DNA of 44,590 nucleotides. Origin: a virus. The stretch lies in IMG/VR virus record IMGVR_UViG_3300037882_000580, positions 1-44,590 of that record; one strand, given 5' to 3'. Positions 1 to 44,590 of the stretch are shown piece by piece. Position 1 is the first letter of the stretch, and each line of letters begins with the position of its first letter. The notes beneath the pieces were generated by a model, which did not search any database, was not told where the DNA came from, and saw nothing but the letters and a program-made list of their open reading frames with translations. Made by a program: the position numbers and the translations under genes.

Positions 1-1919
1 CAAGATAAACCATGAGTATCTAGGTTTCCAAATCTCCAAATAGGATTTCTTACGTTTAAAGAGAAGGCTGTAGTTTTAAAACCTGTATCTGAACTTACAC
101 TCCCCCCCGATAAACTAGAGGCTGATAATGCACCTACACCAGTATCCCCTGCTTTATTAACAGGGGTGAATCCTAGAGAGATTTGTTTACTATTTAGTTG
201 TGCCTGAATTCCAGAACTAACCCCAGAGAGATAACTAATTTCCGTTCCACCTATGGAACCGATAGATGTGGTTGCAGGTAGTACCACAGACCCCGTGAAT
301 GTAGGGGATGCAGATGGGGCTTTTAATCCAAGGTCTGTTACCAAACCACTAACACTGGATTGGGGGATGTTAGTTAGGGTGTTGTTTAGTCCAGATATAG
401 TTTTGTTAGTGAGTGTCACTGTAGCTGTATTTTTACTGGCATCTGATGTGTTGTCTACATTACTCAAACCTATAGCAGCTTTGTCTAATGCCTGCCAACT
501 CTTATCACCTCTCCAATATTGTGCAGTTGTGCCTGCAACAATAGTATTCTCTTTTCCTACGATTCCTGAGACTACACGCGCATCCACGGCGCTGTTGAAG
601 TCACTTATGGTTGATGAGGTTTGCGTCCCAGTGTGATTAGCTCTGGCGAGTAGGGTGGCATCACTGCTATTAGCTGTAGCTCCTGTAGCTATTGTATCTA
701 ATTTAACCTTGTCCCCGTTAGACATAAACCCACTAACTACAGATGTTGCATTTGAATGGGTGTGGGAACTGTTGGCGAAATCTCCGCTACTGCTGTAAGC
801 TGCACTGCCAAGGGACACGAATTCTAATGCTGTTTCACCAGAGTTAATTCTGGTAAATTTAAGGGCTTGTCCAGTATATGTTGCAGGGGTATCAGTCAAT
901 CCTGTAAAGGTTGTACTTCCACCAGAAGATACAACTATGTTACCTGACCCTAAGAGAGATGTTCCATTAACAGATTTTATATTTACTGTATTGACTAATA
1001 AATCTTGTTTAGCTGAAAGATCTGTAGTTAGATTAGTTATAGTAGATTGCGACTGAGTGCCAGTGTGGTTAGCCCGATTAAGCAACGTGGCGTCTGTGCT
1101 ATTAGCGGTAGCTCCTGTAGCTACACCGTTTAACTTCACCTTATCAGTGCTAGACATAAACCCTCTAACTAGGGTCGTTGCATCTGCGTGTGAGTGTAAT
1201 GTTGCAGCCGCACCTACATCAGATGCGTTAAGTACAACCGTACCTGTGTACCCGTTTACACTAGATACTAAATTGGTGTTTGGGATACGTTGCCAAATTG
1301 TACCATTAAAACGTATTTCATCACCTGTTGTCCAAGATCCTGTACCATCTATTACAACACTTCCACCAACAGAAACTTTATAAAACTCTCCACTACTACC
1401 TACACCCGACGTTATTGTTGGGGAGTTAATGGAGGCATCCCAAGTACCTAAATAACTACCTGATGCAGGTAAGTAACCCGCAGGGACTTTACCATCTACA
1501 CCGAGGGGAGCTACCCCTGAACCGGCCCCTACCAAAACGGATGAAACCTTGTCATCAAGAGCGCCCTGTAACCCAACAATCTCTGATATAGTTTTAGTAT
1601 CACTAACTAAGGTAGTACCATTGTATTTAACAACCGCTTCAGTCGTCTTTAGAATGAATAACATCCCAACAGTGGGTTGTAGGGTGTACCAAGAACCCTC
1701 GGCTCGTATGTATAAGGTCTCATCATCTTCAGCAAAGTAGGCATCCCCATTTACGGGGGTCGCTGGAAGTAGGCTGGCAGAAGCTAGGATATTATTAATT
1801 CTCTTGCTTTGTAGGAAGGCGTGGATGATCAAATTCTGGTTCATCCCTTCTCCCCAACCACCCTCTCCTGTGTCCCAACCCCAATTGAGTTTAATAAACG
1901 GGTCTATCTTTTGTGTCAT
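1..1919 (-). CDS. Tail fibre protein, partial (runs off left edge)
   Basis: An open frame starts at ATG 1919 and stays open for about 640 codons to the window edge, so its C-terminus is missing. The N-terminal 80-100 residues (a WGWDTGEGGWGEGMNQN stretch, then LLPATPVNGDAYF) resemble the DUF2793 domain of phage fibres. The rest is Ser/Thr/Gly/Asn-rich. It holds two diverged copies, near residues 245 and 390, of a block running from GFMS through DKVKL and ATGATAN to RANHTGTQ, typical of trimeric fibre shafts. It is the last gene of the baseplate-fibre run and presumably binds the host surface. The fibre role is well supported; the receptor is unknown. Confidence 0.85.
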   Translation of the reverse strand, partial: MTQKIDPFIKLNWGWDTGEGGWGEGMNQNLIIHAFLQSKRINNILASASLLPATPVNGDAYFAEDDETLYIRAEGSWYTLQPTVGMLFILKTTEAVVKYNGTTLVSDTKTISEIVGLQGALDDKVSSVLVGAGSGVAPLGVDGKVPAGYLPASGSYLGTWDASINSPTITSGVGSSGEFYKVSVGGSVVIDGTGSWTTGDEIRFNGTIWQRIPNTNLVSSVNGYTGTVVLNASDVGAAATLHSHADATTLVRGFMSSTDKVKLNGVATGATANSTDATLLNRANHTGTQSQSTITNLTTDLSAKQDLLVNTVNIKSVNGTSLLGSGNIVVSSGGSTTFTGLTDTPATYTGQALKFTRINSGETALEFVSLGSAAYSSSGDFANSSHTHSNATSVVSGFMSNGDKVKLDTIATGATANSSDATLLARANHTGTQTSSTISDFNSAVDARVVSGIVGKENTIVAGTTAQYWRGDKSWQALDKAAIGLSNVDNTSDASKNTATVTLTNKTISGLNNTLTNIPQSSVSGLVTDLGLKAPSASPTFTGSVVLPATTSIGSIGGTEISYLSGVSSGIQAQLNSKQISLGFTPVNKAGDTGVGALSASSLSGGSVSSDTGFKTTAFSLNVRNPIWRFGNLDTHGLS

Positions 1920-1941
1920 CTCAGTTCTCGATTATAACTAT

Positions 1942-2898
1942 TTAGTATCCGATACCCAATACAAGTAAGGTTTTAGCGGAATTTGAACGGTGATCTACTT
2001 CTACAGTATTGGCTGATTTAGACCACACCCAACAAGCTACATCAGAATCATTACCTTCTGCGTAATTAACCCAAGCAGCCAAACAATCCGAAGCAAAAGG
2101 GGTAGGCCAAAAAGTTGACACAAAACTTCCCCCACTAGGTACGTACACCCTCTTCCACTGAAGGGTAAAGCCTCCATAGATATCAGGTAATTTAATGTAG
2201 CCGTCTGGGGTGAGACTTAACCCGAAGCCGAGTTTTAATTTCTTTGGGGTTACATACCTTGTGTCGTCTACCCCAGTGATAACTTCCCCATCCGTAGCCC
2301 TCTCAACAAGCCCTTCTTGATCATCCGATGCTGAGAAGATACCAATGATGTCACGAGCACTTAATGAACTTATCGCAGTAAATAATGCATCCCCTATAGC
2401 ACTACTACCTAATGATGTTCTCGCTGTGGAGGCAGTACTTGCAGTAAATACTGCATCCCCTATAGATGTTGATCCAAGCTGGCTTCTTCCTGTAGCCGTG
2501 CTATTAGCATTAGCTAACCAACCTCTTGAGAATGCTGTTGTATCTGCCTTATGGACAACTCCAGTGCCTTGTAGAACTAGGTTCCAAAAAGTTTCAGTGG
2601 TGTCAGAGACGGGGTTTTGATTGGTGTGTGTTTGCTTCGCGTAGTAAAGAGACCCGTTGCTCCCTTGTACCCAAGACCTATTCGCATGGTACTCTGTAGT
2701 TGAATCCCACTGAACTACACCATGCTGGTTGAGGTAGGCAAGCGCCTTATCATGTTTATTATTAAGGTAATTCTCTGTTTGGTGTGCGGGGGCTTCAACT
2801 ATCCACCCCAGTGCAACCTTAGAGTCGTCAGGGGTAAGTATGGCTCCTGCGGATGCCCAAATCTTATTTAAATCAGTAGGTTTAGTAATCTCAGCCAT
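1942..2898 (-). CDS. Tail fibre protein with gp53-like C-terminus
   Basis: 318 residues. Residues 1-110 are clearly related to the N-terminus of the next gene upstream (both begin KPTDLNK or KPSNLSK, then LGW, then WDS-TEY and a GSNG-Y block), so this part is likely the shared attachment domain. A short tandem repeat follows around residues 135-180 (LGS-SIGDA-FTA, twice). The last 80 residues (LQWKRVYVPSGG, then FWPTPF, ending LVLGIGY) look like the gp53-like tip domain of phage fibres. The ATG overlaps the upstream stop by one base (TAATG), so the two genes are probably translationally coupled. Confidence 0.82.
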   Translation of the reverse strand: MAEITKPTDLNKIWASAGAILTPDDSKVALGWIVEAPAHQTENYLNNKHDKALAYLNQHGVVQWDSTTEYHANRSWVQGSNGSLYYAKQTHTNQNPVSDTTETFWNLVLQGTGVVHKADTTAFSRGWLANANSTATGRSQLGSTSIGDAVFTASTASTARTSLGSSAIGDALFTAISSLSARDIIGIFSASDDQEGLVERATDGEVITGVDDTRYVTPKKLKLGFGLSLTPDGYIKLPDIYGGFTLQWKRVYVPSGGSFVSTFWPTPFASDCLAAWVNYAEGNDSDVACWVWSKSANTVEVDHRSNSAKTLLVLGIGY

Positions 2899-3554
2899 TA
2901 TAAGGGAACCGCCACTGCTAAAGTTAGATTAGTGTTAGAAGTAACACCCCGAATTTTAATCGCACCACTAGACTGAACCCATATGCAACAAGGGGAATAT
3001 GTATAAACCCCTGTTTGGAAAATACCAGAAGAGAACCTCTCTACAGAGGGCCTATACCCCACAGGGAGTGTGCTGATAGTTGTGTTATCTGTTAACGTGC
3101 CACCTGTAAGACTACCATTAATGAACAAAATACCCCCCTCTATTCCTGAGGTAAGCGCTGCTGAGACATTGCCCCAACTAGCAGCAGGTGTTAATGTGAT
3201 AGCTGGTTTACTCTTACTTGTGGGGATGAGGCAGGATAACCAGTAAGTTTCTGAGCTATCTGCTACGGGGTCATTTCCTGTGTTTGTCACCTTGCAGGCG
3301 TATATGTACCCATTACTGCCTGTGGTGAGACAATTACCTGATTGGTACTCAGTAGACGAATCCCACACAGGAATACCGTGCATATTGGCGTGAGCAATAG
3401 CAGTATCTTGTCTATTCATTATCCAATTGAAATCTTGGAAAGTGGGGATTTCTTCAACCCACCCAAGATTCTTTTTAGTGTCACTTGGTTCAATTTTATC
3501 ACCAAGCTTTGCCCAAGTTTTTGATAAGTTGGAAGGTTTAGCAATGTCTGTCAT
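2898..3554 (-). CDS. Tail fibre / tail tip protein
   Basis: 218 residues. The N-terminal 110 residues are paralogous to the following gene (the same KPSNLSK, LGW, WDSSTEY and GSNGYIYACK landmarks). The C-terminal 100 residues are different: a beta-rich, Gly/Thr/Ser-rich segment ending in LTLAVAVPL. The shared N-terminus with swapped C-terminus suggests two fibres or tip proteins docking to the same baseplate site, or an adaptor-fibre pair. It sits directly after the DUF2612 baseplate gene. Confidence 0.75.
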   Translation of the reverse strand: MTDIAKPSNLSKTWAKLGDKIEPSDTKKNLGWVEEIPTFQDFNWIMNRQDTAIAHANMHGIPVWDSSTEYQSGNCLTTGSNGYIYACKVTNTGNDPVADSSETYWLSCLIPTSKSKPAITLTPAASWGNVSAALTSGIEGGILFINGSLTGGTLTDNTTISTLPVGYRPSVERFSSGIFQTGVYTYSPCCIWVQSSGAIKIRGVTSNTNLTLAVAVPL

Positions 3555-3566
3555 TCTTTATACTCG

Positions 3567-4367
3567 TTATACGTCTAAGTAACTCGCAAGGAATCCGCCA
3601 ACAGAAGTATCACTCCCTGCATCCCCACTGTAATTAATATCCCAATCCTCACCCCACCCAGACGCAGCATTGGCATCCTTAAACCCCTTTGCATTAGGCA
3701 CTCCCTTAAAAGCGAAGAACTTAGGGGCCTTGAAGTAAGCATACTCTACTCCAACCCCAACAGGCTTTGGGATAAGTCGTGATGGATAACCTAACTCGTA
3801 ATTGATATTATTTAGTAAGTTAATTTCTAAACTGCTGAGGGGCCTACCAAAAAAAATAACTATAGAGGCAACCCCTTCCTTCAAGTAAATAACTATCTCT
3901 TCCCCGAACAAAAATTTTAGGAATGTAATCAACTCCTCTGGGGTTACTGCTGTTTGGTTTTTAAGTATTTTGGATTTGATGAAGATTCTATATACATTGT
4001 CCTCTAATGTGTAATTTCCACCAACGGGAGCACCCGCTGTGTAGAACGTACCACCTACAGAGGGGTCATATGCATCTCCATAGGTCTCTCCATTTGGGTA
4101 TCCAATAAAAGCAAAGAACTTGTAAACATCTAGGTTGATAAGGGTGCGCGGCTGTCCAACAATTCTACCAATTACATCCAATTGCCACCCTGACGCCTCA
4201 TCAATGCTTCTTTTCTGCAATAAATCTTTTATTACTCCCTGAGCATTAGACAACTCTTGCAACATAAGCCTCAAGTACCTGTCAATTACTTCCTTATTTA
4301 CAAATTGCTCTGTTACCTTCCCTCTAGCATCTTCTAAAAAATTCTGTTCATTGAAAGGAACTAGCAT
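3567..4367 (-). CDS. DUF2612-family baseplate protein (P2 gpI-like)
   Basis: 266 residues, with the DUF2612 pattern: an N-terminal helix with QFVNKEVIDRYLRLMLQEL, then SGWQLDVIGRIVGQPR, a Gly/Tyr-rich loop, and DNVYRIFIKSKILKN followed by an FLKFLFGEEI block. In P2- and Mu-like phages this family lies between the J-like baseplate protein and the fibres and helps connect fibres to the wedge. The same order holds here. Its stop lies next to the start of the fibre gene, so one transcript is likely. Confidence 0.83.
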   Translation of the reverse strand: MLVPFNEQNFLEDARGKVTEQFVNKEVIDRYLRLMLQELSNAQGVIKDLLQKRSIDEASGWQLDVIGRIVGQPRTLINLDVYKFFAFIGYPNGETYGDAYDPSVGGTFYTAGAPVGGNYTLEDNVYRIFIKSKILKNQTAVTPEELITFLKFLFGEEIVIYLKEGVASIVIFFGRPLSSLEINLLNNINYELGYPSRLIPKPVGVGVEYAYFKAPKFFAFKGVPNAKGFKDANAASGWGEDWDINYSGDAGSDTSVGGFLASYLDV

Positions 4368-4368
4368 A

Positions 4369-5817
4369 TTAACTTACCGTAATTAAGATGTTTGCCGCTG
4401 TAAATTGACTTATGGCGTCGTAGGCTATCACTATGTTAGAAGTGCCTACAGGGGAAGGGGATAGCCCTATAGTTAGGGAGTTAATTTGATGCCCTTCAAC
4501 TACGTTTATAGGGGTGTATAACCTAGAGTAAACCACATCCTCACCTACCGTGAAGTTCTCCTTTGTGTACTCAATTATCTGTGCCTTTATTAAATCAATA
4601 CCATCTGCTGGAAAACTATCTTCTGTTGTGAGCGAGATAACAACATATACAAAAATTGGAGTGGGTCTTTTAAAGTTAATGGGTCTAGTAAAGCCTTGAG
4701 AGTCTACGATGTTTACTGTAGTATTCCCATAACTTTGTATACCGTATGGCTTATTATCCCATATTGTATTAGCAATCGTATCATCATCACCACCCAATAC
4801 AATAGGAGATACTGAGTGTGGGGGGAGTCCGTTAACGTCTGTTACGCTGGTATCATTTTCATAAACTGCGACGTTCTCAACACCCTCTATATTCTTTAGT
4901 GCTGAGTACAGAGCATCTAGGATATTAATACTTTTTTCAAATTTAGTATTATTGAATCTTATCCGTAGTTCTTCATCAGTCTCAGTAAGACTTCCCTCGG
5001 TGGCGGCTAGGATATTGGTGACGGTATCCCAACCAATTACAGGGGTTTTTATAACAGTAAGGGAATTAGCTGTGCTAGAAATCTTACCATCCTCTTTTGA
5101 GAAGAGGATACCCATTTTCTTCACCTTAGTTATCACAATATTTGAGGATGTTGAGAATGTAGAAGGTTGAAAATAGTTATCTTTAGTGATTACTAGCAGA
5201 CCGTTTTCTTCTGTTGCAATCAATGTGGGGTGTAATGTGTCGACATTTGAGATTAACCCAGAAATTATCTCTTCCTCTGTAGCAGATCCACTACTGGTGT
5301 AAGTTACTACGTTAGTAATGCCGAGATAATCTTCGTAAGTAACTGTATAAGTAGCACTGTTCTGTACTGTTATGGTGAGACCTACACCAACAGAAACTGA
5401 GGGGGTTAAGAGTACGGGGCTAGTAAGTTCAAATAAGTTTTTATGCTCCGTGGCGCCCACTGTATTACCCGCATCCAATATCGTACCATTAGTACCATAA
5501 AAAAGTGCTTGTACATTCGACTTGGAAGGTCTGCGTCTTACGATGCCCCCGTATTGAACTATGTTGTCTAGGGCAATACCTGTAGCGGTATTTGGATCTA
5601 ATGCACTATAAGCAAGTTGCATTTGTTCCCATATCACACTCTCAGGAAGTGAAAATAGATTGATTAGCCTACCTATAGTACTACTATCAGAAGTGTCTAC
5701 AATATCTTCTGGGCCTAACAAGTCTTGGAATATACTTACTGCATACTCCCTGTTGGATTTAAGTATATCCGGTAATCTTTTTAATTCAAAACCTGTATCA
5801 GAAAGACCAAAGGGCAT
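4369..5817 (-). CDS. Baseplate J-like wedge protein
   Basis: 482 residues. The start (GLSDTGFELKRLPDIL), the DSSTIGRLINLFSLPES segment, the middle ATEGSLTETDEELRIRF block and the VENVAVYENDT region with the following PHSVSPIVLGG are hallmarks of the baseplate J family (Mu gp47, P2 gpJ, T4 gp6-related). These proteins build the wedge ring around the hub and change shape on sheath contraction. Length and position, just after the gp25-like gene, fit the family. Confidence 0.92.
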   Translation of the reverse strand: MPFGLSDTGFELKRLPDILKSNREYAVSIFQDLLGPEDIVDTSDSSTIGRLINLFSLPESVIWEQMQLAYSALDPNTATGIALDNIVQYGGIVRRRPSKSNVQALFYGTNGTILDAGNTVGATEHKNLFELTSPVLLTPSVSVGVGLTITVQNSATYTVTYEDYLGITNVVTYTSSGSATEEEIISGLISNVDTLHPTLIATEENGLLVITKDNYFQPSTFSTSSNIVITKVKKMGILFSKEDGKISSTANSLTVIKTPVIGWDTVTNILAATEGSLTETDEELRIRFNNTKFEKSINILDALYSALKNIEGVENVAVYENDTSVTDVNGLPPHSVSPIVLGGDDDTIANTIWDNKPYGIQSYGNTTVNIVDSQGFTRPINFKRPTPIFVYVVISLTTEDSFPADGIDLIKAQIIEYTKENFTVGEDVVYSRLYTPINVVEGHQINSLTIGLSPSPVGTSNIVIAYDAISQFTAANILITVS

Positions 5818-5833
5818 TGTCTTCTCCGTTAAT

Positions 5834-6208
5834 TTATACTGTGAAGTTTAAAGCAATATTAGAAGATATTGCCCCTTTATCATCTCTAACACTAAAGTTG
5901 AGGTTATATGTCTTATTGATCAAGGTGGAGTTAAACTTTAAAATTTCCAGTACTCCAACTTCTTCTAGGATTATTTGCTGAAATATGTTATCGACGTCTT
6001 GTTTCCGTATCTTCTTACCTAGGATTCTCTGAAAATAAGGAACCCCGTACCCAGTATTAAAATCGTACTCTCCTTGGAAGGTCTGTAATCGAATTTTTAA
6101 CCTTTGTCCAACCACAGAAAAGTCTGTATTGGTGACAGGGCAGGCGCCGTTTGTGAAGACTAGATCATTAGTTTCACTATTAAGTAATAGGTCGATGATA
6201 CACCTCAA
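5834..6208 (-). CDS. gp25-like / Mu gp46-like baseplate wedge protein
   Basis: 124 residues, small like other gp25/GPW proteins. The diagnostic part is VGQRLKIRLQTFQGEYDFNTGYGVPY followed by a basic helix and a C-terminal beta strand pair. Such proteins join the inner wedge to the sheath and baseplate. It sits between the spike gene and the J-like gene, as in Mu and in minimal contractile phages, and overlaps neither. Confidence 0.85.
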   Translation of the reverse strand: MRCIIDLLLNSETNDLVFTNGACPVTNTDFSVVGQRLKIRLQTFQGEYDFNTGYGVPYFQRILGKKIRKQDVDNIFQQIILEEVGVLEILKFNSTLINKTYNLNFSVRDDKGAISSNIALNFTV

Positions 6209-7012
6209 TTATATTGGTGAGCCTGTGGGTGTTACGGGGCCACTAGGCGCAGATGGTGAACCAGCATGTGTATGACTACTGAGGGATTTGCCCCCGCCAA
6301 CCACTTGGGTTGCTGTAATTGTACCAACTTGCGTAGTACTACCTACTATGGTTATATCCCCTGTATGGTATATATCCCCAGACCAATTAGTAACATCTGC
6401 ATTTATTGTCAGGTCTGGGGTTGTAATAGATGCACTTGTACTGGCGTTGACTACTGCTTGCACCGAGTTCACTGTAACTTTCTTCGGTGAATTTATTAGT
6501 ACATCTCCATCAGGCTTAAACCTAATCTCAACCTCAGAACTCTTACCAAGGTTGTGTGCGATAACTAAATCTTCGGTACTGTGTTGGTGAATTCGTTTAT
6601 TAGGGTTATTAACTGCCGTCCTACGAGTACTCATACCAATAAGCGCAACAGCATCTTTCTGATCGAACTTAGCTCTATTGTTAGGAATTGATGGTTTCCC
6701 ATCAGATTCACTAAAAACTTCCATAGCTCTCATTGAGAACATACCCCATACAATATCACCTACATTCACTGGCATAGTTATTGCAGATGTTGAGGTTGAC
6801 GGAAATATCACAGGGACATTCAAAATAACAGAGCGGGAGGAGGATGTATTATTAAGATGTAGCTTGTTTAAACATGGTTGTATATTAACCCGTTGTTCTT
6901 TCAGATCATCCACAATACTGACAACGATACAAGGCATTGATGTATACACTTCGTTCATTTCGTACCAAAAAGACTTGGTTAATACTTCCTCCCAATTATC
7001 TCTATTAGCCAT
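6209..7012 (-). CDS. Baseplate central spike protein (Gp138/Mu gp45-like)
   Basis: 267 residues. The N-terminal 130 residues look like the OB-fold of the Gp138/Mu gp45 group (YTSMPCIVVSIVDDLKEQRVNIQP, later VNVGDIVWGMF). A beta-helix-like Thr/Val/Ser repeat region follows, then a C-terminal tip with an HTH histidine pair and a Gly/Pro/Ser tail. In P2 gpV-type spikes an H-x-H pair binds the tip metal ion; that role is inferred here. The ATG directly follows the TAG stop of the hub gene in the same reading frame, so amber read-through would fuse hub and spike. Confidence 0.85.
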   Translation of the reverse strand: MANRDNWEEVLTKSFWYEMNEVYTSMPCIVVSIVDDLKEQRVNIQPCLNKLHLNNTSSSRSVILNVPVIFPSTSTSAITMPVNVGDIVWGMFSMRAMEVFSESDGKPSIPNNRAKFDQKDAVALIGMSTRRTAVNNPNKRIHQHSTEDLVIAHNLGKSSEVEIRFKPDGDVLINSPKKVTVNSVQAVVNASTSASITTPDLTINADVTNWSGDIYHTGDITIVGSTTQVGTITATQVVGGGKSLSSHTHAGSPSAPSGPVTPTGSPI

Positions 7013-7903
7013 CTAATCTACCTTCTTGGTGATCTTCTCTAAAGATGTACAGTAAACTTCTTGTATCCAATTACCACCCCGATATGCACCTGAGTAGCGG
7101 ATAGTGTCTGTTCGGAACCAACCGTTTATCGCTGTGTCCTGTAGTTTTATTATGCCCCCTACTGGAACCTCTGGGTTTATTAACATTGAGAACTGAACAC
7201 CTTGTACGCTTTCTGGGTCATCAGAAGCTCTTCCTTTTTTACCAGATACATAGTAAGGGGTTTCAATCAAACCCGTTCTGGGGGTGATTAAGAAGGCTGT
7301 TCCGAAGTTCTCCGTGGTGGCTCTTGTTGAGTCACTAACGGATAGAGTATTATTATCAATCTGCCAGTTTAAATTATAGTTCGTAGCCAACCTATTCAAT
7401 TCTTTTCGCAATGTTCCAGACATAGGATAACCATTTATCAGGACGCTATTCAGGTTAGTTCCTATAATATTCCCACGTTTAATATTAGGGAAGGTTTTTA
7501 ACAGCTCTTCTACAACTTGCCCAACCGTACTCCCAGCAGGGACAACTTTAGATATAGTTTCGTGATTTAATTCTGTGTAAGAACTCCCAAGGATTAATTG
7601 TGTAGTTCTATCCGTACCTGATTTTCTTGTGACAACTTCACCAACTTCACCAGAAAATAGAGTTCTAATATTATCACGACTCTGGAACCCCACTTTAAGG
7701 ATAGCTAGTGGGTAACTCGTCTCCAATAGTTTTAAATGTTGTGCAGAAAGATTTACCACTTCAATAGATGCAGAATTAGATTCTTTTTTATTATCAGCAG
7801 ATTTACTAATATCAAAAGAGAGTTGTAAATCTCTTATTACAATTCCCTCTCTTGTCCTATAGTCCCCTACAGTTAATTCATAGAATCTATTAAACTGTTG
7901 CAT
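7013..7903 (-). CDS. Baseplate hub protein (gp27/gpD-like)
   Basis: 296 residues. Features: an N-terminal RFYELTVGDYRTREGIVIRDLQLSFDI start, a VEVVNLS-type strand with SAQHLKLLE, then a middle domain with STVGQVVEELLKTFPNIK and SGTLRKELNRLATNYNLNW, typical of gp27/gpD-like hub proteins that form the trimeric platform above the spike. It overlaps the preceding plug gene by 14 bases. The gene ends in TAG (7013-7015), immediately followed in frame by the spike ATG. Confidence 0.83.
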   Translation of the reverse strand: MQQFNRFYELTVGDYRTREGIVIRDLQLSFDISKSADNKKESNSASIEVVNLSAQHLKLLETSYPLAILKVGFQSRDNIRTLFSGEVGEVVTRKSGTDRTTQLILGSSYTELNHETISKVVPAGSTVGQVVEELLKTFPNIKRGNIIGTNLNSVLINGYPMSGTLRKELNRLATNYNLNWQIDNNTLSVSDSTRATTENFGTAFLITPRTGLIETPYYVSGKKGRASDDPESVQGVQFSMLINPEVPVGGIIKLQDTAINGWFRTDTIRYSGAYRGGNWIQEVYCTSLEKITKKVD

Positions 7904-8225
7904 TGTATGCGTAACTCAATGTGTAGTACTGTTTAAGTTTAGTTGGGTACGTTTTATAAAACTCATCATCTGTTGTAAACACAGGGAGTAACAAAAAAGC
8001 ACCTGTCAAATCAGGAATTACATAATCCAATGTTATTGGGTAGTTGGGCACTAACCCTACTCCAGCAACCAGCACATCCACCTCAGAGTTGTATATAGTC
8101 AATAAGGTTTGCTGCATAACTTGATTGTAAATAAATCTGAGTCCATAAGACTTACCTTCAAGGTTTACTTGATAAGTGTAGTCTTGTGAATCGTAGAGTG
8201 GTAGTTCAATATATAGTATTGTCAA
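7890..8225 (-). CDS. Baseplate plug-like protein (Pam3 gp18 / DUF6983 type)
   Basis: Small beta-rich protein. The run QDYTYQVNLEGKSYGLRF, then YN and a LLTIYN strand, NYPITLDYVIPD and a KLKQYYTLSY end match the small baseplate plug family. I place the start at TTG 8225: AGGAG lies 7 bases upstream, giving MTILYIELPL (111 residues). A GTG at 8240, in a GTGA overlap with the upstream stop, would add five residues but lacks a good Shine-Dalgarno. It is the smallest baseplate gene, between the Dit-like and hub genes. Confidence 0.7.
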   Translation of the reverse strand: MTILYIELPLYDSQDYTYQVNLEGKSYGLRFIYNQVMQQTLLTIYNSEVDVLVAGVGLVPNYPITLDYVIPDLTGAFLLLPVFTTDDEFYKTYPTKLKQYYTLSYAYNATV

Positions 8226-8236
8226 GATGTTTCTCC

Positions 8237-9043
8237 TCACTTATCAGGAAGATATTCAGAGAGCTTTTTACCTGACCCAAGCACCACATCTTCACCTGCA
8301 TCGTAGGCTGCTGCTAGTTTTGATTTCTCGGGGGGAGTATCTACTGGGGTGGAGTCAACAACCCCCTTGTTCTCAGTGGTAGCGGCCTTATCCTTCAGTT
8401 CTTGTGACAGTGCCCTTGCTTGTATATCTCTTGAAATCTCTACTGACTCAGAAAAAGCAAATGTAACTTTCTCAAGAGAGATCTCACAATAAAGTCCATC
8501 CCCAGACTCAGCATCCTCAGTGAAGGATAAGGAGGTTATAATTAAATTATCTTCAAATTTGTTTAACAAGTTCCCACGATCATAATAATACAATCGGGAT
8601 ATAGTTGGGTTTCTGAATGCCTGTTCTAATGATGCCTGTATCTGTTGTAGTGTATCTGGAGACTGTGCTGCTAATACAATGCTAGGTTTACTAGGTTTGA
8701 AAAATTGACCTACCCCACTCGGTAAGAAATTAGTCAATCCTTTCCCGCTTGATGATACTGTGACTGCCTTAGGGGCTGTTGAATTATTGTCTGGTACATA
8801 GCCATCAGGATCAACTACATTCCTGCCATTGAAAGATATATCCACTCCTGAGATAACCGCACTTATTGTTATTGTAGGGTTATCTTGGGTAAAATGATCT
8901 GAAATCAGGCCGCCACCGTCTATTGGGTTTGTTGAAACAGATCCATTTAGAGTTTTAGTGATAGATGTAACTGCATCAAAATAGATGAAACCTTCACTGA
9001 CCCTTAACGGATCTGTGTACCCCCACTGAAGTGCTAAGCTCAT
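8237..9043 (-). CDS. Dit-like baseplate/tail protein
   Basis: 268 residues with the Dit-like phage tail layout: an early DGGGLISDHFTQDNPTITI segment, a Gly/Pro-rich middle, a DTLQQIQASLEQAF helix, then DRGNLLNKFEDNLIITSLSFTEDAESGDGLYCEISLEKV. Such proteins join the last tube ring to the hub. The C-terminal 60 residues are charged and probably flexible. The start overlaps the stop of the tape measure gene at 9043, indicating coupling. Confidence 0.78.
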   Translation of the reverse strand: MSLALQWGYTDPLRVSEGFIYFDAVTSITKTLNGSVSTNPIDGGGLISDHFTQDNPTITISAVISGVDISFNGRNVVDPDGYVPDNNSTAPKAVTVSSSGKGLTNFLPSGVGQFFKPSKPSIVLAAQSPDTLQQIQASLEQAFRNPTISRLYYYDRGNLLNKFEDNLIITSLSFTEDAESGDGLYCEISLEKVTFAFSESVEISRDIQARALSQELKDKAATTENKGVVDSTPVDTPPEKSKLAAAYDAGEDVVLGSGKKLSEYLPDK

Positions 9044-10629
9044 TATTCACCTATCTCTTTTGCGAATACCAGTGGACGAAGAGCTGCTGAGGTTTGCCTT
9101 GAGATTTCATCAGCTAGTTTCTGATCAAACTCAGTGGCACCCGACACGTTTATGTTTAAATTGTAATTATTGTCAAGGCTAGACTTGGGAAGGTAAGCGG
9201 TTGGGTTGTGTTCTGCTGGTACAAACCCTTGTAGTAAGTAAGCCAACTTAGCGTCGAACCCAAACCCTGCTTCTCCCATCCCATCCAAACTTCTTCGTAG
9301 AAAGGGGGTAGCCTTGTCCTTGGAAGTGGGGATATTTAAAGCTGGTCGTTTCCACACACCCTCCCCTGATTTATTACTATTGCCGAGAAGATCCATAGCA
9401 CGTTTAGTTAAACTGTCTACTCCGCTAAGTCCCAAGTATATATCTTCAATTGCAAGAAGTGCTGCTGTTAGGGGCCAAAATGCTTTACCGAGAGCCTTGC
9501 CTAACAGACTAGCTTTCACCATCATGGCCCCTGCCATCAAAGCAAAAGTATTACCTACGGTTTGTATTTCAGAAGGTAACTTGTAGAAGATGTCAAAGAT
9601 GTTACTGACAAACTGGATTGTAGTACCCACTACCTCGATACCACCAACAAGAGCCTTAAATGCTCCTGCAAGGCCCCTCACCAAACCTGACATACCTTGA
9701 AGAGTTTTTGCAAATGTTTTCCACACCCTGAAAAAACCTTCGTTACCGCCAGCCTTACCGAAATTGACTATTTGATCCTCTAATGCCACTCTAGTGAAAT
9801 TCTGCTGTGCCCGTTGGGTTTTCTGGTATTTCTCCATGCCCCCTGCTGCCCTTTCTTCAAGTTTTGTTGCGAATCTAGGGAGGGCTATAGTAGGATCAAG
9901 TTTACCAGCTTGCATCATTGCGAATAGTGCTTTCGTATCTCCATTTGTCATGGCATCTGCCATGATACGGATTGCTGCTGGTAGTCTCTCTGCCAATTGA
10001 CCTTTAAGTTCTTCTGCCATTATTTGTTGCTTGTTAATCATTTGACCAACAGCTTTAAAACTTCCGTGCATTTCATTCTTATCAAGACCCATTATCTTCC
10101 CGTACTGAGTCAGTGCTGTGAATATACGAGGCATCTCTGACTCAAGGCTCGTACCTATCGCAGAAGAGAGCATCTTAGTGTACTCTGGGGCCAGCTCTAA
10201 TCTGGTAGCACCTATTTGATGCCCAAGTTTAGTGATGAAATCTAGCTGTTCAGCAGCCTTCTCAGCACTCCCTGTAACAGCCTCTAGTGCAACAGGAAGC
10301 ATCTCTAACTTTTGTAATGTGTCATTAAGAGAACCAAGCCCGAATCCTGCCACCCCTGCCCCAGCAAGTTGCCCCACATTAGGCATACCACCAGTAGTTA
10401 CTTGGCGAATCGTTGGAGTGTGGGTTGGTGTTCTTGTATTACCACCTCCGTTACCACCATTTCTGTTACGAATGTTGTTCAGGTTTAGAAGATTTAACGG
10501 CCCCCCTCTTCGTTGATACCTTTCAATCTTACGTTCAATTATACGTAAAAACCTATCAACATTTCGTAGGCTGGCAACATCTGGTCTGAAGCTAAGGGTG
10601 GCAAAATAATCAGCTATCGAATTATTCAA
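9043..10629 (-). CDS. Tail tape measure protein
   Basis: 528 residues, short for a tape measure. After a Gly/Asn/Thr-rich linker (residues 55-85) come long helices, with a tape-measure N-domain signature around residues 190-225 (MINKQQIMAEELKGQLAERL) and hydrophobic segments near residues 310-400. The tape measure sets tail length and leaves with the DNA. The start is TTG (10629-10627), with an AAGGAAG Shine-Dalgarno inside the end of the chaperone extension frame, whose TAA ends two bases upstream. Position after the chaperone genes supports the call. Confidence 0.88.
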   Translation of the reverse strand: MNNSIADYFATLSFRPDVASLRNVDRFLRIIERKIERYQRRGGPLNLLNLNNIRNRNGGNGGGNTRTPTHTPTIRQVTTGGMPNVGQLAGAGVAGFGLGSLNDTLQKLEMLPVALEAVTGSAEKAAEQLDFITKLGHQIGATRLELAPEYTKMLSSAIGTSLESEMPRIFTALTQYGKIMGLDKNEMHGSFKAVGQMINKQQIMAEELKGQLAERLPAAIRIMADAMTNGDTKALFAMMQAGKLDPTIALPRFATKLEERAAGGMEKYQKTQRAQQNFTRVALEDQIVNFGKAGGNEGFFRVWKTFAKTLQGMSGLVRGLAGAFKALVGGIEVVGTTIQFVSNIFDIFYKLPSEIQTVGNTFALMAGAMMVKASLLGKALGKAFWPLTAALLAIEDIYLGLSGVDSLTKRAMDLLGNSNKSGEGVWKRPALNIPTSKDKATPFLRRSLDGMGEAGFGFDAKLAYLLQGFVPAEHNPTAYLPKSSLDNNYNLNINVSGATEFDQKLADEISRQTSAALRPLVFAKEIGE

Positions 10630-10630
10630 G

Positions 10631-10921
10631 TTACTTCCTTCCAGTTCTCACTGGTTCATTATTCTCTCTATTCTTTCTATCTTCTTCCCGTGCCGCACTT
10701 ACTATAAACTCTTTGACTTCTAATGTTTCCAGTAAGTCATAGACATGGGAGAGAGAGTATATTGAGTGAAATTCCCAAAGCTTTGCTAAAGGTGGGTCAC
10801 ATGTCATTAGCTTTACCCAATCAAGGGGGATAGAGCTTGCTTCTTCTATCCTACTTATTATATTGTTAGGCGCTCCAGTTACTCTTGTACTTTCCCTTCT
10901 AAAGCGCCTTCTTGAAAAACA
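10631..10921 (-). CDS. Tail assembly chaperone, -1 frame extension
   Basis: A frame open from 10921 to TAA at 10631-10633, -1 relative to the upstream chaperone gene and overlapping its last 40 bases. After the overlap it encodes a protein-like segment (STRVTGAPNNIISRIEE, then PLDWVKLM and LAKLWEFHSIYSLSHVYDLLETL) of the kind seen in the T half of G/GT-type chaperones. There is no ATG until codon LM-T, deep inside, so a ribosomal frameshift is the natural reading. A GGGAAAG heptamer lies at 10896-10890, but in the wrong phase for the lambda mechanism. The amount made and the slip site are unknown. Confidence 0.7.
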   Translation of the reverse strand, partial: CFSRRRFRRESTRVTGAPNNIISRIEEASSIPLDWVKLMTCDPPLAKLWEFHSIYSLSHVYDLLETLEVKEFIVSAAREEDRKNRENNEPVRTGRK

Positions 10922-11190
10922 TCAGCATAATTAAACTGAACAATTTCTTCTATTAATTTAAAGAGGGTAGCCATCTTACCACAGAACTCGGTTTCATACT
11001 TATCGCGCCCCATTCCTGTTGACTCTACAATTAATTCCTTAATGTCCTCTGCACTCATTTCACTGCCGTGTAAGGCTTGTGCTTGAATCTTGTTTAAATA
11101 GCGATATGCTACGGATGCCTTTAATTGGGTGAGTGTGTAACTCTTACCGCCAACATCTACAATTACTGTACCACGAATATCAATAGCCAT
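10879..11190 (-). CDS. Tail assembly chaperone (G-like)
   Basis: 103 residues, between the tail tube genes and the tape measure, the fixed position of lambda G-like chaperones. It begins with a strand-rich MAIDIRGTVIVDVGGKSYTL and continues into helices (AYRYLNKIQAQAL, then FKLIEEIVQF). It likely coats the tape measure during tail assembly together with a frameshifted longer form. The ATG overlaps the stop of the last tube paralogue by one base (TAATG). Confidence 0.75.
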   Translation of the reverse strand: MAIDIRGTVIVDVGGKSYTLTQLKASVAYRYLNKIQAQALHGSEMSAEDIKELIVESTGMGRDKYETEFCGKMATLFKLIEEIVQFNYADVFQEGALEGKVQE

Positions 11191-11663
11191 TAATTAATTC
11201 CTAATCGTCTTAGTGCTTCTGCTAGGAGAGGGGCACTTGGTTGTGTGTTACCACCAATAACAAAATCTTCTGTTGATTGGCACTGAATAGTCCAAGGGAG
11301 AAAATCAATCGTATCTGAAAAGGTTTTACTTGGATGACCTGATATGTAAGCTTCTATACTACTTACTAGGGTGCTCCCAGATTTATCTACAAGCATGATC
11401 TCCAGTCTGCCTGTACCACTTTCGAGATCTTGTCTTAATATTTCTGATAGAATATCATTTGTCTCCGAAGTCTGCATAACCGTTATGGTTATTACCGCAG
11501 AGGTGTCAATATCACGAACTCGTGTATGTTTACCCCTGATGCCTTTTATGTGCTTAAATGCAGGTGTACTTCTTTCAACGGTAATATCTTGCCATTCCGA
11601 ACACTGATACCCGCATAGTATTAGATAAACATCGGACGGGTTATATGTATTTACAGTAGCCAT
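11190..11663 (-). CDS. Tail tube protein paralogue 1 (DUF3277-like)
   Basis: 157 residues. Shared landmarks of the three tube-like genes: Y-x-x-x-DV near the start, an R--D block, an ITITVMQTSETNDILS stretch, a VDKSGS strand, a W-x-I strand and a G-G-N near the C-terminus. The DUF3277 group is found as the tube protein beside DUF3383 sheaths. This copy is nearest the chaperone and tape measure genes. Which of the three forms the main tube cannot be told from sequence alone. Confidence 0.78.
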   Translation of the reverse strand: MATVNTYNPSDVYLILCGYQCSEWQDITVERSTPAFKHIKGIRGKHTRVRDIDTSAVITITVMQTSETNDILSEILRQDLESGTGRLEIMLVDKSGSTLVSSIEAYISGHPSKTFSDTIDFLPWTIQCQSTEDFVIGGNTQPSAPLLAEALRRLGIN

Positions 11664-11665
11664 TA

Positions 11666-12217
11666 TTACCCTTCTGTTATATCTACAGTGCCAGTACGTC
11701 TAGTTTGGAAACCAGCCCCTTGTAAAACTTGTTGTACATAAGGCAATCCAGATAGAGCTAAATCTGCCACATCTTCAATCGCTGTATTTTCACTATTACC
11801 CCCTATGTGGAGATACCCCATATCACTTCTTAGAGTCCAGACTTGACTCTCTCTAATGCTTGAGAAATTCAGTGTCGGTACTCCTTCGATCCACGTCTCT
11901 GTAGAGAAAAAGTAACCCGTGCCTCTAGTGTCTTTTATTAGTAATGGGAACTTTCCCTGTGAGGTAAGTTCATCTAATTGCCACAAGCGTGTCAGCATGT
12001 CATTTGATGGACTGGACTGCATTATGGATAATTCAATAGTGTATGTAGTGTTAATCACTTTAGTTCTTGCAACCGCACCATCAGTACTCCTTACTGCGGT
12101 GAAAGGCATTAAATCTTTTTTTACGTCTACGAAAGTTCCTTCTGGGATACCTTCTATACTGTAGAAACCACCTATAGTGATAACCACGTCTTCTGGGCTG
12201 TACGTCCACAAACTCAT
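11666..12217 (-). CDS. Tail tube protein paralogue 2 (DUF3277-like)
   Basis: 183 residues, related to both neighbours (YSPEDVVITIGGF, EGTFVDVKKD, DGAVARTK, LSIMQSSPSNDML, LIKDTRGTGY, VWTLRSDMGYLHIGGNSEN). It has a C-terminal extension of about 30 residues absent from the others. It is two bases from the start of the next tube gene. A terminator-like hairpin lies just upstream, between it and paralogue 3, so its transcription may be lower or separately set. Confidence 0.75.
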   Translation of the reverse strand: MSLWTYSPEDVVITIGGFYSIEGIPEGTFVDVKKDLMPFTAVRSTDGAVARTKVINTTYTIELSIMQSSPSNDMLTRLWQLDELTSQGKFPLLIKDTRGTGYFFSTETWIEGVPTLNFSSIRESQVWTLRSDMGYLHIGGNSENTAIEDVADLALSGLPYVQQVLQGAGFQTRRTGTVDITEG

Positions 12218-12234
12218 TATCTTACCTATAAGTG

Positions 12235-12259
12235 TTATAAAGAGGGGCTTTTACCCCTC
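12235..12259 (-). terminator. Terminator-like hairpin between tube paralogues 3 and 2
   Basis: On the minus strand GAGGGG, loop TAAAAG, then CCCCTC and a TTTATAA tail: a compact GC stem with a short T run in the only sizeable gap of the tail operon. Partial termination would lower expression of the genes downstream relative to sheath and tube paralogue 3. Confidence 0.65.
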
Positions 12260-12263
12260 CCAG

Positions 12264-12782
12264 TTAACGCCAACGATCTTCTACAGTGCCACCAATGCTT
12301 TCTATGGTACTTATAACAGAGGCAGGTAATTTAGAATTACCTCCTACGAAATGTTCCATATCTGCCGATCTAATCACCCACCCTCTAGTTTCTAATTCTG
12401 TACCAAAAGAAGAACTGGGGAGATTTTCGATGAAACATTGACGAGCAAAGTGGGCACTACGACCAGTACCATCTTTAATTACGAGATTAAATAGCCAAGT
12501 ATTGTCACGAGTCTCCCCATCTCTCTTGTGTATCCAAGATAGAACATCATTAGTAGATGACCATTGGTTAAGGGTTAGAGTGATCATACCGTCAGAGGTC
12601 TTACGAAACACCCTCCCACCACCCGCATCCCCATTTAGGATTAATGTGGAGCTTGGTGTAGACTTCTCTACAGAAACCATAGTACCTTCCGCAAAACCAC
12701 TGGCAGAGTGAGTAATGTCCTGTACAGTTAGAACAACAATGAGGTCATCTGAAGAATAAGTGCCTAAGTTCATATCTGTCAT
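12264..12782 (-). CDS. Tail tube protein paralogue 3 (DUF3277-like)
   Basis: 172 residues from ATG 12782, chosen because GGAG lies 6 bases upstream; a TTG 12 bases further up has no better site. It shares the tube landmarks (YSSDDLIVVL, EGTMVSVEKST, ITLTLNQWSSTNDVLS, VIKDGTGR, GWVIRSADMEHFVGGNS). It lies next to the sheath gene, the usual place of the main tube gene, and before the terminator hairpin, so it is the best candidate for the major tube subunit. Confidence 0.78.
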   Translation of the reverse strand: MTDMNLGTYSSDDLIVVLTVQDITHSASGFAEGTMVSVEKSTPSSTLILNGDAGGGRVFRKTSDGMITLTLNQWSSTNDVLSWIHKRDGETRDNTWLFNLVIKDGTGRSAHFARQCFIENLPSSSFGTELETRGWVIRSADMEHFVGGNSKLPASVISTIESIGGTVEDRWR

Positions 12783-12794
12783 CTTATTCTCCAA

Positions 12795-14084
12795 TTAAAC
12801 AGTCAAGTTACCACGAATAATAATAGTACGAACACTACCACTATAACGTGCAGTAAAAGTAAAGTTACCTGCAATGCCCTGAGAACGTAAATTTTCAGGA
12901 ATAGCAAGTGGGTCTGGGGATATTACACTAAAAGTATCAAGAGCGTTGTTACCCACCCCTTGGGATAGCACACTGCGCATCTCACTCTCTATTACAGCAA
13001 AGCCCTTACGAGTAAATTCAATCTTCAAGCTATTTACCAATCGGAAGAAAATTTGCTCTTTCATTCGAGCTTCTATCCAATCTTTAATAATAATCTCATA
13101 TATCGGGCGACCATCAATCATATTCCCGTCTTGGAAAATATTCTGACCTGCGACACGTGTAAACATATTTCCGTTCTTAGCTCGGAGGTTAGTACGTGCG
13201 GTATCACTAATATTGCTTACAGTTATTCCAGAGGCACGTTTAAAATCCCAATCCGCTGAACCTACTACTTGTGGCAGTACCCCACCAACCCAAGCTGCTT
13301 CAGGGTACTCTGTGTCAGCGGTAGGTAAGTATGTGATAAATGTCCTACTGTACTGCATAGCGTGTAAGGCTGCGATTGGATCAGTATCGCTTGTTGCTAT
13401 TGCTGTTACATCTTGTGTAGAGGTTGCATAGATCTTTTTATCAGCTTCCGTAGCAGCGGCTATTGCAAGGATGTCAGCTTTTACGTGGGTGTCTGCAAGG
13501 GTTGCATACCAAACATCATTTTCAAATTTGATAGCAGTACGTGCGTCTACATAACTTTCTGTAGGTGTATCATTCTCAAGGACTACATTGGTGGAAGACT
13601 TTATAGACCAAGCTGTGCCTGCCACACTTACAGCTACATCAAAACTTCCATCTAAGTTGTTAGTAAGAGTGATACCCACTTTTGGGGCTAAATCATATTG
13701 AGATTTAATACCAGCAACTACTACTGATGCCGTATTTCCTGAAGCTGCTGTATAACTGTAAGTGGTTCCGTTAATGATCACACTGTAAGTTTGACCAATC
13801 ACCACAGATGAGACAGTACCTACTACAGAATCTACTTGTCTACGACCAATAACTATTGATACTGGTCTACCTATATCTTGACTGAACAAGTTAGAAGCCA
13901 TCTTCCAGACTTTTGTATTCGACGCAAAATCTTCGCTCACCCCATCTATATCACTATAGGTACGAGTACGTTCTGAGAAATTGGTATGGGTTGCAATTAT
14001 AAGTGGTATATCGAAAGCAGCAGTTTCAACGGATGCTGTGTCACGTCTAATAGTGACCTGAATAATTGAGTCTAGTTCACTCAT
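12795..14084 (-). CDS. Tail sheath protein (DUF3383 family)
   Basis: 429 residues. The start (MSELDSIIQVTIRRDTASVETAAFDIPLII) and the end (RSQGIAGNFTFTARYSGSVRTIIIRGNLTV) are the conserved flanks of DUF3383 sheath proteins; the middle is an Ala/Thr/Val-rich insertion domain. The sheath contracts to drive the tube through the envelope, so this gene shows that the phage is a myovirus. The ATG has an AGGAA site 7 bases upstream. Confidence 0.92.
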   Translation of the reverse strand: MSELDSIIQVTIRRDTASVETAAFDIPLIIATHTNFSERTRTYSDIDGVSEDFASNTKVWKMASNLFSQDIGRPVSIVIGRRQVDSVVGTVSSVVIGQTYSVIINGTTYSYTAASGNTASVVVAGIKSQYDLAPKVGITLTNNLDGSFDVAVSVAGTAWSIKSSTNVVLENDTPTESYVDARTAIKFENDVWYATLADTHVKADILAIAAATEADKKIYATSTQDVTAIATSDTDPIAALHAMQYSRTFITYLPTADTEYPEAAWVGGVLPQVVGSADWDFKRASGITVSNISDTARTNLRAKNGNMFTRVAGQNIFQDGNMIDGRPIYEIIIKDWIEARMKEQIFFRLVNSLKIEFTRKGFAVIESEMRSVLSQGVGNNALDTFSVISPDPLAIPENLRSQGIAGNFTFTARYSGSVRTIIIRGNLTV

Positions 14085-14098
14085 TTAGTGTTCCTGTT

Positions 14099-14620
14099 TT
14101 ATATTTGAGGGGGGATTGTTATTGTTTCTGAGTAATCTGCATTTTCTATGACTACTTGTAATATTGGTTGTATCTCTTCCAGAACTCCCCAAATGAAATT
14201 AAAACTAACATCATAAGAGAATACATCTACCCATTTAGTGCCCCGTAAGTAGGGGACAGAGACTACGTTCGATTTACTTGTTACTGCTAACTTCTTAGAT
14301 TGGGAAAATTCTCTATTCGATATAGTATTGTTTAACCTAACATGACTAGAGAAAGCGAGGTTTCCACTATTATTGCCAATGAAACTTATAGTGGCCTGCA
14401 CCTCATAATTCACAGCAGTCTCAGAATTAAAATCTTCATCCATTGATGAATTTTGAGCTTTACTCTTCTGGCTAACTCTCAATTTACTTACAGTGCAATA
14501 TGAGGTGGTGGGTTCTGTTCCGGATGAGTTAGCGTAAATTACACTTGTAGTTGGATATTCAGATAAGCTATTTATTATTATATCTCTTACATTATCCTCA
14601 AGGGTTGTGTACATACTCAT
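14099..14620 (-). CDS. Neck/tail terminator protein (gp12-like)
   Basis: 173 residues, with the layout of the phage neck terminator gp12-like group: an N-terminal helix (DNVRDIIINSL), a SSGTEPTTSYCTVSKLRVSQKS block and a beta-rich body ending VVIENADYSETI. Such proteins cap the tube at the head end. The ATG is in an ATGA overlap with the upstream stop. The position between head-tail adaptor genes and the sheath gene supports the call. Confidence 0.75.
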   Translation of the reverse strand: MSMYTTLEDNVRDIIINSLSEYPTTSVIYANSSGTEPTTSYCTVSKLRVSQKSKAQNSSMDEDFNSETAVNYEVQATISFIGNNSGNLAFSSHVRLNNTISNREFSQSKKLAVTSKSNVVSVPYLRGTKWVDVFSYDVSFNFIWGVLEEIQPILQVVIENADYSETITIPPQI

Positions 14621-14994
14621 GGAACCACCTCATTCGGGGTAATCTCTACCCTTACAGCGAGAGCCTCAAAGTGATCTAATACCCCCATATCCCATTGCTT
14701 TGTTTTTTTAACTTCGTAGAGATCCCCTTGCCAGACAAACTTATCAGCATCATAACCACCGTCGCCCTCTTTCTTGGTTCTTAGGAGGCTTTCTGAAAAT
14801 ACCTTACACCACTTATTAGTTCTATCTGATTCGGGCATCTGTTGAACTTCATTCCACTTTGCTGGTTGTAAGTTGGCAGTAATCTCCACTTCATCTGGTT
14901 CGGCAATTACCCACTTACCATTTACATAACTACCTTGAGGGTATCGTAGGATAGTTAAGGGTTTCTTCTTAGTGAGGAAGAACATTCTTGTCAT
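14617..14994 (-). CDS. Head closure / head-tail joining protein, putative
   Basis: 125 residues, unnamed by motif. A beta-rich protein with SYVNGKWVIAEPDEVEITANLQPAKWNEVQ and LYEVKKTKQWDMGVLDHFEA, a pattern often seen in the small gene between the HK97-gp10-like and tail terminator genes. It overlaps both neighbours by four bases. The head-closure role is inferred from order and size. Confidence 0.55.
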   Translation of the reverse strand: MTRMFFLTKKKPLTILRYPQGSYVNGKWVIAEPDEVEITANLQPAKWNEVQQMPESDRTNKWCKVFSESLLRTKKEGDGGYDADKFVWQGDLYEVKKTKQWDMGVLDHFEALAVRVEITPNEVVP

Positions 14995-15473
14995 GTTATG
15001 TTACTCACTTTAGCTCTTACCGAGTCTTTCATCTTCCCTGTTTCGATAAGTGGATTATTGAAACCTTTCCCCTCAATAGTGGAAGGTGTATTAGGGGGTG
15101 TGTACCAACCATCAATGATTTTCTTGAGTTTTGGGACAACTGCAATAGATAGCTTGTGGTACTCTTTAGAGAATGTACTATTACTCTCTAAAACATGGAG
15201 AAAAGATTGTTTATACTTATTGGTGTACACAGGACTCTTAAGTAAATCCTTTAAACCTACTGACATAAATGGTCTAGCAGGTATATGTTTATCACCGATA
15301 AAAGGGGCACCTTTATCTTGCCAAGCAGCCACAGTAGCTACTGGTAAATTATTATTCTCTGCCCCATAACTATCTTCTCGGAAGAAACCTATCTGTAACT
15401 CTTGCCTTGCCCCGTTGCGAAGATTCCTCTTCATACGCAGCCATTTACTTTTATCTTTTACAAGGGTAAACAT
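14991..15473 (-). CDS. HK97 gp10-like neck/virion morphogenesis protein, putative
   Basis: 160 residues. The sequence order (GFF, then VATVAAWQDKGAPFIGDKHIPARPFM, a long helix and a C-terminal PLIETGKMKDSVRAKV) is the typical signature of gp10/gpS-like neck proteins: the PARPF loop followed by an L-x-x-TG-x-M end. It overlaps the following gene by 4 bases and the preceding adaptor gene by 16. Confidence 0.7.
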   Translation of the reverse strand: MFTLVKDKSKWLRMKRNLRNGARQELQIGFFREDSYGAENNNLPVATVAAWQDKGAPFIGDKHIPARPFMSVGLKDLLKSPVYTNKYKQSFLHVLESNSTFSKEYHKLSIAVVPKLKKIIDGWYTPPNTPSTIEGKGFNNPLIETGKMKDSVRAKVSNIT

Positions 15474-15898
15474 AGCTCTCCCCAGACCTTATCGCTTTGC
15501 TTATAGAGCCACTTAGGGGTGTTGGGGTTGTCTGGGTCTAACATAGATGCGTTAAGATTAGCCACACTAACCCCAGCGGCATATGGAAAAATGCCTGATG
15601 GGAGGGCTTTGAATAAAGACTTGTCATCAAGAAAAGCTTGTGCGGATCTTAAATAGTTCTTGGAAATATCGTTCCAAACCTCAATGTCCCCAGTAAGCTC
15701 CTTGGTACTAATACCACTCACCCAATTCATAATTGATCGGGTAGCCCATCTAGCAGCTTGCATGACATCCCCGTTACATAAAGTAAGGTAGCCCTCAATC
15801 TCAGGATCTTCTAATATGTAGGCCCCTTCTTCCATAAAAGGGAGTCTACCATTGTCCTGAGTTATCAGGCGAATCATTTCAATATCACTTAGAGCCAT
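15458..15898 (-). CDS. Head-tail adaptor (gp6-like connector), putative
   Basis: 146 residues from ATG 15898 (GAGGA 6 bases upstream); an ATG 24 bases earlier lacks a good site. Mostly helical, with IEMIRLITQDNG, MQAARWATRSIMNWVSG and a NYLRSAQAFLDDKSLFK helix, resembling gp6-like connector proteins that bind under the portal. It is the first neck gene after the capsid cluster, as expected for the adaptor. Confidence 0.65.
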   Translation of the reverse strand: MALSDIEMIRLITQDNGRLPFMEEGAYILEDPEIEGYLTLCNGDVMQAARWATRSIMNWVSGISTKELTGDIEVWNDISKNYLRSAQAFLDDKSLFKALPSGIFPYAAGVSVANLNASMLDPDNPNTPKWLYKQSDKVWGELCLPL

Positions 15899-15935
15899 TG
15901 TATGTCCTCGAAGAGAGGGCATTTCTGCCCCAGTC

Positions 15936-16499
15936 TTAAACTACTGCTGTGTTAGAGTAAATAATAGTGATAGTGCCATTAACTACAACAGAGTCGTTAC
16001 CTGCGCTGCCAGCATCAGGACAGGCAAAGTTTAAGTACACATCTTTTGCTGAACTGGTTCCATCTAAATATGCGGTAGCTGTAGCAAGCTTGTTGAAAGT
16101 ACCAACACCCGCAGTTAAAGTGGCAGTAGTAGAGGATGCAATGTCAGCTTCGGTTGAGGTCAATGTTGCATCAGCAGCAGCAGCTACAGTACCCAATGAT
16201 GCTACAAGCGCAGCAGTCGCAGTGAGGTTAGTACCCAAGCGTGCGGTAGTTAGGTTAACACGGTAGTTATCAATTGAGACGTTACCTTGTTGGAACCCAA
16301 AAATACGAATACCACCACCTGCACCAGATGCACCAGCATCAGTAAGCGGGACAGGAGTGTTTACAAAAGTAAGGGTAACTTGTTCGGAACCACCAGCAAT
16401 GGCTTTAACAGAAACGCCTGTGGGTAACGCTGTACGTGAGCTTGGGGTGTATTTAATTCGTTTCAGATTATCGAAAGTGCCATTTTTAATAGGGAGCAT
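15936..16499 (-). CDS. Virion-associated protein downstream of capsid gene, unknown
   Basis: 187 residues, extremely rich in Ala, Thr, Val and Gly, with a beta-type N-half (TGVSVKAIAGGSEQVTLTFVN) and an Ala/Thr helix or repeat around residues 90-135. The sequence gives no family by eye. Placed between the major capsid gene and the adaptor and after a strong terminator, it may be a minor capsid, fibre or neck component; this is inference from position only. Confidence 0.5.
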   Translation of the reverse strand: MLPIKNGTFDNLKRIKYTPSSRTALPTGVSVKAIAGGSEQVTLTFVNTPVPLTDAGASGAGGGIRIFGFQQGNVSIDNYRVNLTTARLGTNLTATAALVASLGTVAAAADATLTSTEADIASSTTATLTAGVGTFNKLATATAYLDGTSSAKDVYLNFACPDAGSAGNDSVVVNGTITIIYSNTAVV

Positions 16500-16557
16500 G
16501 ATGTGTACCTGTGTTGTTTATAAATTGTTATTTTTAAGCTACCTCTAATGAAGAAAC

Positions 16558-16586
16558 TTAAAAATAACAACGGGGATTCCTCCCCG
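16558..16586 (-). terminator. Rho-independent terminator after the major capsid gene
   Basis: On the minus strand CGGGGA, loop GGAA, TCCCCG, then TTGTTATTTTT. It begins 25 bases past the capsid stop. It likely limits transcription from the abundant capsid message into the neck and tail genes. Confidence 0.85.
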
Positions 16587-16610
16587 AAGCTAATTACCAA
16601 CTGACTATAA

Positions 16611-17666
16611 TTAAACAGTAGTGGTACACTTGATAATTGCTGAGGGCCACAATGTAGCAAACAGAAAGTTAGATTCGTGATGAATCTCTACCAAGTCCTT
16701 GCGGTCACTCATGTATTCGTAGTAGTAAACTTGTTCAGCCGTAGCATTCACAGTATCGAAATTCTCGATAGATGGGGCGAAGAATACTTTGAACATATCT
16801 GGTACATCTAGTGGGAATACACGAGCTTCATTAGCTGTCATTTCACCAGAAGCAGCGCATACCCAAGTAATACCACCGAACTCAAGAACTTCATAACGAC
16901 CATCTAATGACAAACTACCGTAACCAAGACGACCAAGTACTACATCAAGAGATTGACCATTAACTACTTGCTTCATACCGTCGAGTACATAAGGGTGTCC
17001 TTCTAATAGATCGAAGAAACCACGGTCTGCAATACCTAAGAAGTTATTAGGAGTAAATCCACCTTGGAAGCCATCTTGGATAGCACGGATAACTGCTTTA
17101 CACTTATCTTTAGGGTTAGTGGTTTGATCAGCTAACGTAAAAGGGACAGTAGTTTGAGACACACCAAATTCAACAAAATAATCTACAGTTGAGCCGTAAG
17201 ATGTTGCCAATGTACCGTTAGGAGCATAGGCAGTACCATCACGAACTACTTGCATCATAGCTTTAGACCAAGTGTTGGCATAAGTCTGTTTGATGGTTTT
17301 CATTTTACGTGCCATAAGGGCTTGTACAGTCTCAGGACGGTTAGCAGATACAATATCATCCCAGTTGAATTTACCACGAACATCCATAGGAGTAATGGCA
17401 TCTTCCCCAGCAGAAGCAGGGATAGGTAAAGTCAATACGCCTTTAGTGTGACCAGCATTATTCTTAACACGGGCACCCCAAGGCACGTCAGAGTATAAGA
17501 ATTCGGTATTAACTACACGAGGAATAGTAACAGTGGGGGTATTCAGAAATTCAGCAGAGAAGATACCAAGGGCACCAAGGATGTTCTCGGTTACTGGGAT
17601 CAGCTCCATCTCTTTAGAAAGGCTAGTAAACTCTACATAGCTGCCTTGTTTTGCAATATTAGTCAT
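16611..17666 (-). CDS. Major capsid protein (lambda gpE-like)
   Basis: 351 residues, close to lambda gpE in length. Signature segments: TVTIPRVVNTEFLYSDVPWGA, VRGKFNWDDIVSANRPETVQALMARKM, the central GFTPNNFLGIADRGFFDLLEGHPYV, and a C-terminal VYYYEYMSDRKDLVEIHHESNFLFATLWP. It forms the icosahedral shell. It follows a gpD-like decoration gene and a protease/scaffold gene, the same order as lambda C-Nu3-D-E. The terminator right after it fits high-level expression. Confidence 0.93.
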   Translation of the reverse strand: MTNIAKQGSYVEFTSLSKEMELIPVTENILGALGIFSAEFLNTPTVTIPRVVNTEFLYSDVPWGARVKNNAGHTKGVLTLPIPASAGEDAITPMDVRGKFNWDDIVSANRPETVQALMARKMKTIKQTYANTWSKAMMQVVRDGTAYAPNGTLATSYGSTVDYFVEFGVSQTTVPFTLADQTTNPKDKCKAVIRAIQDGFQGGFTPNNFLGIADRGFFDLLEGHPYVLDGMKQVVNGQSLDVVLGRLGYGSLSLDGRYEVLEFGGITWVCAASGEMTANEARVFPLDVPDMFKVFFAPSIENFDTVNATAEQVYYYEYMSDRKDLVEIHHESNFLFATLWPSAIIKCTTTV

Positions 17667-17690
17667 TTATTAAATCTCTTATCGTTTATA

Positions 17691-18146
17691 TTAAACAGCA
17701 GCTACAGAATCTTGTACAAGAATATTCTGGAAAGCAAGCAAGTGTTTCAAAGTTGCCCAGTTGCCAGCACTCAAACCGTAACCAGTCAAATGTACGGCTT
17801 TAGGTACAGCTTCTTTAATGGAGGCTAGACGACGAAGTACAATAGCTTGTGTGGCAGTTGCAGTAGTGATTGGGTTTACATCACGAACTTCAAATGGTTG
17901 ACCTTTTACCTGTGCCCCAAGTAAGACAGCATACTCATTAGATGCTGAAAGATCACCAGCGGCGTCAACAACATCCCAAGCTACAGTAGGATCAGTACCC
18001 TTAGCACGGAAGAGGATAGTACCTTTTTTATAGTCACCTGTTGCAGTAGACAAAGTTACGGTGACTACATCACGTGAGAAACGGTTCTCTTCTTCCCACA
18101 ATACAACATCACTGTCACGTGGATCATTAATAGTTACAAATGGCAT
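17691..18146 (-). CDS. Head decoration protein (gpD-like)
   Basis: 151 residues. The KKGTILFRAKGTDPTVAWDVV segment, the NEYAVLLGAQV strand and the C-terminal basic helix are typical of HDPD/gpD-like decoration proteins that trimerise on the expanded shell. It lies between protease/scaffold and capsid genes, and overlaps the upstream stop by one base. Confidence 0.82.
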   Translation of the reverse strand: MPFVTINDPRDSDVVLWEEENRFSRDVVTVTLSTATGDYKKGTILFRAKGTDPTVAWDVVDAAGDLSASNEYAVLLGAQVKGQPFEVRDVNPITTATATQAIVLRRLASIKEAVPKAVHLTGYGLSAGNWATLKHLLAFQNILVQDSVAAV

Positions 18147-18595
18147 TATTTAGCACCTTTCTTGTTAGCTTGTTTGGTTAAAAATTCTTGCATGTTTTTC
18201 TGCACTGTAGAAGAGTATTCGGCTGCCTCAGTCACAACCACCTTACCCTCTTCACCAACTTCTTTAGTCATCTCAGAATCTTTCTTGTGAGATTTGGCTT
18301 CAAAAGTCTTGACTACTGCGGCAAATGCTACATCGTCAAGAGATGACAAGGAAGCATTCAAAGCTGGAGCTTCAGTATCACCAAACAATGCAGATAATTC
18401 AGAAAGACGTTGAGCTGCTTTAGCTTCTTGTTTTTCTTTTTGTACAGCTTCTAAAGCAGCTTTTAGTTCAGCTTTTTCTGCTTGTTCAATTGCGAGTTTA
18501 GCTTCACTAGCGGCCTGAAATGCGGCCATTTGTGTTGCCATCTCTTCTTTTAGGGAAGCAAGCTGAGCTTGAACATCCACTTGTGTATCAGACAT
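18146..18595 (-). CDS. Nested capsid scaffold protein (Nu3-like), internal start
   Basis: 149 residues from ATG 18595, in frame inside the protease gene. AAAGGAG lies 5-11 bases upstream of this ATG, a far stronger site than a random internal methionine would have. The product is the coiled-coil part (ASLKEEMATQMAAFQAA, then KLAIEQAEKAELKAALEAV) plus a short C-terminal domain ending in lysines. By analogy with lambda Nu3 it would guide capsid assembly and be degraded by the protease. Confidence 0.8.
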   Translation of the reverse strand: MSDTQVDVQAQLASLKEEMATQMAAFQAASEAKLAIEQAEKAELKAALEAVQKEKQEAKAAQRLSELSALFGDTEAPALNASLSSLDDVAFAAVVKTFEAKSHKKDSEMTKEVGEEGKVVVTEAAEYSSTVQKNMQEFLTKQANKKGAK

Positions 18596-19480
18596 TGCTG
18601 TCTCCTTTCGGGGGGTGGTTTTAAGTAAACTTGTGAGTACGTTCATAATCGGTTTTCTTTTATTGTTAGAAGTTTCAGTTTCTAAGTATGACTTAAGCTC
18701 CTCTAAAGTCATAATCTTATCAATTAGACCATTCTCAAGTGCAGCTTTAGCTGAATAAGTCTTAGCGCCAAGAGCTTCTATCTGAGAGTCTTCCATACCC
18801 CGCCACATTCCAACATGACCTTTAAAGTCTTGGTATGTGGCTACAACGGAAGCTTTCATCTCATCTTTGAATGCTTGGGTAAACTCTCCATTCTCATCAA
18901 CAGGGACTTTACCTTCCCCTGCTGTAATGTAGAGTTCTTCAATCCCCATGTTCCTATACATTTTACTGGCATTCATCAGCTTGATGCGAACACCAATACT
19001 ACCTACCTCAGAGGAGGGGGACGCGATAATTTCATGGGCTGCGGCAGAGTATGCATAAGATGCGCTGTGACTCTTACCAGTGACATAAGATATTATCTTC
19101 ACCCCGTTATCATCAGCCAGGTTACGGATATAGTTAGCAGATTCAAACGTCATATGGGCCATACCACCACCGCTATCTTGTTCTAATAAGATAGTTTTAG
19201 CACCTTCGGAAATTAACTGTGCAACTTCCTCTCGTATAGCTTGGTGAGTAGTGACCCAAGGGTAAGGGTATGTATCTATAATCCCCCCACTGATTTCTAC
19301 AATACCTAATTTAGTATCCTCGAAATATGTGGGGCTACGATCAGGTGGTGAAAATAATTCTGAAACCACCAGTTCTTTATATGTAGACACTTCCTGAACA
19401 AAACCATCTAATGCTTCCATTGAAACCATAAGAGGGATGTTGCAGAGTTTCATATCGAGCTTCAAAGATTCTTCACTCAT
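18146..19480 (-). CDS. S49-family prohead protease with C-terminal scaffold domain
   Basis: 444 residues. Residues 55-265 form an SppA/lambda-C-like S49 domain: LLEQDSGGG near 98-106, the KSHSASYAYSAAAHEI block where S139 aligns with the catalytic serine, and SSEVGSIGVR; K191 in AGEGKVP is a candidate catalytic lysine. Residues 300-375 are a long charged helix rich in Ala, Glu, Gln and Lys, as in scaffolds. The same frame holds an internal start at M296 with a strong Shine-Dalgarno, so the gene probably makes both protease and free scaffold, as lambda C/Nu3 does. Confidence 0.9.
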   Translation of the reverse strand: MSEESLKLDMKLCNIPLMVSMEALDGFVQEVSTYKELVVSELFSPPDRSPTYFEDTKLGIVEISGGIIDTYPYPWVTTHQAIREEVAQLISEGAKTILLEQDSGGGMAHMTFESANYIRNLADDNGVKIISYVTGKSHSASYAYSAAAHEIIASPSSEVGSIGVRIKLMNASKMYRNMGIEELYITAGEGKVPVDENGEFTQAFKDEMKASVVATYQDFKGHVGMWRGMEDSQIEALGAKTYSAKAALENGLIDKIMTLEELKSYLETETSNNKRKPIMNVLTSLLKTTPRKETAMSDTQVDVQAQLASLKEEMATQMAAFQAASEAKLAIEQAEKAELKAALEAVQKEKQEAKAAQRLSELSALFGDTEAPALNASLSSLDDVAFAAVVKTFEAKSHKKDSEMTKEVGEEGKVVVTEAAEYSSTVQKNMQEFLTKQANKKGAK

Positions 19481-19491
19481 TCATTATTCTC

Positions 19492-20976
19492 TTATTTGTT
19501 GAAAGCATTTGTTGCAGATCCATTACTACCACTAGGAGATGTACTTGTACCATCCCCTGTAGTCTTGAACCCCTCACCCGCTTTTGTTTGAGCACCAGAT
19601 AATTGTTCTCGGACTTTCTCTACTGGCATGTCCTCTGGTAGCCTATCAGGTAATCCCATTTCTTTCTGCATATGATTGATATTCTTAGCAGATAGGATAA
19701 CACCACCAGCAGCAAGCATTTGGTAGTAACCTTTAGTCTTCTGATCGAAGGTAAGTTCAGTGAGTGTTTCAAAATCGAAGTAAGGGTATACTTCTGTTTC
19801 CCACCCATTCCATTCAAAGATTAAAGGAATCAGTTGGTGATTCAAAACATCTTTGATCTCAGATAGGCGAGCTTCGATCACTCTATTCTGAATAGCAATT
19901 AACGATTCAGATAAGGCGAAACTACCACCTCCTTCTTGACCAGCTACTAATGAGTTAGCGTATAAGGCTGTTATAATTTCGTTCTTGTACCTTGCAATAA
20001 CATTTCCAATATCGTAAGCTTTAGATCCTGTAACAGAGACAACCTCAAACTTGAAGTATTGTTCTCCACGATCATCAAGTACTTGAGGTAAGATAATTCC
20101 AGACTCTTTCCCTATGTGAACATTCTGCATGATCTTCTGATATTCTTGGAAAACAGCTTTGTCTTCAGCAGACGCATTGTCACTCATGTATTGTGGGGGG
20201 ATGTATAGCACTTTAAGTCCATGTACATCTGTTGCAATCCCTGAAGCCTCCGACTGTTCGTATGCCTTTAAATACTTCCAGCTCGTAAAAACAGAATTGA
20301 GCGGGCTTGTACCTAGTGGTGAATCTTTAAGGGGGGAATTACGAAACAGCAATATCCACTCTTTTGGAAGCAGTACATCACCTTGTTCGTTATAGCTTGA
20401 CCTTTTTATATTTGACTGATTACGATTAGATATGTTATTCCTATGTTGCCACAAGCCTTCAAACGTCCTTCCATCATCTGAATAATGAACCCCCGTAATA
20501 GTGTCTTGCGAACGTAGTGCTAATTTACCTATACCCCAGAAACCATCATTATATTTACTACCCTTCTTTTTAAGCCTTCTACGAGGGACTATTTCAAATG
20601 GGGCGAATCCAAACGGTACGAATGAAGAAGCGTTCTGTGTAAAGGATAACCAAGAGTGCTCCATATCATGTCGCATAGTCTCAAGCTTATTTACATACCA
20701 CTTTAATTGTTCTTCATATCCATCTGGAGATTTAATGCTCCACTTAGCACTAGACATCTTAGTCATCACAGCATCAACTGATACGGCGACTGTAGCATCT
20801 TTAAGCATTTGTTTGTAGGTGAAGATACACTGCGGCCACCTTAGAGCGGGATCGCATTCTTCATATATAACACCTGATGTTACTTTTAATCCGTTATACC
20901 CAATAGGTTTTACAACAATATTAGGGATCTTAGAACTGTCTGTAGGGGGATCACCTACAGTAAGTGTGTCAGCCAA
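19492..20976 (-). CDS. Portal protein (DUF935 / Mu gp29-like)
   Basis: 494 residues. Signatures of the DUF935 portals: DATVAVSVDAVMTKMSSAKWSI near residues 60-80, a HRNN and KEWILLFRNSPLKDSPLGTSPL block in the middle, and VIEARLSEIKDVLNHQLIPLIFEWNG near 375. It forms the dodecameric DNA gate at one capsid vertex. It sits between terminase and protease genes. The last 40 residues are low-complexity Gly/Ser/Thr. Confidence 0.92.
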   Translation of the reverse strand: MADTLTVGDPPTDSSKIPNIVVKPIGYNGLKVTSGVIYEECDPALRWPQCIFTYKQMLKDATVAVSVDAVMTKMSSAKWSIKSPDGYEEQLKWYVNKLETMRHDMEHSWLSFTQNASSFVPFGFAPFEIVPRRRLKKKGSKYNDGFWGIGKLALRSQDTITGVHYSDDGRTFEGLWQHRNNISNRNQSNIKRSSYNEQGDVLLPKEWILLFRNSPLKDSPLGTSPLNSVFTSWKYLKAYEQSEASGIATDVHGLKVLYIPPQYMSDNASAEDKAVFQEYQKIMQNVHIGKESGIILPQVLDDRGEQYFKFEVVSVTGSKAYDIGNVIARYKNEIITALYANSLVAGQEGGGSFALSESLIAIQNRVIEARLSEIKDVLNHQLIPLIFEWNGWETEVYPYFDFETLTELTFDQKTKGYYQMLAAGGVILSAKNINHMQKEMGLPDRLPEDMPVEKVREQLSGAQTKAGEGFKTTGDGTSTSPSGSNGSATNAFNK

Positions 20977-20990
20977 GGGAATCTCCTAAT

Positions 20991-22478
20991 TCATCGTATT
21001 GATAATAGTGGGTTATTATTTACTGTGTTTGTAGCTTTAATGCCGTGAAGGAATGAATTTCCGAGATGTATCTTAGAGGCTAGGTATAGATAAGCCAATG
21101 AACAGCAATCAACCATATCATCATGCCCCAATTCACCACTTCTCCTTTGTCCGTTGAAGGCTTCTAACTCTTTGTAAAAGAAGTCATTGTCATTATCAAT
21201 TTTGTTCCACAAGTCAGTGGCACAATTTTTCAAGACATGAATAAAGCCTATCTCTGCTGTAGCAGAAAATGGCCTAAATGCTTCGAGTTTACCAAGGGTT
21301 GAGGATTTTGTTACTGTAGGAAACCCACACTGAGTTATCCTACTAGCCATTTGATTTGCATTAGCTTTCGCAAGTGGCCCAACATCCTGTGGTAAGATAA
21401 TGGTACATTTGGCACCATCTCTTGCAGCATTCTCTAGGATGTGTGGCTCCCATTTACCAGAAGTTATTCTAGTGCGTAAAACTTCCAGAACCACAAATTC
21501 CCCCGTCTTCATCTTAGCCATCTTAACTGAGGCAAAGTAATCAGGGGAGCGATTACCGTCATGAGGAAGTGTATTTGCAAAATCGTAAGCTCTGACCAAC
21601 TTCACAACATCTTTCATATTAGGTGCAGTATCAATCTCTAGCACTGTATCACGACTGAAATAAGTTGAGTTTTGAGGTCTAGCAAACCAATTACCGTAGA
21701 GAAGGCGTTCTTTCTCAATCCGAGGAAGAGCCTCTAAGTTACTCTTGTAAAGTGGGTTTGATTTTTGTATTGGGGGGTTGTCTTCAATTGTACCGAAAAG
21801 ACCTTGGAAGCTAATAGGCTTTTTATCGTAGCCGTACTTCTCTTGTAACTCTTCGTAAGTTTCCCCCCAAACCAAGTCACCATTAATCCTAAGAAGGTAA
21901 CGTATCTTTCCGTTTCTCTCTGGATCTGGTCTACCAGCTAATGGGTGTCCCTCTGGGTGAAGATACCACAAGGCATACTTCAATACCCAACTATCAACGT
22001 CTGGGTTACATGACCACCACATTGATGGGTTATTGCTTGCATCTGAACGGAGTCGCGACCACAACCACCACAATTGCTCTTCATTATCTGCGTGAGTAAC
22101 CTCATCATAGAAAATGTTGGAAATTTGTATACCTTGGTATTTCTTAGACGCACTGTCGTTTTCGTAGTGGGAGAAGCTGACTTCTGCACCAGATGAGAAC
22201 ACAAGTTTTTGATCTTTAAGTTTTACTTTTAGATTTGGGTCATACTTCTGGTAGAGGCTACGGGCCTCATGAAACAGGCCACCACTTGACATGATGGCAC
22301 TGGAGTTCTTACGAATGCAGTACCCACGATAATTAGGATCTTCTGCCCAACGCAAGTGCCTCATTGCACCAACATACGTCTTTGAACTTGCAGCTGCCCC
22401 CCCCACCAATATAATCTGGGCATCACTGGTTAAGTATTTTTCTTGGAAAGGGCTTGCAGGGCCAATTACATCTGACAT
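20991..22478 (-). CDS. Terminase large subunit
   Basis: 495 residues. The ATPase domain has a Walker A-like GGAAASSKT (residues 26-34) and Walker B NIFYDE (121-126). The C-terminal nuclease domain has RAYDF with D299 and a GHDDMVD near 451-457, the usual acidic cluster. It packages DNA into the prohead through the portal encoded next to it. The variant P-loop with SSKT is common in phages of this type. Confidence 0.95.
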   Translation of the reverse strand: MSDVIGPASPFQEKYLTSDAQIILVGGAAASSKTYVGAMRHLRWAEDPNYRGYCIRKNSSAIMSSGGLFHEARSLYQKYDPNLKVKLKDQKLVFSSGAEVSFSHYENDSASKKYQGIQISNIFYDEVTHADNEEQLWWLWSRLRSDASNNPSMWWSCNPDVDSWVLKYALWYLHPEGHPLAGRPDPERNGKIRYLLRINGDLVWGETYEELQEKYGYDKKPISFQGLFGTIEDNPPIQKSNPLYKSNLEALPRIEKERLLYGNWFARPQNSTYFSRDTVLEIDTAPNMKDVVKLVRAYDFANTLPHDGNRSPDYFASVKMAKMKTGEFVVLEVLRTRITSGKWEPHILENAARDGAKCTIILPQDVGPLAKANANQMASRITQCGFPTVTKSSTLGKLEAFRPFSATAEIGFIHVLKNCATDLWNKIDNDNDFFYKELEAFNGQRRSGELGHDDMVDCCSLAYLYLASKIHLGNSFLHGIKATNTVNNNPLLSIR

Positions 22479-22584
22479 CTAAATCTCTCTCTTTCAAATT
22501 AATACCAATCTTCCCACCCTACCTTGGATATTGGCTCTCCCTTACAAGAACAAGGGCTTCTCCTCTAACAACACTAATGTTGTA

Positions 22585-23049
22585 TTATTCGTCTTCTAAC
22601 TCTTCATAGTCTTCATCTTCAATAACTTGCTTCATAGTTAAAGCAAGTCTAGGTCTGCCATTGTTCTCTTCGGCTTTCTTTTTCAAAGCTTCTGGGGCAC
22701 TCTCACCATATCCAGCAGTCTTAGCTTCATGTTCAGCCTTCTGTGCAGCTAACTTAGCTATCTTCAAGGCTACATCATGCTTATCATAATCACGCACAGC
22801 ATTAACAATCTTCCAAGCATTATCTAGCTCAGTTTTAGATGGATGCTTGTAACCCTCTGGCATTGGGTCTGGAATGCCTTTGTTAGTTTTGGAGATTATT
22901 TCCAAAGCTGCTTTCTGTTCACGCTTCAAGAAACCTTTAGCTGTAATCTGTTTACCAGCAGTTTGAGCTAACTTACGCTTCTCTAAGTCTGCTGCTAACC
23001 CAGCTAGTTGTTTTTCGTGCTGTTCTTTACTTAGCTTAGGTGATGGCAT
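22585..23049 (-). CDS. Terminase small subunit, putative
   Basis: 154 residues, highly charged and helical: KLSKEQHEKQLAGLAADLEKRKL at the start, a KTELDNAWKIVNAVRDYDKHDVALKIAKLAAQKAEHEAK helix region and an acidic end (EDEDYEELEDE). No clear helix-turn-helix is seen. Position immediately upstream of the large subunit is the main argument. A 21-codon relative of its N-terminus occurs 0.8 kb away at 23858-23923, on the other side of an HNH gene. Confidence 0.5.
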   Translation of the reverse strand: MPSPKLSKEQHEKQLAGLAADLEKRKLAQTAGKQITAKGFLKREQKAALEIISKTNKGIPDPMPEGYKHPSKTELDNAWKIVNAVRDYDKHDVALKIAKLAAQKAEHEAKTAGYGESAPEALKKKAEENNGRPRLALTMKQVIEDEDYEELEDE

Positions 23050-23051
23050 AT

Positions 23052-23633
23052 CTACTTAGTAACCTCATAATTGACAAGTGCAGTGTAAGCCCTGTCATCT
23101 AGGCGATCCTTGTACAGTTCGGCTAATGACTTAATTGCACCCTCTTTAAATTCTTTGTAAACCGAGAAGGCTTCCTCTGGTGTGAGGTAATCTCCTAGGT
23201 TTGTCTTCTCTTTGCTGGACTGACAGATAGCCCTGTATTTACCACTATCCTTTCTAAAGAAGACACCTTGTGGTGTGGCATTGATCTTTGGATAAGATTG
23301 TTTTACCAATAGCATATTTATATGGCTTGGAATGAATATGCAGGTATCCTCAGAGTAAAGCTTATTACCAGAAAATAATAGATCTTTATCTAACTGCCAG
23401 TCATCTAATCCAAAACCCACTTGATGATTACACCATCCAGCAAAATACTGAAAATTCCTGAAGTTGTCAGATGCGGTACAAGTCTCATACGTTGGCTTAA
23501 GCTGGTGATATTCCTTAGAGTAACATCTTTGCAATATACCAGCCCAAAGGTGCTTCTCTTTGGTGTGCCTACCATTTATGGAGCCTTTGTACTTGCCCTT
23601 TTCATAAACTCCACGACCAAAAACTAAATTCAT
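23052..23633 (-). CDS. HNH-like homing endonuclease (free-standing)
   Basis: 193 residues. It follows a pattern common in phage endonucleases: W-x-G-I-x-x-RCY at 30-38, a NFRNFQYFAGWCNHQVGFGLDDWQLDKDLL segment, GNKLYSEDTCIFIPSHIN, then an AP2-like DNA-binding end (GVFFRKDSGKYRA, then YLTPEEAFSVYKEFKEGAI). It ends in TAG three bases before the presumed small terminase start. The insertion between that gene and a remnant of its 5' end suggests a mobile gene that moved with its target. Confidence 0.75.
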   Translation of the reverse strand: MNLVFGRGVYEKGKYKGSINGRHTKEKHLWAGILQRCYSKEYHQLKPTYETCTASDNFRNFQYFAGWCNHQVGFGLDDWQLDKDLLFSGNKLYSEDTCIFIPSHINMLLVKQSYPKINATPQGVFFRKDSGKYRAICQSSKEKTNLGDYLTPEEAFSVYKEFKEGAIKSLAELYKDRLDDRAYTALVNYEVTK

Positions 23634-23857
23634 TTTTAACTGCTGACCTCTTTTATTTAAAGAGGCACCCAGCCTACATTGCCGCTTCGCAACAATTCCG
23701 TAGGACTTATGGTTTACCGAACGTGGTTATAAAGGCACTTACACTTACCTTTTATCTTGATAATGGATACTATAAGACCAATTGTTGGCTAAATACGGGG
23801 TTAATGGATACAATACTATCCATTACATATGCGTAAGGAACTACTCAGATTTAGTTA
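23634..23857 (-). other. Non-coding, hairpin-rich gap upstream of the HNH gene
   Basis: 224 bases with no open frame worth reporting. On the minus strand AATGGATA and TATCCATT form a tight stem (near 23802-23823), and CCTCTTT with AAAGAGG another close to the HNH start, which might influence its translation. No intron core was recognised. Confidence 0.5.
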
Positions 23858-23923
23858 TTATTGAGCATATAAAGCTTGCTTTTGCTTCTCGTGCTGTTCT
23901 GCTGTAATTAATTCAGATGGCAT
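23858..23923 (-). pseudogene. Remnant of the presumed small terminase 5' end
   Basis: 21 codons from ATG 23923 to TAA 23860-23858: MPSELITAEQHEKQKQALYAQ. It matches the start of the 22585-23049 product (MPSPKLSKEQHEKQLAGLAA), and the DNA shares ATGCCATC and GAACAGCACGA in register. The ATG overlaps the stop of the 64-residue gene upstream (TAATG), as an authentic gene start would. It looks like the original 5' end of the gene, cut off when the HNH region was inserted. Confidence 0.65.
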
Positions 23924-24117
23924 TAATTAGACTCCAGTATACTTATCAACTCTTTAACTCTGTTGTACTTATTATCCGACACCTCTATAATATCAACCAT
24001 ACCTGACACATACTCGTCTGATAGTCCCATCAATGAAGATAATTCAGCTAAATACTCAATATGAGTAAGGTATTCATCTATTAAACTAATAGGCATAGTA
24101 GGTAGTTTATTACACAT
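23923..24117 (-). CDS. Small acidic protein, unknown
   Basis: 64 residues, helical and acidic (SLIDEYLTHIEYLAELSSLMGL, then GMVDIIEVSDNKYNRVKELISILESN). Not recognised. It lies at the 3' end of the non-coding RNA region and its stop is coupled to the remnant start downstream. The sequence looks protein-like, but no Shine-Dalgarno stands out. Confidence 0.5.
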   Translation of the reverse strand: MCNKLPTMPISLIDEYLTHIEYLAELSSLMGLSDEYVSGMVDIIEVSDNKYNRVKELISILESN

Positions 24118-24439
24118 TATTGAGACTTATATAAGTTAGTGGGTAGATTAATATACATTAAGAAAGCCAACCATAACAATCAGCGTCTGTTCTGCTTTAA
24201 TGCGAGAGGGTAGGCTTTAGGGAAACTGTGGGAGACCATTTTAACGATAAGGTATCCACCAAATCGACATCATTCAAGATGTTTCATGTACCCGAAGGTA
24301 CTACCTTTACGCAGGTATTTGGAAGGTCGGAAGAATTATACACCTTATGGTGAACTTGCAACCTATCTTTCTTTGGTTTACATAATGACTTATATATGAT
24401 ACACAGTGTACCAATAAGTAGTTTATATGAACCATTGTT
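24118..24439 (-). other. Non-coding 3' part of the RNA region
   Basis: About 320 bases downstream of the tRNA-like gene without a convincing frame. It contains a textbook minus-strand hairpin GTACC-TTCG-GGTAC (24288-24301), and CCTCTCGCA near 24200, which repeats the 3' acceptor strand of the tRNA-like element. No T-run terminator is seen before the next gene. Confidence 0.5.
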
Positions 24440-24529
24440 TGGTGCGAGAGGGTGGACATTGCACCACCAAGGGTTTTCGACCATCTGATTTACAGTCAGA
24501 GCCGCTACTATTTACGGGGCTACTCTCGC
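24440..24529 (-). tRNA. tRNA-Tyr-like (GTA anticodon), atypical D and T loops
   Basis: 90 nt. Acceptor GCGAGAG/CTCTCGC with encoded ACCA; anticodon arm TCTGA-CTGTAAA-TCAGA with GTA at 24493-24491; a variable arm GGT-CGAAA-ACC, as class II tRNA-Tyr should have; T stem GGTGG/CCACC. The D loop lacks the GG pair and the T loop reads TGCAATGT (8 nt) in place of TTCRANN, so the standard elbow contacts are absent. It may be a decayed tRNA-Tyr, a real but odd tRNA, or a tRNA mimic belonging to the long RNA upstream. Confidence 0.72.
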
Positions 24530-25366
24530 TTAATTAGGTTGCTCCCTACAAAGAAAGGTCGCACTCTATGCCGATCGAGTTCAATGTAGGAAGGCTTTAA
24601 TAGGTCGTCACCTATCTTTATGACTTGTGTTGTTAGGTGGGTAACTTGCTGTATCGTTTCAACAGACTACGGTATATACGACCTTGCATCCACCAGTGGG
24701 GCAACACTTAAACCTCAGAAACTCATTACCTGCACTTGGGCTTTGACCTTGTTACGGGTTAGGACAACCGCACGTTACGTCTGAGTTGTTGTTTATAACA
24801 CGTAGGTGGGATAACTACTCCCACCGACCCACAGCAGCTAACTGTGTAAACGCAATCACCTTACGGCTACGTGTAAATTTACACCCGTTCCAGATCACCC
24901 TTACCGCCACTGGCTGACCCTTTCGGGTGGTGGGATGTCATGTTGTTACCAACAAGTCTGTCGCATCCAATTCTGTTCTGGGTATTTAACGTGAAGATTA
25001 CAGAAAACTTCCACATAAGACTATAGGAGACTTCATAAACCCCAATGGTTTGCCTATAGAATAAATACCTGTGCTGAATCCAGAGCTACATCCAGCTTGC
25101 CAACGAGTACACAATCAACCTTATTTCTAAGGACAGGTAAATTAGGCACACCTCGCTTTTCACTAACTACGGTAACCCCCATAATAAGCTACTTCACTCA
25201 GGAAGGTGATTTTACAGTCTGTACACAACTGCTCCCTTTCAAGCCCTATTACGGGAATTCTTTAAATTCGAGCACTGTTTCGACACCATCTACAGTGGGA
25301 GAATGAGGAGGGGCTATGAAACCCTGTGTCTTTAAATTAGGTTACAAAGTTACAATTGTATGTCAT
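24530..25366 (-). ncRNA. Candidate large structured non-coding RNA (GOLLD/ROOL-like class)
   Basis: Roughly 840 bases free of convincing genes. On the minus strand the hairpins have stable RNA loops: CCTTA-GAAA-TAAGG (25119-25132), TGTTG-GTAA-CAACA (24941-24954), ACCC-GAAA-GGGT (24917-24928), GCC-GTAA-GGT (24858-24867), a 7-bp GGTGGGA/TCCCACC stem (24805-24825), and nested CTATAGG/CCTATAG with AAACC/GGTTT (25021-25059). The other strand would give unfavourable loops, which fixes the direction. A promoter lies at its 5' end and a tRNA-like gene at its 3' end. GOLLD and ROOL are known large phage RNAs often next to tRNA genes; membership is a guess from size and context. Confidence 0.7.
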
Positions 25367-25380
25367 GTATGTATTGTAAC
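25349..25380. promoter_or_regulatory. Dyad over the ncRNA promoter, possible operator
   Basis: GTTACAAT (25349-25356) and ATTGTAAC (25373-25380) form a perfect 8-bp inverted repeat that covers the -10 element and start region of the ncRNA promoter. A further direct GTTACAA lies at 25341-25347. It could bind a regulator or form the first RNA hairpin. Confidence 0.5.
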
Positions 25381-25401
25381 ATTATTTCTGAATAATTGCA
25401 A
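25373..25401 (-). promoter_or_regulatory. Sigma70-type promoter for the ncRNA
   Basis: Minus strand: -35 TTGCAA (25401-25396), 17-base spacer, -10 TACAAT (25378-25373). Transcription should start near 25366, immediately after the small zinc-binding protein gene, giving the long RNA its own start. Confidence 0.65.
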
Positions 25402-25404
25402 GCA

Positions 25405-25629
25405 TTACTCGTTATAAGTGATTAATTCATTGCTAAAATACTCTGTTTCGTACTCAAAAGCATAGGAATGGGCATCCAATCTAGCTAATCCCCCACTTGA
25501 TGTGTACATACTCAGGCACGAGTTGCAAGTGGTATCAAGTATCTCTTTCTTTGTCCCATCCTCCAATTCAACTGTACGAAATAGTTCGTGTGGTTCTAAT
25601 AGGTTATTACAGCTAACACATCTGCACAT
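25405..25629 (-). CDS. Small zinc-ribbon-like protein
   Basis: 74 residues with two cysteine pairs, C4-x-x-C7 and C35-x-x-C38, about 27 residues apart, a zinc-ribbon-like arrangement; the rest is acidic and Tyr-rich. Comparable small proteins are common among accessory phage genes and may bind nucleic acid or protein; no function is assigned. It has its own promoter at 25705-25734 and lies just before the ncRNA promoter. Confidence 0.7.
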   Translation of the reverse strand: MCRCVSCNNLLEPHELFRTVELEDGTKKEILDTTCNSCLSMYTSSGGLARLDAHSYAFEYETEYFSNELITYNE

Positions 25630-25704
25630 CTTATTCTCTTATTAATTGGTGGACTGTGATGGATTCTCACATCGACAACGTGAAACTCTTTAAATCAGGG
25701 ATAC

Positions 25705-25734
25705 ATTATACACCCACTACCCATAATAAAGCAA
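25705..25734 (-). promoter_or_regulatory. Promoter upstream of the zinc-ribbon gene
   Basis: Minus strand: -35 TTGCTT (25734-25729), 18-base spacer, perfect -10 TATAAT (25710-25705), 76 bases before the gene at 25629. Confidence 0.6.
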
Positions 25735-25748
25735 GCGTTTGACAAACT

Positions 25749-25777
25749 ATCGTATAGAATACTTAGTTCTATACGAT
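25749..25777. repeat. 11-bp perfect inverted repeat
   Basis: ATCGTATAGAA (25749-25759), seven bases, TTCTATACGAT (25767-25777). It lies between the stop of the 50-residue membrane gene and the promoter at 25705. Without a T run it is more likely an operator or processing hairpin than a terminator. Confidence 0.7.
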
Positions 25778-25796
25778 TATCATTTTGGTTATATAG

Positions 25797-25949
25797 CTAT
25801 TTCTGGTAACTGCATTTAACTGGAATGGCTGTTCCTTCGCAGTAATGGTCTTCGTACCACACTGAGAAACATGCAAGACTTCCCAATAAGATAACTGCAC
25901 ACCAAAACACTGTCCAAGGGCTACATTCTTTCTGATCTCTATTATCCAT
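25797..25949 (-). CDS. Small membrane protein, unknown
   Basis: 50 residues: a charged start (MDNRDQKECS), one hydrophobic segment (WTVFWCAVILLGSLACFSVW) and a Cys-containing tail (YCEGTAIPVKC). Probably an inner-membrane or exported small protein with two outer cysteines. It starts inside the end of the preceding gene (overlap 8 bases) and stops at TAG. The frame after this TAG runs into the inverted repeat and does not look coding. Confidence 0.6.
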   Translation of the reverse strand: MDNRDQKECSPWTVFWCAVILLGSLACFSVWYEDHYCEGTAIPVKCSYQK

Positions 25950-26376
25950 ATCGCCTCTCCTCAATCACTATATTGTTGTCAATCCTATATTGCCTTTCCA
26001 TCAATTGATACTTATAATCAATGGAATCAGTATACATGTTCTGTTCTTGGTATGCAATAAGATTAGCTAAGTAGTTGTCACTAATCTCTGCCAGAGAAAC
26101 GTAAGTCAATGGCTGATCTCCGTTCTTACCACGACTACCCCTCATAAGGCACCAGCGAATACTCTCAAAGTCTGCTGAAGACCATACTGATAGGTCTGTG
26201 TAGGGTCTACCACCCTCTGCATCAAGACACTTGTAACTACGCTTTAAATAAGCCCTGCCGCCATCCACACTAACAAGGTCACACTTACAACTATGGTAGT
26301 CATGTTGGTGATAGCTGGTTATGATGTCAAGGCAGGCATTACACTGAATACGGTTTAGTATTATTTCATCTGTCAT
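25942..26376 (-). CDS. DUF7695-like small zinc-binding protein
   Basis: 144 residues. The N-terminal 45 residues show a compact Cys/His pattern (C12-x-x-C15, H25-D, C30-x-C32) followed by SVDGGRAYLKRSY, as in the DUF7695 proteins of phages. The rest is helical without recognisable motifs. It is within an operon of small genes with four-base overlaps. Function unknown. Confidence 0.65.
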   Translation of the reverse strand: MTDEIILNRIQCNACLDIITSYHQHDYHSCKCDLVSVDGGRAYLKRSYKCLDAEGGRPYTDLSVWSSADFESIRWCLMRGSRGKNGDQPLTYVSLAEISDNYLANLIAYQEQNMYTDSIDYKYQLMERQYRIDNNIVIEERRYG

Positions 26377-26648
26377 TTTGAACTATCTCCTAAATACTTT
26401 ATTGGGCGAACTGTTCCACAGGGAGCGCCTGTGTCCCAGTGGTACTCTATATCATCGAATTTACAATTCCACTTAGTACGTTCATACTCAAATGCCTTAC
26501 CATTCCAGTAACCAAGATTAAAGTTACGTCCATCACAGGCATACCAACCAATCTTCATATCATCAATTGGTATCCATGTCTTCTGTTCAGGTGGTAGGTG
26601 ATACCAAGCATTCATTTCCATTCTCGCGAAGTGTTCATCTAGGGTCAT
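26373..26648 (-). CDS. Hypothetical phage protein
   Basis: 91 residues, rich in Trp, Tyr and Asp (HLPPEQKTWIPIDDMKIGWY, then GYWNGKAFEYERTKW, ending PIKYLGDSSK). Not recognised. Probably a small globular soluble protein. The stop is in an ATGA overlap with the next gene. Confidence 0.6.
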   Translation of the reverse strand: MTLDEHFARMEMNAWYHLPPEQKTWIPIDDMKIGWYACDGRNFNLGYWNGKAFEYERTKWNCKFDDIEYHWDTGAPCGTVRPIKYLGDSSK

Positions 26649-26651
26649 TTC

Positions 26652-26954
26652 TTACCCCCTCCAATCTTTAGCCCAATAGGGCATATTCTGTCTAGGCTTA
26701 TGTTGTTTCTTAGGTACATCTGTATTTTCCAATTTAACCTCTAAGCACTTCTCACTTAGATACATAATCTGTTTCTTACTTAACTTAGAAGATTCATCTT
26801 CACTGTAAAGCTGCACCCACTCACCATCATGCCAGAAAGGTTCCCATGTTGACCTCCCTTTAAACTTATCAACGATAGGTTCAGATTCTAAGAACTTAAG
26901 TAGGAGTACGTTGTCTGGGTCGGGTGTTGGGTTGTAAGTAATCTTAGTTGTCAC
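26652..26954 (-). CDS. Hypothetical phage protein
   Basis: 100 residues, basic C-terminus (KKQHKPRQNMPYWAKDWRG) and a Trp-rich middle (STWEPFWHDGEWVQLYSEDES). Not recognised. Start overlaps the upstream stop by four bases, so it belongs to the same operon. Confidence 0.6.
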   Translation of the reverse strand: MTTKITYNPTPDPDNVLLLKFLESEPIVDKFKGRSTWEPFWHDGEWVQLYSEDESSKLSKKQIMYLSEKCLEVKLENTDVPKKQHKPRQNMPYWAKDWRG

Positions 26955-27181
26955 CTAAACAGTCTCCCATTCTTAATATACCAATTACGCACTGTGACCA
27001 TACTCGGCTGTACCCACCTCTGTAAGCTCTGTAGGGGCTTTTCTCTCAATAGCCTCCCTTGGGTATTGGCGTAGACGTATCGTTGAATATAGAACTGTTC
27101 TAGGAAGTCACAATGCACTTCCTGTAGCCTACCAAACCTACCTGTGGTTAAAGCCTTCTTCCTGTCTTGTGGTATGCTCAT
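26951..27181 (-). CDS. Small basic protein, unknown
   Basis: 76 residues, strongly basic (RKKALTTGRFGRLQEV, QGRLLREKPLQSLQRW, ending NWYIKNGRLFR) and predicted helical. Not recognised; nucleic-acid binding is possible from charge alone. TTAGGAG lies five bases before the ATG. Confidence 0.6.
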   Translation of the reverse strand: MSIPQDRKKALTTGRFGRLQEVHCDFLEQFYIQRYVYANTQGRLLREKPLQSLQRWVQPSMVTVRNWYIKNGRLFR

Positions 27182-27196
27182 AATACTCCTAATGTT

Positions 27197-27367
27197 TTAT
27201 ATAGTGGGAAAGCAACAGATAATCTCAAGCAGATTATGCCTCTTCCTGTTCCACATGTCAAGTGGTGATTCCTTAACCACGTAGAAATACTTGATTTCTT
27301 GTAGTGTGGTGATGGAAGAATGCAGTGTTGTTTCCATCTCCCTTGGAATGGTGATCTGTAGGTTCTA
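27197..27367 (-). other. In-frame continuation beyond an amber stop
   Basis: After the TAG of the 128-residue gene the same frame stays open for 56 codons to TAA at 27199-27197. It reads like protein (QITIPREMETTLHSS, then EIKYFYVVKESPLDMWNRKR and NLLEIICCFP), has no start codon near its beginning, and ends 15 bases before the next gene's ATG. It is either the real C-terminus reached by UAG read-through or a segment cut off by a recent amber mutation. Confidence 0.55.
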
Positions 27368-27751
27368 ATCATTGAGGATGCCTTTAGAAACAGGGAAATC
27401 CCATTGTGGTCTAAGAGGATTCTTTCTTGCATCCTCAAACCACTCAATCATTACAAGGGAGTCTTCATAATTGTGTATCACTTGCTGCACTGTACGGCAT
27501 CTAACCTCGTAGTAGGTACGCTTATCCACTGTCTTTCTAAAGTTATGCCAGAACCTGTCTATCTTCTTGCAGAAAGATCGTATGTTATCTTGTCTGTAAA
27601 GAAAGATTACATCTATGCCCCGTCTTAGGTCAGGTCTTAACATCCCAACCAATCCTTTGTGAAATGTGTAGTGATACTGCATGTAATCATCTGGTAGACC
27701 TAAACCCTCAGACATGTGACCTACATCTACTGTTACTCTCTCTGTATTCAT
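27365..27751 (-). CDS. Hypothetical protein, possibly truncated by amber codon
   Basis: 128 residues: acidic start, then a basic aromatic helical part (VIFLYRQDNIRSFCKKIDRFWHNFRK, then YYEVRCRTVQQVIHNYEDSLVMIEWFEDA). Not recognised. The stop is TAG (27367-27365) and the frame continues, protein-like, for 56 codons; the full product would then be 185 residues. A competing frame (27178-27447) overlaps this region but looks like a shadow. Confidence 0.6.
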   Translation of the reverse strand: MNTERVTVDVGHMSEGLGLPDDYMQYHYTFHKGLVGMLRPDLRRGIDVIFLYRQDNIRSFCKKIDRFWHNFRKTVDKRTYYEVRCRTVQQVIHNYEDSLVMIEWFEDARKNPLRPQWDFPVSKGILND

Positions 27752-27778
27752 ACTTACCTCTATGTTATTAAATACTTA

Positions 27779-28276
27779 TTACTTATTCCAGTAAGGGTTG
27801 TGATTGTACTCTTTAACAAAAAATTCCAAGAAAAGTGGGTTATGCTTATCATAGGGCAAGTCGGACAAGACTCTTCTTGCTTTCTTGGTATCCCCTGCGA
27901 TACCTAACTTTACCTTCCTATCTTTTAGTGAATCCATGACACCAACCACACGAATGACTTCATCTAAATCCTCCTGACTTTTATTTCTACACCTTAATAC
28001 AATTACACCAGATCTTCTGAAATTGTACTCATCCCTGTAATTATCATAATCTCTGTCATGTTCCCTACCATCGACCTCAATTGCACAACCAAGCTCATGA
28101 TTCCAGAAGTCGTGTATTCTGTAACCACGGACTGCTTGTCTAGTCCAACCCTTCCCGAGAACTCCCCACACTTGATTCTCATTTTGGTTAACTAAAGCTA
28201 ATTCTAGGTTTATGTCCTTCATCTTTCTCATGTACTCTGCTTTTTCTTTGTCTGTAATCCACTTTAATGCTTTCAT
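27779..28276 (-). CDS. DUF559-like PD-(D/E)XK endonuclease (Vsr fold)
   Basis: 165 residues. Core: GWTRQAVRGYRIHDFW, then CAIEVDGREHDRDYDNYRDEYNFRRSGVIVLRCRN, the DUF559/Vsr-like nuclease signature with D56, E67 and D69 as likely metal ligands. Such proteins nick or cut DNA, sometimes in homing or repair. It has an excellent AGGAGG site 5 bases before the ATG and is the first gene after the 420-nt structured leader, so it heads the leftward accessory operon. Confidence 0.78.
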   Translation of the reverse strand: MKALKWITDKEKAEYMRKMKDINLELALVNQNENQVWGVLGKGWTRQAVRGYRIHDFWNHELGCAIEVDGREHDRDYDNYRDEYNFRRSGVIVLRCRNKSQEDLDEVIRVVGVMDSLKDRKVKLGIAGDTKKARRVLSDLPYDKHNPLFLEFFVKEYNHNPYWNK

Positions 28277-28704
28277 GTTTCCTCCTAATATCTTAATTAT
28301 TACTGTAATATATATATATATAATCTTCTTAGATCAGAGTCTAGGAAGAAGTTACAATTAGCCTATATCCACCCATACGAATCTAATCGCCTTAGAGTGA
28401 ATACGCTATAACTTCTTCCTAAACACCTTCATGATTCAATCTTCTTGAGTCATCGTCTGAGGAGGTTGCGTATGGCAACGCTTACGAATTACTTGTCTTA
28501 CCTGTAGGAGTCGTTTATACTCCGTAGTACAGCAGCTTCCCCTCAACAAGTTCTAATTACTCGGGTTTGTCCGTAGCTGGTTCCTCTTCATGGACTTTTA
28601 AGAGTTAGTCGGTGAGTGTCATATGACATATCTTCCCAACCCCGATCTAGTTATCCTAACTAGCAAATAATGTAAGTGCCATCTCTGTTAAATACATGGT
28701 GAAC
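28277..28704 (-). other. Structured 5' leader of the leftward accessory operon
   Basis: No gene is seen. Stems: ATGATTCAA/TTGAGTCAT (28431-28453), GTTGC/GCAAC (28465-28479), CTGTAGGAGT with ACTCC..TACAG (28502-28532), CTAGTTA/TAACTAG with a 3-base loop (28647-28663), plus a long 13-bp repeat pair (28342-28421). The leftward promoter at 28705 would transcribe all of it. It could be a regulatory leader or a second non-coding RNA; no riboswitch class was recognised. Confidence 0.6.
28342..28421. repeat. 13-bp perfect inverted repeat, 54-base spacing
   Basis: TAGGAAGAAGTTA (28342-28354) and TAACTTCTTCCTA (28409-28421). Read on the minus strand it would close a large hairpin in the leader of the DUF559-like nuclease gene. 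Confidence 0.8.
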
Positions 28705-28733
28705 ATTGTAGCATAGGTTATTTCAGAATGCAA
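28705..28733 (-). promoter_or_regulatory. Leftward promoter of the divergent control region
   Basis: Minus strand: -35 TTGCAT (28733-28728), 17-base spacer, -10 TACAAT (28710-28705). Same -10 and nearly the same -35 as the ncRNA promoter at 25373-25401. Predicted start near 28698. Confidence 0.62.
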
Positions 28734-28765
28734 TAACTATTTTCATCACAACCCTAAAATAAATG

Positions 28766-28794
28766 TTGCAATATACTGTAGTAGGCTTTATAAT
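28766..28794 (+). promoter_or_regulatory. Rightward early promoter
   Basis: -35 TTGCAA (28766-28771), 17-base spacer, perfect -10 TATAAT (28789-28794), 33 bases before the first gene of the rightward operon. Probably the main early promoter for 28827-41072. Confidence 0.8.
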
Positions 28795-28826
28795 AGGTAC
28801 TCATTTAATGATTATGGGGAGATTGT

Positions 28827-28991
28827 ATGAAGTATGATGTAACAGCTAAGCTTATAGAGATTTATAAAGTGGTTGTGGAAGCTGACAGCGAGGCAGAGGC
28901 AATTGATCTTGCAGAACAGATGATTGAAGGGCGATCCAGAGATAAACACCATTGGGACAGTGATGCAGAGTTCATTGTTTGTGAGGTATAG
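28827..28991 (+). CDS. DpnD/PcfM-like small protein A
   Basis: 54 residues, first gene after the early promoter, with GGGGA 6 bases before the ATG. It shows the DpnD/PcfM-like pattern: a strand (DVTAKLIEIYKVVVEADSEAEAIDLAEQM), then an acidic end with a final strand (FIVCEV). Closely related to the next gene. The family has no firm biochemical role. Stop TAG two bases before the next ATG. Confidence 0.7.
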   Translation: MKYDVTAKLIEIYKVVVEADSEAEAIDLAEQMIEGRSRDKHHWDSDAEFIVCEV

Positions 28992-28992
28992 T

Positions 28993-29151
28993 ATGAGTGA
29001 ACTTAAAGAGTACAGAGTTAAACTGACTTACCTGTATAGTGATATAGTTGAGGTTACAGCAGAATCTAAAAAAGAGGCTATTGCGTTAGCTCAAGATATT
29101 GTAGATGAACGATTTGAATGCTGGTATGATGCAGAGGTTAATGAACTATGA
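28993..29151 (+). CDS. DpnD/PcfM-like small protein B
   Basis: 52 residues from ATG 28993. Paralogue of the preceding gene: strand (EYRVKLTYLYSDIVEVTAES), helix (KKEAIALAQDIVDERFE), acidic final strand (DAEVNEL). A tandem duplication at the head of the early operon. ATGA overlap with the next gene. Confidence 0.7.
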   Translation: MSELKEYRVKLTYLYSDIVEVTAESKKEAIALAQDIVDERFECWYDAEVNEL

Positions 29152-29375
29152 CAGAAAATGAAATACTGCAAAAGGCACAATCACTAGCCGACAAACACAA
29201 ACAAGACATCCTAGACGCTAGGGAAGCACTTGTACGAGAAGCAATAGAGAAAGGCTACAATCCTGAAGAGTGGGTAATAGCTGATAACTCAGATGATATA
29301 CGAGCAGGACATACTTTAGAGTACTATTGCTACATGGTTAAGAAAAACCCAACCCAACTGGAATTCAGGGGATAA
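29148..29375 (+). CDS. Hypothetical phage protein
   Basis: 75 residues: a charged N-terminal helix (ENEILQKAQSLADKHKQDIL) and a short beta-type C-terminal part (LEYYCYMVKKNPTQLEF). Not recognised. Overlaps the preceding stop by four bases. Confidence 0.65.
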   Translation: MTENEILQKAQSLADKHKQDILDAREALVREAIEKGYNPEEWVIADNSDDIRAGHTLEYYCYMVKKNPTQLEFRG

Positions 29376-29376
29376 T

Positions 29377-29535
29377 ATGACTAAAGAACAACTTGAACTA
29401 TTACTGCGCTTTATCCACGAGAGAATAAGTGGATTAAAAGATGAGTTGCAAGGTTACGACCCATATTGGTATAACAGGAGAGCAGACGCCCTTAAAAATG
29501 AACTATTTACAACAATCACAGAGGAACAAAGCTAA
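29377..29535 (+). CDS. Small helical protein, unknown
   Basis: 52 residues from ATG 29377, AGGGGATAAT before it. Two charged helices (EQLELLLRFIHERISGLKDEL, then WYNRRADALKNELFTTI) around a Tyr/Pro turn. Not recognised. The TAA overlaps the next ATG (TAATG). Confidence 0.65.
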   Translation: MTKEQLELLLRFIHERISGLKDELQGYDPYWYNRRADALKNELFTTITEEQS

Positions 29536-30362
29536 TGGCTAAAAAGCCCACTAAATTAACTACAACGGCAAATGGTGCAGTTGTTACAGGAAAAGAAGAT
29601 TTGACCAAGATTAAGACTCCCCCAAAAACACCAGAGCAAGCTATGGATGAACTCACAGAATTATCTCAAGAATTGGGGTTATGCAACATCACAGACAACC
29701 CCTTAATAAATAGTACTCCCACAAACTCACAGGAGGTTACTGATGCCCAAAGACCACTACCAATAGGGATAACAATAAACCCCCCTACATGTGATGCCCA
29801 ATATGTTAAGAATGGTTGGGATAAACCTGTTCCCACAAAGGTGGTTACAATTAAGAAATCCTCCCTACACGAAACCGTTAGGGAAGCTTTGTATTTAGCT
29901 AGACTCGGTTCTCAGTTAGATTTAACTTTTGTGCCGACTATGTATTGTCCATTCATTTGCAGAATGCTTCTCCCTGAAGATAAATACCAAGACTACTTAG
30001 AACACAAATCAGAGGACAATTACAATGAATTACAAGCAGATGCCTATAACGAGATATTAGTTAAAGCAGTTGATCGCATTACATTCTGGAAGGCTCTGAT
30101 CAAAGTAGGTAATGCTGGTGCATTTATAAAACCAAACACAGCCCCAGTGAAGAATCCTCATTTTATGGTAAAGGTGTTGACAAAGCGTCCTGTAGATGCC
30201 ACAATTAACACTCAACTAAGGGTTCCAAGAGCAGTGTATACAGAGGCCGACATGGAGGGGTTCAGCATAGATGAGTTAAAAATAATTGGTGGTTGGTATA
30301 ATTTATCTTTTAACAGTAAACAGAAATATATTAAGGCAATCTTAGAAGCGCAAGGTAGCTAA
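29535..30362 (+). CDS. Hypothetical early protein
   Basis: 275 residues. The first 90 are Thr/Pro/Lys-rich and probably disordered; residues 105-275 look globular with helices (LHETVREALYLARLGSQL, then ADAYNEILVKAVDRITFWKALIKVG) and end in a YNLSFNSKQKYIKAIL helix. Not recognised. It lies directly before the PhoH gene with a weak terminator-like hairpin in between. Confidence 0.65.
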   Translation: MAKKPTKLTTTANGAVVTGKEDLTKIKTPPKTPEQAMDELTELSQELGLCNITDNPLINSTPTNSQEVTDAQRPLPIGITINPPTCDAQYVKNGWDKPVPTKVVTIKKSSLHETVREALYLARLGSQLDLTFVPTMYCPFICRMLLPEDKYQDYLEHKSEDNYNELQADAYNEILVKAVDRITFWKALIKVGNAGAFIKPNTAPVKNPHFMVKVLTKRPVDATINTQLRVPRAVYTEADMEGFSIDELKIIGGWYNLSFNSKQKYIKAILEAQGS

Positions 30363-30370
30363 ACCTAACT

Positions 30371-30395
30371 GAGAGTTGCCGACGTGACTCTCTTT
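30371..30395 (+). terminator. Weak terminator-like hairpin before phoH-like gene
   Basis: GAGAGT (30371-30376), ten-base loop, ACTCTC (30387-30392), then TTT. The stem is only 6 bp and the T run short, so partial termination or message processing is more likely than a full stop. Confidence 0.4.
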
Positions 30396-30421
30396 ACATT
30401 AAGTAGTGAGGTTAAATAATT

Positions 30422-31180
30422 ATGTCAAAAGGTTCAAATAATACTAGAATTACCAGACGGACTAAAGCTGAAGTGCATGAGGGTAAGCACATCAAAGAGA
30501 AGTTTGTCGAGCAACGTGAGGATGAGATAAATTCAAAAGCTATTAAGCCGATGAATGCAAAACAGAAGCACTATATTGACATGTTCAACAACCCAGATTG
30601 TGGATTAATTCTCGCTACTGGATGGGCTGGTTCATCGAAGACGTTCATCCCAACAAGCCTCGCTTGTGATATGTTGAAACTTGGGAAGATTGATAAGATA
30701 GTATTCACTCGCCCTAACATATCTAATAGTAAGAGTCTGGGTTTTTACGGCGGTTCGCTCATCGAGAAGATGTCTAACTGGTTAATGCCTGTAATGGACA
30801 TTCTAAAAGACAGGCTTGGTGCCAGTGCTTTAGAGCTTTACATAAAGCATGGGGATATTCTTTTTATCCCCCTTGAGGTTGTCAAGGGGTATTCAGCAGA
30901 GAATTGTGTATTTCTGTGTGATGAAGCTGAAGATCTGACAATCGAGGAGGCTAAGAAGTTAGTCACCCGTCAGGGTAAGAATTGTAAAATGATCCTTGCG
31001 GGGGATATTACGCAGTCTGAGCTTAAAGATAAGAGTGGGCTGAAGTATCTCGTGGATATGGCGAGAAGGTATGATAACTTAAGTCTTGGTCTTGTTGATT
31101 TTAATGAAGTGTCTGATATTGTACGTTCAGACCAAGTTAAACAGTGGATCATTGCCTTCCAGAAAGAGGAGAGTAAGTAA
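30422..31180 (+). CDS. phoH: PhoH-like ATPase
   Basis: 252 residues. Walker A GWAGSSKT at 67-74, VFTRPNIS motif, GFYGGSLIEKMSNWLMPVMD, Walker B VFLCDEAEDL, and the typical AGDITQSELKDKSGLKYLVDMAR stretch place it in the PhoH family, common in phages and probably RNA-related ATPases or helicases. The N-terminal 40 residues are basic and variable. It belongs to an early operon that also encodes an RNA ligase. Stop and next start overlap (TAATG). Confidence 0.9.
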   Translation: MSKGSNNTRITRRTKAEVHEGKHIKEKFVEQREDEINSKAIKPMNAKQKHYIDMFNNPDCGLILATGWAGSSKTFIPTSLACDMLKLGKIDKIVFTRPNISNSKSLGFYGGSLIEKMSNWLMPVMDILKDRLGASALELYIKHGDILFIPLEVVKGYSAENCVFLCDEAEDLTIEEAKKLVTRQGKNCKMILAGDITQSELKDKSGLKYLVDMARRYDNLSLGLVDFNEVSDIVRSDQVKQWIIAFQKEESK

Positions 31181-31413
31181 TGGATAAAATATACATAGCT
31201 ATAAACGGTATAACAGTTCGTAAGCTAAAAGAACTGATTATGTACTGGCCTGAAGAAGACCAGTATGGCGATGAAACAGAAGTGTGGCTTTCTACTGGTG
31301 CCCATACCAGTAGCCCTCTTGTCGAGATATGCCCACTAAACAAGAGGTCTTCAGAAGACGGTAAAGAGTGGTCTGACCTTGCACTAACTTCAGCTTATCA
31401 TTTTACGGAGTAA
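31180..31413 (+). CDS. Hypothetical phage protein
   Basis: 77 residues. Begins with YIAINGITVRKLKELIMYWPEE, followed by DETEVWLSTG and LVEICPLNKR, ending SDLALTSAYHF. Not recognised; compact alpha/beta. Coupled to phoH by TAATG. Confidence 0.6.
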   Translation: MDKIYIAINGITVRKLKELIMYWPEEDQYGDETEVWLSTGAHTSSPLVEICPLNKRSSEDGKEWSDLALTSAYHFTE

Positions 31414-31415
31414 TT

Positions 31416-31733
31416 ATGACAGAGAAAAAAGACACAAAGATTCATGCCATCCATAAAGGCATTCAGTTACCCACAGATGAAGAAGTTAAGATTGACCCAA
31501 ACTTGATTACGGCTATAGAATCCCTGCTTGAATGTGTCAAGAGTGGCAGAATAACCGAGGTCTGTTATGTGGGGGTTGGGGATAAAATGGATTCTGTTCG
31601 TGGAATGGTAGGTGTGAGTAAGCAGCCCTTCCTACTTAGCAAACAGATTGAAACATTGAATATGATTTATAACGAGGAAGTAATATACCCAATACTCCTT
31701 AGTCCAGATTATTATGAAGCTACGGAAGATTAA
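31416..31733 (+). CDS. Hypothetical protein, paralogue of the next gene (A)
   Basis: 105 residues. Shares with the next gene the order: a charged lead, a helix (ITAIESLLECVKSGRITEVCYV), a Gly/Met-rich middle, and PFLLSKQIETLNMIYNEEVIYPIL. Not recognised. The similarity is weak but co-linear. Confidence 0.6.
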   Translation: MTEKKDTKIHAIHKGIQLPTDEEVKIDPNLITAIESLLECVKSGRITEVCYVGVGDKMDSVRGMVGVSKQPFLLSKQIETLNMIYNEEVIYPILLSPDYYEATED

Positions 31734-31735
31734 TC

Positions 31736-32050
31736 ATGGATAAACCCAGAGAAGATCTTAAGGTGCGGGCTATTCGTAATGATGTTGTTATTGGGGGCTT
31801 TTTACCAAAACCTATCCCAGAGCTTGTAAAAGAGACTAAATGGTTGTATGATGAAGCTCTTTCTGGAAATCTTAGGGAGCTAGTTTATGCAGCAAGTGAT
31901 ATGGGTATAGAACCTATTTACAAGATAGTGGGAGATAGTGTAAACTACCCTATGATGTTATCTAGTATAGATGTAGCGAGGGATGAATACTTCCAGACAG
32001 TAATCATTCCATCAATCAGAAAAGAGGAATTAGGAGATTCAGATGAGTAA
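31736..32050 (+). CDS. Hypothetical protein, paralogue of the previous gene (B)
   Basis: 104 residues. Helix TKWLYDEALSGNLRELVYAAS, then PIYKIVGDSVNYPMMLSSIDVARDEYFQTVIIPSI, parallel to the preceding product. Tandem duplication with strong divergence. The end overlaps the start of the next small gene. Confidence 0.6.
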   Translation: MDKPREDLKVRAIRNDVVIGGFLPKPIPELVKETKWLYDEALSGNLRELVYAASDMGIEPIYKIVGDSVNYPMMLSSIDVARDEYFQTVIIPSIRKEELGDSDE

Positions 32051-32198
32051 ATGTACATTGAATAATTTATGGGATGATAAGGCTAATGTTCCACTGTTTG
32101 ATGGAGTGTTTGATGATAGCCTTTCAGACCATGAGTGGAGAGAACTGGAAGAGTTACAGCGTAGTAATGTTGATACCTCAGATGCAGGGGGGTGGTAA
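32043..32198 (+). CDS. Small acidic protein, unknown
   Basis: 51 residues from ATG 32043, overlapping the previous gene by 8 bases. Acidic with LWDDKANVPLFDGVFDDSLSDHEWRELEELQRS, ending in DAGGW. Not recognised. A longer frame starting at 32074 lies out of phase over it and is not used. Confidence 0.55.
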   Translation: MSKCTLNNLWDDKANVPLFDGVFDDSLSDHEWRELEELQRSNVDTSDAGGW

Positions 32199-32199
32199 T

Positions 32200-32475
32200 A
32201 TGCCAAAGTGTAAGACTACGATAATTAGTTTTGAAGATTTCTCAGACGATAATTTTACAAAACCCAGCAACTACTACGTTAGAATAGCAACAGGTGACTT
32301 TTACTTCATCCACACACGGGATCGCCTTCTTGCACAGCAATTTATAGATAATGAGTTTGGTAAGGGGCATTACAAAGTAAATGCAAGTAAAATGAGTAAA
32401 GCGAGCGGAACAGAAAGTGCTGTTGGCAGGCTTGGGTCAAAGAGTCGCCAAGGACTTAAAACTAAGGGTAAATGA
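32200..32475 (+). CDS. Hypothetical phage protein
   Basis: 91 residues from ATG 32200, just after the previous TAA. The earlier ATG at 32074 would overlap the preceding gene and is rejected. Middle YYVRIATGDFYFIHTRDRLLAQQFIDNEFGKGHYKV suggests a small alpha/beta domain; the tail is basic. Not recognised. Confidence 0.62.
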   Translation: MPKCKTTIISFEDFSDDNFTKPSNYYVRIATGDFYFIHTRDRLLAQQFIDNEFGKGHYKVNASKMSKASGTESAVGRLGSKSRQGLKTKGK

Positions 32476-32476
32476 C

Positions 32477-32635
32477 ATGAAGATAGTGAGAAAATATGAG
32501 TATCATGGCTACAGAATAAACGTTTACGAGGATAATTCCTGTGACATAACTGACTACTGGACTGATGAACTCGTGGACGGTGGGTTTGAAGATAATAAGA
32601 TTGCGGAACAATATATCTTGGACTCAATTGAATGA
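32477..32635 (+). CDS. Small protein, unknown
   Basis: 52 residues from ATG 32477, two bases after the previous stop. Beta-type start (KIVRKYEYHGYRINVYEDNS) and acidic helix (DDNKIAEQYILDSIE-like). Not recognised. Last gene before the HNH insertion. Confidence 0.58.
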   Translation: MKIVRKYEYHGYRINVYEDNSCDITDYWTDELVDGGFEDNKIAEQYILDSIE

Positions 32636-32642
32636 AACAGAA

Positions 32643-32722
32643 ACATTTGCAAATGTACATGAGGATAGCGGAGTCTGTGGCTGAAACCTCCTCAAGTGGA
32701 TGAAATCATGTGAGAGTTTCAG
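32643..32722. repeat. Palindrome and hairpin ahead of the HNH gene
   Basis: ACATTTGCAAATGT (32643-32656) is a 14-bp perfect palindrome. Downstream, CTGAAAC (32681-32687) and GTTTCAG (32716-32722) form a stem. They lie in the 134-base gap before the HNH gene, the only real gap in this part of the operon. Confidence 0.65.
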
Positions 32723-32769
32723 ATTGGAAAATTTAAGTAAGCCTTTAGATAAGGTAATGTGGGGTAGGT

Positions 32770-33330
32770 ATGTGTAAAGTGCTACTAAACTATAATCAAA
32801 ACAGTTTCAGGAACCTATTCCTGACCTCAGATAACTCACCTTCTGGGTTGTGTTATAAAGAAGCTAACCACTGTAGGGGGGTTAATTTTAGGGATGTTGG
32901 GGATAATGTTGGAACGCTGAGGTATAACAAGAAAAACGGGACATCCGCTTGGTATGTTAAAATAAGCGGAAAAGCTTATGCTATTCACAGAATTGTGTGG
33001 TTTTTGGCTTATGGTGAAATTGATGCAACCAGAGTAATAGACCATGTAGACGGAGATCCGACAAACAATAAACTGGATAATCTGAGATTGGTGGATCAAG
33101 GTCAAAATAATAGAAATGCAAAGAAGGATAGACTAAACACCTCTGGAATCAGTGGTGTCCACTTCGACACTATTAGCAATAGGTGGTGTTCAATCTGGGC
33201 AGAAGACGGAAGACAACGAAAGAAAAGTTTCTCTGTCTTAAAGTATGGGCAGGATGCAAAGACACTGGCCATAGACCACAAAGACAGCACAAGAAGTAGA
33301 TTAGGCTACAGTGAGAGGCATGGTCTATGA
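32770..33330 (+). CDS. HNH homing endonuclease with AP2-like domain
   Basis: 186 residues. HNH_3-type core at residues 70-110: IHRIVWFLAYG, VIDHVDGDPTNNKLDNLRLV, with H73, H92 and N100 as likely catalytic residues. An AP2-like DNA-binding end follows (SGISGVHFDTISNRWCSIW, then a K-SFSV-KYG-DAK-LAI-HK pattern). Free-standing homing gene inserted between small early genes and the deaminase gene; its end overlaps the deaminase start by four bases. Confidence 0.85.
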   Translation: MCKVLLNYNQNSFRNLFLTSDNSPSGLCYKEANHCRGVNFRDVGDNVGTLRYNKKNGTSAWYVKISGKAYAIHRIVWFLAYGEIDATRVIDHVDGDPTNNKLDNLRLVDQGQNNRNAKKDRLNTSGISGVHFDTISNRWCSIWAEDGRQRKKSFSVLKYGQDAKTLAIDHKDSTRSRLGYSERHGL

Positions 33331-33737
33331 AGGATAAGTATAAACTGGCTTACATGGATATGGCTTGTAGATTCGGATTAACATCTGAAGCAGAAAGGCG
33401 TAAGGTCGGTGCCCTGCTTGTTAAAGATGGTGGGGTTATCTCAGAGGGCTGTAATGGGCAGCCGAGTGGGTGGCATACGGAAGTGTGTGAGTGCTCTGAG
33501 ACAGGGTCGACACTTCCTACAGTGAGACACGCTGAAGTAGCTTGTTTAGAGAAGTTACAAAACAAGCCAAATACTGCTGAAGGTTCTACAATGTTTGTTT
33601 CTACAGCGCCGTGTTATAACTGTGCTATTAAGATAGCTTCTGCTAAAGTAGTTGAAGTTTACTACAGAGATCTGTATAATAGCACAGATGGGATAGAATA
33701 CTTGAGAAGTAGGGCTATTCACACAGAACAACTTTAA
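33327..33737 (+). CDS. dCMP / cytidine deaminase-like enzyme
   Basis: 136 residues. Zinc deaminase motifs HAE (68-70) and PCYNC (95-99) with the intervening helix VACLEKL; the Cys-containing insert at 54-56 is a frequent extra zinc site in dCMP deaminases. Likely converts dCMP to dUMP to supply dTTP for phage DNA synthesis; a role in nucleic-acid editing cannot be excluded. ATGA overlap with the HNH gene. Confidence 0.85.
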   Translation: MKDKYKLAYMDMACRFGLTSEAERRKVGALLVKDGGVISEGCNGQPSGWHTEVCECSETGSTLPTVRHAEVACLEKLQNKPNTAEGSTMFVSTAPCYNCAIKIASAKVVEVYYRDLYNSTDGIEYLRSRAIHTEQL

Positions 33738-33757
33738 TTAAGTTATTGGAGGAAAAT

Positions 33758-34837
33758 ATGAGAAAGCTGGTAACAGTTCGTAAAATCACAGATATACAAC
33801 CTATCGATGGAGCTGACCGTATTGAAGAAGTGTGGGTTGATGGCTGGTCAGTGGTGTGCCAGAAAGGTATTCACACAATTGGTGATACGGTATTGTATTT
33901 TGAGCTAGATAGCTTTCTACCACAATCAGATGCACGTTTTGAATCATTTATGAAGTTCGGTACACGTACATTTGACGGGGTTGTTGGTCATCGTATTAAG
34001 ACTGTACGATTGAAAGGTGTATACTCACAAGGTGTCATCATGCCTTTATCAGAGTTCCCAGAAATCACCTCAGCAGAAGAAGATACTGATTACTCCGAAG
34101 CCATTGGCATTGTTAAGTGGGAAGCACCACAGGAGCGTGGTGAGGGTATGGGATACCAAGGTGACAAGAAAGGTGAATTTCCTTGGTTCATCCGTAAGTC
34201 AGACCAAGAACGTATTCAGAACCTATATGGTAAACTTACCCAAACACACAGAGATAAAGAGTTTGTTGGCACCCTTAAGATGGATGGCAGCTCAATCACT
34301 GTAGGTTATGTCATGGGAGAGCGCTACGACAACAAAGGGTTCTTCTATTGCTCCCGTAACCAAGAACTCAAAATACCAGAGGTTTTATCAGACCCAAATT
34401 ATAAACTTGAAGAACAGGGTAAATTCTTTCAAGGTGCAGTAAACTCAGACCTATTCTCTAAGTCAAAAGAGTTGCATGAGTTGTTTGGTAGCTATTATGC
34501 AATCCAAGGTGAGTTGGTTGGTGCTGGTGTGCAGGGTAACTTTGAGAAGTTTGACACTTACCAAGTATTTGCTTACAATATTTTTGACATCGAGAAGCAA
34601 GAGTATGTAGACTATCAAACATTCGAGACTATGGCAGAAGCAGTTAAGTTGCAGATTGTCCCAAAGGTTTACGGAGCTAATAAAGTTCTTATTCACGAGC
34701 TAAAAGATATTCTCGAATGGTCTAATATTGGTAAAGTTTTGAATGCAGCCTACATTGAAGGCATTGTCTGGAAACAGGTTAATGGTGACTGTCAGTTTAA
34801 GGCGATAAACAATTTTTATCTGGAGAAAAAGAAATAA
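33758..34837 (+). CDS. RNA ligase with N-terminal OB domain (Rnl5/DraRnl-like)
   Basis: 359 residues from ATG 33758, with GGAGG 5 bases upstream; a TTG 12 bases earlier is unlikely. The N-terminal 100 residues look like an OB-type domain (IDGADRIEEVWVDGWSVV, later VYSQGVIMPLSEF). The nucleotidyltransferase domain has motif I KMDG with lysine K174, then CSRNQELKIPE, EGIVWK (motif IV) and FKAIN (motif V). It would seal nicked RNA or repair tRNA. The layout resembles the Deinococcus DRB0094 group. Confidence 0.88.
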   Translation: MRKLVTVRKITDIQPIDGADRIEEVWVDGWSVVCQKGIHTIGDTVLYFELDSFLPQSDARFESFMKFGTRTFDGVVGHRIKTVRLKGVYSQGVIMPLSEFPEITSAEEDTDYSEAIGIVKWEAPQERGEGMGYQGDKKGEFPWFIRKSDQERIQNLYGKLTQTHRDKEFVGTLKMDGSSITVGYVMGERYDNKGFFYCSRNQELKIPEVLSDPNYKLEEQGKFFQGAVNSDLFSKSKELHELFGSYYAIQGELVGAGVQGNFEKFDTYQVFAYNIFDIEKQEYVDYQTFETMAEAVKLQIVPKVYGANKVLIHELKDILEWSNIGKVLNAAYIEGIVWKQVNGDCQFKAINNFYLEKKK

Positions 34838-35370
34838 TGAAAAATAAATTACCGTTACGTTTTTACTGGCTTTTTGTGTGCGAGTTTCTATTTAGGTTCT
34901 TGGCGTGGGCTGTGGTGCCCACAGCTATGTTATTCCTGAAGAAGATCCCGATAGAGGAAACTAAAGATAAGGTGCCCTATGGAATAGGGGGTGACTTACA
35001 GCGGTACAAGTTTCCCAAGTGGTTAGATTGTCTTGATATGATTGACGATCTACTGTGGCCTGAATATGAACCAACCATGAGTAAGATTCGTAAGAAGTTT
35101 GGTTGGCAGGTTGCTACTTGGGTTAATCTCAGTTTCCGCAATGTTGGGATGGGAATAATGGCCGAGTATGCTGTTCCTGTCAGTGGTTACTGGTATCTCA
35201 TCTCAGATGAAGAGAAAGCTGAGAAAGGGTTATTCGACAACAGCTATATCTTAGGGTTCTTAGTTCTGAAGGTGGGCTATGTCAGCTACAGGGATTGGAA
35301 GCAAAAGTTTGGTAACACTGGGTATTTTGCCCTTCCTCGGATAACTTTACGATTACGGAGCCAAGATTAA
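34837..35370 (+). CDS. DUF7338-like membrane-associated protein
   Basis: 177 residues. The hydrophobic N-terminus (RFYWLFVCEFLFRFLAWAVVPTAMLFL, residues 8-34) is a likely membrane anchor; the body has many aromatic residues (WATWVNLSFRN, PVSGYWYLISD). It resembles the DUF7338 family of phage proteins of unknown function. Its stop overlaps the next start (TAATG) and its start overlaps the ligase stop. Confidence 0.65.
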   Translation: MKNKLPLRFYWLFVCEFLFRFLAWAVVPTAMLFLKKIPIEETKDKVPYGIGGDLQRYKFPKWLDCLDMIDDLLWPEYEPTMSKIRKKFGWQVATWVNLSFRNVGMGIMAEYAVPVSGYWYLISDEEKAEKGLFDNSYILGFLVLKVGYVSYRDWKQKFGNTGYFALPRITLRLRSQD

Positions 35371-35597
35371 TGAAGTATAAATACAAACTAGAGTAGAGTT
35401 CTTATTACACTAGCAATGGGTGTGACTGCTGTGAACCGGACTATAATGAGATTTGGCATATTACCCGCATTGATGAGGGTGGTAACGAATCAGTTGTAGC
35501 AGCCAACGGAACCCCGCACTCACTAGAAGACTGCTACGAAGCTATCTTGACTGATGCTGGTATTGATTTAGAGATTGAGTGGGAAGATGCTGATTGA
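35370..35597 (+). pseudogene. Small Cys-rich protein gene with in-frame amber at codon 9
   Basis: The frame begins at ATG 35370 in a TAATG overlap, reads MKYKYKLE, hits TAG (35394-35396), then continues for 66 codons to TGA 35595-35597. The second part is plainly a protein: SNGCDCCEPDYNEIWHITRI, then SLEDCYEAILTDAGIDLEIEW. No other start codon is near the break. It is either a gene inactivated by one amber mutation or one needing UAG read-through. Family not identified; the CxCC motif suggests metal binding. Confidence 0.7.
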
Positions 35598-35775
35598 ACA
35601 TTTCTCAGCAAAATGCTGGTTAATTGAACTTAGGCAAAGATACTCACTAAATGAGACAATCTTTAGAGATAGTCCTGAAGCTTTTACAATACTGGTGTCT
35701 AAAGGCAACAGGAACACAGTAGTAGCCCGTTTTGACAGAACTCGTCAATATGGGTTCGTTTATGTGGCAAAATGA
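35587..35775 (+). CDS. Small hypothetical protein
   Basis: 62 residues from ATG 35587, which overlaps the end of the amber-containing gene by 11 bases. HFSAKCWLIELRQRYSLNET, then ILVSKGNRNTVVARFDRTRQYGFVYV: a small beta-rich, basic protein. Not recognised. A TTG start 12 bases earlier is possible. Confidence 0.5.
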   Translation: MLIEHFSAKCWLIELRQRYSLNETIFRDSPEAFTILVSKGNRNTVVARFDRTRQYGFVYVAK

Positions 35776-35847
35776 TGAAAATACTCATCAAAATCACTGT
35801 TTTTAGTGTAAATGTTGCATAAATTCATCAAATCTGGAGAAAACACT

Positions 35848-36084
35848 GTGCATAATGACTTAATTGGAGTAGACATTAAGGCTGAAATAGCCTATTTAAT
35901 ACGAAATAACAAGGATTTAGATGAAAGATTGGTAAGTTTACTGGAAGAGGTGGCTGTGGCTAATGAAAGTGTTGACACGGTGAACTTGTTTGTGGTTAAA
36001 TACTTATATGGGGAGATTAGCCAACAAGACTTGCTAATCGCCATCAATAAGTACAAATCAAGTAAACAATCAGTTGTAGACTGA
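35848..36084 (+). CDS. Small helical protein, unknown
   Basis: 78 residues. I prefer the GTG at 35848, which has GGAG 9 bases upstream, to the ATG at 35812, which lacks a site. Mostly helical and acidic (LDERLVSLLEEVAVANESVDTV, then GEISQQDLLIAINKYKSS). Not recognised. Preceded by a TGATGA/TCATCA hairpin at 35774-35791. Confidence 0.55.
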   Translation: MHNDLIGVDIKAEIAYLIRNNKDLDERLVSLLEEVAVANESVDTVNLFVVKYLYGEISQQDLLIAINKYKSSKQSVVD

Positions 36085-36110
36085 ACAATTAAAACTTTAG
36101 AGGAGTAAAT

Positions 36111-36578
36111 ATGAAGATTAACACGAGCAGTTGGCACTATTGGTTACATCGTACACTAGAAACTTCTATGTATCTCAAACTTGAGATGGGTGATACCACA
36201 AATTTATGTGAGTACTTCTGGTCTACTCTGGGTAACGTACTAAAGCTCTTTTTGTTTATTGCAATAGGATTGTTTATGTTGACAATGGCTTCTATGTTAG
36301 TCTTTGCATCAGTGAACTTTATAGTCTTCGTAGTAACAGGTATTCTTGATGTACCACTGGCATGGGTTAATATGGAGCTTGCAATAGGTACTTACTGGTT
36401 CTGTACGTTAGTTGCTGTGACCGGTGGTTCTATAGCTTGGTGCCTAGGAGATGTTAATGTATTACCTAACTACTTAAAACCTAGACAAGATACTAAGGAA
36501 GTTAAACCGAGCTTATTCAAAGAATATTACAAATCTTGGAAAGCTAAGGTGTGCCCATTAGTTGAACTTGAGAGGTAA
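36111..36578 (+). CDS. Membrane protein with two or three helices, unknown
   Basis: 155 residues, GAGGAG 6 bases before the ATG. Long hydrophobic stretch at residues 43-82 (LKLFLFIAIGLFMLTMASML, then FASVNFIVFVVTGIL) and another at 95-115 (WFCTLVAVTGGSIAWCL), with a basic C-terminus inside. Probably an inner-membrane protein active early in infection; possible roles such as superinfection exclusion are only guesses. Confidence 0.65.
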   Translation: MKINTSSWHYWLHRTLETSMYLKLEMGDTTNLCEYFWSTLGNVLKLFLFIAIGLFMLTMASMLVFASVNFIVFVVTGILDVPLAWVNMELAIGTYWFCTLVAVTGGSIAWCLGDVNVLPNYLKPRQDTKEVKPSLFKEYYKSWKAKVCPLVELER

Positions 36579-36580
36579 TT

Positions 36581-36685
36581 ATGAGTAATAAAATACTATC
36601 TAGGGGCAAATGGGTGTATGTTGTTGTGATATGCCTGTCGTGGACTGCCTTCTTAATATGTTTAGGGGCTTCCTATGGAAAATAA
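36581..36685 (+). CDS. Tiny single-span membrane protein
   Basis: 34 residues: SNKILSRGKW followed by one transmembrane segment (VYVVVICLSWTAFLICLGAS). It begins two bases after the previous stop, with GAGGT upstream, and overlaps the next gene by 11 bases in another frame. Not recognised. Confidence 0.55.
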   Translation: MSNKILSRGKWVYVVVICLSWTAFLICLGASYGK

Positions 36686-36857
36686 AGACTGGAGACAAGA
36701 ATGCGCAAGGCTCCAGATTGAGCTTGATTCTGTGAGAGTTGAGATGGAAGAGTGGAAAGAGAAGTGGGAAAGACTCATGAAATTTAAAGATGCACCACGG
36801 TTCCCTGTAAAAGGGCTTACAACAATGGGGTATAGAAGCGGAGATGATGGTAAATGA
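36675..36857 (+). CDS. Small coiled-coil protein
   Basis: 60 residues with a charged heptad-like helix (RLQIELDSVRVEMEEWKEKW), likely coiled coil. It starts inside the end of the tiny membrane gene. The two could form a membrane-anchored pair, but no spanin-type signal or lipobox is seen. Confidence 0.6.
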   Translation: MENKDWRQECARLQIELDSVRVEMEEWKEKWERLMKFKDAPRFPVKGLTTMGYRSGDDGK

Positions 36858-37879
36858 CATTTTGGGTAAAGAATAAAGGTGAAGAAGTTGCGGAGCTTCT
36901 AACTTTGGCGCTAAATCACTACCGTAAAGAAAAGGCAGACCTATTGCTGAAAGTGGATGATAACGTACCTCAGTCTAAGAAATTACTACCATTCCCTAAC
37001 AAGGGAAGTTATGTGATAGGTAGCTCCAGTCTAGCACACAGTTGTAGTTACTGGTTTAACGAAAAGACTTACTACTCCGGTGATAAAGAAATCAGTAACT
37101 CTTCAGCTTTAGTTGCCCGTAGAGAACTGATCTCAACTGTGATTGACAAGTACATCGCCGACTTTACGGAAATTCACAAAGCCAACCTTGAGATCATAGA
37201 GCACAATAAGTTAGTAGTTAGGAAGATCACAGCATTAATGCAAGCTGTTGGTATTCCAAACACCTACTCTGAAAGCTACTTCAAGAGTAGTCGCAGCACT
37301 AGGAAAACTACAGACACCAAGAAAGCTGGATACTTAGCAGATATTGACCGTAATATCGAGACAAGTCAAGAATCAATCCCATCTAAGGAGTCTATGATGT
37401 ATGGGGTTAATGATAAGTACCGCGTGATCTACGATAAGATTCGCTTAGAGGAAACTAAAGCTGAACGTGAGAGGCAAGCACAGGAAGAACTACACAAGGT
37501 TGCATTACTTCGGGCTAAGTGCACACCAGATGATGCCTCCAGCAGTAGTTGGGTTATCCGTGAAGCTATCCTATCGAAAGATAAGTACCTGCACCCAGCC
37601 TATTGGTTAGAACGCAACAGGGGTGATTGGGGTGATGGGTATGACTATGCAGAAACAGGTTTAAAGGGTTTTAATGTAGAAGATGGTAATGTTGTAGACC
37701 AAGAGATTGAGAAGTGTATTCAAGAATGTATTGACTCAGCAGAGGATGGTGTAGATGGCCGTATTTTCCGAGACTGTGAGTACAACTATGGTGTACTTTA
37801 TGGGATGGTTAAAGACCCGACACTGCTGGATGATTTACAGAAGGTAAGAGAATGGATGGGGAGTAAAGACGATGAGTAA
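36854..37879 (+). CDS. Hypothetical early protein
   Basis: 341 residues, strongly charged, mostly helical: TLALNHYRKEKADLLLKV, a long helical region around 100-225 with RKTTDTKKAGYL and KAERERQAQEELHKVALLRAK, then a Trp/Tyr/Asp-rich end (RGDWGDGYDYAETGLKGF). No family recognised. Overlaps neighbours at both ends by a few bases. Confidence 0.65.
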   Translation: MTFWVKNKGEEVAELLTLALNHYRKEKADLLLKVDDNVPQSKKLLPFPNKGSYVIGSSSLAHSCSYWFNEKTYYSGDKEISNSSALVARRELISTVIDKYIADFTEIHKANLEIIEHNKLVVRKITALMQAVGIPNTYSESYFKSSRSTRKTTDTKKAGYLADIDRNIETSQESIPSKESMMYGVNDKYRVIYDKIRLEETKAERERQAQEELHKVALLRAKCTPDDASSSSWVIREAILSKDKYLHPAYWLERNRGDWGDGYDYAETGLKGFNVEDGNVVDQEIEKCIQECIDSAEDGVDGRIFRDCEYNYGVLYGMVKDPTLLDDLQKVREWMGSKDDE

Positions 37880-38087
37880 CACCACAGACAACTACATGTT
37901 GAACACCCACACACATGGAAGTTACAAAATCAACATCCCACAATCTTCTAACTGGAAGTGTCACATGTTCGGTAAGAATGCTTCTGGGGTGGGTCTCTAC
38001 TACACCCCACCTATTGATGGCGTGCCTAATTGGTTCCATAGGAAGATGCAAGGGTTAATATTAGGCCATGTATGGGAGAAAGTATGA
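37872..38087 (+). CDS. Small hypothetical protein
   Basis: 71 residues with His/Asn-rich start (NYMLNTHTHGSYKINIP) and a SGVGLYYTPPIDGVPNWFHRKMQGL segment. Not recognised. Overlaps both neighbours. Confidence 0.55.
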   Translation: MSNTTDNYMLNTHTHGSYKINIPQSSNWKCHMFGKNASGVGLYYTPPIDGVPNWFHRKMQGLILGHVWEKV

Positions 38088-38419
38088 TGAGTAAGTTTGC
38101 AGCTACGTACTACATAAATAAATGTTTAGATGGTGATGATGGAGACTTCTATCATGAACTCCTCGATCTTCATGTAATGTTTGATAACCCCTACGAGGAG
38201 AATTCTATTATCGGGGAGTTCACACCAACTTATGACGAAATAACTCACGAGATTCTCAAAGAGTCTCCATTTGGTTTATACCAAGTGTTTGTAATAGGGG
38301 ATATTGAATACTTCACCGATTATTATGGGGAGTCTGATGTAGATGTAGAACTAACTTACTCCTGTTTCAATGAGCTTCCAGAGAATTACATTGAGTCTAG
38401 TTTACAATTGGAGGATTAG
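38084..38419 (+). CDS. Hypothetical acidic protein
   Basis: 111 residues from ATG 38084, in an ATGA overlap with the previous stop; the ATG at 38072 is less likely. Acidic with aromatic residues (YYINKCLDGDDGDFYHELLDLH, then IEYFTDYYGESDVDVELTYSC). Not recognised; the low pI suggests a DNA-mimic or binding partner, which is speculative. Stop TAG. Confidence 0.58.
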   Translation: MMSKFAATYYINKCLDGDDGDFYHELLDLHVMFDNPYEENSIIGEFTPTYDEITHEILKESPFGLYQVFVIGDIEYFTDYYGESDVDVELTYSCFNELPENYIESSLQLED

Positions 38420-38421
38420 AA

Positions 38422-38604
38422 ATGATTAAGTACAAATGCTTCCACTTCGAGTTAGGGGAAAGTGACACAATGTACTACGTGTACATCTACTACAATGGCA
38501 GGCAGGCTCACTATGTAAAGAGTCTTACACAAGAACAGGCACTCACTAGAGCTAAAGAGTGGGTCGACACTGAAGCTTGTGAATGGTTAGGAGTAGATGA
38601 ATGA
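38422..38604 (+). CDS. Small hypothetical protein
   Basis: 60 residues: two strands (YKCFHFELGESDTMYYVYIYY), then a helix (LTQEQALTRAKEWVDTEA). The plan resembles the DpnD/PcfM-like genes at 28827, but similarity is too weak to call them paralogues. ATGA overlap with the next gene. Confidence 0.58.
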   Translation: MIKYKCFHFELGESDTMYYVYIYYNGRQAHYVKSLTQEQALTRAKEWVDTEACEWLGVDE

Positions 38605-39494
38605 TTAATATTCCAAAACAATTGTGGTATGTGGGTCATACAGTAGGTGATAATGATCTTGCCTACATGACATACTATGAAAATAATGCAGCTTTTGAGA
38701 AACGTAAGTCTACAGGGGTAGACTGGGCTAATCGTTCGGCACATGTCTACAACCGTGAGAAAGGTTGTTACGAACACCCCAACGGTAAAGTTGAAGATGG
38801 TGTTATCATTGACAATACCCCAACCACAGGAATCTACATTGGCTCTAGTGTGAGTCGTTGGTCAACCAGTAATAAGTTATTCCGTGTACAAGACCCTAGA
38901 GGGTTCACTGTTGAAGTAGCTACAGACAACATAGCAACCCTACTACACCTTACTACAGTGACTAACGGCATTATCCAAGAGCCTTGTGTGTGGGCTAGAG
39001 AAGGGAGCAACCATGTACTGCTCCCAGTAAACTCTGAGCCTTACTTGGAGACATTGGATAAGATGGATACCCTAGCTAATAAGTTAATTAAAGTATCTGA
39101 GCTTATGGTTGGAGACATAGTTAAGTTCTTTGAGGATAAGACTGAATACACTTACTTAGGTAAAGCTAAAGCCACTTGGAGACTCAAACCTTACATATTT
39201 GAACGTGGGGGTTATTGGGCGAGAACCATGGATAAGAAGACCTACTCACTTCCTGAACGTATAGTGAAGGATACTAAATGGGAACCTGTATTCTCCTATG
39301 TACAATCTTGGATGAAAGGTGATGAAGTTAGCTACAACACTTACACCAACCCCAAGATAACTGAGGTAGTGGGTAACAATGAAGCTATTGACAGTCTACG
39401 CGAGAATGTACATATATACGCACCACAACGTATTAGTAACCAAGAGACAAGTAACTATTGTGATTTCTCTATTGAGTCGGTGGAGTGGAAATGA
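38601..39494 (+). CDS. Hypothetical early protein
   Basis: 297 residues, beta-rich with many Thr and Val (PTTGIYIGSSVSRWSTSNKLF, FTVEVATDNIATLLHLTTVTNG), then two SH3-like segments (ELMVGDIVKFFEDKTEYTYLG, SWMKGDEVSYNTY). No family recognised. The small barrel-like segments might bind nucleic acid or protein. Confidence 0.62.
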   Translation: MINIPKQLWYVGHTVGDNDLAYMTYYENNAAFEKRKSTGVDWANRSAHVYNREKGCYEHPNGKVEDGVIIDNTPTTGIYIGSSVSRWSTSNKLFRVQDPRGFTVEVATDNIATLLHLTTVTNGIIQEPCVWAREGSNHVLLPVNSEPYLETLDKMDTLANKLIKVSELMVGDIVKFFEDKTEYTYLGKAKATWRLKPYIFERGGYWARTMDKKTYSLPERIVKDTKWEPVFSYVQSWMKGDEVSYNTYTNPKITEVVGNNEAIDSLRENVHIYAPQRISNQETSNYCDFSIESVEWK

Positions 39495-39781
39495 CATACA
39501 CAGTATCTAGTCACTTAGGCCCACTATACCAAGGTGACTCCTTAGAGGATGCAAGGTCAGCCGTAGTTAGTTGCCTAGTGGTTGAGTCTTATTTTGGTTA
39601 TACTAAGTGGGAGACTGAAAACAAGCAGTGTTACGAATGGTGGGATCACGGCTCTTATCAGGATGAGGGATGGTGGGATAAACCTACCCAACATCCACAA
39701 AGACCTGTTATGAATTTAAATTGGTGTTGTATCTGTCATCAAGACATAACTAAGTTTGTAGAAATACAGGAGAGAATATGA
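39485..39781 (+). CDS. Hypothetical protein with C-terminal CxxC
   Basis: 98 residues, Trp-rich (YTKWETENKQCYEWWDHGSY, then EGWWDKP), ending with a CCICH motif (residues around 85-89) that may bind a metal. Not recognised. Coupled by overlaps on both sides. Confidence 0.6.
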   Translation: MEMTYTVSSHLGPLYQGDSLEDARSAVVSCLVVESYFGYTKWETENKQCYEWWDHGSYQDEGWWDKPTQHPQRPVMNLNWCCICHQDITKFVEIQERI

Positions 39782-40158
39782 AGTACATACTAATATATTT
39801 AATGAAAGATGGTACAGTTAAGGAGAAGACTGTAGAAGATGTGCAGGTACTTGGGGAGAATGAGAGATACATTGTACTGAATGACCACTACTTCACTAAG
39901 TTACAGCAGGAGAAAGATAAGGATTGTGACCCCTATCCTGTGGTGAACACATGCTCTATCTCAGATTACACTACTTCTACATTCTGGCAAAAGTATTACG
40001 GTGACTTCGCTATCCGCATGTACACGACAGAAGCTAACATGAAAACCATTGAGAAGTAGATTAACCGAGAGTTCATTAAATTCATCCGAGGTAAGATCGG
40101 AAGATATATGGCTTATAATGATTGTCTGAATATTAAGATTGAGTTGGAGGGAGTGTGA
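39778..40158 (+). CDS. Hypothetical protein with in-frame amber at codon 94
   Basis: 93 residues to TAG (40057-40059), then 32 further codons in the same frame (INREFIKFIRGKIGRYMAYN, then IKIELEGV) to TGA 40156-40158. That TGA lies in a GTGA overlap with the next gene's GTG start, the same tight spacing as other gene pairs in this operon, which argues that the longer frame is the ancestral gene. Body: ILIYLMKDGTVKEKTVEDV and STFWQKYYGDFAIRMY. Function unknown. If TAG is a true stop, the CDS ends at 40059. Confidence 0.6.
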
Positions 40159-40496
40159 CTGCCATCTTCATAAATAACTTCTGTAGGCAACAAAGACAAT
40201 CCACAGACGACTTAATCCAAGTCTTAGAGAAAATATCTACACTAGGTGACTTAGAAGTCTTCCTCTACGGTATTGCCACTAAGCACGATACAGATAAAGA
40301 TGGCACAACAACTTGGGTGAATGATAAGCTAATTATCAGAACAGGATACTTCCCACAGTTCGCAGTTCCTTTATCTGTAACTCTCAAGGACAATCAGTAT
40401 GGTAGTGAGAAGGAACAGATTCAATGTTGGACAGGGTTCAGGAAAGTATGTGAAATAATACAGTCAGGGGGTTCAAATGATGAACGGCAGTCCTAG
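40155..40496 (+). CDS. Hypothetical phage protein
   Basis: 113 residues from GTG 40155, with GGAGG 5 bases upstream. Helical N-half (RQQRQSTDDLIQVLEKISTL), then a beta-type part (DGTTTWVNDKLIIRTGYFPQFAVPLSVTL). Not recognised. It overlaps the next gene by 20 bases and ends in TAG. Confidence 0.6.
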   Translation: MTAIFINNFCRQQRQSTDDLIQVLEKISTLGDLEVFLYGIATKHDTDKDGTTTWVNDKLIIRTGYFPQFAVPLSVTLKDNQYGSEKEQIQCWTGFRKVCEIIQSGGSNDERQS

Positions 40497-40725
40497 ATGG
40501 ATAGTATCAGTAACACACATCCCCTCTGACATCACTGTCACTAGGGATAGCAATCATTATAGAAATCAACATCTAGCTAAAGGAGCTGCTATCAAATACC
40601 TGAAGTCTAAGTTGGCGTATGCTTATAAGAACATTCCACAAGAGGATATTAAGTATATCTATCTGTTTCCAGATGATGTTACGTATCCCAGAGATGCTTC
40701 AGATTATAGGGGGAGATTAGAATGA
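40477..40725 (+). CDS. Hypothetical phage protein
   Basis: 82 residues. RWIVSVTHIPSDITVTRDSN, then a basic helix (KGAAIKYLKSKLAYAYKNI) and an acidic YIYLFPDDVTYPRDASDY end. Not recognised. ATGA overlap with the SLOG gene. Confidence 0.55.
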   Translation: MMNGSPRWIVSVTHIPSDITVTRDSNHYRNQHLAKGAAIKYLKSKLAYAYKNIPQEDIKYIYLFPDDVTYPRDASDYRGRLE

Positions 40726-41072
40726 ATCTTATAGTAGCGGGGGGTAGAGACTTTACCAATTATAAACTTCTTAAGGATAAGTTAGACTTTCTCCTCTCCA
40801 ACACAGACAAAGAAGACGTTACAATCCTTTGTGGTATGGCTAGAGGAGCTGACTCACTAGGTAAACGATATGCAGAGGAGAACCACATAGATGTTTGGGA
40901 GTACCCTGCTGACTGGACTAAAGGGAAGCAAGCTGGCTATCTTAGAAACTCTCAGATGGTAGAGGAAGGTACACACTTAGTAGCTTTCTGGAATGGGGTG
41001 AGTAAAGGCACAAAGCACATGATAGATCTAGCCACTAAGAAAGGGTTGGTTGTTAGGGTTATTAAATACTAA
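40722..41072 (+). CDS. SLOG-family protein (DUF2493)
   Basis: 116 residues. A Rossmann-type start NLIVAGGRDFTNY, the CGMARGADSLGKRYAEE helix and PADWTKGKQAGYLRNSQMV, then VAFWNGVSKGTKHMIDLA are the full DUF2493/SLOG signature. SLOG proteins bind nucleotide-derived ligands; phage members may sense or degrade signals used in defence, which is inference. Last gene before the promoter at 41075. Confidence 0.82.
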   Translation: MNLIVAGGRDFTNYKLLKDKLDFLLSNTDKEDVTILCGMARGADSLGKRYAEENHIDVWEYPADWTKGKQAGYLRNSQMVEEGTHLVAFWNGVSKGTKHMIDLATKKGLVVRVIKY

Positions 41073-41074
41073 GC

Positions 41075-41103
41075 TTTACATGTGTACTTACTTGCGTTAT
41101 ACT
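41075..41103 (+). promoter_or_regulatory. Promoter for the PcfJ-like gene
   Basis: -35 TTTACA (41075-41080), 17-base spacer, -10 TATACT (41098-41103), 31 bases before the start at 41134. It lies in a 61-base gap, unusual in this packed operon. Confidence 0.6.
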
Positions 41104-41133
41104 TATGTTTTATAAACAAATATGGAGAAAACT

Positions 41134-42306
41134 ATGCATAGAAAACCCTTACCTGTAGAACTAAACTACGAGGACTTGGAGATTACTTTTGGAAAAGTTA
41201 CCTTATCAGCTTTCACACGATTAAATGGTGTGAAGGATAACTATCACCTGATAAATGAGATATTGTATGGTGCTAACATGGTTTGTACAGACCCAAAGAA
41301 AGTCTATACAGAGTTTACACAAACCATAGGCATCACCCCTAAAGCTGCTGTTGGTGTAATAAACAATTTGGGTTGGAAGGTGATAGTAGGGGACTTCACA
41401 TCTGCACAAGTATTTAAGTGGTGTTATCCTCGTGGATGTAAAAGGCAGATCAGTAAACATTCTGTCATCACCATGCACCGAATGAAAGATACACTTAAGC
41501 AAATGCTAAGGGATGGACAGGAGAATCTCATCCCATTAGTTCTTAAGACCGAGATGACACCAAAGCAAATCAAGGATTCATTACCCAAAGCCTATTGGAA
41601 ACGCCTTACTAAGATAAGCTTTACAAAGGCTCAGTACATTAGCAGAGGAGTTAATGGCAAGGACGTCACTCGTATCCCAGATTACTTAGAGCTTAATACC
41701 AGCTACCTAGCCAATGTTAAAAATATCCTCAGTGATGTCCCACATCTTGTAGTTAATAGACTAGCAAAGCAGCGTAGATGCCTTACAGATGTGGGTAGAA
41801 TACACGACACTGCAAGAATAGTTCGGGACACTATGATGATGGCTGAAGAAATTATGTACAAGACTAACCCCGATTGGAGCTGGAAGCGTTGGCAAGAGGA
41901 ACATACCATAGTAACCAGAAAACGAAGGGCTGCGGAATTCTGCGACAAAGAGATATTAGTTGGTGTGTATAGGTACTTACACCGTGAAGTTTTATCTGAG
42001 CTAGGGGATAAAGCCACTCTCTTGACTTCTGCCCTAGATGTAGCCTTAGAGGGAGATGCAATGGGCCACTGTGTAGCGGGTTACGCCAGAGGATGTACAA
42101 GGGGTGAGTATGTGGTATACCACATAGAATTAACAGATGGCACTGTTGGTACATTAGGTTGCACTGTTGTAGGGACAGATAAGTGCCCTCAACTCAGATA
42201 CCAACAGTGTTATGGGAAGTACAACGAGAGGATAGATACTAACTTTGCACGACAAGTGATTGAAAAGGTCAACAACCATCTTATCTTGTACGTAGGGATG
42301 GAATAA
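41134..42306 (+). CDS. PcfJ-like protein
   Basis: 390 residues from ATG 41134, with GGAG 6 bases upstream; the ATG at 41122 overlaps this site. The C-terminal third has the PcfJ pattern: LEGDAMGHCVAGYARGCTRG, a DGTVGTLGC strand and QLRYQQCYGKYNERID. The N-terminal part is basic and helical. PcfJ was named on a conjugative plasmid; its function is unknown, and relatives are widespread in phages. Confidence 0.78.
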   Translation: MHRKPLPVELNYEDLEITFGKVTLSAFTRLNGVKDNYHLINEILYGANMVCTDPKKVYTEFTQTIGITPKAAVGVINNLGWKVIVGDFTSAQVFKWCYPRGCKRQISKHSVITMHRMKDTLKQMLRDGQENLIPLVLKTEMTPKQIKDSLPKAYWKRLTKISFTKAQYISRGVNGKDVTRIPDYLELNTSYLANVKNILSDVPHLVVNRLAKQRRCLTDVGRIHDTARIVRDTMMMAEEIMYKTNPDWSWKRWQEEHTIVTRKRRAAEFCDKEILVGVYRYLHREVLSELGDKATLLTSALDVALEGDAMGHCVAGYARGCTRGEYVVYHIELTDGTVGTLGCTVVGTDKCPQLRYQQCYGKYNERIDTNFARQVIEKVNNHLILYVGME

Positions 42307-42326
42307 AATAAGGGCACTTACTGCCC
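42302..42326 (-). terminator. Terminator at the end of the RepL-like gene
   Basis: Minus strand: GGGCA-GTAAG-TGCCC followed by TTATTTTATT. The gene's TAA lies within the loop. It also sits between convergent genes and could work weakly in the other direction. Confidence 0.65.
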
Positions 42327-42896
42327 CAACATCCAGTCATTCAATAACTTATCCCGATTGGGGTAATATCCTAGAAAGAAGTAAAGTGGGTTCACAAGAA
42401 AGAACCTACTCTCCCTCTCCTTCAGTTTATTATTAACTTCCCTTACCATCCCACTATCCTTAAGCTCCACAATAGCACTACTAACCGTCTGCCGTATGTA
42501 ACCACTACCATCCACCAACTCTTTAACACTCGTATACACCATGTTATTGTAACCTATCTTCTGCCCCAGTAAGCATAGGATAGACATAGCAGGAATACTC
42601 AACCCCCTCTCCACAATCACATCCAATAGAATAGGGCTTATCTTAAGCTTCATAAACCTCTTAACCCTAGCCTTCACTACAGAGTCGTACACTTCCCTAC
42701 TGGTTATTGAAGATAACTCTAATGGGGGTAAGTAGTAAGAACTTCCCACACTAACCTCATACAATTCCCCTGTCTCTGGGTCTACAACCCATCTGTCGCC
42801 GTTTGACGACACTTCATTATCTTCCACTATAAGTAACCCTTTGATTTTATTGAGAACTAAAAAGTGACTGCCGTCCCGCTTTATATAATATAGCAA
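42318..42896 (-). CDS. RepL-like winged-helix replication protein, putative
   Basis: Up to 192 residues from TTG 42896; a GTG 75 bases in, with AAGGG upstream, is another start, so the N-terminus is uncertain. RWVVDPETGELYEV is a common lead-in. The C-terminal half is a winged helix: SIPAMSILCLLGQKIGYNNMVYTS, KELVDGSGYIRQTVSSAIVELKDSGMV, then SRFFLVNPLYFFLGY, as in RepL-type plasmid/phage initiators. The only gene on this strand here, pointing away from a DnaA-box cluster 0.5 kb off. It may start or regulate replication; a plain transcription regulator is the alternative. Confidence 0.6.
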   Translation of the reverse strand: MLYYIKRDGSHFLVLNKIKGLLIVEDNEVSSNGDRWVVDPETGELYEVSVGSSYYLPPLELSSITSREVYDSVVKARVKRFMKLKISPILLDVIVERGLSIPAMSILCLLGQKIGYNNMVYTSVKELVDGSGYIRQTVSSAIVELKDSGMVREVNNKLKERESRFFLVNPLYFFLGYYPNRDKLLNDWMLGQ

Positions 42897-43429
42897 ATGT
42901 ACAATTTGCGTAATATTGCTATTGATTATACTAGATTAATTTCCAGAAGTAAAGAACTATTTTACTCAAAATTCCAATTCCCCTCCAGAAATATCAACCC
43001 TTTTTAATATTGCTTATTCATCACTGTATATAAAATATCTATAAGTGCATGATTATATTAGCATTTTACCATATCTACAGGAGAGGTGTTAAGCACCCCC
43101 TCCACCAGTAGGGTGATACTTATCCTAGAATATTAAAATATCTGAGTATAATCATTCTCGTATATAGCCCAATATGGGGATAAATTACCTATTTGAAGAG
43201 AATTATTATAGATTACTATCGAAGATAGTAAGTGCATATGCTAAGGCTATGGTGACATCAAGAGAGTGATATAAGGATGCTATTGGTATAAGAGGAGAGA
43301 TAGATAGTGGCTATACTAGCCTATAGTGAGAGGTATGGAGTTTATTAGGCTTAACCAACTCGCTGCCCTCTCATCACTTTACCACCCCTTTATATACTCG
43401 ATAACTGTCCTCCTTATAAGCTAATAAAT
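42897..43429. other. AT-rich non-coding region between RepL-like gene and DnaA boxes
   Basis: About 530 bases with no supported gene. It holds AT-rich runs (GTATATAAAATATCTATAAG near 43026), a GGAG-GGTG-TTAAG-CACC-CTCC hairpin (43080-43104) and a tight dyad TTACTATC-GAA-GATAGTAA (43213-43231). It suits an unwinding or regulatory region of an origin. Confidence 0.5.
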
Positions 43430-43520
43430 TGTGTATATCTTGTGGATAACTCAATAACCAGGCATTTGAAAGCCTTGTATTTACTGGCTTGTGTATAACT
43501 AATAGATATTCTGTGGATAA
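43430..43520. other. Candidate replication origin: four DnaA-box-like sites
   Basis: Perfect TGTGGATAA (reverse of TTATCCACA) at 43441-43449 and 43512-43520; near matches TGTGTATAT at 43430-43438 and TGTGTATAA at 43490-43498. All four point the same way within 91 bases in an AT-rich non-coding region. A RepL-like gene lies nearby. Origin function is inferred. Confidence 0.6.
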
Positions 43521-43807
43521 GTGACCCAGATTAGTTTACAGCCATTTTAAGGGAGTGGTATGCTTAGGGTAGGGTACTTATAGAGAGTGTCTCTAATCGC
43601 TTCTGAAGGAGTTTTATAGTGTACTGTGAGTATATTATACATTATCCTACTGGGTAGAGTATGGGTGGGGTGTGTGAGTAGGAGACCAAAGAGACGTTAA
43701 TAATCATCTTTACACTTTCCTACTTGCGTAGGTGAGTAGTATCCCCTAATATGACCATAAGAGCTGAGCAATAACTGTGAAGCAACCAGTACGAAAGTGA
43801 GCCTACC
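43521..43807. other. Non-coding region between DnaA boxes and tiny membrane genes
   Basis: About 290 bases, no supported gene. Contains the small hairpin CCTAC-TTGC-GTAGG (43720-43733) and purine-rich runs of GGGTAGGGTA type near 43567. Together with the parts to the left it completes a 0.9-kb gene-free zone. Confidence 0.45.
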
Positions 43808-43936
43808 ATGAAAAGATATTTTGTCTATGCCATTATTGTCGGTTTATTGGGTAATACTTTGTTAGATAGCGCTACTGGGTTGATTTCAAGTCGCTCTAAT
43901 ACAATTAACGCTACTTTGACTAAGATAGGTGGATGA
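43808..43936 (+). CDS. Tiny membrane protein A, unknown
   Basis: 42 residues: KRYFVYAIIVGLLGNTLLDSATGLI is one hydrophobic segment after a basic start, then a Ser/Thr/Asn-rich tail. Could be a signal anchor or small membrane protein. The ribosome site is weak. Its stop is one base before the next ATG, which supports a real pair. Confidence 0.5.
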   Translation: MKRYFVYAIIVGLLGNTLLDSATGLISSRSNTINATLTKIGG

Positions 43937-43937
43937 G

Positions 43938-44033
43938 ATGGATATTATTTATGTGTACTATGTGGCTGAACTTGTGTTAACCATGTTAGTAGCCGCTTTT
44001 ATTGTAATTAAGATTAACTCCGAGGGTGAATGA
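43938..44033 (+). CDS. Tiny membrane protein B, unknown
   Basis: 31 residues, nearly all one transmembrane segment (YVAELVLTMLVAAFIVIKI) with an acidic C-terminus. It follows gene A by one base; GGTGGATGAG may serve as the site. Not recognised. Confidence 0.5.
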   Translation: MDIIYVYYVAELVLTMLVAAFIVIKINSEGE

Positions 44034-44064
44034 AATGAAAATATGATTATTTTCTAAATACTTC

Positions 44065-44093
44065 TTGACTTGCTTCCTGCACTAGAAGATAAT
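44065..44093 (+). promoter_or_regulatory. Promoter for the DUF7666-like repeat gene
   Basis: -35 TTGACT (44065-44070), 17-base spacer, -10 GATAAT (44088-44093), 30 bases before the ATG at 44124. Confidence 0.72.
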
Positions 44094-44123
44094 AATACCA
44101 CTTTAAACAAATAGGAGAACTAT

Positions 44124-44590
44124 ATGACCACTACAACATCAACCCCTGTGATCGCATACAAAGCTTTTAATAAGGACTGGACTTGCCGTGATTTTCAGTA
44201 CGAGGTAGGTAAGATATTCAAATACGAGGGGGATGTAAAAGCTTGTAATTCAGGTTTCCATGCTTGTGAGTACCCACTTGATATTTTCAACTATTATGAT
44301 CCATGTACCAGTAAGTTTGCTCTGGTGGAGTGTAGTGGGGTTACCTCCAAAGAAAATTCGGACAGCAAGATTGCCTCCGAGATTCTTGAGTTGAAAATAG
44401 AATTGTTAGTAACAGACTTAGTTAAAGCTGCTATTGATTACACTGTATATAGAACAACCGAGAGTGGATCAGACCACACAACTGGCGACCAAGCTGCAAG
44501 CTCCGCTACTGGCTACCAAGCTGCAAGCTCCGCTACTGGCGACCAAGCTGCAAGCTCCGCTACTGGCAACCGAGCTGCAAGCTCCGCTAC
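44124..44590 (+). CDS. DUF7666-like protein with 9-residue repeats, partial
   Basis: At least 155 residues, cut by the right edge; AGGAG 7 bases before the ATG. Residues 9-75 fit the DUF7666 pattern: AYKAFNKDWTCRDFQYEVGK, then FKYEGDVKACNSGFHACEYPLDIFNYY and a KFALVECSG strand. From residue 121 a perfect 9-residue repeat begins (G-x-Q-A-A-S-S-A-T). Such tails may form a beta-helical rod. Function unknown; it has its own promoter. Confidence 0.75.
   Translation, partial: MTTTTSTPVIAYKAFNKDWTCRDFQYEVGKIFKYEGDVKACNSGFHACEYPLDIFNYYDPCTSKFALVECSGVTSKENSDSKIASEILELKIELLVTDLVKAAIDYTVYRTTESGSDHTTGDQAASSATGYQAASSATGDQAASSATGNRAASSA
44484..44590 (+). repeat. 27-bp in-frame tandem repeat, four units to the edge
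   Basis: Units begin at 44484, 44511, 44538 and 44565 (the last cut at the edge), each coding G-x-(Q/R)-A-A-S-S-A-T. The DNA is nearly identical except in codons 2 and 3: GAC, TAC, GAC, AAC, and CAA changing to CGA in unit 4. Confidence 0.92.

Follow-up and report, generated by a model that had tools for sequence, protein, structure and literature searches.

A minus-strand RNA region in a tRNA slot of a tailed phage appears to be neither GOLLD nor ROOL and to centre on a module also found in T4

GOLLD is a large, GNRA-rich phage RNA located near tRNA islands, with tRNAs sometimes inside it and a 3' region that is universally conserved, and ROOL is a large non-coding RNA of phages and prophages that likewise lies near tRNA islands (PMC12286853). 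The locus considered here belongs to a window of 44,590 nucleotides, the whole stretch of DNA analysed, which is a 44.6-kb IMG/VR fragment of a tailed phage. Like GOLLD, the RNA proposed for this window occurs in a phage setting near or around tRNAs (in the related locus L002, tRNA-Glu and tRNA-Met lie inside the region), and like ROOL it is large, phage-borne and close to tRNAs. It differs from both in matching no Rfam model of these RNAs; unlike in GOLLD, the core held in common is a three-way junction of ~60 nt, which is also found on its own, and unlike ROOL, this module shows no sign of prophage carriage, because it was not found in bacterial genomes. T4-type phages also carry recurrent intergenic elements, the mobile regulatory PeSL cassettes, which comprise a promoter plus a stem-loop. 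The module is equally recurrent and intergenic in T4-type phages, but its covarying three-way junction, its invariant loops and its occurrence in the long non-coding RNAs of other phages set it apart from the description of these cassettes, a comparison of descriptions rather than of sequences.

The minus strand of the window holds head and terminase genes, and the plus strand holds a divergent operon that includes an RNA ligase gene; Pseudomonas phage phiPMW, whose genome is 103 kb, has a terminase 54% identical to the one encoded here. Between a CXXC-motif ORF (25405-25629) and a 64-aa ORF (23923-24117) lies ~1.25 kb without a convincing gene. The first-pass annotation had reported such a gap over about 840 bases up to the tRNA-like gene and about 1.2 kb in all, and this holds: the longest open frames in 24530-25372 have 68 codons (minus strand) and 95 codons (plus strand), against a median of 176 in window slices of equal size. 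The conserved proteins, encoded by the 64-aa ORF and the CXXC (zinc-motif) ORF, begin only outside it. Homologues of the 64-aa ORF occur in L002, L003 and L005, the only loci recovered with the small flanking proteins as queries, and a DNA similarity search of the phage collection with the whole region gave no match except the tRNA. The features of the region are as follows.

25373-25401, minus strand: promoter-like TTGCAA-17-TACAAT with a TG before the -10 (9/12 match); the L002 counterpart is TTGACT-16-TATAAT
24163-25372, minus strand: proposed non-coding RNA region, of inferred extent, as one RNA or several processed pieces; syntenic with L002 6270-7193 and L094 1527-2035
25282-25330, minus strand: 5' domain GACAC..CCUCCU..GGUGUCGAA, with the same layout in L002 6284-6349; not covarying
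25119-25132, minus strand: hairpin CCUUA-GAAA-UAAGG, from the GNRA hairpin count
25021-25059, minus strand: stem CUAUAGG..CCUAUAG, from folding and sequence
24941-24954, minus strand: hairpin UGUUG-GUAA-CAACA, from the GNRA hairpin count
24881-24944, minus strand: module copy 1, a three-way junction with P2 ACCC-GAAA-GGGU (24917-24928); 31.1 bits, E 3.9e-7, outside the training set
24858-24870, minus strand: GNRA hairpin GUAGCCGUAAGG (GCC-GTAA-GGT at 24858-24867), common to L002
24805-24825, minus strand: hairpin GGUGGGA..UCCCACC, from folding and sequence
24706-24775, minus strand: module copy 2, ACCCGUAACAAGGUC..GGUAA; 44.1 bits as a training sequence; exact-pattern match, with 0 expected in shuffles
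24530-24545, minus strand: conserved block GGAGCAACCUAAUUAA just before the tRNA; GGAGCAACCCAAUUAA in L002 before tRNA-Met, GGAGCACCCUAUUAA in L094
24440-24529, minus strand: tRNA-Tyr-like gene; 34.1 bits with the Rfam tRNA model (gathering score 29)
24303-24316, minus strand: hairpin ACC-UGCGUAAA-GGU; CUUC-UGCGUUAGU-GAAG in L002 and L003, with paired changes on both sides in the alignment
24288-24301, minus strand: hairpin GUACC-UUCG-GGUAC, from the UUCG hairpin count
24163-24218, minus strand: tail hairpin AAAGCC-UACCCUCUC..AUGGU-UGGCUUU, whose arms appear compensatory in L002 and L094

Every stem that the first-pass annotation had named is present on the minus strand. Hairpins closed by GNRA or C(UUCG)G loops number four on this strand in 24119-25372, against 0.3 in dinucleotide shuffles, and one on the plus strand. 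Because none of 500 shuffles reaches four on the minus strand whereas 122/500 reach one on the plus strand, which is the chance level, both the hairpin excess and the call of a minus-strand reading with poor plus-strand loops are real. The folding energy of the whole region is unexceptional (z = -1.2 for the minus strand and -0.3 for the plus strand), and its minimum-energy folding is uninformative. The proposed promoter fared less well: the motif and its TG are there, but such motifs are no commoner than chance, so the motif alone does not support the reality of the promoter, for which the sole support is the near-consensus sequence at the same place in L002.

The element that ties this region to other phages is the three-way-junction module. 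Used as a query, its core in L002 unexpectedly brought up an element that lies between genes in T4-like phages. Viral contigs were then scanned by pattern, which yielded a large set that was cleared of coding false positives; in each scan a sizeable share of the matches (about 17 in one and 13 in another) fell inside genes, and these were discarded after inspection by eye and for overlap with ORFs. The structure shared by 37 non-redundant sequences consists of a 5-bp P1 in which one nucleotide bulges out at a constant position, a P2 of the form ACC[YGURAHAA]GGU, a C, a variable P3 and GGUAA; judging by eye, we take the octaloop UGURAHAA to have the T-loop form. Gathering homologues and testing their stems, a check that the first-pass annotation had proposed, showed that the module pairs covary strongly over the 37 phages (0.44; shuffles gave 0.141±0.018, with 0/500 reaching that score, and slid controls no more than 0.10), with a value of 0.516 on model-fitted rows. 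Pair 16-51 is seen as AU, UA, CG, UG and GC, pairs 15-53 and 14-54 form in 37/37 and 36/37 sequences, and P1 uses nearly every standard pair type. Folding of single sequences did not recover the module structure.

A covariance model of the module (R1) finds 40 copies in 49 loci and two in the window. The copy at 24881-24944, scored without having been used in training, is the counterpart of the L002 module, with a GAAA tetraloop in place of the octaloop. No convincing third copy was found in the region with R1 run without filters, and weaker matches there (E 0.35 and above) were not counted as copies. The module is usually intergenic, typically within gene-free stretches of about 0.4-2 kb (often ~0.9 kb).

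The tRNA-Tyr-like gene, also delimited as 24443-24529, has a GUA anticodon, a long variable arm and an encoded CCA. It scores above the Rfam gathering threshold, but ARAGORN missed it and its T loop is odd. It is 83% identical over 59 nt to Enterococcus phage sequences, one of them annotated as tRNA-Tyr. A tRNA occurs within 1 kb of the module in 13 of 28 listed loci, several of which are on short contigs, and in several loci the module directly follows a tRNA (by 29-159 nt). Close to the 3' part of the RNA region, a tRNA-Ser-like sequence (L003 141-230; UGA anticodon, long variable arm) was likewise missed by ARAGORN, and the tRNA content of phages is probably under-counted. Additionally, L088, a contig that carries the module and tRNAs, has an abiF RNA (RF03085, 45 bits) at 3624-3655.

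The analysis covers three long homologues of the large RNA. In L002, whose terminase is 87-91% identical to that of the window, a 0.95-kb gene-free region occupies the same place, and in L094, whose terminase is much more distant from the window's, the surroundings are also syntenic: in the window, L002 and L094 a CXXC ORF is followed by RNA and tRNA, the small terminase gene and the large terminase gene, with four tRNAs preceding the RNA in L094. The L002 RNA shows extended similarity, outside the tRNAs, to L094 (E 6.7e-11) and L096 (E 1.6e-4). The window and L002 can be aligned in short blocks only, namely GACAC..GGUGUCGAA; GGUCAGC-hairpin-GCGGUAA; GGUGUAAA-n-GUAGCCGUAAGG; and GGAGCAACCYAAUUAA just before the tRNA, the UGCGUNA hairpin with its paired changes, and the tail hairpin around ACCCUCUC. 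The arms of the tail hairpin read AAAGCC/GGCUUU in the window, AAACCC/GGGUUU in L002 and AGCCCAAC/GUUGGGCU in L094, while ACCCUCUC or ACCUCUC is kept, a pattern that, read from the sequences, is compensatory. Since the module, the GGAGCA block and the tail hairpin keep their order at the same syntenic site in the window, L002 and L094, they may form a unit. The pattern GTGTAAA-n-GTAGCCGTAAGG was discarded, having yielded two coding false positives (L020 and L021).

The genes beside the region have features of their own. The start of a small-terminase-like gene (MPSELITAEQHEKQK..) occurs twice: a duplicate lies upstream of a free-standing HNH endonuclease gene, after which a full copy follows (23863-23923 and 22585-23633); L002 lacks the duplicated start, which looks like the scar of an HNH-gene insertion. 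Just upstream of the HNH gene, a block at 23655-23721 (GGUAAACC..AAUUGUUGCGAAGCGGCAAUGUAGGCWGGGUGCC) is ~90% identical in L002 between diverged flanks; its surroundings have an unusually strong fold (z about -3.3), and the block could be an RNA element connected with that gene. In L002, L003, L005, L006 and L008-L011, group I introns of ~220-270 nt, identified by Rfam matches, split the large terminase gene beyond about residue 29 and/or 116; that of the window is uninterrupted.

The first-pass annotation had left undecided whether this was GOLLD, ROOL or a new class and had named their covariance models as the means to tell. Rfam models run on the window, at the gathering score and then at E up to 10, matched no family except tRNA, and thus the region is not GOLLD or ROOL. 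The GOLLD (RF02032) and ROOL (RF03087) models had no match in the window or L002 (E up to 10) and none in nine further loci or in five T4/V5-type loci (E up to 1). Group I introns associated with HNH genes offer another likeness, as an HNH gene adjoins the region and introns sit in the terminase genes of close relatives; unlike such introns, the region has no match to the core model RF00028, and an intron there was rejected. The same model found 12 group I introns in the relatives, which shows that the Rfam search can detect large RNAs. L002 also carries, at 4575-5996, one small ORF upstream of the non-coding RNA, a gene for a DUF2828/DUF7788 protein that we assume to be Ro60/TROVE-like. Ro proteins bind tRNA-like Y RNAs. 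A Y-RNA link was nevertheless rejected because the window fragment does not encode this protein and the Y RNA models gave no match: the Y RNA-like YrlA model (RF02553) had no match in the window or L002, and in L029 gave a sub-threshold 25-bit match that overlaps tRNA genes.

Beyond these loci, a 36-nt core query matched 801 phage records (T4-like, V5-like, Vibrio and others), and a 116-nt T4-type query run with a loose cut-off matched 1,117, including T4 and T2, with 623 of these matches spanning 80% or more of the query. The module in these ~800 records is absent from the Rfam catalogue, and no description of the T4 element was found in the literature searched outside subscription journals. 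In V5-like phages the module lies upstream of a tRNA array and the terminase; in Vibrio phage 184E37.1 it lies in a gene-poor 1.2-2.2 kb beside a tRNA and, according to the twin record F97, an HNH gene; and in E. coli phage Ivi it follows the endolysin gene. Ivi and L068 carry compact stand-alone versions, each followed by a terminator-like stem-loop. The module core was not found in 5,426 E. coli genomes, and two genome-wide patterns in about 85,000 bacterial species/genomes gave nothing or 4 matches, all inside protein genes. Of 72,556 plasmid records a single one matches, and its length of 137.6 kb, that of a V5-like phage, makes a misfiled phage the probable explanation.

In T4 the module stands alone as an intergenic element of ~110-160 nt. 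Structured elements of this length in the T4-like L026-L028, L030 and L075 lie between the denV/ip genes and vs.8, directly upstream of vs.8/ip-type start codons, and L080, L049 and L028 have the T4-type element in two tandem copies. A second covarying hairpin domain with CCUCUC precedes the module in T4-like phages (0.124 versus 0.048, 13 sequences), and its apparent resemblance to the tail hairpin of the window is a lead.

Taken as a whole, it is almost certain that the gene-free stretch gives rise to a folded RNA whose core is formed by two copies of the module, which many lytic phages share, and several of its hairpins stay paired from one relative to another. The reading we prefer, with a probability of roughly one half, is that this is a minus-strand phage structural RNA in the tRNA-array slot upstream of the terminase genes, processed with the tRNA and acting as a stable folded scaffold in infection. 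The RNA and the phage tRNA would probably be transcribed and processed together, the processed RNA then persisting as the scaffold, and the octaloop, or the GNRA loop substituting for it, may be a docking element for RNA-RNA or RNA-protein contacts; from general knowledge, the replacement in copy 1 is compatible with such a role. The window RNA would be GOLLD/ROOL-like in kind, with a tRNA inside or beside it, and T4-like phages would use the same module alone as a short intergenic element. Covariation and homologues uphold the first-pass proposal of a structured minus-strand non-coding RNA beside a tRNA, now set apart from GOLLD and ROOL, but a mosaic in which RNA modules and tRNAs are separate would accord with the data as well.

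Such a mosaic is the main rival: small RNA modules, independent of each other, would form an array with tRNAs, be mobile and shuffled among phages, and be made as one precursor that is cut into ~60-150-nt pieces, with each piece perhaps working by itself, for instance as a decoy or binding site. The tandem modules of L080, L099 and the window, the compact versions in L068 and Ivi and the short T4-type element all agree with it, and related blocks are ordered differently in L088/L100/L102, which argues against one rigid large RNA; the order kept by the module, GGAGCA block and tail hairpin in the window, L002 and L094 points instead to a unit, and we consider the array possible but somewhat doubtful. 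Improbable for the window is that the module is a cis-regulatory leader (riboswitch-like, a protein-binding or an RNase site) for the next gene, here the 64-aa ORF or the terminase operon. In T4-like phages such a role is plausible, and is suggested by the position of the module just before the start codons of internal-protein or vs-type genes, where it carries an AAGGA-containing hairpin, but in the window ~600 nt including the tRNA separate it from the next ORF, terminator-like stem-loops follow it in L068 and Ivi, and the downstream gene varies between loci.

The two remaining explanations have little left to them. Size, phage setting and tRNAs nearby or inside, as known for GOLLD (PMC12286853), would suit a diverged GOLLD or ROOL RNA missed by the Rfam models; the failure of those models in every locus searched makes this very unlikely, and the reading is largely refuted. 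It is also highly improbable that the stretch is what remains, free of constraint, of a tRNA array or intron that has decayed and in which the module survived by chance: the tRNA-array slot, the ordinary folding energy and the group I introns and HNH genes near relatives' loci speak for this, but the strong covariation of the module contradicts it, as do the apparent compensatory change in the tail hairpin and the blocks conserved across distant phages.

The structural RNA favoured here appears to belong to a new family centred on the module that T4 also carries. We hold about evenly balanced the broader idea of an uncatalogued family of phage structural RNAs built from the recurrent module, whose members, a short element in T4-like phages and large RNAs fused to tRNA arrays in other lytic phages, would share one role during infection. 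Ribosomes, tRNA-processing enzymes or a host defence factor might, for example, be what such an RNA scaffolds or decoys. Should this be so, catalogues have missed a conserved structured RNA module that some 800 phage records contain, T4 and T2 among them. Because the module occurs in tractable laboratory phages, simple deletions could then probe its function and perhaps also the long-open question of what large phage RNAs near tRNAs do. A short T4 element linked in this way to large tRNA-associated RNAs would, in addition, point to mobile modules as the building blocks of large phage RNAs.
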